DNA from: Deltaproteobacteria bacterium
Lineage (GTDB): Bacteria > Desulfobacterota > Dissulfuribacteria > Dissulfuribacterales > QOAL01
DNA length: 36,562 nucleotides
Reading direction: 5' to 3'
NCBI GenBank assembly: GCA_027067775.1
Contig: JAMOVK010000087.1
Location: 1 to 36,562 of the forward strand
Part shown: positions 1 through 36,562 of the stretch, one piece after another
Layout of the letters: every line of letters starts with the position of its first letter
Position numbering within the stretch: position 1 is the first letter of the stretch
Notes under the pieces: generated by a model
What the model saw: only the letters and a program-made list of their open reading frames with translations
The model's database searches: none
What the model was told of the DNA's origin: nothing
Program-made: the position numbers and the translations under genes

Positions 1-171
1 ACCAAGGTTAGTTTTCGCTTCACTGGTCTTTGCCTTTAGCTGGAACTTCCTATACTGAGGGATAGCCACAGCTGCCAAAATACCAATAATTGCTACAACG
101 ATCATCAATTCAACAAGAGTAAAACCCTTTTCACTCTTGTAAGTCTTTGGTAAAAACCTTTCCATAATCAT
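1..171 (-). CDS. pilA: Type IV pilin (PilA-like), 5' part only
   Basis: This is the N-terminal 57 codons of a type IV pilin, cut by the window edge. The protein starts [16 protein letters not shown], a 16-residue basic leader ending in Gly. The mature end follows as [20 protein letters not shown], with Phe at +1, Glu at +5 and a long hydrophobic helix. This is the class III signal peptide cut and N-methylated by PilD and assembled into a pilus through the inner membrane. The ATG at 171 is preferred over the one at 165 because AAGGAGGAA lies at 178-186 with 6 nt of spacing. A sigma54 promoter lies upstream at 294-310. The globular C-terminal half is outside the window, so a major pilin cannot be told from a minor pilin, although the dedicated sigma54 promoter favours the major one. 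Confidence 0.92.
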
Positions 172-495
172 TTTTTATTCCTCCTTATTTGTGTTTTTTG
201 ATTTTGTAAATTTGTAATCGGCCTAGTTGTTAAGTAGCTTTAATTTTCTCACCTCCTTGATTTCTTGCGTTTCATTTAAGTTGCCTTTCTTAATGCACCA
301 CCTGTGCCAATTCGTTTTAACAAAATGATTTTTATTTGATGGGTTATTTAGGGCAAAAATCAGCTCAAAAGAAAAATTTTAGACTTTTTGACAAAAATTG
401 TTCTTGTGGGAAACAAAATTTGGCTTTATACAAACCTAATCAGGATATTTAAAATAGCGTATAACGAGATAGACAGTCCAAAAAGGAGGACAAAA
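172..495. other. Intergenic region between divergent pilin and lipoprotein genes
   Basis: This 324-bp AT-rich gap separates the minus-strand pilin from the plus-strand lipoprotein. It holds the sigma54 promoter (294-310), the pilin leader and ribosome binding site (178-186), and a second strong Shine-Dalgarno-like AAGGAGGT on the minus strand at 251-258 with no normal start codon after it. On the plus side an AAAAGGAGGA ribosome binding site (481-490) precedes the lipoprotein ATG. A TTGACA hexamer at 388-393 has no acceptable -10 element 17 bp downstream, so no promoter is called for the lipoprotein. Confidence 0.6.
294..310 (-). promoter_or_regulatory. Sigma54 (RpoN) promoter of the pilin gene
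   Basis: Reading the minus strand, TTGGCACAGGTGGTGCA matches the sigma54 consensus TTGGCACRNNNNTTGCW, with the -24 GG and -12 GC dinucleotides 12 positions apart as required. Transcription should begin near 283, leaving a leader of about 110 nt before the pilin ATG. Pilin genes in many Gram-negative bacteria are driven by RpoN and an NtrC-type activator (PilR); an NtrC-type activator is encoded at 30161-31573 in this window, but a link between the two is inference. Confidence 0.85.
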
Positions 496-1173
496 ATGAA
501 AAGGGTTTCGCTCTTTGTTATCATTATCTTGACCATCTTCCTTGCTGGTGGATGTGCTAATAAAGATATTGAGCCTACCGGATTTTTAAGTGACTATTCC
601 AAACTGCAACCAGGTCAAGGAGACCAGCCGCTAAAGCGTTATGTGGACCCCACCGTAGACTTTTCCAAGTACAAAAAGGTCATGATAGACAAGGTGATCT
701 TCTATTTTAAAAACGATTCCAGGGAAATTGGAATAGATCCTGATGAACTCAAAATGCTTGCAGACTACTTTCACGATTGCCTGATTAAAAATCTGCAGGA
801 TAGATATCCAGTTGTAAGTAAACCTGGTCCTGATGTCCTTAGGATTCGGGTTGCTATTACGAATGTAAAGGCTGGGAATCCTGTCCTTGGTGCAGCCTCT
901 GCGGTCCTGCCTGTTGGAGTTGCTGTCAACGCCCTTTCAAATGTCACTACTGGAGAATCTATAAATGTTGGAGAGGCAACCATAGAAGCCGAATTCCTTG
1001 ATTCTGAAACAGGAAAGGTTGTAGCGGCTATCATGGACCGCAAGGTGGGCTCAACGTATTCAACAGGTTCTGTGAAAGGAAAGTGGGGCCATGCAAAACA
1101 GGCATTCCAAGAATGGGCCCAAAAACTTCGAAAATGGCTTGATGAAGTACACGACAAAAAAGCCCGTAATTAA
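496..1173 (+). CDS. DUF3313-type lipoprotein
   Basis: The 225-residue product begins with a basic n-region, a hydrophobic stretch and the lipobox LAGGC, so Cys20 should be lipidated. The rest resembles the DUF3313 family as I remember it: GFLSDYSKLQPG near residue 28, then VDFSKYKKVMIDKVIFYF, IDPDELKMLADYF, a PGPDVLRIRVAIT segment, and a Gly/Ala/Val-rich centre. DUF3313 proteins are envelope lipoproteins of unknown function. The frame is open upstream to 388, but the ATG at 496 is chosen because AAAAGGAGGA (481-490) lies just before it and because it makes a proper signal peptide; an upstream start would bury the signal sequence. It seems to stand alone, followed by a 452-bp gap before nrdJ. 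Family assignment is from recognised motifs, without a profile search. Confidence 0.8.
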   Translation: MKRVSLFVIIILTIFLAGGCANKDIEPTGFLSDYSKLQPGQGDQPLKRYVDPTVDFSKYKKVMIDKVIFYFKNDSREIGIDPDELKMLADYFHDCLIKNLQDRYPVVSKPGPDVLRIRVAITNVKAGNPVLGAASAVLPVGVAVNALSNVTTGESINVGEATIEAEFLDSETGKVVAAIMDRKVGSTYSTGSVKGKWGHAKQAFQEWAQKLRKWLDEVHDKKARN

Positions 1174-1239
1174 TAATTAATATATTATAAAGGTAAGAAG
1201 GTGTTCATAAATCCTTTATCGGCCATCTTGGATGAAAAG

Positions 1240-1418
1240 GGCAAGGATAGGAATTTGACTAGACATTTGGGAACAGGGCCTAGAGATTCTTGGTGAAGCG
1301 AAGCAGCTGAAACCTCCATTTAGCGAGCATGAGCGAGCGGCTTTGGAGCGTTTCAGCGAAGCAAACCTATAGAAGCTCTTGGCCCTGCTTTCCAGTCTAG
1401 TCAAAACCCTTCCTTGCC
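1240..1418. repeat. Imperfect long palindrome (possible structured RNA or miniature element)
   Basis: The two arms are inverted copies. The outer arms are GGCAAGGATAGGAATTTGAC at 1240-1259 and, read on the minus strand from 1418, GGCAAGGAAGGGTTTTGAC, each continuing with TAGAC. Next come CAGGGCC (1274-1280) against GGCCCTG (1381-1387), then GAAGCGAAGCAGCTGAAAC (1295-1313) against TTTCAGCGAAGC (1351-1362), and CTCCA (1314-1318) against TGGAG (1344-1348). The apex has GCGAGC twice (1323-1328, 1332-1337). Folding would give one long interrupted hairpin. No transposase, rRNA or tRNA signal is associated. A non-autonomous mobile element or a structured leader RNA are both possible. Confidence 0.55.
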
Positions 1419-1494
1419 TGTCCACATTCACCAGGAGAAAAAAAATACAGCATACTTTATCGTCAGAGCAGTAGAGAGCCTTGTACAATCTGTC

Positions 1495-1523
1495 TTGACT
1501 TGCGCGGAAAAATCCACTATATC
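1495..1523 (+). promoter_or_regulatory. Sigma70-type promoter of nrdJ
   Basis: TTGACT (1495-1500) and TATATC (1518-1523) are separated by 17 bp, matching -35 and -10 hexamers. The -10 hexamer lies inside the first NrdR box, so repressor binding would block RNA polymerase. Transcription should begin near 1530, giving a leader of about 95 nt. Confidence 0.65.
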
Positions 1524-1529
1524 TTCTAC
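1514..1529 (+). promoter_or_regulatory. NrdR box 1
   Basis: CCACTATATCTTCTAC matches the 16-bp NrdR palindrome (aCacwAtATaTwGtGt) at about 11 of 16 positions, including the central CTATAT core. Its centre is 31 bp (three helical turns) from the centre of box 2, the tandem geometry usual for NrdR, the zinc-finger ATP-cone repressor of ribonucleotide reductase genes. It overlaps the -10 element. Confidence 0.7.
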
Positions 1530-1544
1530 AATTTATTTTCGATC

Positions 1545-1560
1545 TTACAATATATTGTGC
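1545..1560 (+). promoter_or_regulatory. NrdR box 2
   Basis: TTACAATATATTGTGC contains the perfect palindrome ACAATATATTGT and fits the NrdR consensus at about 13 of 16 positions. It is the stronger of the pair and lies just downstream of the predicted transcription start. Confidence 0.75.
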
Positions 1561-1625
1561 ATGCATAATAACAAATAAATCGTTGTCGTCTGATTTCTTC
1601 GTACAGCAGGCGGGAGGTTAAAATA

Positions 1626-3851
1626 ATGGAGCTCGAGCTTCCACGTACATCCTTACCCTTATCTAACAACGCTCTTGTAGTCTTGGCCAGACGATATCTG
1701 AAAAAGGACGAGCTTGGCCAGGTTATTGAAACGCCTGAAGACATGTTCCGCAGGGTTGCCAAGGCCATCGCAAAACCAGACAAGAAATACGATAAAGATG
1801 TTGACTTAAAGGCCATTGAAGAAAGATTCTACGGCATGATGACCAGCTTCAAGTTCATGCCAAACAGCCCTACTCTCATGAATGCTGGCCGTGTGCTTGG
1901 TCAACTGTCTGCCTGTTTTGTACTTCCTATAGACGACTCTATCGAAAGCATTTTCGAGGCAGTAAAACATACTGCCATGATCCATAAAAGTGGTGGAGGA
2001 ACCGGTTTTTCTTTTTCTAGAATCAGGCCGGAGGGCGACATAGTCAAAACCACTCATGGAGTGGCAAGCGGTCCCATCTCTTTTATGACCATATTTGATG
2101 TTGCCACAGAAACCATAAAACAAGGTGGCACAAGACGGGGCGCCAACATGGGCATCCTCAGGGTGGATCACCCGGACATTGAAAAATTTATCAGCTGCAA
2201 GACACAAACCGACAGGCTCAACAACTTTAACATATCAGTAGCGCTAACTGAAAGGTTCATGACCGCTGTCCATAATGGTGAAAGTTACCCGCTTATAAAC
2301 CCAAGGACAGGACTCGAGGTAAAAAGACTTCCTGCCGACCAGGTCTTTTCGGAAATAGTCCAATCTGCCTGGGCAAGCGGCGAACCTGGCATTATATTCA
2401 TAGATCGCATAAACAAGGCCAACCCTACCCCGCAACTTGGTGAAATCGAAAGCACCAACCCCTGCGGTGAGCAGCCCCTGCTTCCTTATGAATCCTGTAA
2501 CCTTGGCTCTATAAACCTTGGCAAGTTTGTAAGTAAAGACGGGACCATTGACTTTGACGAATTAAAAAGCGTTGTATGGGATGCAGTGCATTTCCTGGAC
2601 AATGTAATAGATGCCAACAGGTTTCCCTTAAAGGAAATCGAACGCATGACTAGGCGTACAAGAAAAATAGGGCTTGGAGTCATGGGCTTTGCAGATATGC
2701 TCATTTCCATGAAGATCCCATACAACTCTCAGGAGGCCATAGAGGTTGCCCAAAAGATAATGAAGTTCATAGATGAAGAATCCAAAAAGGCCTCGGCAGA
2801 ACTGGCAAAAAAAAGAGGCAATTTCCCTGCATATGAAGGAAGTATCTACGACACACCTCAAAGTCCGTACATGAGAAACTCCACCACCACTACCATTGCC
2901 CCTACTGGCACGATCAGTATCATCGCAGGGGCGTCAAGCGGCATAGAACCGCTTTTTGCCATAAGCTACATCAGACGTGTGCTTGACGGAAGCGAACTTA
3001 TAGAAGCCCATCCACTTTTTGTTAAGGAGTTGAGGGAACGTGGACTTTACTCTCAAAAGTTAATGGAAAAGATAGCCTCTACCGGCTCCATACAAGAGCT
3101 TGATGAAATCCCTGATGAAATAAAAAAGATCTATGTGACATCAATGGATGTCACCCCTGAAGACCACATAGCCATACAGGCGGCCTTTCAGGAATACACG
3201 GATAACGCGGTGTCCAAGACCATCAACTTTCCTGAAGATGCCACCATAGATGATGTAAAGAAGGCATACATACTGGCATGGCAAAAGGGACTTAAAGGGC
3301 TGACCATTTACAGGTACGGCAGCAGGCCTGTACAGGTCCTTAACCTGAAAGAGAAGAAAAAGAAAGGGCAGAAAACCCCTGAATTAACCGAGGTCACGAA
3401 TGGCAAAATTGCTCCAAGACCAAGGCCAAGACGCACGCGCGGCATAACCGAAAGGGTCAGGACAGGATGCGGGAATCTTTACGTAACCATAAACTGGGAT
3501 GACGATGACTTTTGTGAAGTCTTTGCCCAGATGGGTAAGGCCGGGGGATGTGCAGCCTGTCAGATAGAGGCGGAAACAAGGCTTATTTCCTTGGCCTTGC
3601 GTTCTGGCATAAGCCCCAAGGCCATAATAAAACAGCTTTCAGGAATCAGATGTCCATCCCCAAGCTGGGATGAAGGCAAACAGATACTTTCCTGTCCGGA
3701 CGGGGTTGCCAAGGTGCTGGCAGAGGCAGCAGACATTGAGATAGAAAAAAAGGAGCCAGATGTTATGAACTGCCCCGACTGCGGTTCCACCCTGGACTTT
3801 GAAGAAGGATGTGCCCTATGCCGGTCTTGCGGCTACTCAAAGTGCAGTTAG
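1626..3851 (+). CDS. nrdJ: Class II (adenosylcobalamin-dependent) ribonucleotide reductase
   Basis: NrdJ reduces ribonucleotides to deoxyribonucleotides using a radical generated from coenzyme B12, so it works with or without oxygen. The 741-residue protein has the catalytic motif NPCGEQ (278-283; Asn278, radical Cys280, Glu282), the presumed redox pair Cys97 (LSACFVLP) and Cys291 (YESCNLGSINL), and the barrel signatures TTTIAPTGTISII and GASSGIEPLF near 418-442. After a basic linker (about 565-600) comes a TSCPD-type domain (QMGKAGGCAACQIEAE ... ILSCPDGVAKVL). The C-terminus is a Cys-rich tail (Cys716, 719, 729, 732, 735, 740) that may bind zinc and shuttle electrons. No N-terminal ATP-cone is obvious. 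GGGAGG at 1612-1617 supports the ATG. The tandem NrdR boxes upstream imply repression when dNTPs are plentiful. No class I or III genes are in the window. Confidence 0.97.
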   Translation: MELELPRTSLPLSNNALVVLARRYLKKDELGQVIETPEDMFRRVAKAIAKPDKKYDKDVDLKAIEERFYGMMTSFKFMPNSPTLMNAGRVLGQLSACFVLPIDDSIESIFEAVKHTAMIHKSGGGTGFSFSRIRPEGDIVKTTHGVASGPISFMTIFDVATETIKQGGTRRGANMGILRVDHPDIEKFISCKTQTDRLNNFNISVALTERFMTAVHNGESYPLINPRTGLEVKRLPADQVFSEIVQSAWASGEPGIIFIDRINKANPTPQLGEIESTNPCGEQPLLPYESCNLGSINLGKFVSKDGTIDFDELKSVVWDAVHFLDNVIDANRFPLKEIERMTRRTRKIGLGVMGFADMLISMKIPYNSQEAIEVAQKIMKFIDEESKKASAELAKKRGNFPAYEGSIYDTPQSPYMRNSTTTTIAPTGTISIIAGASSGIEPLFAISYIRRVLDGSELIEAHPLFVKELRERGLYSQKLMEKIASTGSIQELDEIPDEIKKIYVTSMDVTPEDHIAIQAAFQEYTDNAVSKTINFPEDATIDDVKKAYILAWQKGLKGLTIYRYGSRPVQVLNLKEKKKKGQKTPELTEVTNGKIAPRPRPRRTRGITERVRTGCGNLYVTINWDDDDFCEVFAQMGKAGGCAACQIEAETRLISLALRSGISPKAIIKQLSGIRCPSPSWDEGKQILSCPDGVAKVLAEAADIEIEKKEPDVMNCPDCGSTLDFEEGCALCRSCGYSKCS

Positions 3852-3964
3852 CTGATAGGCAGCCCAGCTCCTCTTCCCCTGATCCTTTTATATGACATTT
3901 ACCTTGCCATGGCACATTGTGACCTTGTCTGTATTTTTTTCTTTAATATCTTAATGGTAAGCCA

Positions 3965-5236
3965 ATGCCTCCAACTCCAAAGGTATCAAAGACAAAAAAA
4001 GACACGCACGATAAAAACACCTCAAAAGACACATGCGCCCGATGCGGGGCCTGCCTGTCCTTTTGCCCTGTTTATCAATCCCATCCGATCGAAAGGTTCT
4101 CTCCTCGTGGCAAGTATTTCCTTTTGCGTTCAGCTTCTATAAAAAAACGCCAAAGACTGATAAAGGAGACGATAGCTGCCTGCTTGCAATGTGGGGCATG
4201 TTCCAGACTCTGCCCTTCCGGAACAGATGTTGCCGATATTATAAGAGCTGAAAGAGACAGGGTGGCCTATTTCAGATCCTTTCCCTACTCACTCTTTGAC
4301 ATATGGGAAAAGCTTGGACAGGAAAGAGGCATAAAGGCCGTATCATTTCTTGAAAAGATCTCTGCCTTGTTAAGGGACTTTCAAAACGCTGTGCCCCTTG
4401 CCAAGGCGCCCTTTCTTTCAAACCTTAACCTGTACATCCACTCTTTTCCGGGCACGATCTCAAGATGTAAAGTTGATGAGCGTGCAAAAAGGGCAAAGGT
4501 GCTGCTGTTTTGCGGCTGCATGCAAAACCATGTCTTTCCTGATACTGCTGCAAAGATCGCTGCCATACTAGACTGGGAACTTGAAATACCTGAAAATCAA
4601 GTTTGCTGCGGACTGCCGGCATACAGCCAGGGGGCAATGTCCCGGGCAAGGTCCTTTGCAAAAAAAAACCTCGATATTTTTCTTAATAGGCAGGCCGATA
4701 TCATTCTTACAGGCTGCGCCTCTTGTGCCTACATGATAAAGAGCTGGCCTTCCCTTTTTGGAATACAGACCCCAACCTATAAACACGCCACCAAGATAGC
4801 AACACGGGTGATGGAATTCAGCCAGTTCATGGCCCGCTATCAGGCAAACACTGGAGCTAGGAAAAACGGCAGCATAGCCATACAAATTCCCTGTCATCAG
4901 CGTTACGGGCTCGATTCGGAAAGATCCTTGATAACCGTGGCCCAAAGATTTTTGTTACCAGACCAACCACTGACAACCCTTGGATGCTGCGGCCTTGGCG
5001 GAACCTTTTCCCTGTTTAATCCAGACATATCAAAAAACATATTTGAACAGAATATTGCATCAAAAACTGGATGCTTTACATTAGAGAAAACAGGCCCTGT
5101 CTTCACCACCTGTTCAGGATGTCTCCTTAGACTCCGCCATGCATTTGAGACCCTTGCCAAAGAGGAAGACAGCGCACCTCGGGCATACCATCTGGTAGAC
5201 CTGATGGTCCACAATAAGGAGAACCCAAAAGGATGA
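3965..5236 (+). CDS. Iron-sulfur protein of the GlcF / CCG-domain type
   Basis: The 423-residue protein has two ferredoxin-like 4Fe-4S motifs (Cys24, 27, 30, 34 and Cys73, 76, 79, 83), each ending in CP. Two cysteine-rich CCG domains follow: the first around FCGC (183-185), CCGLPAY (214-220) and CASC (251-254); the second around PCH (309-311), CCGLGG (341-346) and CSGC (383-386). This is the layout of glycolate oxidase subunit GlcF and of related Fe-S subunits of lactate and heterodisulfide-type oxidoreductases, which carry electrons from a flavin subunit to the membrane or a soluble acceptor. No FAD-containing partner (GlcD) is beside it, so the substrate is unknown. The start is uncertain: the ATG at 3965 has only a weak ribosome binding site. 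Its stop overlaps the rlmE start by 4 bp, suggesting co-transcription. Confidence 0.85.
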   Translation: MPPTPKVSKTKKDTHDKNTSKDTCARCGACLSFCPVYQSHPIERFSPRGKYFLLRSASIKKRQRLIKETIAACLQCGACSRLCPSGTDVADIIRAERDRVAYFRSFPYSLFDIWEKLGQERGIKAVSFLEKISALLRDFQNAVPLAKAPFLSNLNLYIHSFPGTISRCKVDERAKRAKVLLFCGCMQNHVFPDTAAKIAAILDWELEIPENQVCCGLPAYSQGAMSRARSFAKKNLDIFLNRQADIILTGCASCAYMIKSWPSLFGIQTPTYKHATKIATRVMEFSQFMARYQANTGARKNGSIAIQIPCHQRYGLDSERSLITVAQRFLLPDQPLTTLGCCGLGGTFSLFNPDISKNIFEQNIASKTGCFTLEKTGPVFTTCSGCLLRLRHAFETLAKEEDSAPRAYHLVDLMVHNKENPKG

Positions 5237-5811
5237 AGGAGATCAAGGATCACTACTTTTTTAAGGCGAAAAAGGAAGGTTATCCTGCCCGCTCTGTCTA
5301 CAAGCTTATTGAGGCGCAGGAACGATTCAAGTTTCTGGGTAAGGGGCAGAAGGTCCTGGATCTGGGAGCTGCCCCAGGTTCCTGGACAAAGTATGCAGCC
5401 AAGGTAGTTGGCTCAGATGGATTTATTGTGGCAGTAGACCTTCACAGGCTTAAAATAAACCAGGATAATGTTGTCTTTTTGAAGGAAGACATCTACCAGC
5501 TCATCTCTTCAAAGGAGTTGGAAGAGCAGGCCCCCTTTGACGTGGTGCTTTCAGACATGGCCCCAAAAACTACTGGCAGGAAGGACAGGGATCACTATCT
5601 GTCTGTAGACCTTGCCAGAACTGCCCTTCAGATAGCCTCGAGATTCCTTGTCAAAAACGGGGCTTTCTACTGCAAGGTCTTTGATGGCGAAGACTTTCCA
5701 GAATTCAAGACAGAGGCACAGCGGATCTTCAGGACAGTGAAGATCTTTAAGCCCAAAAGTTCAAGAAAAGAAAGTGTTGAAAAGTTCCTCTTTTGCAAGA
5801 CAAAAAAATAA
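5233..5811 (+). CDS. rlmE: 23S rRNA 2'-O-ribose methyltransferase RlmE (FtsJ/RrmJ)
   Basis: RlmE methylates the ribose of a uridine in the 23S rRNA A-loop with S-adenosylmethionine, a late step of large-subunit maturation. The 192-residue protein is the normal family length. It has the SAM-binding motif VLDLGAAPGSW (41-51) and the complete K-D-K-E catalytic tetrad: Lys24 (SVYKL), Asp108 (VVLSDMAPKTTG), Lys148 (FYCKVFDG) and Glu180 (SRKES). The ATG overlaps the stop of the preceding Fe-S gene (ATGA), and the 3' end overlaps the proposed hemW start by 38 bp, so the genes appear translationally coupled. Confidence 0.95.
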   Translation: MKEIKDHYFFKAKKEGYPARSVYKLIEAQERFKFLGKGQKVLDLGAAPGSWTKYAAKVVGSDGFIVAVDLHRLKINQDNVVFLKEDIYQLISSKELEEQAPFDVVLSDMAPKTTGRKDRDHYLSVDLARTALQIASRFLVKNGAFYCKVFDGEDFPEFKTEAQRIFRTVKIFKPKSSRKESVEKFLFCKTKK

Positions 5812-6964
5812 AATATCCCCTGCCGGACTTTATGTTCATATCCCATTGTGCAGGAAAAAATGTCCTTACTGCTCCTTCGTTTCCTATGAAGGCCAGATGC
5901 ATATGGCCAAAAGCTATATCGAGGCCATAAAGAAACAGGTAATCTTGATAATTGACCAGGGCCTTACAAAGGGTCTCACTTTTAACACCGTCTACATAGG
6001 TGGGGGCACGCCCTCTTTGATCCAGGCAGAACTTATATCTGAGCTTTTGGAACATCTGTTCCTTCAGTTTCCAACAGTATCTCCAAAGGATATGGAGATC
6101 ACAATTGAATGCAATCCAGAGTCTGTAACAGGGTCTTGGATCAGGAAGGTAAAAAAAACCGGCATTAACAGGATAAGCCTTGGAGTACAGGACCTTTCTG
6201 ATAGGGGCTTAGGACTCCTTGGACGTATACATACGTCTAAAGAGGCCATAGATGCTGCAAGAATTATAAAAGACCAGGGTCTATCAAACCTGTCTCTGGA
6301 TCTTATTTACTGTCTGCCAAGTCAAGATCTTGATTGGCTCGAGAACACCCTAACACGGGCCATCTCCTTGGACCCGGCACATATCTCGGCATATGAGCTT
6401 ACTGTAGAGCCAGGAACAAGATTTGCCCGAAAGATGAAAAGGAAAACCCTCAAACTTCCAGACCAGGATGCGAGCCTCGCCTTGACCAGACTGGTGGAAG
6501 GTTTTCTGCACTCGCATGGATTCTTTCAGTATGAAATATCCAACTTTTCAAGACCGGACAGGGAATGTAAGCACAACATAAATTACTGGACAGGGGGACA
6601 ATATCTGGGCCTTGGATGTGGAGCTGTATCTTTTATAAATGGCATCAGGTACTTCAACATCAAGGACCTGGATACATTTATTAAAAGGATAGAAAGAGAT
6701 GACTGCGCCATTGAATACCAGGAAAAACTTGACAATGAGGCAAGATTCAGGGAAACGCTTGTCATGTGGTTGAGAATGACCTCGGGCGCAAAGGCCCAGG
6801 TGCTAGAAGAACGCTTTGGTATTGATCTTTTTACCTATTATGGGCCTCTTCTGGATAGGCTTGGTGAGAAAGGGGTTATTGAGGCAGACAAAGGCTCTGG
6901 TACACTAAAGTTAACAGAAAGGGGCAGGCATATATCCAACTACGTTTTGAGCTATCTGGTATGA
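5774..6964 (+). CDS. hemW: HemW-type radical SAM protein (heme chaperone)
   Basis: This 396-residue radical SAM protein has the cluster motif CRKKCPYCSF (Cys26, Cys30, Cys33). The position two after the third Cys is Phe, whereas true HemN coproporphyrinogen oxidases have a fourth Cys there; that absence marks HemW, now regarded as a heme-inserting chaperone and often mis-annotated as HemN. YIGGGTPSL and the NINYWTGGQYLGLGCGA segment are also typical, and the C-terminal winged-helix region ends in KLTERGRHISNYV. The start is uncertain: the proposed GTG (5774) lies inside rlmE with no strong ribosome binding site, and the conserved fold begins only near residue 17. The stop overlaps the next ATG by 4 bp. 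Confidence 0.88.
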   Translation: MLKSSSFARQKNKISPAGLYVHIPLCRKKCPYCSFVSYEGQMHMAKSYIEAIKKQVILIIDQGLTKGLTFNTVYIGGGTPSLIQAELISELLEHLFLQFPTVSPKDMEITIECNPESVTGSWIRKVKKTGINRISLGVQDLSDRGLGLLGRIHTSKEAIDAARIIKDQGLSNLSLDLIYCLPSQDLDWLENTLTRAISLDPAHISAYELTVEPGTRFARKMKRKTLKLPDQDASLALTRLVEGFLHSHGFFQYEISNFSRPDRECKHNINYWTGGQYLGLGCGAVSFINGIRYFNIKDLDTFIKRIERDDCAIEYQEKLDNEARFRETLVMWLRMTSGAKAQVLEERFGIDLFTYYGPLLDRLGEKGVIEADKGSGTLKLTERGRHISNYVLSYLV

Positions 6965-7638
6965 AGCCCAAACTTCAAACAGTGCTTATAGTAACAATCT
7001 TGAGCTTCTTTCTTAACGGGTGTGCAGACCTTGGAAGAAAATGCGCTGATGTCTGCAGTCCAGACGTTAAGATAATCAGCTATCATGTAAAAAAGCACTA
7101 TGAAAATATAAGGACCCTGGCCCAAAGACTCTATGCCAGAAATCCCTGTTACGAACCAGACCCTGACGTACGCATGGCAAAAATCCAGGCCGTTTTTGGA
7201 GAAAAATCCACATATCCTGTACCGGCTTCGATAAGGCTTCCAATGTCCCATGAACTGTTAACGCTTGCCTTTAGCAACAACCCGCCAATATCTGACAGGG
7301 TTCTAATCTTGATTCTTGGGCTCAAAAAGGGAATAGATGAGGCCTATGATACTGGTAGCGGCCCTTTCATTACAGGGTGTCAAATAGATGCCAGGAGGCT
7401 TGAACGCCTTTACAAAAACATCTCCCAGGTGAACTGGCGCCTTAAAACATATAAATCGGCCACAGGAACGCCTCTTTTTTTCACCAACCAGGCCCTGGAG
7501 TCGGGATATATCAATATGGGGTTTGAGGTTATAATGACTCAAATGTTGACTCGGATTCAAGATGATATTTATCTTAGAGGTGGCCTTGAAGGAAACCTTA
7601 CCTTCAGAATTGGCGCCCTGTTTTTATCAATTTTGTAA
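6961..7638 (+). CDS. Predicted lipoprotein of unknown function
   Basis: The product has 225 residues. Residues 1-21 form a lipoprotein signal peptide with lipobox LNGC, so Cys21 should be lipidated. The mature protein has a Cys-rich start (CADLGRKCADVCSP) and is mostly helical, with segments such as SHELLTLAFSNNPPISDRVLILILGLKKGIDEAY and a C-terminal GNLTFRIGALFLSIL. I do not recognise a named domain. Its ATG overlaps the hemW stop (ATGA), so it is probably translated from the same message. It could be an outer-membrane assembly or stress protein; nothing visible decides this. Confidence 0.75.
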   Translation: MKPKLQTVLIVTILSFFLNGCADLGRKCADVCSPDVKIISYHVKKHYENIRTLAQRLYARNPCYEPDPDVRMAKIQAVFGEKSTYPVPASIRLPMSHELLTLAFSNNPPISDRVLILILGLKKGIDEAYDTGSGPFITGCQIDARRLERLYKNISQVNWRLKTYKSATGTPLFFTNQALESGYINMGFEVIMTQMLTRIQDDIYLRGGLEGNLTFRIGALFLSIL

Positions 7639-7668
7639 TTAGGATACGGCTTAAAAAGGAGAAACGAG

Positions 7669-8457
7669 ATGTCCCAAGGACCAGAATCATATCTTGACGA
7701 TTCCAGACAGCTTACAGACGAAAGCACCTTTTGCTTTTCATGCACACCTGAGAAAAAGTGTTTTACCAGGTGTTGCTATGACATCAATCTAGTACTAATG
7801 CCCTATGACATACTCATGCTCAAGAACAAGCTCAACATGAGTTCGGGTGACTTTTTAAAAAAGTACACCTCGGTACATGTTGGCTTTGGCTCTGGACTGC
7901 CTGTGATTGTCTTAAAGATGGAAGGCCCCTATCTTAGATGCCCGTTTCTGGAAGAAGGCAAGGGATGCACTGTTTATGACTCAAGACCTGGGGCATGCCG
8001 GACCTATCCACTTGCCAGGATGGCAAAACGTAGCAAGGACACGGACGAGGTAGAAGAATTTTACTACATTGTCAGGGAACCAGACTGTCACGGATTCAAA
8101 GACTGTAAAGAATGGACAGTGAGGGAATGGAAGGAGAACGAAGGAATTGAAGAGTACAACAAAATGAACGACATATTCGGAGAACTGCTCCAGGCCAAAA
8201 CCGAATCTGGCATAGAGCATCTAAACGCTGACCAGATAGACATTTTCTACATGGGCTGTTATGACATAGACTCGTTCAGGCAACACTTCTTGGAAGGTCC
8301 AAACCTGGACAGGTATATGGAAGACCCTCAGGTAATAGAACTAATTTCAAAAGATGAAAAGGAGCTGTTGAAGTATGGGATGCGCTGGGTCAAGAGAAAA
8401 ATATTTGAAAAGGGATGCGTTGCATGCGCAGGTGCCTGTGGAACAGAAAACAAGTAA
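7669..8457 (+). CDS. YkgJ-type cysteine-cluster (CxxCC) protein
   Basis: The 262-residue protein belongs to the zinc/iron-chelating YkgJ-like family. The N-terminal cluster has Cys22, Cys25, Cys31, Cys35 and Cys36 (FCFSC ... CFTRCC), and the second half of the motif is CPFLEEGKGCTVYDSRPGACRTYPL near 87-115, the typical CPxL...C.iY..RP..CR.yP pattern. A longer C-terminal extension ends in another Cys cluster (KGCVACAGACG). The family is thought to bind a metal or Fe-S cluster; the reaction is unknown. AAGGAG about 10 nt upstream supports the ATG. Its 3' end overlaps the next small gene by 20 nt. Confidence 0.85.
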   Translation: MSQGPESYLDDSRQLTDESTFCFSCTPEKKCFTRCCYDINLVLMPYDILMLKNKLNMSSGDFLKKYTSVHVGFGSGLPVIVLKMEGPYLRCPFLEEGKGCTVYDSRPGACRTYPLARMAKRSKDTDEVEEFYYIVREPDCHGFKDCKEWTVREWKENEGIEEYNKMNDIFGELLQAKTESGIEHLNADQIDIFYMGCYDIDSFRQHFLEGPNLDRYMEDPQVIELISKDEKELLKYGMRWVKRKIFEKGCVACAGACGTENK

Positions 8458-8617
8458 AGAGCTGGTTTCAAGGTTGAAGAAGTTCTTGAAACACCCCCTT
8501 ACTGTTGCTGGCGCCCTGCTTCTTGCCAGGTTTGGGATTGATCTTTATACGCAACGCAAACTCGACAGTGTGAACAAGAAGAAAAGGCAAACAGAGGAGG
8601 AAAACCATGTCTCTTAA
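8438..8617 (+). CDS. Small membrane-associated protein, unknown
   Basis: This 59-residue frame, starting at GTG 8438, has a basic first third (ELVSRLKKFLKH), one short hydrophobic segment (PLTVAGALLLARFGIDLY) and a very charged tail (KKKRQTEEENHVS). A longer version starting at 8375 would overlap the CxxCC gene by 83 bp, so the short start is preferred. Neither start has a strong ribosome binding site. It overlaps both neighbours (20 nt before, 11 nt after), which fits translational coupling and argues for a real gene rather than a chance frame. No known domain is recognised. Confidence 0.5.
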   Translation: MEQKTSKELVSRLKKFLKHPLTVAGALLLARFGIDLYTQRKLDSVNKKKRQTEEENHVS

Positions 8618-8855
8618 GGCGTACATTCTGATAAATACCCAGATAGGAAAAACGGCAGAGGTTATAAAGCAGCTAAAGGAGATGGAAGAAATCAAACACC
8701 TTGATGTCATAATGGGGCCTTATGACATTATTGCTCAGGTAGAAACAGACTCCCATGACTCCCTGTCACACATTGTAATGCAGAGGCTTCAGGCCATAGA
8801 TGCAATAAAACATACCATGACGTGCACAGTGGTAAATCTGGACCAGACAGGTTAA
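8607..8855 (+). CDS. Stand-alone Lrp/AsnC ligand-binding (RAM) domain protein
   Basis: The 82-residue product is only the effector-binding RAM domain of Lrp/AsnC regulators, without the DNA-binding helix-turn-helix. It shows the beta-alpha-beta-beta-alpha-beta pattern: AYILINTQIGKTAEVIKQLKEM, then HLDVIMGPYDIIAQVETD with the conserved GpYDi motif, then a helix (LSHIVMQRLQAIDAI) and a last strand TMTCTVVNL. Such stand-alone proteins assemble into rings and are thought to sense small molecules such as amino acids. GAGGAGG about 8 nt upstream supports the ATG. It ends the plus-strand gene run; the convergent flagellar operon ends 35 bp later with no clear hairpin terminator between them. Confidence 0.85.
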   Translation: MSLKAYILINTQIGKTAEVIKQLKEMEEIKHLDVIMGPYDIIAQVETDSHDSLSHIVMQRLQAIDAIKHTMTCTVVNLDQTG

Positions 8856-8890
8856 GAAGTTGTTCCTGTGCAGATAGTATCGGGCCGATG

Positions 8891-9286
8891 TCAAACAGAT
8901 ACGCTTTTTATTGATATGATAAGCTCAACTTCTCCTGTTGTCAGACCTGTTGACTCGGCTATCTCGGCAATATCCACACCCTTATCATACAACAACAGCA
9001 CCTGTTCTTTGATATTGTTTTTCCCTTTGATGTTTACTGGATTTTTAGAGCTGTGATAACTCCTAAGATTATTCTCCAGGGCCTTTGCCAAACGGGCCTT
9101 TTCTTCAATTATGGCCTGCAGTCTATCAACCAGGGCCTGGCTCTCCCTTAGCTCGTTAATAAGACGTTCAAGCCTTTCCGGGCCTAGACCCTTTACCTTA
9201 AAAAAGAGCCAGACAATAAGAAAAAAGAGGACTACATCACAGCAGATTGAAACCGCTATCAATATCTCCATGGTTTCTGACTGCAT
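8891..9286 (-). CDS. DUF2802-type membrane protein, last gene of the flagellar operon
   Basis: The roughly 131-residue protein has an N-terminal membrane segment (EILIAVSICCDVVLFFLIVWLFF), a charged coiled coil (GPERLERLINELRESQALVDRLQAIIEEKARLAKALE) and a C-terminal helix-turn-helix-like motif (VLLLYDKGVDIAEIAESTGLTTGEVELIISI). This matches the DUF2802 pattern found near fliA and cheY in motile proteobacteria, where its role is unknown. The start is unclear: a TTG at 9292 overlaps the upstream stop (TTGA), ATG 9286 lies six bases on, and ATG 9268 is directly before the membrane helix; none has a good ribosome binding site. Position after the acidic FliL-like gene and the small basic gene suggests a flagellar job. 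Confidence 0.7.
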   Translation of the reverse strand: MQSETMEILIAVSICCDVVLFFLIVWLFFKVKGLGPERLERLINELRESQALVDRLQAIIEEKARLAKALENNLRSYHSSKNPVNIKGKNNIKEQVLLLYDKGVDIAEIAESTGLTTGEVELIISIKSVSV

Positions 9287-9288
9287 AT

Positions 9289-9579
9289 TCAAACTCGTAT
9301 GTCTATGTGCCGTACTGACTCGTTGTTGTCTTTTTGGGAGACTTTTTTCCCGGGTTTGGGAGGACCCTGTGGGTCGTCATGCCCTTTTGCAAGAACCGAT
9401 ACCTTGTCTTTTACAAGCAGGGGCCTGTCTTCCAGGCCATCCCTGTCTTGGTCTCCTTTGCCTTTTCCCTGTTTCTTTCCTCCTCTTCTTCTGCGCTCCT
9501 GCCTTATATTTGATGGATGGGGTCTGACCGGTGCTATCTGATTCAGGGGAGAAATATCCTTAACAAAATCCTCAGCCAT
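9289..9579 (-). CDS. Small basic Lys/Arg/Pro-rich protein in the flagellar operon
   Basis: The 96-residue product is highly charged and probably disordered: it contains RQERRRRGGKKQGKGKGDQD and PQGPPKPGKKVSQKD, with no hydrophobic segment and no recognisable domain. GAGG lies about 8 nt before the ATG. The gene fits tightly between the acidic FliL-like gene (whose stop is 4 bp upstream) and the DUF2802 gene, which supports it being translated. Small basic proteins at this place in flagellar operons of this lineage are uncharacterised; its high positive charge next to a very acidic partner (9584-10726) is suggestive only. Confidence 0.6.
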   Translation of the reverse strand: MAEDFVKDISPLNQIAPVRPHPSNIRQERRRRGGKKQGKGKGDQDRDGLEDRPLLVKDKVSVLAKGHDDPQGPPKPGKKVSQKDNNESVRHIDIRV

Positions 9580-9583
9580 CCTT

Positions 9584-10726
9584 TTACCTCAACAGATAGC
9601 CCATGAGTCTTATGTCTTCAATCTTTAGTGGAGAAAATTCCCGGTTAAGCCGGCTAAGAAGAGGGGCCCTGTAACGGCTGAGTATATCTCCCTGGATACC
9701 TCTCGAGATATCCAGCCCCTTGAGTTCCTGATAGATGATGTCTCTAAGCCAGGCCTGACGCCTCAAAAGCTCCTGTTTGGTTGTTGCATCTGGCACAATG
9801 AGTTCTACCTGGAGCTTGAAAAAGACAAGTTCGCCGCCGCTTTTGCCTGGAATGATAAATGGCGCCAGATCAATGGCCTCCTGCTGAGATACTGTCCCTG
9901 TAACTGGCTGTTGACTCTGGGCCTGTATGTTGCTCCTGTTAATGTTACCCCTGGCAGATGCCTTGGGTTTTATAACGTTATCAGAAGCAGTCACCTGCTG
10001 TTCAGTCACAGACGGAGAATTCCAAAGAAACCAAATGGCAATTACTGCAAGGATGGTCAAGATGGAAGACAGGCCCGTTATCAGCCATGGAAGCAAAGCT
10101 GAAATCAGACCTACACTAGCGCCCTGGCCACCGGTCTCATCTTGCTGTTGGCTCGAAGGAACAGACTGGTCCTGTTCTTGACCTGAATCAGACCCATCCT
10201 GGACATCTCTAGATTCTTGAGCCTCTACGCTCGAATCATCAGCGGCCCGTTCCTCACCCTCCACCTTGTCTTTATCCTGTTGGTCCTGCTGTTCTTTTTC
10301 TTCTTCTTCACTTATCTCGCTTAACAGCTCTTCCTCAAACAATGGGATTTCTTCTGCTTCTCCTTCATCCCAAAGCTCATCATCTTCTATGTTTATGCCT
10401 ATCTCATCATCGCTGCCATCTTGGACAGAATCTTGATCTGTTTTGCCCACTTTTTCAGCACTATCCACACCCTTCTGTGAAGAGACAGTCTCGGACACGT
10501 CCTCTGCAACAGATGCGGAATCGTCAGCCGTTTCTGAAAGAACATCCATTGAAGCAGTATCAACAGGTGCTTCCACATTGAGATCCACTTCCTCGTCAGC
10601 GATCCCGTCTTTATCCAGGCTTACCTGATCTTCCTTTACCGAACCGTTAACTTCTTCCATCTGGCGACTAAGTTCCCCTAATTTTTCATGTATATCAATG
10701 TATGTCTCAGTAAGCGGCTGCCCCAT
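9584..10726 (-). CDS. FliL-like membrane protein with long acidic N-terminal region
   Basis: The 380-residue protein has three parts. Residues 1-200 are a low-complexity acidic region with very many Asp, Glu, Ser and Gln. Residues about 206-236 (LISALLPWLITGLSSILTILAVIAIWFLW) are one membrane helix. The C-terminal 90 residues (VFFKLQVELIVPDATTKQELLRRQ ... LLSRLNREFSPLKIEDIRLMGYLLR) resemble the FliL periplasmic domain, with an IPG segment just before. With the acidic half in the cytoplasm it would be a second, enlarged FliL-like stator-ring protein beside the true FliL at 21186. It starts 12 bp after cheY with a weak ribosome binding site. The FliL-like call rests on pattern and context. Confidence 0.65.
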   Translation of the reverse strand: MGQPLTETYIDIHEKLGELSRQMEEVNGSVKEDQVSLDKDGIADEEVDLNVEAPVDTASMDVLSETADDSASVAEDVSETVSSQKGVDSAEKVGKTDQDSVQDGSDDEIGINIEDDELWDEGEAEEIPLFEEELLSEISEEEEKEQQDQQDKDKVEGEERAADDSSVEAQESRDVQDGSDSGQEQDQSVPSSQQQDETGGQGASVGLISALLPWLITGLSSILTILAVIAIWFLWNSPSVTEQQVTASDNVIKPKASARGNINRSNIQAQSQQPVTGTVSQQEAIDLAPFIIPGKSGGELVFFKLQVELIVPDATTKQELLRRQAWLRDIIYQELKGLDISRGIQGDILSRYRAPLLSRLNREFSPLKIEDIRLMGYLLR

Positions 10727-10738
10727 ATAAAGAATCTA

Positions 10739-11119
10739 TCATGCAAATATCTTTTCTATCTTTTCGCCAAGGGTTTCTGGAGTAAAAGGTTTGACTATGT
10801 AGTTGCTTACCTTTGCCTTTACTGCCTCTATGATATTTTCTTTTTGCGCTTCAGCAGTGACCATGAGAAAGGGAATGTCTTTGAGTTTCTCATCGGCTCT
10901 CACCTTTTTAAGAAGCTCAATGCCTGGCATCTTGGGCATATTCCAGTCTGAAACAATAAAGTCCACCTGCTCTTTTTGCAAAATCTCCCAAGCCACAGAA
11001 CCATCGTCTGCCTCAATAAAATTCTTGAAACCAAGCTGGGTAAGGATATTTTTAACTATCCTGCGCATCGTGGCAAAATCATCCACTATCAATATCTTCA
11101 TATCGTGATTTATGGCCAT
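10739..11119 (-). CDS. cheY: Chemotaxis response regulator CheY
   Basis: The 126-residue protein is a single receiver domain. The acidic pair is Asp13-Asp14, the phosphorylated residue is Asp58 (FIVSDWNMP), Thr88 is the switch residue and Lys110 (NYIVKPF) completes the site. The DWNMPxMxG segment and the match to CheY throughout make this chemotaxis CheY rather than an unrelated regulator. Phosphorylated CheY binds the FliM N-terminus to change motor rotation; here FliM and FliN both carry candidate docking motifs. AGGAGG lies 11 nt before the ATG. It follows fliA after a 78-bp gap with no clear promoter. Confidence 0.93.
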   Translation of the reverse strand: MAINHDMKILIVDDFATMRRIVKNILTQLGFKNFIEADDGSVAWEILQKEQVDFIVSDWNMPKMPGIELLKKVRADEKLKDIPFLMVTAEAQKENIIEAVKAKVSNYIVKPFTPETLGEKIEKIFA

Positions 11120-11197
11120 TTAGAACATTCCTCCTGACTCACTTTGGATTTTAGTTATTCATCGAACTTTTTACCGATATTCATAAATGAGCCGCTA

Positions 11198-12016
11198 TCA
11201 AAAGATCTCCTTTATCTGTGATAACTCGTTTTTATCAAACACCTCTGCAAGTTTTGTTCTGATGGTCATGACGGCCTTGGTATGCATCTGCGATATCCGG
11301 CTTTCTGTATAACCCATGATCTCTCCTATCTCCTTCATTGTCAGATCTTCAAAATAGTAAAGGGATACCACCAGTTTTTCCTTTTCTGGAAGTGCCTTGA
11401 TACAGTTTATTACGATCTCCTTTATCTCAAGCATGTTGAGCCTTTCAAAGGGATCGCTCTGATTGTCATCAGCAATCAAGTCAAAAAGATCTTCATCAGT
11501 GGCATCCGGCATCCGGCGCCTGATTGCATCTATGTCCAGAAAGGTTACGCCTCTGGTTTTGTCCAGAAGTTTATAGTATTCTTCCAAACTGATGCCCATT
11601 TCCTTGGCGATTTCTTCATCTTCAGGCATCCTTTCCAAACGCTTTTCCAACCTCTCTATGACCTGTTCTAATTCTGTTGCCTTTTTTCGCACGGAACGAG
11701 GCACCCAGTCCAGGTGTCTTAATTCGTCCAGCATTGCCCCTCTGATACGGAACTCTGCATAGGTCTTGAACTTGATCTTTTTGGATGGATCAAATTTTTC
11801 AATGGCATCAATAAGCCCTATTACCCCAGGCCCTATCAGATCTTCAGGCAGGATATGGGGAGGTAGCCTTCCCGCAAGCCTGTTTGCAACATAGTTAACC
11901 AAGGGGGAATATTTTATAATCAACTCTTCACGTTTTTTAGGAGTCAGACTGCGTCCCTGTCCGAAAAACTCCTCTGTATAGTCCTTCAATTTGGGGGCTG
12001 CACTTGTTCTTGCCAT
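11198..12016 (-). CDS. fliA: Flagellar sigma factor FliA (sigma28)
   Basis: FliA directs RNA polymerase to late flagellar and chemotaxis promoters. The 272-residue product has sigma70-family region 2 (YSPLVNYVANRLAGRLPPHILPEDLIGPGVIGLIDAIEKFDP and FKTYAEFRIRGAMLDELRHLDWVPRS), region 3 (LEKRLERMPEDEEIAKEMGIS) and region 4 with the helix-turn-helix (LYYFEDLTMKEIGEIMGYTESRISQMHTKAV), all typical of FliA/WhiG. The ATG at 12016 is chosen over a TTG at 12043, because GAGG lies 8 nt before it and the flhG stop ends 2 bp upstream. No FlgM anti-sigma gene is in the window. Confidence 0.95.
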   Translation of the reverse strand: MARTSAAPKLKDYTEEFFGQGRSLTPKKREELIIKYSPLVNYVANRLAGRLPPHILPEDLIGPGVIGLIDAIEKFDPSKKIKFKTYAEFRIRGAMLDELRHLDWVPRSVRKKATELEQVIERLEKRLERMPEDEEIAKEMGISLEEYYKLLDKTRGVTFLDIDAIRRRMPDATDEDLFDLIADDNQSDPFERLNMLEIKEIVINCIKALPEKEKLVVSLYYFEDLTMKEIGEIMGYTESRISQMHTKAVMTIRTKLAEVFDKNELSQIKEIF

Positions 12017-12018
12017 AA

Positions 12019-12915
12019 TTATAGCCTCAACAGATTTTTCCAAAAAAATTTTATGTTTCCATCATTGCCACTCACATCAAGGTTTAGGATGTTTTCCGCA
12101 AGCTGCCTAAAACCCTGGCATGCCCTGCTTTGTGGAAACAGCTCCAAAGCAGGTTTCTGCTGCCTTACAGATTTTGGGATAGACGTATCCTTTGGTATGT
12201 GACCAAGGAAATGAAAAGACAGAAAACCAAGAAACCTGTCAGCAACCGCAGTTAACTGCCTGAATATCTTGTACGCCTCCTGGCGACTGTTTGTCCAGTT
12301 GACCACAATGGAAAATTCCTTAATCAGATATCTCTTTGACAAAACCTTGATAAGGGCATAGGCATCAGTGATTGATGTTGGCTCCGGTGTCAAAATTATT
12401 ACTCTGGCCTGGGCCGCCATGTTAAAATACATGACGGTGTCAGAAATCCCAGCAGCATTGTCTATAAGCATTATATCTACTGGTTCTTCCAGACAATCGA
12501 ACTCGTTAAGCAAAAAGAGTTTCTCGCTCTCGCTCAGATGGCAAAGCTCCTGAATGCCAGAGCTGGCCGGAAGGAGCTTGATACCGCCTGGTCCCTGCAT
12601 TATTACATCAGAAAGGGAACGTTCACCTGAAAAAACGTGCTGAATAGAATACTTTGGCGTAATCCCAAGCATTACGTCGATATTCGCAAGACCAAGGTCT
12701 GCATCTAGGACCAGAACCTTTTTCCCTATCTGTGCCATGGCGATGCCAAGATTCGTCACAATGCTTGTCTTTCCCACTCCACCCTTGCCGCTACTAAAAC
12801 ATAAGACCCTGGGATGGCTGGATGAATTCATGCTCTGTTTTTCCTGCCCGTCTACAGCTGCTCCATCAAAGGAACAGTAGGCTTTCCATTGCTTGAGTGT
12901 AGCAGCTTGATTCAT
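12019..12915 (-). CDS. flhG: MinD-like ATPase FlhG (FleN/YlxH)
   Basis: FlhG limits flagellar number and placement, acting with FlhF. The 298-residue protein has the deviant Walker A motif KGGVGKT (44-50), a switch region VLDADLGLANIDVMLG and DIMLIDNAAGISD. The N-terminus MNQAATLKQ fits the DQAxxLR activator helix that stimulates the FlhF GTPase, though the first residue is Asn and the last Lys; this supports the ATG at 12915, which overlaps the flhF stop (ATGA), over the internal Met29. The C-terminal region ends FFWKNLLRL. It is located between flhF and fliA, the usual order. Confidence 0.93.
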   Translation of the reverse strand: MNQAATLKQWKAYCSFDGAAVDGQEKQSMNSSSHPRVLCFSSGKGGVGKTSIVTNLGIAMAQIGKKVLVLDADLGLANIDVMLGITPKYSIQHVFSGERSLSDVIMQGPGGIKLLPASSGIQELCHLSESEKLFLLNEFDCLEEPVDIMLIDNAAGISDTVMYFNMAAQARVIILTPEPTSITDAYALIKVLSKRYLIKEFSIVVNWTNSRQEAYKIFRQLTAVADRFLGFLSFHFLGHIPKDTSIPKSVRQQKPALELFPQSRACQGFRQLAENILNLDVSGNDGNIKFFWKNLLRL

Positions 12916-14141
12916 AAGGTCTCCGGCACCACTTTAGAATTGTCGTTGTCCAGATCTCTGGGCATACCCAGAAGCCTTTCAAGTCCCTTAAGTGGCTCAA
13001 GCGTGATGTGAGCGATCTCAGTTGGACTAGCGAACCTGATATCTTCAGGCACCCTCTGGCCATTTGTTACGTATGAAAGAGGAAGTTCAGCCTCTATTAT
13101 GGGAAACACGGATGAAGCCAGAGACCTTGTCTCATCTATCTTGGTAAGGCTCCAGCCTGCTAACGGATACTGTCTATAAAAACTAATTGCTCCCATAAGA
13201 TCCTCTCTCTTACTAGTTGCACTAAGCATTACCTGTGCCATAAGTCCCGGTACAGAGTCAAAGAGACGGTGCAACTCTGTCTTGTGAGCAGAAGAGAAAG
13301 GATTTCGGCCAGTTGTATCTACAAAAATAAAATCCTTTTCTTTGTACTGTCCAAACAGCCTCAAAAGATCCTTGTTGGTTCTGGCAGTTTCCATGGGAAT
13401 GTCCATTAAATTGGCATACCTTCCAAGCTGTTCTTTGGCTCCCAGACGGTAGCCATCTACACAGATGAGCACCCCGTCCTTCTTGCATAGGAATTTCAGT
13501 CTTGCCGCAATTTTGGCAAGGGTAGTCGTTTTTCCGACACCCGTGGGCCCTACAAAAGCCCACCAGCATCTGCCCTTTGCATCTTCGGCCGTATCCCCCT
13601 TTTCTATTCCGGAGCGTATAAACCTTGAAAGCCTCCTGGTGATCTCCTCCCAGTCGCAGCTCTGTCTGGCATCCATATCTGACAGAACCTTTGCCACCAT
13701 CTCTTCGCTTCTTCTGTCAAGACCAAGACACGATGAAATCCCTTGGCACAATCCCGATCTTGAGGTGTCAGAATGGGCATTGTTGACAGCATTTTTGCCA
13801 TCTCTCGACCTGTTGATGGAAAGAGACTTTACAAAACCTGCTAGTTTTCTGATTTCTTCCTTTAACTGATCTATTTCCCTTAGCAGGATCTGGCTTGAAG
13901 TGTGTGATTTTGAATCCCTTTTTTCACCATGAAGACCAGCCTTAGCCGCCTTGATCCGAGGTTCTTCACTCTGTCTATCAACAGCAGCCACCACTTCTAC
14001 AAAATTTATGCTACGTCCTGAAACTCCATCTCTTACACAGCGATTCTTGGTACTCAGTATTATGGCCTCGTCACCAAGCTCTGCCTTTACCTTTTTAAGA
14101 ACCTGGGAAACATTCTTTGCGCTAAAACGTCTCAGCTGCAT
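12912..14141 (-). CDS. flhF: Flagellar SRP-type GTPase FlhF
   Basis: FlhF marks the site of flagellum assembly, usually a pole, through a GTPase of the signal-recognition-particle family. The 409-residue protein has the conserved N-terminal basic domain (MQLRRFSAKNVSQVLKKVKAELGDEAIILST), a variable linker (about 60-150), and the NG domain with P-loop GPTGVGKTTTLAKIAARL near residue 195, FIFVDTTGRNP (G3), and SLTKIDETRSLAS (G4). GGAGGG about 7 nt before the ATG is a good ribosome binding site. Presence of flhF and flhG together suggests polar flagellation. Confidence 0.95.
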   Translation of the reverse strand: MQLRRFSAKNVSQVLKKVKAELGDEAIILSTKNRCVRDGVSGRSINFVEVVAAVDRQSEEPRIKAAKAGLHGEKRDSKSHTSSQILLREIDQLKEEIRKLAGFVKSLSINRSRDGKNAVNNAHSDTSRSGLCQGISSCLGLDRRSEEMVAKVLSDMDARQSCDWEEITRRLSRFIRSGIEKGDTAEDAKGRCWWAFVGPTGVGKTTTLAKIAARLKFLCKKDGVLICVDGYRLGAKEQLGRYANLMDIPMETARTNKDLLRLFGQYKEKDFIFVDTTGRNPFSSAHKTELHRLFDSVPGLMAQVMLSATSKREDLMGAISFYRQYPLAGWSLTKIDETRSLASSVFPIIEAELPLSYVTNGQRVPEDIRFASPTEIAHITLEPLKGLERLLGMPRDLDNDNSKVVPETL

Positions 14142-14152
14142 GGAGCCCTCCT

Positions 14153-16255
14153 CTACTCAAGTGTTATGACACCCACCGATTCAAGACGTATGTTTCCAGG
14201 TATCTCAGAATGTGAGATGACATAGGCATCTGGAATAAAACGCTCTATCAGCCGCCTGAGATGTCTTCTGACTGTTGGATTTGTGAGAATGACGGGGGTA
14301 AGTCCTTGACTTTCTATCTCTTCGACTCCCTTTTTAACCGCATTGATAATCCGTTGGGCAGCCGCAGGATCCAGGGTGAGAAAAACCCCATGCTCTGTCT
14401 GCTGCAGGCTGTTTCTGATGGTTTCTTCAATCTGGGAGTCAAGGGTAAGCACCCTTAATGTCTCATCTTCGTCTACAAAAGGTTTGACTATGGCCCTGCC
14501 AAGCCGCTGCCTTACATATTCAGTCAGGATCTCTGGATCCTTTGTCATTTCTCCATAATCTGCCAGAGCCTCCGTTATGGTCAAAAGGTCGCGAATGGAT
14601 ATGTTTTCCCTTACAAGATTCTGAAGCACCTTCTGTATAATCCCAAGGCTCAGTACAGAGGTTACCTCTTCAACCGCCTTTGGGCTTGTCTTTGAAAGCG
14701 CGTCAAGAAGACGCTGCACCTCTTGCCTGCCAAGAAGATCAGCAGCATTCTTCTTTATGACCTCAGCAAGATGGGTTGCAATAACGGTTGAAAGATCCAC
14801 TACCGTGTAACCGGCAAGCTGGGCCTCTTCCTTCTGTTCCTCTGTTATCCAGACGGCAGGCAGGCCAAATGCAGGCTCAGTGGTTGGAATGCCGTCTATT
14901 TCCTTTCTGACGTCTCCGGGATTCATGGCAAGCAGATGACCTATCATCAGGTTGCCCTTTGCCACGTCAATACCTTTTATAAGAAATCTGTACTGGCCTG
15001 GCTGAAGCTGAAGGTTGTCCCTGACATGGAGAGGCGGCACGATTATTCCCATCTCCTGGGCAAACTGGCGTCTGATTGATTTTATCCTGTCAAGAAGATC
15101 ACCACCCTGCTCCTCATCAACCAAGGGGATAAGGCCATATCCCACCTCCAGTTCCAAGATGTCAAGCTGTAAGAGCCTTTCCACCTCTTCCGGTTCTGAG
15201 ACCTCTTCTTCAGGCCCGCCCTCTTCCTCTGCTACCTTGCCAGCGACCTCCTCTTCAACGCGACGGGCCTCTCTAAAGGCTGCATAGGCCAAAAAACCGA
15301 TCCCTGCTGACAGGGCCACAAAGGGTATGGTCGGCAGGCCTGGAATAAAACTGAACATGAACACGATTACCGAAGTAACGGCAAGGGCCTGGGGATGAGA
15401 GGAAAACTGTCTGATAAACTCCTTGCCCATGCTCGCCGTTGAAGCAGCACGGCTTACCAAGATGCCTGCCGCAGTTGATATAATCAGTGCCGGAATCTGG
15501 GACACCAGTCCGTCACCAATGGTCAAAAGGGTGTAACTCTGGGCAGCGCTGGAAACCGGCATTCCCTGCTGGAGAACCCCGATTACAAACCCCCCAATGA
15601 CATTTATAGCCATGATTATAAGCCCGGCAATGGCCTCACCCCTGACAAACTTGCTGGCTCCATCCATTGCCCCGTAAAACTCCGACTCTTTTGCGATCTC
15701 CTCCCTTCTGCGCTTGGCCTCGGCCTCGTCAATAAGGCCGGCGTTGAGATCCGCATCTATGGCCATCTGCTTTCCAGGCATGGCATCCAGGGTAAATCTG
15801 GCGGCAACCTCTGCAATCCTTCCTGCACCCTTGGTTATGACAACAAAGTTGATTATCACCAAGATGAAAAAGACTATGGCACCAACTACAAAGTTGCCTC
15901 CCACCACAAAGTGGCCAAATCCCATTATTATCTTTCCCGCTGCATCCACGCCTTCGTGGCCATGAAGGAGTATGAGTCTTGTTGAGGCAATGTTTAGAGA
16001 CAACCTGAAAAGCGTTGTTATAAGAAGCAAAGATGGAAATACAGGAAAGTCCAAGGGTTTGAGGATATATATGGACATGAGAAAAACCAGGAGCGAGATG
16101 GTAATATTAAGGGCCAGAAAGAGATCAAGCGCCGGGGCAGGAAGCGGCAGTATCATGAGGAGTAGGATTCCCACCACCCCTACCGCTGCAATCAGGTTGC
16201 TCTTATCCACCTCTATTTCTGTCCACAGATTCCTAACTGCATCTATGCTTGCCAC
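14153..16255 (-). CDS. flhA: Flagellar export gate protein FlhA
   Basis: The 700-residue protein is the normal FlhA length. Its N-terminal half contains about eight membrane helices, starting LIAAVGVVGILLLMILPLPA, with the conserved cytoplasmic loop ARFTLDAMPGKQMAIDADLNAGLI near 170-195. The soluble C-terminal half holds the chaperone and substrate docking domain (LQLDILELEVGYGLIPLVD, NPTVRRHLRRLIE). FlhA forms the nine-subunit ring of the type III export gate. The start is GTG with AGGAGG 7 nt upstream, which fixes it; the overlapping ATG is in another frame. A Glu-rich insert at about 330-350 joins the two halves. Confidence 0.97.
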   Translation of the reverse strand: MASIDAVRNLWTEIEVDKSNLIAAVGVVGILLLMILPLPAPALDLFLALNITISLLVFLMSIYILKPLDFPVFPSLLLITTLFRLSLNIASTRLILLHGHEGVDAAGKIIMGFGHFVVGGNFVVGAIVFFILVIINFVVITKGAGRIAEVAARFTLDAMPGKQMAIDADLNAGLIDEAEAKRRREEIAKESEFYGAMDGASKFVRGEAIAGLIIMAINVIGGFVIGVLQQGMPVSSAAQSYTLLTIGDGLVSQIPALIISTAAGILVSRAASTASMGKEFIRQFSSHPQALAVTSVIVFMFSFIPGLPTIPFVALSAGIGFLAYAAFREARRVEEEVAGKVAEEEGGPEEEVSEPEEVERLLQLDILELEVGYGLIPLVDEEQGGDLLDRIKSIRRQFAQEMGIIVPPLHVRDNLQLQPGQYRFLIKGIDVAKGNLMIGHLLAMNPGDVRKEIDGIPTTEPAFGLPAVWITEEQKEEAQLAGYTVVDLSTVIATHLAEVIKKNAADLLGRQEVQRLLDALSKTSPKAVEEVTSVLSLGIIQKVLQNLVRENISIRDLLTITEALADYGEMTKDPEILTEYVRQRLGRAIVKPFVDEDETLRVLTLDSQIEETIRNSLQQTEHGVFLTLDPAAAQRIINAVKKGVEEIESQGLTPVILTNPTVRRHLRRLIERFIPDAYVISHSEIPGNIRLESVGVITLE

Positions 16256-16273
16256 TTCATCTCCTCCTGATCC

Positions 16274-17347
16274 TTACCTTCCGGTCCTTTTGCCCTTTAG
16301 CCTGTAGACGTAGGCAAATATCTCTGCAACCGCCTTGAAAAGGGTGTCTGGAATAATCTCACCAAGCTCAACGAGCTTGTACAGGCTCTGGGCCATGGGC
16401 TTGTTCTCTATAACAGGAACCGAATGTTTTCTTGCAATCTCCCTGATCTTGTCCGCTACAATACCCGCCCCCTTGGCCACCACCATCGGAGCATCCATCT
16501 TCCCTGGCTCATACTTCAGGGCAACGGCAAGACGCGTTGGGTTGGTGATGACCACGTCTGCCTCTGGAACTTCCTGCATCATTCGCTTTTTTGCCATCTC
16601 TCTCTGGATACTCCTAATGCGTGACTTCACATGAGGGTCACCCTCGGTCTGTTTGAATTCCTCCTTGACTTCCTGTTTTGTCATCTTGAGGTTCTTCTCG
16701 TGCTCATAACGTTGGAACATATAGTCAAGTATAGAAAGCAATATCATTGCCAAACAGGACTTCCAAAAGATCTCAAAACTCACCATGCCTATAAAAGAGG
16801 CGATATTGTAGGGCGTCATATCAAGAAGGGGCATGATACGGTCCATGCCTTTAGACACTGTGGAGTAAACTATCCAGCAAACCACCGCCAGCTTAAAAAG
16901 CGACTTTACAAACTCCATAAGGGCCTGGAGGGAAAATAGACGCTTTATCCCCTGCATGGGGCTTATCCTTGAAATCTGCGGGGTCAGGGGTTCAAGAGTC
17001 AAAAGAGGGCCAACCTGCAGAAAATTTGACAGTACAGCAACCACTGTTATTACCAAAAGCAGGGGCGCAAGGATCGCGCCCATCTGGGCAAGCCCTGTAA
17101 GACCCATGGAACGCATATTGGTAAGGGTGACAGGAAAGCTGTGCAGGTTTTCAAGATAGTAGATAAGCATCTGATCTAGTCTTGTCATGAAAAAACTACT
17201 GCCCCAGTAAAGGGTAAAAAGGGCAGAAAGTAATACTGAAACAGAGGCAAGCTCCCTGCTCTTTGGAACCTGGCCCTTTTTTCTGGCCTCCTCCCGCCGT
17301 TTCGGGGTTGCCTGTTCGGTCCTTTCCTGAAAGGATTCCTCTGCCAT
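16274..17347 (-). CDS. flhB: Flagellar export switch protein FlhB (NPTR variant)
   Basis: FlhB sets the substrate specificity of the export gate and normally cleaves itself between Asn and Pro of an NPTH motif. The 357-residue protein begins with the typical basic segment (ERTEQATPKRREEARKKGQVPKSREL), has four membrane helices (about 36-50, 90-110, 145-165, 185-210), and a soluble C-terminal domain. The cleavage site is at 269-272 but reads N-P-T-R; the DNA (AACCCAACGCGT) is unambiguous. Asn269 and Pro270 are at the same positions as in Salmonella FlhB. GGGAGG 7 nt before the ATG; one base separates it from the fliR stop. Confidence 0.95.
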   Translation of the reverse strand: MAEESFQERTEQATPKRREEARKKGQVPKSRELASVSVLLSALFTLYWGSSFFMTRLDQMLIYYLENLHSFPVTLTNMRSMGLTGLAQMGAILAPLLLVITVVAVLSNFLQVGPLLTLEPLTPQISRISPMQGIKRLFSLQALMEFVKSLFKLAVVCWIVYSTVSKGMDRIMPLLDMTPYNIASFIGMVSFEIFWKSCLAMILLSILDYMFQRYEHEKNLKMTKQEVKEEFKQTEGDPHVKSRIRSIQREMAKKRMMQEVPEADVVITNPTRLAVALKYEPGKMDAPMVVAKGAGIVADKIREIARKHSVPVIENKPMAQSLYKLVELGEIIPDTLFKAVAEIFAYVYRLKGKRTGR

Positions 17348-17348
17348 T

Positions 17349-18137
17349 TCAGCCTCCCATTGCCTTTAAAGCAAGGGGCATAAGCTTTACAGCCTTGTCC
17401 AAAGAGCGTGAAAGCACTGGCCAAAAAAACTGAAGGGTAAGTCCGAAGAAAAAGAGTCCCAAGGCTACATTGATGCTGAAACTGACGATGAGCATGTTTA
17501 TTTGAGGAACGAGCTTTGCCAGTATTCCCAAGGCAACCTGGGAAAGAAAGAGTATGGCCATGACAGGAGCCATAAGTTTTATGGAAAGGACAAACATCTC
17601 ATGGCCCATTGTCATAACCATCTCATAGAGAGGTCTTGTAAAGATAAGTTTTCCTGGGGGTAGGATTTCAAAACTTTCAAAAAGAATCTTTAGTATGGCG
17701 TGATGACCATTTGCCACAAGGAACAGAAGTAGCGCTATCATGTAAGCAAACTGTGAAACTATAACAGACTGCACACCCGTCTGCGGATCCATGATATTTG
17801 CAACGCTCAATCCCATCTGAACACCTACCATCTGACCGGCAATCTGCAGCCCCGCAAAAATCATGCGTAGAAAAAGTGACAGTATCAGCCCAGTTAGCAC
17901 CTCCTGCAAAACTATTAGAAAAAAGCCGAAGCTGGTGGAAGGAAAGGTTCCATCAGCCACATGAATCAGAGGGGCAACCATCCAGGAAAGCATCAAGGCC
18001 ATGGCTGCCTTGACGGGCATGGCTATGGTCCTTGAATTAAAAACAGGCATCATAAACAAAATGGTGGAAATCCGTACCAGCACCAGCACAAAGACCTGAT
18101 AGTGGGCCAAAATCCATGCCACAACATCGTATTCCAC
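17349..18137 (-). CDS. fliR: Flagellar export gate protein FliR
   Basis: FliR is an integral part of the FliPQR export pore. The 262-residue protein has about six hydrophobic segments, including VFVLVLVRISTILFMMPVF, FFLIVLQEVLTGLILSLFLRMIFAG and VSFSINVALGLFFFGLTLQFFWP. The GxQMGxSVANIMDPQTG segment (MVGVQMGLSVANIMDP) is a strong family signature. The start is GTG at 18137, supported by AGAGGTG 6 nt upstream. It lies between fliQ and flhB in the standard order. Confidence 0.95.
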   Translation of the reverse strand: MEYDVVAWILAHYQVFVLVLVRISTILFMMPVFNSRTIAMPVKAAMALMLSWMVAPLIHVADGTFPSTSFGFFLIVLQEVLTGLILSLFLRMIFAGLQIAGQMVGVQMGLSVANIMDPQTGVQSVIVSQFAYMIALLLFLVANGHHAILKILFESFEILPPGKLIFTRPLYEMVMTMGHEMFVLSIKLMAPVMAILFLSQVALGILAKLVPQINMLIVSFSINVALGLFFFGLTLQFFWPVLSRSLDKAVKLMPLALKAMGG

Positions 18138-18146
18138 AACGCACCT

Positions 18147-18416
18147 CTACCTTATAAAATGAGGAATGTTGACAATTATGTCCCTGGTATAATCCACCAT
18201 CTTGTTCATCATCCAGGGGAATGCGATGAGCAGCCCTATAAGGACAGCCACTATCTTGGGAACAAAGGTAAGGGTCATCTCCTGTATCTGCGTTACTGCC
18301 TGAAAGATACTAACTGCAAGCCCTACTATAAGCCCAAGACCAAGCATGGGAAGGCTTATGAGAAGGGTTATCTCAACTGCGTTTCTTGCAAGGCCTACCA
18401 CCATATCCTGAGTCAT
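18147..18416 (-). CDS. fliQ: Flagellar export gate protein FliQ
   Basis: The 89-residue protein has the usual FliQ length and two membrane helices (AVEITLLISLPMLGLGLIVGLAVSIFQ and KIVAVLIGLLIAFPWMMNKM) around the conserved TQIQEMTLTFVPKI turn. Four copies are thought to join five FliP and one FliR in the export pore. GGGAGG 6 nt upstream of the ATG supports the start. Confidence 0.96.
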   Translation of the reverse strand: MTQDMVVGLARNAVEITLLISLPMLGLGLIVGLAVSIFQAVTQIQEMTLTFVPKIVAVLIGLLIAFPWMMNKMVDYTRDIIVNIPHFIR

Positions 18417-18427
18417 TTTTTGCCTCC

Positions 18428-19177
18428 CTACGTAAAGCTTTGCAACAGAGAGCCTGTTAGAAGATGCCAGCCGTCGACCAATACAAAAAGCAGCAGCTTA
18501 AAAGGCAGGGAAATCAGCACAGGTGGCAGCATCATCATTCCCATAGAGAGAAGGACGCTAGAGACCACCATATCTATGATTAAAAAGGGAATGTAAAGCA
18601 CAAACCCTATTTCAAAGGCGGTCTTCAACTCGCTGATCATAAAGGAGGGAATAAGCACAGAAGTGGGAATGTCTTCCTGATCCTTTGGATCTTCTATCTT
18701 GGCAAAATGTGCAAACAGGGCAAGGTCTGCCTCCCTTGTGTTTCTGAACATGAACTGGCGCAGGGGTCTTTCCACATTTTTAAGGGCCTGCTTAAAGTTG
18801 ATCTCGTCATTCAGATAGGGCTGGATACCCTTTTCGTTTGCAACGCTCCATACTGGCTGCATTATGAACAGGGTAAGAAAGAGGGAAAGCCCGATAAGGA
18901 CCTGGTTGGGAGGCATCTGCTGAGTGCCAATTGCCTGACGCAAAAAACCAAAGACAATTATGAGCCTTGTAAAGGAGGTCATCATAAGGAGAATGGACGG
19001 GGCAAGAGACAGGACAGTAAGGAGAAGAACTATTTCAATGGCAGCAGATATCTTTTGAGGATCGTCTGTACTTTCTATCCCTATGTTTATGTTTGGGATA
19101 TGAACGGCAAGGGCGTCTGTTGAAAAAAAAACCATGCCGACAAAAACCAGAAGAAGGCAAAGACGATCCCCTTTCAT
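18428..19177 (-). CDS. fliP: Flagellar export gate protein FliP
   Basis: The 249-residue protein begins with a cleavable signal peptide ([19 protein letters not shown]), as usual for FliP. Family signatures are [39 protein letters not shown], then [49 protein letters not shown] near the C-terminus. FliP forms most of the export pore. GGAGG upstream, in the end of fliO, supports the ATG, and fliO and fliP overlap by 4 bp. Confidence 0.97.
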   Translation of the reverse strand: [249 protein letters not shown]

Positions 19178-19500
19178 CCTGCCACCTCCTTGCTATTCAT
19201 TTCCTTCTCTTTATCACTGAGTATTTCCTGAAAGCTTTGAATATCTTTGCCATCAATGGAACCAAGAAGACTGACTGACTGATCTGTAGAACCCAGTAAA
19301 AAATATTTTCCTGCCACTCGGACCAAAGAGACATGACGCTTTGGCAGAAGAGGCCTGTTTTCTATCACCTCAATCAGCCCTTTTCTGCCAGCCTGACTGA
19401 CCAGTCCAAACCTCTTTAAGAGATAGGCAGCCATAAACAAGACGCCAAGTATTATGGCCAGGGCACCTGTCATCTTGGCTACAAGCTCAAACGTATCCAT
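19174..19500 (-). CDS. fliO: Flagellar assembly protein FliO
   Basis: FliO is a membrane chaperone for FliP assembly. The 108-residue protein has one N-terminal membrane helix (ALAIILGVLFMAAYLLKRF) and a small cytoplasmic beta-rich domain with IEVIENRPLLPKRHVSLVRVAGKYFLLGSTDQSVSLLG, the recognisable FliO core. It is short compared with enteric FliO proteins but normal for this lineage. It overlaps fliP by 4 bp and follows fliN by 6 bp. Confidence 0.92.
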   Translation of the reverse strand: MDTFELVAKMTGALAIILGVLFMAAYLLKRFGLVSQAGRKGLIEVIENRPLLPKRHVSLVRVAGKYFLLGSTDQSVSLLGSIDGKDIQSFQEILSDKEKEMNSKEVAG

Positions 19501-19506
19501 TACGGC

Positions 19507-20172
19507 CTATCCTAGAGACTTTACCCTTTCCTGAGGACTTATGATCTCAGTCAGTTTTATGCCAAACTTTTCATTTACAACAACTACCTCTCCCTTTGCC
19601 ATCAACTTACGGTTAACATAGATATCAGCGGGCTCTCCGGCCATCTTGTTCAGTTCCACAATGGAACCCTGGCCAAGCTGCAAGAGCTCCTTTATCTTCA
19701 TAGTGCACCTACCAAGCTCTACCTGAATTTCAAGGGGAATCTCAAGAAGAAAGTTAAGTTCCGGCTTTGTGCTAGGCTCAGCCTCTCCGCTGGCCGTGAG
19801 CTCGTCAAACTGGGCAGCCGGAGCCGGCTCCTGGCTTGGAGGATCTGCCTGTGCCTCTTCGCTAAGACCCTGGCTGACAGCCTTTTGAGCAGCTGAATCA
19901 CCTCCTTCTGCAGCCTCCTTGAATGCGTCTGACCAATCTATGTCATCGCCACCTTCAGAGGAAACCTCAGTTGAGGGACTGTCAGATTCCTCTGAATCTG
20001 CTCCGTCAAGGAGTTTGTCAAGCTCCTCTTGGTTAACAGCACTACCAGTCTCTCCTTGTTGCACATCTGCACTGTCTGAATCAGCAGCTTCAGCCGCTGC
20101 TTCCCCCTGGGCTGCCTCTGCTCCGCCACCCTCTTCTTGCAAAAGTTTATCCAGTTCTTCCTGAGTTAACAT
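19507..20172 (-). CDS. fliN: Flagellar switch protein FliN with duplicated N-terminal motif
   Basis: FliN forms the bottom of the C-ring and helps dock export substrates. The C-terminal 80 residues (about 140-220) are the SpoA/FliN domain: LLEIPLEIQVELGRCTMKIKELLQLGQGSIVELNKMAGEPADIYVNRKLMAKGEVVVVNEKFGIKLTEII. The preceding 140 residues are acidic, Ala/Ser/Glu-rich and much longer than in enteric FliN (137 residues in all). Inside it QEELDKLL occurs twice (4-11 and 48-55), very like the FliM N-terminal QDEIDALL. A DDIDWSDAFKEA segment (76-87) follows. GGGGCGG about 5 nt before the ATG supports the start. Confidence 0.95.
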   Translation of the reverse strand: MLTQEELDKLLQEEGGGAEAAQGEAAAEAADSDSADVQQGETGSAVNQEELDKLLDGADSEESDSPSTEVSSEGGDDIDWSDAFKEAAEGGDSAAQKAVSQGLSEEAQADPPSQEPAPAAQFDELTASGEAEPSTKPELNFLLEIPLEIQVELGRCTMKIKELLQLGQGSIVELNKMAGEPADIYVNRKLMAKGEVVVVNEKFGIKLTEIISPQERVKSLG

Positions 20173-20190
20173 AATCCGCCCCTGAATGGT

Positions 20191-21174
20191 TTATTCATCA
20201 AAAAGCACCTTGTCTATCTTTAGGGCCTTTTGCCCCCTGTATATTCCGGGTTGCCCCATGAATTTTGGTTGTTCCTTTATAAAAGCAGTCAAAAGGTCAT
20301 CGATTCTTGTATCAAGCTGTATGATATCCCCAACTTCCAGATCAAGTATGTCAGAACCTGTTAGCTCTGCTGTTCCCAGGGGAACATCCAATCTGACAGG
20401 CACCTCAAGCATATTTTTCAACATGGCCTGTCTCCAGGCTGGGTCCTCTGTCTCATCTATTTGAAAAGATTTTTGGAGCTTGCTCTTTATTGGCTGAATA
20501 AGGCTGACAGGCAGACAGATGTAAATAATCCCGCTCATCTCTTCAATGTCCAGCTGAAACTTGCATACAATCACAGCGTCTTCATCTTGAATTATCTTGG
20601 CAAACTGGGGATTGATTTCACTTCTGACGTACTGGATCTCTATTGGATGAATAGAAGACCAGGCCCTGCTCCAGTCCTTTAATATAGAGTTGACTATCCT
20701 TTTTATCAGCCTTTGCTCAATGGATGTAAACTCCCTTCCCTCTATCCTGCTCTTGCCTATGGTGGTGGAACCCAGAAATATCTCAACAATGCAGAAGACA
20801 AGCTGGGAGTCCATCACAAGCATGGCATGCCCCCTCAAAGGCTCCATCTTGACTATATGCAGGCTGCTTGGCACAGGCACCTTCTTGAGAAAATCCTTAA
20901 AGAGTATCACCTCTATGGGAACGGCAGAGCTATCCACCATAACCCGGAGAATAGAAGACAAAGTGCTTCTGAGTCCGCGGTTGAAATGGTCATTAATTAC
21001 CGCAAAGCCAGGGAACTTGACCCTGGACATGGCAGTAGCATTGGCAAAGTCATAAGGAATAACATCGCTAGCGGCCTCGGCACCACCGGGTTGCTCTTCG
21101 GATTCCGCCTCTACTGCCTCATCAAGGCCACCAAGAAGCGCATCTATTTCGTCTTGGCTCAAGACCTGCGACAT
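20191..21174 (-). CDS. fliM: Flagellar switch protein FliM
   Basis: FliM is the CheY-binding core of the switch C-ring. The 327-residue protein starts with the conserved CheY-docking peptide LSQDEIDALLGGL (5-17). The middle CheC-like domain (about 50-230) includes FINDHFNRGLRSTLSSILR-type helices, HPIEIQYVRSEINPQFAKI and CLPVSLIQPIKSKLQ. The C-terminal FliN-like SpoA domain is RLDVPLGTAELTGSDILDLEVGDIIQLD. AGGAGGAGAGG upstream supports the ATG. It lies 11 bp after the fliL stop. Confidence 0.97.
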   Translation of the reverse strand: MSQVLSQDEIDALLGGLDEAVEAESEEQPGGAEAASDVIPYDFANATAMSRVKFPGFAVINDHFNRGLRSTLSSILRVMVDSSAVPIEVILFKDFLKKVPVPSSLHIVKMEPLRGHAMLVMDSQLVFCIVEIFLGSTTIGKSRIEGREFTSIEQRLIKRIVNSILKDWSRAWSSIHPIEIQYVRSEINPQFAKIIQDEDAVIVCKFQLDIEEMSGIIYICLPVSLIQPIKSKLQKSFQIDETEDPAWRQAMLKNMLEVPVRLDVPLGTAELTGSDILDLEVGDIIQLDTRIDDLLTAFIKEQPKFMGQPGIYRGQKALKIDKVLFDE

Positions 21175-21185
21175 TTCCTCTCCTC

Positions 21186-21713
21186 CTACTGCACAACAAA
21201 CTGGCTAAAGTAGACATCCTTTAACCTGCCAGGACCAATTATTCTGCTGACCCTGGACATTATCTCGTCCTTCAGCCGAACCTTTCCTTCAATGGTTATT
21301 ACGTCTTCCAGTGTCTTACTGCTTAACAACAAGAGTATGTCGTTACGGATCTTTGGCAGAAACTTTTCAACAAGTCCCTTGGCCTCATCATCCTTTACCT
21401 CTAAAGAAATGGTGGCCTTTAAAAAGTGCCTGGCCTTTGGATCGGCAAGGTTTACCAAAAAGGGCTTCAGGTCCACCATTACCCCTATGCTGTCAGGCGA
21501 AGGTGCAACAATCTCCTGAGGGGTTTCATCCTTCTTTATCTCCCTTGCAACTTCCTCATCGCTGGGAGCGGAGAAGAGAAAGAAAAAGGCCCCTGCTCCA
21601 CCAACAATAATCAGCACCAGAAGGGCTATAATGATCAAAAGGAGTTTTGATCCTCCCTTTTTCTCCTTGTTCTTTTTGGCATCTGACTTTTTCTTCTTTT
21701 CTTCCTTTGCCAT
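21186..21713 (-). CDS. fliL: Flagellar basal-body protein FliL, first gene of the operon
   Basis: FliL is a single-pass membrane protein that surrounds the stator units. The 175-residue protein has a Lys-rich cytoplasmic start (MAKEEKKKKSDAKKNKEKK), one membrane helix (LLLIIIALLVLIIVGGAGAFFFLF) and the periplasmic domain (VMVDLKPFLVNLADPKARHFLKATISLEVKDD ... FSQFVVQ), the usual end of FliL. The frame is open to 21764, but the ATG at 21713 is chosen: GGAG lies 6 nt before it, and the sigma54 promoter at 21756-21772 would start transcription near 21745, downstream of the longer start. Confidence 0.95.
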   Translation of the reverse strand: MAKEEKKKKSDAKKNKEKKGGSKLLLIIIALLVLIIVGGAGAFFFLFSAPSDEEVAREIKKDETPQEIVAPSPDSIGVMVDLKPFLVNLADPKARHFLKATISLEVKDDEAKGLVEKFLPKIRNDILLLLSSKTLEDVITIEGKVRLKDEIMSRVSRIIGPGRLKDVYFSQFVVQ

Positions 21714-21755
21714 GGCTACTCCAGAGTTTGTCATAAATTTGTCAGTAGTTGCTTG

Positions 21756-21772
21756 AGCAACCACTGTGCCAA
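21756..21772 (-). promoter_or_regulatory. Sigma54 (RpoN) promoter of the flagellar operon
   Basis: On the minus strand TTGGCACAGTGGTTGCT is a full match to the sigma54 consensus TTGGCACRNNNNTTGCW, with -24 GG and -12 GC 12 positions apart. Predicted start near 21745, leader about 32 nt, then fliL. It implies control by an NtrC-type activator; one is encoded at 30161-31573. Confidence 0.9.
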
Positions 21773-21870
21773 CTAATTCCTACAAACATAATAGGTTGAA
21801 ATAACAAATGATTATGAACAATAGGGACATGTAAAAGGTATTAAGGGAAAACAAGCAGGCTACAAAAGAG

Positions 21871-23529
21871 TCATATTAATGACGCTCGGGGAACACCAAA
21901 CAGGGCAATGACTTCCTTACCATGAATATATCCCTTTGAAATAACAGAGAATCTTTTCAGGCACATATTATTTTTCTTATATCTGACAAGGTCTTTCGCA
22001 TAAAGAATCAAAAGGCCTGTCTCTGGAACATCACATACCTTTTCAATTGAAGACAAAAAATGTATCCGGTTTGGATAGTATCTGCTGTAAAGACTGTATT
22101 TAAGGCCATCACCGTCTGGCCTGATTTTAACCAGAAAGACAGAACCTGCCTTTACCTTGGCTTCTGTATCCAAAACAAACCGTCTTCCTGATTCCCTCTT
22201 GGAAATCCCAGGCTGAATAACAAGGCTTACCCCTGCAGTGACGATGACAACAGAAACTAAAAAACTGGTAACTGATACCAGCCTGGTGTCAATTAAAAGA
22301 CGAAAGGCTCCAAGGACGAGTGTCCCAATGAAAAAAAACATTATAACTGACCACAAGGGCACGTTTGAATGAAAAGGATCCCAAAGATACAGAATCAGCA
22401 CAGCAACATAAAGGATGGCAACCAGAATCAAGGCCAGCTTTTTAAGAAGGTTTTTGGTCCCGGATGTCTCGCTTTCTATGGTTTGGGATAAAAAACAGGC
22501 CAGCAACCAGGCTATGGGAGGAAAGGCTGGAAGAAGATAGCGGCCGTGTCTTGACGCGGCAAGGAAAAAAGGCAGCAGGCTGCATACGCCAAAGACTGCC
22601 ATAAAGAGCCCAAAATCCGTTTTCATGTACTGTTTAAAGATTTTCCCCATTTCAACAAGCCTGTTTCTATAAAAAAGGCCAGTCAAAAAGAGCGCGGGCA
22701 GAAAAGAAACAATCAGAAACTCAATGTAGTAGTAAAAGGGTTTGTTTGCTGGACCAGAAACCCTCGAAAACAACTGGGCATTTAAGACCTGCTTCACAAG
22801 AGGCAGGCCCCCCTGGCTATAAATCCCAATCATATAGACCCCCATTACAAGGGCCGAAGTCAGGGAAACAAAAGACAGAAAAGAAAGAAGAGAACCGGTC
22901 CGCCTCTTAATAAAAAGAAAAACTACCGTGGGCATAACTGAAATCACAAGACCAATGGGCCCCTTAACAAGATAAGCAAGAGACATAAACAAGAAACCAA
23001 GCGCTCTTTTATGCCCCGGCTTTTTATCCTGGGTACCATAGCCATCAAAAAATGAGATATTTGCCAACAGGCAACAAAGGGCAAGAAACATGTCTATAGT
23101 GGCCCCTTCAGCCATTGACCAAAACTTTGGCGAGGCAGCAAGAATAAGCGACGATATCAGGGCCGCACTCTCTCCTGCATGTTTCTTGGATACCAAAAAC
23201 AAAATGATCAACATTGAGGCACCACTTAAAAGACTAGGCATGGATAGGCACATGGAGCAGACATGGCCTACAGGTTTACAAAATGCCAGGGAAGCAAGAA
23301 AATAGAGTGGCGGATAATCTGGATATGGCTTGCCATAGAGAAGGGGGCAGAAAAGCCCCTTTCCCGAAAACATGCCCCTGACAAAAAGCCCAATTCTTGC
23401 TTCCATGCCGTAAATATCACGCAGGCCTAGCACAAGCATGCCAGAGAGCAGAAAGAAAAGACAGACTGTTACCACCAACAAATAAGGCGACAAATCAATC
23501 CTGCCGCCTTTTGATACAGGCCTTTTCAT
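21871..23529 (-). CDS. ArnT/PMT-family (GT39/GT83-like) membrane glycosyltransferase
   Basis: The 552-residue protein has about eleven hydrophobic helices and the N-terminal family signature: a first periplasmic loop with an acidic residue pair region (GLRDIYGMEARIGLFVRGM, corresponding to the ExR/DE motif), then PYPDYPPLYFLASLAFCK and later AYLVKGPIGLVISVMPTVVF, characteristic of ArnT and PMT-like enzymes. They transfer a sugar from a polyprenyl-phosphate donor to lipid A or protein at the periplasmic face. The neighbouring ArnA-like genes make 4-amino-4-deoxy-L-arabinose a candidate sugar, as in ArnT. About 100 residues of soluble C-terminal region follow the last helix. The start ATG has no strong ribosome binding site. 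Symbol withheld because the substrate is not established. Confidence 0.85.
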   Translation of the reverse strand: MKRPVSKGGRIDLSPYLLVVTVCLFFLLSGMLVLGLRDIYGMEARIGLFVRGMFSGKGLFCPLLYGKPYPDYPPLYFLASLAFCKPVGHVCSMCLSMPSLLSGASMLIILFLVSKKHAGESAALISSLILAASPKFWSMAEGATIDMFLALCCLLANISFFDGYGTQDKKPGHKRALGFLFMSLAYLVKGPIGLVISVMPTVVFLFIKRRTGSLLSFLSFVSLTSALVMGVYMIGIYSQGGLPLVKQVLNAQLFSRVSGPANKPFYYYIEFLIVSFLPALFLTGLFYRNRLVEMGKIFKQYMKTDFGLFMAVFGVCSLLPFFLAASRHGRYLLPAFPPIAWLLACFLSQTIESETSGTKNLLKKLALILVAILYVAVLILYLWDPFHSNVPLWSVIMFFFIGTLVLGAFRLLIDTRLVSVTSFLVSVVIVTAGVSLVIQPGISKRESGRRFVLDTEAKVKAGSVFLVKIRPDGDGLKYSLYSRYYPNRIHFLSSIEKVCDVPETGLLILYAKDLVRYKKNNMCLKRFSVISKGYIHGKEVIALFGVPRASLI

Positions 23530-23565
23530 ATTACAAAGGACCCTGTCTGTAAGAGCCGCCCCAGG

Positions 23566-24621
23566 CTATACATCTCCTGGCCGTCCAAGCTCTTCTAGGC
23601 CAATATCCCCGGAATCCACATAAAAAGATATTGTCTTTTCCAAGGCCTCCCTAAGCCCTACTTTTGGCTCCCAGCCAAGTATCCTTTTGGCATTGGAGAT
23701 ATCCGGCACCCTGTATCCAACATCCTGATAATCAGGTCCATAGTAGTCTCGTGCTGAAACCTCGTTAAAAGCCACCTTTTCGGCAAGGTGGGCAAGATGG
23801 GGAAAGCCCTTTACCACCTCCAGCATCATCTGTGCCAGGTCCCTGATAGAATAGTCGTTGGCCGGATTTCCAATGTTGAAAATCCTTCCGTCACAACACC
23901 CATCTCTGTTTTCAATTATCTTAAACAGACAGTCGAGTCCGTCATCCACATAGGTAAAACACCGCCTCTGTTTTCCACCATCTACCAGAGTTATTGGTTC
24001 TCCCCTGAGGATGTGACCAAGAAACTGGGTCACCACCCTTGAACTTCCCTCCTTTGGGGTGGCAAGGCTGTCAAGGCCAGAGCCAATCCAGTTAAACGGC
24101 CTTATCAGAGTGAACTGGAGGCCTTGATGCTTACCCATGGCCCATATCACCCTGTCCATCATCTGTTTGGCACATGCATAAATCCATCTCTGTTTGTGAA
24201 TTGGCCCATAGACCAAATTACTTGTCTCTTCATTGAACCGCTCATCTGGACACATGCCATACACTTCGCTGGTTGAAGGAAATACGACCCTTGTCCCATA
24301 CCTTGCACACTGTCTGACAATGCGCAGGTTCTGCTCAAAATCAAGCTCAAAAACGGCAAGGGGATCTTTTACATATGTAGCAGGAGTGGCTATGGCCACA
24401 AGAGGCAGGCACAGGTCACACTTTTTTATGTGATACTCTATCCATTCCTTGTTTATGGAGATGTCTCCTTCGATAAAGTTTACATTGGGATGATTCATAC
24501 GCGCACCAAGCCTATCCCAGGCCAGGTCCATCCCATAGATCTCCCAATCCGTCTCCTCAATAGCCCTTCTGACAAAGTGGCTTCCTATAAAACCGTTGAC
24601 TCCAAGTATAAGTATTTTCAT
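23566..24621 (-). CDS. ArnA C-terminal-type UDP-glucuronate decarboxylase, stand-alone
   Basis: The 351-residue protein is an extended short-chain dehydrogenase with NAD motif GVNGFIGSHFVRRA (about 8-21), STSEVYG (near 118) and the YxxxK pair at Y-A-C-A-K (IYACAKQMMDRVIW). It resembles the C-terminal dehydrogenase of ArnA over its whole length, including RPFNWIGSGLDSLATPKEGSSRVVTQFLGHILRGEPITLVDGG and TYVDDGLDCLFKIIEN. ArnA oxidises and decarboxylates UDP-glucuronate to UDP-4-keto-pentose. ATG 24621 is preferred to GTG 24627, since AGGAG stands 9 nt before the ATG but only 3 nt before the GTG. In E. coli this activity is fused to the formyltransferase; here they are separate adjacent genes. 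Confidence 0.9.
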   Translation of the reverse strand: MKILILGVNGFIGSHFVRRAIEETDWEIYGMDLAWDRLGARMNHPNVNFIEGDISINKEWIEYHIKKCDLCLPLVAIATPATYVKDPLAVFELDFEQNLRIVRQCARYGTRVVFPSTSEVYGMCPDERFNEETSNLVYGPIHKQRWIYACAKQMMDRVIWAMGKHQGLQFTLIRPFNWIGSGLDSLATPKEGSSRVVTQFLGHILRGEPITLVDGGKQRRCFTYVDDGLDCLFKIIENRDGCCDGRIFNIGNPANDYSIRDLAQMMLEVVKGFPHLAHLAEKVAFNEVSARDYYGPDYQDVGYRVPDISNAKRILGWEPKVGLREALEKTISFYVDSGDIGLEELGRPGDV

Positions 24622-24645
24622 CTGCACTCTCTCCTCTGATTCATC

Positions 24646-25569
24646 TCATTCCAACACGACAAGGTCACGCAGTATCTCGTCAGGCATAGAACCATCCTTA
24701 TTAGGAGAGCCTTTGTTGCTAAAAGAGACGCTAAGGAGCCTCAAACATCCCTTTCCAGTCTGTACCATAACCTTTCCATCTACGATGCCAACGTGCCCTG
24801 CAGGCATACCAAGATCCAGGTCTTGATAGACCAGTGCGTCCCAGATGAAAAGCTTTCTGCCATAAAGGTGGCAAAAAGCACCGGGATATGGCCAAGTGAC
24901 TGCCCTTACAAGATTGTAGATAGACTGGGCATCCTGATTCCAATCTATCTTTCCGTCCTCAGGCCGCCTCCCGCCAAAATAGCTGGCCTTTGTATGGTCC
25001 TGTGGTGTTCTTGGGGCCTTTCCCTCAAGAAGCAGAGGAATATATTTTTTAAGCACCTGTTCAGCTGCATCTTCGAGTTTTTTAAAAAGGCTGTAGGCAG
25101 TATCCCTTGGGTCTATCCTTACTGCTTTTTGGCTGACTATGTCTCCGGCATCGGCCTTCAAGACCATATGATGAAGGGTTACTCCGCTTTCTCTTTCCCC
25201 GTGAACCAGTTGCCAGTTAACAGGGCATCGTCCCCTATACTTTGGAAGAAGAGAGCCGTGGAGATTCACGGCTGCAATTTTGGGGATAGACAGCACATCC
25301 TCTTTTACCATCTGTCTGAAATAACATGACAGAATGATCTTGGGTGATATTTCCCTCAAAACCCTCACCCACTTATCCTGGTTTATATTTTTGGGAAAAT
25401 AGACAGGTATACCGTAGCCTCTGGCAAGTTCTGCCAAAGAATCAAACCATATATTTTCCTCTGGACTGTCTTCATGTGTAAAGACCGCAGGAACCTGGAC
25501 GCCAAGCTCCATAAGTACTTTAAGGGCCCTGCAACCCATGTTGTGATATCCAAGAAGAACCACTGACAT
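24646..25569 (-). CDS. ArnA N-terminal-type formyltransferase, stand-alone
   Basis: The 307-residue protein has the formyltransferase fold of ArnA and methionyl-tRNA formyltransferase: the catalytic loop AVNLHGSLLPKYRGRCPVNWQLVHGE with Asn-His-Ser/Gly relation (N-L-H-G-S), SGVTLHHMVLKADAGDIVSQ with the catalytic Asp, and the C-terminal OB-like part (WNQDAQSIYNLVRAVTWPYPGAFCHL), a hallmark of ArnA. It would transfer formyl from 10-formyl-tetrahydrofolate to UDP-4-amino-4-deoxy-L-arabinose. It is not tRNA formyltransferase, as indicated by the EENIWFDSLAELARGYGIPVYFP segment and the neighbour. ATG 25569 has GGAG 8 nt before it; the TTG at 25590 abuts the previous stop and is unlikely. Confidence 0.88.
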   Translation of the reverse strand: MSVVLLGYHNMGCRALKVLMELGVQVPAVFTHEDSPEENIWFDSLAELARGYGIPVYFPKNINQDKWVRVLREISPKIILSCYFRQMVKEDVLSIPKIAAVNLHGSLLPKYRGRCPVNWQLVHGERESGVTLHHMVLKADAGDIVSQKAVRIDPRDTAYSLFKKLEDAAEQVLKKYIPLLLEGKAPRTPQDHTKASYFGGRRPEDGKIDWNQDAQSIYNLVRAVTWPYPGAFCHLYGRKLFIWDALVYQDLDLGMPAGHVGIVDGKVMVQTGKGCLRLLSVSFSNKGSPNKDGSMPDEILRDLVVLE

Positions 25570-25590
25570 AACTCTTTCTCCAGAAAACAA

Positions 25591-26274
25591 CTAGGCGCAT
25601 CTGGCCTTGGTCTTTGATCTAACGGTATGGGATCGCAAAAAGAGAAAAGAACTGTATTTCCATCTTGCATTCAAAACCAGATCTGTAACAAAAAGGGCTA
25701 TTAAGAGGCTGCCGACAAGGTCTGTTAAAAAGTGGGACTGGCCAACAAGCCTCCCAAGGCTTACAAACAGAGCCATTGCAAACCAAAGATACCGTAGCCT
25801 TGGAAAATAATGACAAAGTATCAAGGCTACGGAAAAGGCAGAGGCAGCATGCCCTGAGGGGAAGGAATGAAAATCGTTTGCCGTGCAAAAAGGACATATT
25901 TGCCAACTGTCAAGACCCGTCCCAGGCCTTGGTCTGCCTATCAAAAATTTAAGTAGCTGACCAATTATGCCTGTAATGCCAAGTGCCAAGGTGGCCCTGA
26001 TCAAGTAGGCCTTAAATCTGGACCTGTCTCCTGTACTGATTAAAATCAGGGGAGAAAGGATAACAACCAACAATGCAAGTGTAACGCCGTTTCCAAGAAA
26101 GTCTGCAGCATGAGCCCAAAGGGTGGCAAATCTGCTGTTGGATAATGGAAGAAGAAGGTCGTGAAGCAGCCTGTCAAAGGGAAACAATAGGGACATTGCG
26201 ATGAGAAATAAAGCAAAAAGACACAAATAAAATTTCGTCTTTTTTGAAAAGACGCAACCGCTTGACGGGAACAC
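25591..26274 (-). CDS. PAP2-family membrane phosphatase
   Basis: The 227-residue protein has several membrane helices and all three PAP2 motifs: KFLIGRPRPG (KxxxxxxRP, C1), FPSGHAAS (C2, with the catalytic His) and LGRLVGQSHFLTDLVG (C3, ending in the H-x3-D pair). PAP2 enzymes remove phosphate from lipid phosphates such as undecaprenyl pyrophosphate or lipid A 1-phosphate (LpxE). Lying between an Arn-type formyltransferase and an ATPase, a lipid A or polyprenyl-phosphate role is plausible. The proposed GTG start has a weak ribosome binding site, and a perfect 8-bp hairpin (26236-26254) sits in the first 15 codons, so the true start may lie downstream. Confidence 0.85.
   Translation of the reverse strand: MFPSSGCVFSKKTKFYLCLFALFLIAMSLLFPFDRLLHDLLLPLSNSRFATLWAHAADFLGNGVTLALLVVILSPLILISTGDRSRFKAYLIRATLALGITGIIGQLLKFLIGRPRPGTGLDSWQICPFCTANDFHSFPSGHAASAFSVALILCHYFPRLRYLWFAMALFVSLGRLVGQSHFLTDLVGSLLIALFVTDLVLNARWKYSSFLFLRSHTVRSKTKARCA
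26236..26254. other. Perfect 8-bp hairpin in the 5' part of the PAP2 gene
   Basis: CGTCTTTT and AAAAGACG flank a 3-nt loop (TTG on the plus strand). It is 23-41 bp after the ATPase stop and is followed on the minus strand by AAATTTT. It resembles a weak terminator or a structure that limits PAP2 translation, but lies within the proposed coding frame. Confidence 0.45.
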
Positions 26275-26276
26275 TG

Positions 26277-28532
26277 CTACCAGATTCCCCTCATGCCAAA
26301 GTCTTTTCTTATCTGGTCTATTCGCCTTTCAAGCCCTACCCGCCACTCGGCATGAATCCTGGCACTTGGAGGTGCTATAAGCTCCGGGAGGCCATAGACC
26401 AGCCTGTCAGCCGCCTGACTTGCTTCAATAACCGCCTCTATACTCCTGGCGCCAAACTTGTACTTGGCAACAAGAAGCCGCAAAAGCAGGCCAGAGGTCT
26501 TCCTGGCAGCCTTTTTCCAGTGGGTTTCCATCTGATGGGCAATAATAAAGGCCCTTTTTAAAAGAATCCTCTTTAAGCGTTCAAGTTCTACACCCGAGGC
26601 CGAATCCCTGAGAAGCTCCTCTGGTATATCTATTCCATCAATATCCAGCACCACCCTTAACCGGCTCATAAAATCTGGAATCTTCAAGGCCTTGATATGA
26701 CGTAATTCCTCGTGGTCTTCGGCCTTGAGCATTGCCTCCATGGCAGAATACGAGTCCTTAACGCCGCCAGCAAATACAAACACGCTTCTACCTATATATC
26801 TGGGAATGCCGTTAACATAAGTAACCCCATCCTGCATAGAGGGAAGGAAATAGCGAAGATAGCCAAATTCGTTGTTATCATACTTGCAGTCAAACTCGTC
26901 CCAGAAAGCAACAGGCACCCGTCCCTTGGCAACACTGGCCCGGACAAGATCGATTGCCGAGTTGATCTCCTCAGGTCCTGCAAACTGGGTAAGGTTGAAT
27001 TCAAAAAATTCGAACGGATTAGAGTCAAAGTTCTCAGCAATGACCTTTGCAACCTGAACAACCGCAAAGGACTTGCCAGAACCCGGAGGACCAAACACAC
27101 CTATACAAAGTGGCCTTTTGCAGACCTCCCGCATTACATAACTGTTCATTACACCCTTTAGTGTCACAACCGGGGCCATCTCAGCAGGATCCGTTGTCCT
27201 CAGGTGGCCTATGTTAAACATGCGCAGATCTTTAAAACCCTGTTTCCTGTTGACCTCCTCTTTCAGATTCTTCAGTACTTGAAGTATCACCGAGATATAG
27301 CCGAGGTTTTTTGACCTATCCTCTATATGGCAGGTACTTCTCTTCTCAACATTGGTGAAAAACTGCCTAAAGGCCTCCTTCCTCTCTTCATTCCAGTACT
27401 GGCAAGAGACCTGCTCCAAAATCTTTTCCATCTCCATGCTGTAAGGGGGCAATTCAAAGAAACAGGGATCGGATTCTGTTTCCAAAAAGGAACACGGAAC
27501 ACCTCTGGGATAATTTGAAGAAAAGTCGAGATCCGGAAACTCTAGCCCCTTTGAAAATGAATACCCCTTTTGCCTCAAGAGCTCCCAGTTCATCAGGACT
27601 CGTTTTGAAAAGTCAAAAAAGAAACTCCTCTCACTGGGGATCTTTGCAAGCCTCAATGCATCCAGGGTTATCATGGCAGTAACCAATGTGTCATAACAGG
27701 GGACAGAACCCCTCTGCCTGTTGGACCCTCTTTCTGGCAAACTGGCCCTTTTGTGTCTAAACATCATGTGTCGCGGGCCTACATACAGAAGGGCATTTGG
27801 AAACATCTCTACCAGTATGTGGCATTTGAATCGCATGGATGAAGGCCTCCAAAGGCCAACCTCTTCAGACTTCAGGGCCCTGATACACATGGCAACCAGT
27901 GATTCCCAGACTACCGCACTGTCCATTTCCATGCGTGTGGTCTCAAGATCAGACAGACGGCAAAACAGCATGAACTTGTTACCAAAGGAATCCGCCCAGT
28001 CCTGCCAATGGGCTGGAGTGATGCCAAGGGCCATAACCCATGCGCTTGGATTTTTCTTCTTGAGCTCTTGGGCTATCTTCGGCGGATTTCCACCATCATC
28101 CACGATTATTATGCCAGAGTTGTCCTGAAATTTCTCCTCGTTCTGCCCTGACAGATCAACCGTATCTGGTTTTTGAGGACGTCCTCCAGGAGGTAAAATC
28201 TGGCGCATCATGAACCATCCATGACTCGGGTCCTCAGCAATGTCTCCCCTTCTGTAAAATATCTGGAAGACATCCCGGGACTTTCCATAGGATACGGTGT
28301 TAATTTTGGGAGACAGTTCAGAGGGCGTCAGAAAGGCAGAAAGCCAGGTAAGACACTGCTCAAGCCTTCCCTCTTCAACAGTAATATCACCTGCCAGAAG
28401 CTCAATAAAGTCCCCTGGATTGTATCCATAGGCAGGCAGGCTGCCCTCGGCAATCATGCTGACTTCTTTTATTGGCAGATTTGTGATGCGGACCCGTGAA
28501 CCAAGCAGTAACAATTTTTTGTCTGGATTCAC
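26277..28532 (-). CDS. Large AAA+ ATPase of the bacterial RyR-domain-associated type
   Basis: The 751-residue protein ends in an AAA+ domain (about 440-690) with Walker A GPPGSGKS (481-488), Walker B VAFWDEFD (541-548; Asp545, Glu546), a sensor-like VFVFAGG (584-590) and MSRLR (622-626, possible arginine finger). EFFEFNLTQF (508-517) and LRYFLPSMQDG (559-569) fit the ATPases I remember from bacterial RyR-domain proteins. Upstream, IIIVDDGGNPP (141-151), SAWVMALG (163-170), LFCRLSDLE (189-197) and LVEMFPNALLYVG (240-252) resemble the alpha/beta (PfkB-like) domain linked to them. No RyR domain is evident. It could be a substrate remodeler or nucleotide sensor; the function is unknown. It starts at GTG with AAGGAGGGG upstream, and the PAP2 start follows 2 bp after its stop. 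Confidence 0.6.
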   Translation of the reverse strand: MNPDKKLLLLGSRVRITNLPIKEVSMIAEGSLPAYGYNPGDFIELLAGDITVEEGRLEQCLTWLSAFLTPSELSPKINTVSYGKSRDVFQIFYRRGDIAEDPSHGWFMMRQILPPGGRPQKPDTVDLSGQNEEKFQDNSGIIIVDDGGNPPKIAQELKKKNPSAWVMALGITPAHWQDWADSFGNKFMLFCRLSDLETTRMEMDSAVVWESLVAMCIRALKSEEVGLWRPSSMRFKCHILVEMFPNALLYVGPRHMMFRHKRASLPERGSNRQRGSVPCYDTLVTAMITLDALRLAKIPSERSFFFDFSKRVLMNWELLRQKGYSFSKGLEFPDLDFSSNYPRGVPCSFLETESDPCFFELPPYSMEMEKILEQVSCQYWNEERKEAFRQFFTNVEKRSTCHIEDRSKNLGYISVILQVLKNLKEEVNRKQGFKDLRMFNIGHLRTTDPAEMAPVVTLKGVMNSYVMREVCKRPLCIGVFGPPGSGKSFAVVQVAKVIAENFDSNPFEFFEFNLTQFAGPEEINSAIDLVRASVAKGRVPVAFWDEFDCKYDNNEFGYLRYFLPSMQDGVTYVNGIPRYIGRSVFVFAGGVKDSYSAMEAMLKAEDHEELRHIKALKIPDFMSRLRVVLDIDGIDIPEELLRDSASGVELERLKRILLKRAFIIAHQMETHWKKAARKTSGLLLRLLVAKYKFGARSIEAVIEASQAADRLVYGLPELIAPPSARIHAEWRVGLERRIDQIRKDFGMRGIW

Positions 28533-28622
28533 TTTGCCCCTCCTTGCAAGTTAGAAGGCCCTAGATAAGGGAAAAATCACGGATATCGAGTTCAATATTC
28601 CCCAGCAAACAGCAGCCAGCTG

Positions 28623-30164
28623 TCAGTTCCATTGCCAGATTGGCCTGTCAACCCGCTCCGGCCTTTTAGTCTGTGCCGAATCAGGAACAGATACACCCTC
28701 TTGTTGCTCCCTTGAATTCATGTCTGGAGTAGACGTTGACTGAATCTGTGTAGCGGAATCCGGCTGGTCCGTCTCCATTCCCGTACGGTTCCTGATAGTA
28801 TCGGGCTGAGAACCTGCATCAAGGGTCTGAAGACCTCCGTCTTGTTTTGCAACAGCATGGCCGTTTGAGCCATCTCTAGAAACAAAGGACTGCTGTTGAA
28901 CAACTTCTGGCTCTTCTTCCGTCCAGGGCCATAGCCAAGAAAACCAACCCTTTTCCTTTTTCTTTTCCACCTTAATGTTTTCTATCTTGCTAAGGGCCTC
29001 GTCTAAAGGAACAGGCTCTGGAATTTCAAAACTAACTCTTGGAGGAGGCGGGACAGGGAGTTTCTGTGAAGACGAAATCACCACGGGCTCCTTATCAGAC
29101 TCTTGCTTTTGAAGCCTTGTCTCCTTGGCCTGGGAGACAAGCTGTGCACCGCCTTTATTTTGCTTGTCATTGCCAAAAGGCCACAGCCAGGAATACCAGT
29201 TTCCCTTTCCTTCCTTGTTCGGTTTATCTGCTTCGGCACCCTTACTCCCATGACCTTCATGCTTCTGTACCCCTGAAGAAGCCTCTTCAGTCTTTGGTTT
29301 TTCAATGGCATCCTCGTCATCATCAGGATCATATACATCTGGAATGGGCATGAAGGAAGAATCATCTTCATCTTCTGAAGAGACAGAAGCAGTCTTCGGG
29401 CTGCCAGAGTCATTTTCAAGATTTTGATCCTCTGGTGCGTCATCACCCACATCATATACATCGGGAAGAGGCATAAAAGAGTCATTTTCCACTTCACCCT
29501 CCTTCCTGACCGTGCTGCTAGTCCCGGATCTTCTTCTTTGCTGCTCGATCTCCTCCAGTTCGTCCTTTTCTAGCTTTTCCCTGACAAGGATATCCGGATG
29601 AAGCCTGGCCAAGGCAAACTCGTCATCTGTCTTAACCTTTTTAGAATCAGGAACCGACAGGGCACTAAAATCCGAAACTGTATTTGCAACCAGAACCTGG
29701 CCTGTATCCTTTACCGTGTCTGAAATCTTGGCTGAAAGCAGCGCCGCATCCTTTGCCAACATATCTAGAGTGGGAGCTTTCAAGTCCCACCGTTTGATGA
29801 CGGTTCCATCCCTTGGAGACCTGAGTTCAAAAGAGGCCTCATAGTGATTCATGGCCTTCACCACTTTTCCTGTAATAACAAAATCAGCAACTGATTTCAG
29901 ACCTGACCTGGTACTTCCCTCTACCAGAACCGTATCTATCCCTTCAGAGGATAGCCTTGTCAAAAGCATCTTGGACAGGGCCTTTCCCACATAATTAATG
30001 GATGAAGGCTCTGAGACCACAGTTTCCATTGCTACCAGAGGGGTCTTTGACGATGCACAGCTATCCCCTAACGGGATTAAAAAACCGATCAGCAGGGCAA
30101 TGGCCCCTATCATACTAGGTAAAAATAAAAATCTTTTATTCATCATCATTTGTTCGATCATCAA
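28623..30164 (-). CDS. Exported repeat-containing protein of unknown function
   Basis: The 513-residue protein has an N-terminal membrane or signal segment (FLFLPSMIGAIALLIGFLIP, about 12-31). Residues 40-165 form an ordered domain (LVAMETVVSEPSSINYVGKALSKMLLTRL; DFVITGKVV) that looks like the TolB/FlgO-like alpha/beta domain of envelope proteins. The remainder is charged and low in complexity, carrying two repeats: SFMPLPDVYD (229-238) with SFMPIPDVYD (270-279), and NWYSWLWPF (322-330) with GWFSWLWPW (406-414). No named domain is recognised for these. A proline strip PVPPPP (370-375) separates them. The start is the ATG overlapping the NtrC stop (ATGA). No clear lipobox is present (DSC at 34-36). 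Confidence 0.65.
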   Translation of the reverse strand: MMIEQMMMNKRFLFLPSMIGAIALLIGFLIPLGDSCASSKTPLVAMETVVSEPSSINYVGKALSKMLLTRLSSEGIDTVLVEGSTRSGLKSVADFVITGKVVKAMNHYEASFELRSPRDGTVIKRWDLKAPTLDMLAKDAALLSAKISDTVKDTGQVLVANTVSDFSALSVPDSKKVKTDDEFALARLHPDILVREKLEKDELEEIEQQRRRSGTSSTVRKEGEVENDSFMPLPDVYDVGDDAPEDQNLENDSGSPKTASVSSEDEDDSSFMPIPDVYDPDDDEDAIEKPKTEEASSGVQKHEGHGSKGAEADKPNKEGKGNWYSWLWPFGNDKQNKGGAQLVSQAKETRLQKQESDKEPVVISSSQKLPVPPPPRVSFEIPEPVPLDEALSKIENIKVEKKKEKGWFSWLWPWTEEEPEVVQQQSFVSRDGSNGHAVAKQDGGLQTLDAGSQPDTIRNRTGMETDQPDSATQIQSTSTPDMNSREQQEGVSVPDSAQTKRPERVDRPIWQWN

Positions 30165-31573
30165 GCTGCTTTCTTAGATTTAGGCATGAGACCAAGCTTT
30201 TTCATCTTTTCTATCAGTGTGGTCCGATTCATCTTCAAAAGCTTGGCAGCCCTGTTTTTCACACCATCTGTACGCTCTAATGCCTTGAGTATCAACTTTT
30301 TTTCAAGTTCTGACACTGCCTGGCTCAGGCTCAACCCCTCTTCAGGAAACTCTACAACATCTCCAGATACCCCCCTTACCCCTACAGCGCTACCTGCCTT
30401 TTCCACTATTTGATAAGGCAGATCGTCTTTTGTTATCATATTTCCATTGGTTAGTATCACCATTCTTTCTATTATGTTCTCCAGCTCCCTGACATTTCCA
30501 GGCCAGTCGTACCTTGAAAGAATTTCCAGGGCCTCATCTGTAATACCCTCTACACACCTTTTCTTGCCACTGCAGTACTTCTTTAAAAAATGTTTTGCAA
30601 GAAGAGGAATATCGCTTCGTCTTTCTCTTAAAGGTGGCACATGTATCGGTATCACATTTAGACGGTAAAAAAGGTCCTCTCTGAATCGCCCTTCTTTTAC
30701 AGCCTTTTCCAGATCCTGATTTGTAGCAGCTACCACCCTGATATCCACTGCTATGGTCTTCACCCCTCCAACCCTTTCAAACTTTCTTTCCTGCAAAACC
30801 CTTAAAAGCTTGACCTGCAAAGACGGGCTCATCTCGCCTATTTCGTCAAGAAAGATGGTGCCCTTGTTGGCAAGCTCAAATCTGCCTATCCTGGTCTTAA
30901 TGGCATGGGTAAAGGCACCTTTCTCATGACCAAAAAGCTCGCTTTCCAGCAATTCTTCAGGAATAGCCGCACAGTTTACAGGAATGAATGGGCCATCCTT
31001 TCTGTCACTGGCGTAGTGAATGGCATGGGCAATGAGCTCTTTTCCAGTTCCGCTTTCCCCAGTAATAAGCACGGTGCTGTCAGTATCTGCAACCTTTTCA
31101 ACAAGTCCAAAGACCTCCTGCATTGCCCTGCTATTTCCAACGATGTTGTCAAAACCATATCTTGTCTTCAGCTCTTTTTTTAGACTCTGATTCTCTCTTT
31201 TGAGATTTCTTAACTCGAGGGCCTTGTCAATAAGTATTGTGACCTCATCAGGCTTTATGGGCTTACAAAGGTAATCGTATGCCCCGATTTTCAGGGCCTC
31301 AACCGCCCCCTGAATGGAACCAAAACCTGTAATAATTATACAGATGGTCTCGGGAGAATGCTGGGTTACATAACGGAGCACATCCATTCCTGTCTTTCTG
31401 GGCATGCTCAAGTCGGTAAGAACAATGTCAAAAAAACGGTTGTCCAGAAGTTCTATTGCCTCCTGTCCGTCACTTGCACTTTCAACTGAAAACCCCTTGG
31501 CCTTCAGCACTTCTGCCATGGTAAGCCTGATGTCCGGAGAATCGTCGACGACCAAAATACACTCGTTTCTCAT
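30161..31573 (-). CDS. NtrC-family sigma54-dependent response regulator
   Basis: The 470-residue protein has three parts: a receiver (1-120; Asp10-Asp11, phosphorylated Asp54, Lys104), a sigma54-activating AAA+ domain with Walker A GESGTGK (172-178), the sigma54-contact loop GAFTHA (219-224, usually GAFTGA), and Walker B TIFLDEIGEM (239-248), then a Fis-type helix-turn-helix (NRAAKLLKMNRTTLIEKMKKLGLM, about 440-465). It would activate sigma54 promoters such as the two identified here. The gene upstream (31774-32544) encodes a kinase-like protein, reminiscent of FlrB/FlrC and PilS/PilR pairs. AAGGAG lies 12 nt before the ATG. Its target promoters are not proven. Confidence 0.93.
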   Translation of the reverse strand: MRNECILVVDDSPDIRLTMAEVLKAKGFSVESASDGQEAIELLDNRFFDIVLTDLSMPRKTGMDVLRYVTQHSPETICIIITGFGSIQGAVEALKIGAYDYLCKPIKPDEVTILIDKALELRNLKRENQSLKKELKTRYGFDNIVGNSRAMQEVFGLVEKVADTDSTVLITGESGTGKELIAHAIHYASDRKDGPFIPVNCAAIPEELLESELFGHEKGAFTHAIKTRIGRFELANKGTIFLDEIGEMSPSLQVKLLRVLQERKFERVGGVKTIAVDIRVVAATNQDLEKAVKEGRFREDLFYRLNVIPIHVPPLRERRSDIPLLAKHFLKKYCSGKKRCVEGITDEALEILSRYDWPGNVRELENIIERMVILTNGNMITKDDLPYQIVEKAGSAVGVRGVSGDVVEFPEEGLSLSQAVSELEKKLILKALERTDGVKNRAAKLLKMNRTTLIEKMKKLGLMPKSKKAA

Positions 31574-31696
31574 CTTCTTCTTGCTCTCCTTAATATCCTA
31601 AAACCTCTCCAGTAACCTGAAGAAGAACAGCTATAGAAAGCGATCCTTTTCCCAGTTTGTCTGTAATTTTAGGTTAATAAAGGGGGTTATTAGTGT

Positions 31697-31743
31697 CAAA
31701 CCTTTTGTGCCATTTTTTTGACATGGCGGTTTGTACAAAAAGG
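31697..31743. promoter_or_regulatory. Overlapping alternative hairpins upstream of the NtrC-type gene
   Basis: On the plus strand, CAAACC (31697-31702) can pair with GGTTTG (31728-31733), and CCTTTTGT (31701-31708) can instead pair with ACAAAAAGG (31735-31743); both enclose the same GCCAT/ATGGC stem (31709-31713 and 31723-31727). On the minus strand the transcript thus has two mutually exclusive folds 120-170 nt before the activator start. It could be an attenuator, an operator or the end of the preceding message; no function is shown. Confidence 0.35.
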
Positions 31744-31773
31744 ATGTTAAAAGGTGGAGCAAAAGAAATCCAT

Positions 31774-32544
31774 TTAAGCCGTCGTTTTTAAATCTATTCT
31801 TATCAACTCCTTGTCCAGATGAAAGTCACCTGCTATTTTTTCTATGCTTGTCTTGGCAACGGCAAGAGCCAGGTCAAGAGGGGCAAAGGATAGCTCTGAT
31901 TTGGACAAGCTGCCGTTTCCCTCTATAAAGGATGCCAGATATCCCACCCTGTCGAGAGGAAATCCGGCCCCGATTGGTTTGAATGTAATAGACAGGATAG
32001 ATTCGGGCTCATTTACAACAGAAATACGAAGCTGTGGATCAGCAGCATTCTTCAGTACCTGGATACAGCCAAAAAGTACGCTGTCAAAGGCATCCTTCAG
32101 GTAACGTTCCTTGGCGACCAGCACCGGAGACACACCAGGAATAGCAAGATCAAGGGTGACCTTATGCTTAAAAAAAAGATCCGACTTCCAAAATTCCACC
32201 GTCTCTTCCAACAGCCGGGTTACCATGATCGGTCCTTCCTCATCATCCTGTTCGTCATCTGTAACCCTGGAACCTACAAGCTTGACCAGATGATTTATTC
32301 TGGCCACTATTTCCTCAAGCTGGGCAAGCCTGTCTATTGCCTGTTGTATGCCGGAAGAGATCTGACTGTTTTCGCATTTAGAAACCAGTAAATTCAGATC
32401 CATGGCAAGAAGCTCGATCTGCATTGATAGCACCTGCAAGGGACTGTTCATATTATGAACTATGCCCTTAGCGTTTCTTCCAATAAGACTGTCTCTAAAG
32501 TATCTTAAAAGGTTCAGCTCTGGCCCTTCTTTTGCCTCTGACAT
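31774..32544 (-). CDS. Degenerate histidine-kinase-like protein
   Basis: The 256-residue protein has no membrane segment. Residues 20-95 resemble a histidine-kinase dimerisation domain, with AKGIVHNMNSPLQVLSM (25-41): His30 is kept but the acidic residue normally next to it is Asn31. The C-terminal part (about 115-240) resembles the ATPase domain, yet the N-box asparagine (DAFDSVLFGCIQVL) and the Asp of the DxGxG box (FKPIGAGFP) are missing. It is therefore likely unable to bind ATP normally and may act as a phosphatase or partner for the NtrC-type regulator downstream. AGGAGG lies 7 nt before the ATG. It lies between the HD-GYP gene and the NtrC gene. Confidence 0.65.
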   Translation of the reverse strand: MSEAKEGPELNLLRYFRDSLIGRNAKGIVHNMNSPLQVLSMQIELLAMDLNLLVSKCENSQISSGIQQAIDRLAQLEEIVARINHLVKLVGSRVTDDEQDDEEGPIMVTRLLEETVEFWKSDLFFKHKVTLDLAIPGVSPVLVAKERYLKDAFDSVLFGCIQVLKNAADPQLRISVVNEPESILSITFKPIGAGFPLDRVGYLASFIEGNGSLSKSELSFAPLDLALAVAKTSIEKIAGDFHLDKELIRIDLKTTA

Positions 32545-32759
32545 TGCTTCCCCTCCTCATTCGCCCCAAAATGACGATCACTCAAGTAATGTGCAAGACC
32601 TGTCAACATACGATAAGTTTTTAATAGTATAATATTTATTATTGGTCTGGAAGATTTTTACAACCGGTTCACAGAATTTTTCGGTAAAAGGGAAAGATAA
32701 CCAATGGGACGGGCTTGCTATCATCAGAAAATTTGAAGCCAGACCTTTTTCAGGACTGT

Positions 32760-34340
32760 TTACTGATTTTGCTCCATTTTCTCCTCTATCAAGGAAGAAA
32801 ATGCCTCTGCCACTTCAGGATCAAATTGGGTGCCTGAATTTTTTTTGATCTCTTCATAGGCAAACCTATCTGGCATAGCATCCCTGTATGGCCGCCTGGA
32901 GGTAATGGCATCATAGGTGTCAGCAACTGCCAAGATCCTGCTCAATTTCGGGATATCTGTCCCTTTCAAACCATCAGGATAACCCTTGCCATCCCATCTT
33001 TCATGATGATGCCTTATAATGGATGTTTCCACCTTGAGCAGACCAAGATGACCCACTATCTCCGCCCCTATGACTGGATGGGTTTTTATTATCTCATACT
33101 CCTCCCTGGTCAATCTGCCGGGCTTCATGAGTATCTGATCTCTGATTCCTATCTTTCCGATATCATGAAGATGTCCGGCAAAGGTCAAAGACTCTATTTC
33201 CTCATCTGTACAATTCATCTTTTTTGCTATAGCCACTGCCCACTGGGTTACCCTCTCCGAATGGAGCTTTGTATAGGGATCCTTTGCCTCCAGACTCCTT
33301 ACAAGAGCCCTCAATGTGGCATGAAGATTCATAAAGAGACTGTCATAGAGAAGGATGTTTTCTATTGTAAGACTTGCCCTTTCGGAAAGGACATGGAGAA
33401 GAAAAAGGTATTCATGGGCGCTTTTAGAATCTATGCCTGGTGACGAGACACAAAGTACACCAAGAATCTCCTCCCTGATACGAAAGGGAACCATAAGATA
33501 ACAACCCGTTCCCTGAGAGCCTGTATGGTCTTTTGGATCACAATATGCAATGGGATTTTGTCCAAGCACGGGAATCCCATCCTGCACAACCTTTACGACA
33601 GGATGTTCAACAGCATCCATAGGTATTTCATACAGTCCATTTTGGACCTGGCCAATAGAAGCCACCATCACCAGGGAGGCCCTTTCCTCTTCCCTGACCC
33701 ACAACATAGATTGGGTAGCATCCACCAGCCTGGCACCCAGCTCTACAAGAGTCTCATAAAGTTCGCTGGTGTTTTTGGTCTTTGCAAGGGTCTCGCTGAT
33801 GGAAAAGAGGATGCTCTGTTCCCGCATCTTCTTTTCCAGCTTCTTGTTCATCTGCTCCAGGAGTTTTTTTACCCTGACCTCTTCTGTAAGGAATTGGTTC
33901 TCAAGAAGGATGCTTCTTTCCTTAGTGAGTCTTTCTAGTGCCACCTGAAGCTGATCAAATTTAAAGGGCTTGGACAGAAAATCAGAGGCGCCGCTTCTCA
34001 TGGCTTTAACAATCACATCCATGGAAGGCTCCCCTGTGATTATGGCAGAAACTATTGTCCTATCCCTTTCCTTGAGCTTTTCTACAAACTCGATGCCAGT
34101 CATTCCTGGCATGTTGATATCCACAAATACAACATCAACATCCAGCACCTGATCCAGTACTGCAAAGGCATCAAGGGCATTGGAGGCCTTAAAGACTTCA
34201 TATTTCTTCTGAAACTTAAGGTAGGACTCCAGCATGTCAATAATTCTTGGATCGTCATCAACTATCAGCACACGCCAGGGACGTCCCCCATTTGGCTGAG
34301 TAGAACTAGACCGTTTTATGGACGTGGTAGAGGTCTGCAT
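32760..34340 (-). CDS. Response regulator with GAF and HD-GYP domains
   Basis: The 526-residue protein has a receiver domain (23-137; Asp28-Asp29, phosphorylated Asp74, Lys124), a coiled-coil linker (140-175), a GAF-like domain (about 180-330) and an HD-GYP domain (335-520). The metal and catalytic residues are kept: His360, H391-LHDIGK (392-393 H-D), His421, HHHERWDGKGYP (444-455), so it should hydrolyse cyclic di-GMP. HD-GYP enzymes switch cells from surface growth to motility, which suits flagellar and pilus genes nearby. The frame continues to the start of the REC-SHOCT gene, 10 bp away. Its ATG has no strong ribosome binding site. Confidence 0.93.
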   Translation of the reverse strand: MQTSTTSIKRSSSTQPNGGRPWRVLIVDDDPRIIDMLESYLKFQKKYEVFKASNALDAFAVLDQVLDVDVVFVDINMPGMTGIEFVEKLKERDRTIVSAIITGEPSMDVIVKAMRSGASDFLSKPFKFDQLQVALERLTKERSILLENQFLTEEVRVKKLLEQMNKKLEKKMREQSILFSISETLAKTKNTSELYETLVELGARLVDATQSMLWVREEERASLVMVASIGQVQNGLYEIPMDAVEHPVVKVVQDGIPVLGQNPIAYCDPKDHTGSQGTGCYLMVPFRIREEILGVLCVSSPGIDSKSAHEYLFLLHVLSERASLTIENILLYDSLFMNLHATLRALVRSLEAKDPYTKLHSERVTQWAVAIAKKMNCTDEEIESLTFAGHLHDIGKIGIRDQILMKPGRLTREEYEIIKTHPVIGAEIVGHLGLLKVETSIIRHHHERWDGKGYPDGLKGTDIPKLSRILAVADTYDAITSRRPYRDAMPDRFAYEEIKKNSGTQFDPEVAEAFSSLIEEKMEQNQ

Positions 34341-34350
34341 CTAGGTAATT

Positions 34351-35022
34351 TTAAATTTGTTGAAACAATTTCTTTTTCAAGGCAAGAAACTCTTCTTCAG
34401 TAATAACACCCTGGGCCTTGAGCCTTGCAAGGCGTTCCAACTGGTTCAACACCTCTTCCTTATCCACGCCGCCATCTTGATGTTGAAGGATAAACGGAGA
34501 AAACCATTCAGGGCCAAAAAGGGCCTTCTGATTAGCGCTTCCTGTCTGGTCAGCAGGCTCCAAACCATCTTCCTGTTTTTTGGCTGCCGCTACCGCCTTG
34601 ACATACTCAATAAGTCTTTGATTTTCTCTTTGAAGCCTTATTTTTTCACATGCATTGTCCACGCTTATCTTCAATTCTTCCAGGCGAAAGGGCTTTCTTA
34701 AATAGTCGTATGCCCCTTCCTTTACTGCCTGAATGGCTGTTTCCAAGGATGCGTAACCGGTTATAATTATAACCATGATATCAGGATGAAGTTTTTTTGC
34801 CTGATGTAACACCTCCATCCCGTCTATTTCTGGCATCATCAGATCTGTTATCAACAGATCGTATCTATTTTCCTTCAGCTTACTCACGGCCTCAAGACCA
34901 TTTTGGACTAGGGTTATCTCTCTATCTTCTTGATCAAGAAGCTCACTCAAAAGATCACCTATATTTTTTTCATCCTCGGCAATGAGTATCCGAAGGGAGC
35001 TGCTGTGGTGTTGGTCTGCCAT
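34351..35022 (-). CDS. Response regulator with C-terminal SHOCT domain
   Basis: The 223-residue protein combines a receiver domain (10-130; Glu16-Asp17, phosphorylated Asp60 in LLITDLMMP, Lys110 in YLRKPF) with a linker and a short C-terminal SHOCT domain (191-222: VLNQLERLARLKAQGVITEEEFLALKKKLF). No DNA-binding or enzyme domain is present. The SHOCT motif is a small helical oligomerisation module common at C-termini. Receiver-SHOCT fusions are reported rarely; it may link a kinase to a scaffold. It is the first gene of the minus-strand regulatory run. The start ATG has only a weak AGG before it. Confidence 0.8.
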   Translation of the reverse strand: MADQHHSSSLRILIAEDEKNIGDLLSELLDQEDREITLVQNGLEAVSKLKENRYDLLITDLMMPEIDGMEVLHQAKKLHPDIMVIIITGYASLETAIQAVKEGAYDYLRKPFRLEELKISVDNACEKIRLQRENQRLIEYVKAVAAAKKQEDGLEPADQTGSANQKALFGPEWFSPFILQHQDGGVDKEEVLNQLERLARLKAQGVITEEEFLALKKKLFQQI

Positions 35023-35035
35023 TTTGAAAGCCTAC

Positions 35036-35064
35036 TTGTTAAAGCTGTTAGCCGTGATTAATAT
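35036..35064 (+). promoter_or_regulatory. Sigma70-like promoter for the DUF6178-type gene
   Basis: TTGTTA (35036-35041) and TAATAT (35059-35064) are 17 bp apart, four of six consensus bases each. Start would be near 35072, giving a leader of about 63 nt. The -10 hexamer lies in the dyad 35054-35079. Confidence 0.4.
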
Positions 35065-35079
35065 TTGATATCTAATCAC
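35054..35079. promoter_or_regulatory. Candidate operator dyad between divergent genes
   Basis: GTGATTA (35054-35060) is the inverse of TAATCAC (35073-35079), with a further ATAT/ATAT pair inside. The 26-bp dyad covers the proposed -10 of the plus-strand gene and lies 32 bp upstream of the REC-SHOCT start, so a bound dimer could affect both. Confidence 0.4.
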
Positions 35080-35134
35080 AATACCCAAATTTTCCATAAT
35101 TCACAATTACAGACTTTTTTTCTTTATCGGAGCT

Positions 35135-36562
35135 ATGAAAGATAACTTAAGACTAGCTAGTGACAAGACAAAAAAAGCAGATCTGCAAACCAGGATCAAT
35201 ACCATGGAACTACCAGAGCAGTTGAACCTGGTATTAATCACTCCTTGGGAAAGGCGATTTGAACTAATCACGTCGTCTGAAAAGGCCGGGCAAATCGTTG
35301 CCAATATGCCGGTAGAGGAACTTTTCTGGACCATAAAGGCTACTGGCATAGAAGACTCCGGCATCCTACTTGGTCTTTCAACACCTGAACAGCTGCAGTT
35401 TATATTTGATCTCGACTGGTGGCTAAAGGACCGGCTGAGGGCAGACAAGATCGCCGCATGGCTCCTTGTCATGTTTGAGCTGTCTGAAAACAGCTGCAAG
35501 CACTGGCTTAAATGGATCCTTCATCAGGACCCTTGGCTATTTCCTGCATTGCTGAATGAATTCATCAGTGTGATTAAAAGACCCGACGATATGGATATCC
35601 AGGAGGCAAAGGATCGCTTGCCCCCATTCACCCTGGATAATGTATACTTTATTGACTTCAAGAAGAAAAAACTTGCACCTCTTTTTATGCGTCTGATAAC
35701 CGCCATCTTGGAAGTAGATCCTGGAGGATATCGAGATATCTTTGAAACAATGCTATGGCAGACCCCTGGCCACAACCTGGAGACTGCCTACCGGCTCAGG
35801 TGTGGGCGCATTGGAGACTTTGGAATCCCAGACTACTACGACTCTCTTGATATATACTCACCCTTAAAGCCCGAACAGATGCACATCATGGACTTGGACG
35901 ATCCTGTCCTGAAGGCCCTGCCTGTTAACTACGACATGCCTCCCTTTGTCCCGACTCTGTATGTGACAGAGTTTCCTGTATTACATGAGGCTGTTGGCAG
36001 GCTCGCTGGCAAGCCTATTATGGAAAGAATAGTGCGGGAAGCAACAGGGGTTGCAAATAAGATACTGATGGCAGATTTGGTTGACCTGGACGATCCGGAA
36101 CAACTTCAAGGGGCTTTAAAAAAGGCCTTTTCCATGATCAACCTTGGGGTTGAGTACCTGTCTGATAAACTTCACAGGCAACCTTATCAGATCCTTGCCA
36201 CCCACTATCTTGAAGAGATTGCAAGGTTAAGCTCTTGGCTACTCCTTCATTCGGGCACAGAGGCAAAAAGGCTTTTAAAGGACCAGCGATTTGAGGCCCT
36301 GCCACATTATCTCAAGCAGGCTGTAGAAGAAGCTGCCAAAAGACCGTCCATGCTTTTCATTCCACAAGAGGGCTTTTCTGCCCTTGTGACAACCTTGTCA
36401 GACCTTCATAATCTGGAAAAGCTGGTGGATGAGGCAGTATCGTGGCATAAGGTTATTGACTTTCTGGTACCGTCTTTTGACAAATGGCCTCTTGAAATAG
36501 GCTGGGAAAAGACAAACATGCTTGCACCGGAAGAGCTAGCTGCAGACAGTGCACTTGCAACA
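35135..36562 (+). CDS. DUF6178-type protein, 3' end outside the window
   Basis: The reading frame is open from ATG 35135 through 476 codons to the end of the window with no stop. The product is soluble, helical and has no signal peptide. LPEQLNLVLITPWERRFELI (26-45), PVEELFWTIKATGIED, ILLGLSTPEQLQFIFDLDWW and DKIAAWLLVMFE are consistent with DUF6178, a family seen mainly in deltaproteobacteria, function unknown. The family is recognised from memory and not searched. Start choice is open: the ATG has GGAG only 2 nt away, while Met24 (35204) has AGGA 9 nt upstream. It is the only plus-strand gene in this part of the window and is divergent from REC-SHOCT. Confidence 0.75.
   Translation, partial: MKDNLRLASDKTKKADLQTRINTMELPEQLNLVLITPWERRFELITSSEKAGQIVANMPVEELFWTIKATGIEDSGILLGLSTPEQLQFIFDLDWWLKDRLRADKIAAWLLVMFELSENSCKHWLKWILHQDPWLFPALLNEFISVIKRPDDMDIQEAKDRLPPFTLDNVYFIDFKKKKLAPLFMRLITAILEVDPGGYRDIFETMLWQTPGHNLETAYRLRCGRIGDFGIPDYYDSLDIYSPLKPEQMHIMDLDDPVLKALPVNYDMPPFVPTLYVTEFPVLHEAVGRLAGKPIMERIVREATGVANKILMADLVDLDDPEQLQGALKKAFSMINLGVEYLSDKLHRQPYQILATHYLEEIARLSSWLLLHSGTEAKRLLKDQRFEALPHYLKQAVEEAAKRPSMLFIPQEGFSALVTTLSDLHNLEKLVDEAVSWHKVIDFLVPSFDKWPLEIGWEKTNMLAPEELAADSALAT

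Follow-up and report, generated by a model that had tools for sequence, protein, structure and literature searches.

A branch of PfkB–AAA+ ATPases that lacks the RyR domain of its relatives is repeatedly linked, in sulfur bacteria, to the genes of two unrelated terminal oxidases, cytochrome bd and cbb3, and to Rrf2 regulators. The member described here is encoded in the window (the whole 36,562-nucleotide stretch of DNA analysed) by a 751-residue open reading frame with a GTG start, found by ORF calling on the minus strand. Quite possibly, this branch functions in oxygen physiology, most likely with the bd and cbb3 oxidases. The loss of the RyR domain, taken with the recurrent sites in oxidase operons across sulfur bacteria, suggests that the ATPase probably helps anaerobes handle oxygen, perhaps as an oxidase maturation or maintenance ATPase. 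The library searched, outside which most subscription literature lies, yielded no description of the ATPase, and the protein is apparently uncharacterised. The gene and its parts are as follows.

26277..28532, minus strand: PfkB-fold / AAA+ ATPase without RyR domain, 751 aa (ORF calls, orthologues, Pfam scan)
27423..28532, minus strand: predicted N-terminal PfkB/ribokinase-fold domain, residues 1-370 (AlphaFold model, Foldseek/VIA-align)
27684..27710, minus strand: GSVPCYDTL, residues 275-283, putative position of the PfkB GAGD anion hole (register assigned by eye)
26373..27215, minus strand: AAA+ domain, residues about 440-720 (homology to paralogue, AlphaFold model with pLDDT 88, fold matches)
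27069..27092, minus strand: Walker A, GPPGSGKS (G, P, G, G, K and S invariant in 50 sequences, RyR-type included)
26889..26912, minus strand: Walker B, VAFWDEFD (DEFD invariant in the same 50 sequences)
26655..26678, minus strand: PDFMSRLR, with candidate arginine finger R624
26436..26456, minus strand: FGARSIE, with candidate sensor-2 arginine R696

All the motifs picked out by a preliminary description of this DNA are present in the product: IIIVDDGGNPP (residues 141-151), LVEMFPNALLYVG (240-252), Walker A (481-488), EFNLTQF (511-517), Walker B (541-548), LRYFLPSMQDG (559-569), and VFVFAGG (584-590). The Pfam scan of the protein returned weak, sub-threshold AAA matches over residues 479-549 and no match to PF00294, to a DNA-binding domain, or to the RyR domain (PF02026), whose absence the same description had proposed. 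It had also proposed a PfkB-like fold for the front half, and structure prediction agrees. The full-length AlphaFold model, built from 22 orthologues, is poor in the AAA+ half and good in much of residues 1-370, with pLDDT of 85-95 over much of residues 50-260. On this model, the front domain matches ribokinase-family kinases by Foldseek (2nwh, E 1.6e-7) and by VIA-align (7c1z, Z 16.9 over 271 residues at 4.0 Å), giving residues 1-370 a predicted PfkB/ribokinase fold. The assignment stands on this predicted fold because hhalign against RbsK/PfkB gave no sequence support (E 0.44, Prob 0.1).

The front domain resembles PfkB/ribokinase-family kinases in its predicted fold, with Z up to 16.9, but departs from them in its fusion to an AAA+ domain and in lacking any Pfam or profile match and recognisable GAGD and GG motifs, with an Asp at the expected site. 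When aligned by eye, GAGD appears to correspond to VPCYD, in which the glycines are absent and the Asp, D281, is near-invariant in 67 orthologues. Given the missing sequence-level match and the retention of the Asp alone, the predicted domain may have a ligand-binding or altered-kinase role rather than that of a standard kinase.

The AAA+ half was repaired by refolding residues 425-751 together with RyR-type relatives, which raised a model with pLDDT 88. Its best matches are the D2 domains of ClpC, ClpB, and ClpA and the AAA+ domains of NtrC-class proteins, with Z about 15-16. Walker A, Walker B, and the fold place the protein in the AAA+ superfamily, and a β-hairpin (strands E146-149 and E152-155 of the model) directly before strand E160-165 places it among the AAA+ proteins with a hairpin before sensor 1, the HslU/ClpX/Clp D2/Lon-like PS1BH type. 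The hairpin and a GAR sensor-2 motif are held in common with the Clp/HSP100 D2 class. However, identity to that class is only 13-17%, and the ATPase has a single AAA+ domain and a different N-domain. In the sequence alignment, R624 is invariant and R626 and R696 are nearly so, RyR-type relatives included; these three are candidate arginine-finger and sensor-2 residues. A plain MoxR or dynein-like AAA+ protein was considered and rejected, as Pfam scores fall below cut-off (bpMoxR 19.2 bits against 27); the structural list is mostly Clp D2 and NtrC-class, which does not in itself exclude other classes. Sequence searches of the PDB returned P-loop-level or weak AAA+ matches only.

The relatives of the ATPase are found among RyR-linked proteins, as had been suggested from its motifs. 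A paralogue in the same genome (G000:C47, locus L002) combines the same AAA+ domain (33% identical over 267 aa, E 3e-36) with a true RyR domain (PF02026, E 2.9e-15). It is flanked by a TIR_2+DUF4384 gene and a DUF4062-NACHT-WD40 gene, and its combination of the same AAA+ domain with RyR, beside TIR and DUF4062-NACHT, shows the family assignment to be right. The RyR-type AAA+ ATPases have in common with the window's protein the motifs FGPPGxGKSF, EFNL(T/S)QF, FWDEFD, MQDG, FVFAGG, PDFxSRLR, and GARS, and several of them also start with a PfkB-like N-terminus, as judged by eye. In contrast to them, the window's ATPase has no RyR domain, lies outside TIR/DUF4062 conflict operons, and is vertically inherited, and its orthologues in other genera are attached to oxidase operons. 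According to a 2026 preprint (PMC13232231), phage proteins with RyR domains act on cyclic ADP-ribose signals by degrading or sequestering them. By analogy, this result would fit a nucleotide-signal role for the RyR-bearing cousins, and the loss of RyR here would then be meaningful. As a separate observation, the paralogue's region (G000:C47, locus L054, ORFs 2280-3281-, 5992-8616+, and 8671-11592+), which groups the RyR AAA+ gene with TIR_2+DUF4384 and DUF4062-NACHT-WD40, is likely a conflict island.

With such paralogues, which sit with TIR, DUF4062-NACHT, and similar genes, the ATPase might be expected to be a conflict or defence protein still, that is, an RyR-type system minus its RyR domain. 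This is very unlikely. The gene is mostly single copy, slow-evolving, and vertically inherited; no TIR, DUF4062-NACHT, or other defence genes were recognised among the recurrent neighbours of orthologues; PADLOC gave no match better than mad8 (E 0.031, in the P-loop region); a viral search gave no homologue; and a plasmid search gave RyR-type or partial relatives only, with no orthologue.

Of 41 relatives, 28 have an orthologue, as do 29 of 46 genomes across the class and 74 of the 146 genomes sampled from a second order; nearly all the orthologues are full length apart from contig ends. Presence in 28 of 41 relatives and across the second order puts the ATPase far beyond chance. The 67 full-length orthologues are at least 58% identical to the window's protein (58-95%), with 245 of its 751 positions near-invariant. 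Their tree separates the window's order from the second order, in two clades that match taxonomy as vertical inheritance predicts. On this comparison, the ATPase is best read as a gene of housekeeping type that is passed on vertically in two related orders of sulfur bacteria, probably Dissulfuribacterales (the window's order) and Desulfobulbales. Culturable hosts probably exist: Desulfurivibrio alkaliphilus AHT2 (PMC5016858) probably carries an orthologue, and Dissulfurimicrobium hydrothermale Sh68 (PMC8780430) probably carries one close downstream of cydAB.

Two departures from the usual gene were seen. One 4.8-Mb genome (G542:C1) has three almost identical copies, near 0.358, 3.306, and 4.700 Mb (L168, L169, and L170), with about 18 extra codons inserted near residue 350. 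In locus L091 (G256:C1:1285-2310), the match covers only residues 411-752 even with upstream sequence present, a shortening that is possibly decay; the host is a 1.7-Mb genome without cydA or COX1 matches.

The recurrent surroundings of the ATPase are those of terminal oxidases. In the second order, cydA (cytochrome bd) or ccoN (cbb3) lies within 5 kb on the same strand in 37 of the 74 ATPase genomes and on the opposite strand in none. The linkage covers 12 of 29 genera and 5 of 8 families, and its probability by chance is about 5e-22 by genus under a uniform-placement model. Within five genes of the ATPase, cydB is present in 12 genera of 7 families, cydA in 11 genera of 7 families, and an Rrf2 regulator in 8 genera of 5 families; the neighbours were confirmed as CcoN, CcoO, CcoG, FixH, CydA, CydB, and Rrf2. 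The arrangements seen are cydAB-ATPase, ATPase-cydAB, cydA-ATPase, and ATPase-ccoN, and the ATPase tree requires no fewer than 12 switches between them. The ATPase is followed by cydA in some species of genera g267 and g268 and by ccoN in other species of these genera. Three families (f112, f113, and f121) have the ATPase ahead of genes for CcoN, CcoO, a small Cco-like protein, and CcoG, to which FixH and a copper P-type ATPase are added in some cases. In the window's order, two families (f6 and f7) have cydAB, of the shorter CydA type, and then the ATPase, with one to three small ORFs between them in two of the three loci. Same-strand adjacency to oxidase genes thus recurs among the orthologues; in the window itself, and in its genus, the ATPase has no oxidase gene next to it.

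Co-occurrence tells a different story from linkage. In the window's order, cydA is present in 28 of 29 ATPase genomes versus 6 of 17 without the ATPase (p 9e-6, uncorrected for phylogeny), a correlation that rests largely on a single lineage, genera g6 and g21 of family f2, lacking both genes. In the second order, there is no correlation, cydA being present in 56 of 74 ATPase genomes versus 62 of 72 without it; hence linkage, not co-occurrence, carries the argument. Among genomes of the second order, those with cbb3 have the ATPase in 13 of 14 cases (p 0.001) and those with an aa3-type oxidase in 2 of 20 (p 7e-5), both uncorrected for phylogeny. Both cydA and ccoN are missing from ten ATPase genomes, of which one has an aa3-type oxidase, and in family f71 (all 9 sampled genera) and in f83 the ATPase is unlinked to oxidase genes. 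The ten genomes and the missing cydA correlation together indicate that the gene is not strictly an oxidase subunit helper. Because bd and cbb3 have no common subunit, the dual linkage also speaks against a chaperone dedicated to one subunit and would allow for a role in regulation or oxidative stress.

Such a role could take the form of membership in an Rrf2-controlled oxygen or oxidative-stress regulon, in which the ATPase would act on transcription, proteostasis, or nucleotide signals and its co-location with oxidase genes would reflect co-regulation. This is the leading alternative, a tentative one. In its favour are the nearby Rrf2 regulators and the peroxiredoxin, flavodiiron protein, desulfoferrodoxin, and ferritin-like genes near the ATPase in some other loci, and it accounts for two unrelated oxidases as well as for ATPase genomes without cyd or cco. 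The AAA+ model also resembles NtrC-class activators. However, the ATPase often lies inside or directly against an oxidase operon, not in a stress cluster of its own, and the Pfam scan found no DNA-binding domain. NtrC-class activators carry a GAFTGA loop, and this loop is not in the ATPase sequence.

Action in oxygen physiology through the oxidases themselves could proceed as follows. The ATPase would assemble in the cytoplasm as an AAA+ ring. The kinase-fold front domain, seemingly without the usual kinase motif yet with many invariant residues, would bind a ligand and gate the ring. ATP hydrolysis would then drive remodelling of an oxidase subunit or an O2-damaged client, for assembly or repair. 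The closest analogy for the remodelling step is NorQ acting on nitric oxide reductase; NorQ is a MoxR AAA+ protein needed for iron insertion into that enzyme (PMC9976466). The likeness to NorQ/NorD and other MoxR chaperones is that of an AAA+ gene beside a haem-copper O2/NO reductase, in the cbb3 case. Unlike them, the ATPase is below the MoxR Pfam cut-off, includes a domain of PfkB fold, and is linked to cytochrome bd too. Among the annotated members of the recurrent neighbour clusters, no VWA gene was recognised as a partner. According to published work, the likely function of cytochrome bd in anaerobes of this kind is O2 detoxification (PMC7478628; PMC11451228).

A more specific version, in which a conflict-type nucleotide-signalling ATPase has been domesticated, with the kinase-fold domain sensing a nucleotide- or NAD-derived signal and the ring remodelling or protecting bd and cbb3 oxidases under oxygen, is rather unlikely; if true, it would define a new class of oxidase-associated AAA+ machine. 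What can be said of both orders is that they keep a slow-evolving ATPase, often attached to whichever high-affinity oxygen reductase is used. If the ATPase works on oxidases, it would be a new AAA+ machine for bd and cbb3 biology, would help to explain the oxygen tolerance of strict anaerobes, and would be a case of a conflict-operon family reused for core physiology.

The distribution of the gene could instead follow a sulfur-disproportionating lifestyle, with the ATPase a factor linked to disproportionation and the oxidase link secondary. The probable host D. hydrothermale is an obligate disproportionator (PMC8780430), and genomes with a full-length YedE-type gene (PF04143) have the ATPase in 24 of 33 cases versus 50 of 113 (p 0.005), an association uncorrected for phylogeny in which full-length YedE is a rough proxy. 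However, no recurrent YTD, dsr, or apr linkage was recognised in the neighbour clusters, except for a DsrE-like gene near the f71 copies, which is on the other strand. A disproportionation factor is improbable as a reading of the gene.

Two further proteins recur in these loci. In families f6 and f2, an unannotated protein of 190-240 aa is encoded either immediately before the ATPase or upstream of cydA (L048:169-744, L043:2119-2703, and L092:10677-11408); the one member scanned against Pfam had no match. A protein of about 80-126 aa, with one hydrophobic segment and the motif MTVG(K/R)(T/S)LWKII, precedes cydA in many loci (L085:5320-5574, L141:4925-5188, and L105:8835-9215), the window's genome included, and is possibly a small oxidase-associated subunit.

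The immediate neighbours of the ATPase in the window are of another kind.

28623..30164, minus strand: fast-evolving 513-aa protein upstream of the ATPase, neighbour within the genus only (no match in Pfam scan)
25591..26274, minus strand: PAP2-family phosphatase, 2 bp downstream, kept as neighbour only within the genus (Pfam E 2.5e-23)
24646..25590, minus strand: ArnA-type formyltransferase as a separate gene, genus-only neighbour (PRK06988, 369 bits against a cut-off of 316)
23566..24627, minus strand: UDP-4-keto-pentose/UDP-xylose synthase, the ArnA dehydrogenase half, as a separate gene, genus-only neighbour (PRK11908, 571 against 294)
21871..23529, minus strand: PMT_2 / ArnT-like glycosyltransferase (57 bits against the ArnT cut-off of 567)

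Beyond the ArnT-like gene are flagellar genes. The preliminary description had placed the ATPase 2 bp upstream of a PAP2 start and next to split ArnA and ArnT. The 2-bp gap does separate the ATPase stop (TAG) from the PAP2 start (GTG), and the two ArnA halves are separate genes that reach NCBIfam equivalog cut-offs; the ArnT part of the claim fails, as a score so far below its cut-off does not allow that name. From this setting, the ATPase had been proposed to have adapted to the Arn/PAP2 locus as a sensor of an envelope lipid or nucleotide sugar. The order ATPase-PAP2-ArnA halves-ArnT-like is indeed kept on one strand in the window and in several congeners, with the 2-bp junction to PAP2 in the window. 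However, a survey of gene neighbourhoods found PAP2, ArnA, or ArnT-like neighbours beside no orthologue outside the window's genus, the formyltransferase matches near the ATPase in f83 resembling methionyl-tRNA formyltransferase by sequence. The PAP2 and ArnT-like proteins are about 40-56% identical in most congeners, diverging much faster than the ATPase at about 89-90%, and the identity of the ATPase stays high whatever the neighbourhood. Confinement to one genus removes support for adaptation to an envelope lipid or nucleotide sugar, and that reading, weakened further by the low ArnT-like score, was rejected as hardly credible. The suggestion that the locus is a new context for a conflict-type ATPase survives in spirit, with terminal-oxidase operons, not an envelope locus, as the recurring context. 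The place of the gene beside Arn/PAP2 genes in the window is a relocation at the level of the genus and has no demonstrated meaning.

Further details of these neighbours were noted. In one congener (L033), a 338-aa ORF splits the PAP2 gene in two, which looks like the result of a gene insertion. The protein at 28623-30164, which also has no NCBIfam match, shows 30-49% identity within the genus and has a pair of W-rich stretches that resemble each other, WYSWLWPFG and WFSWLWPW.
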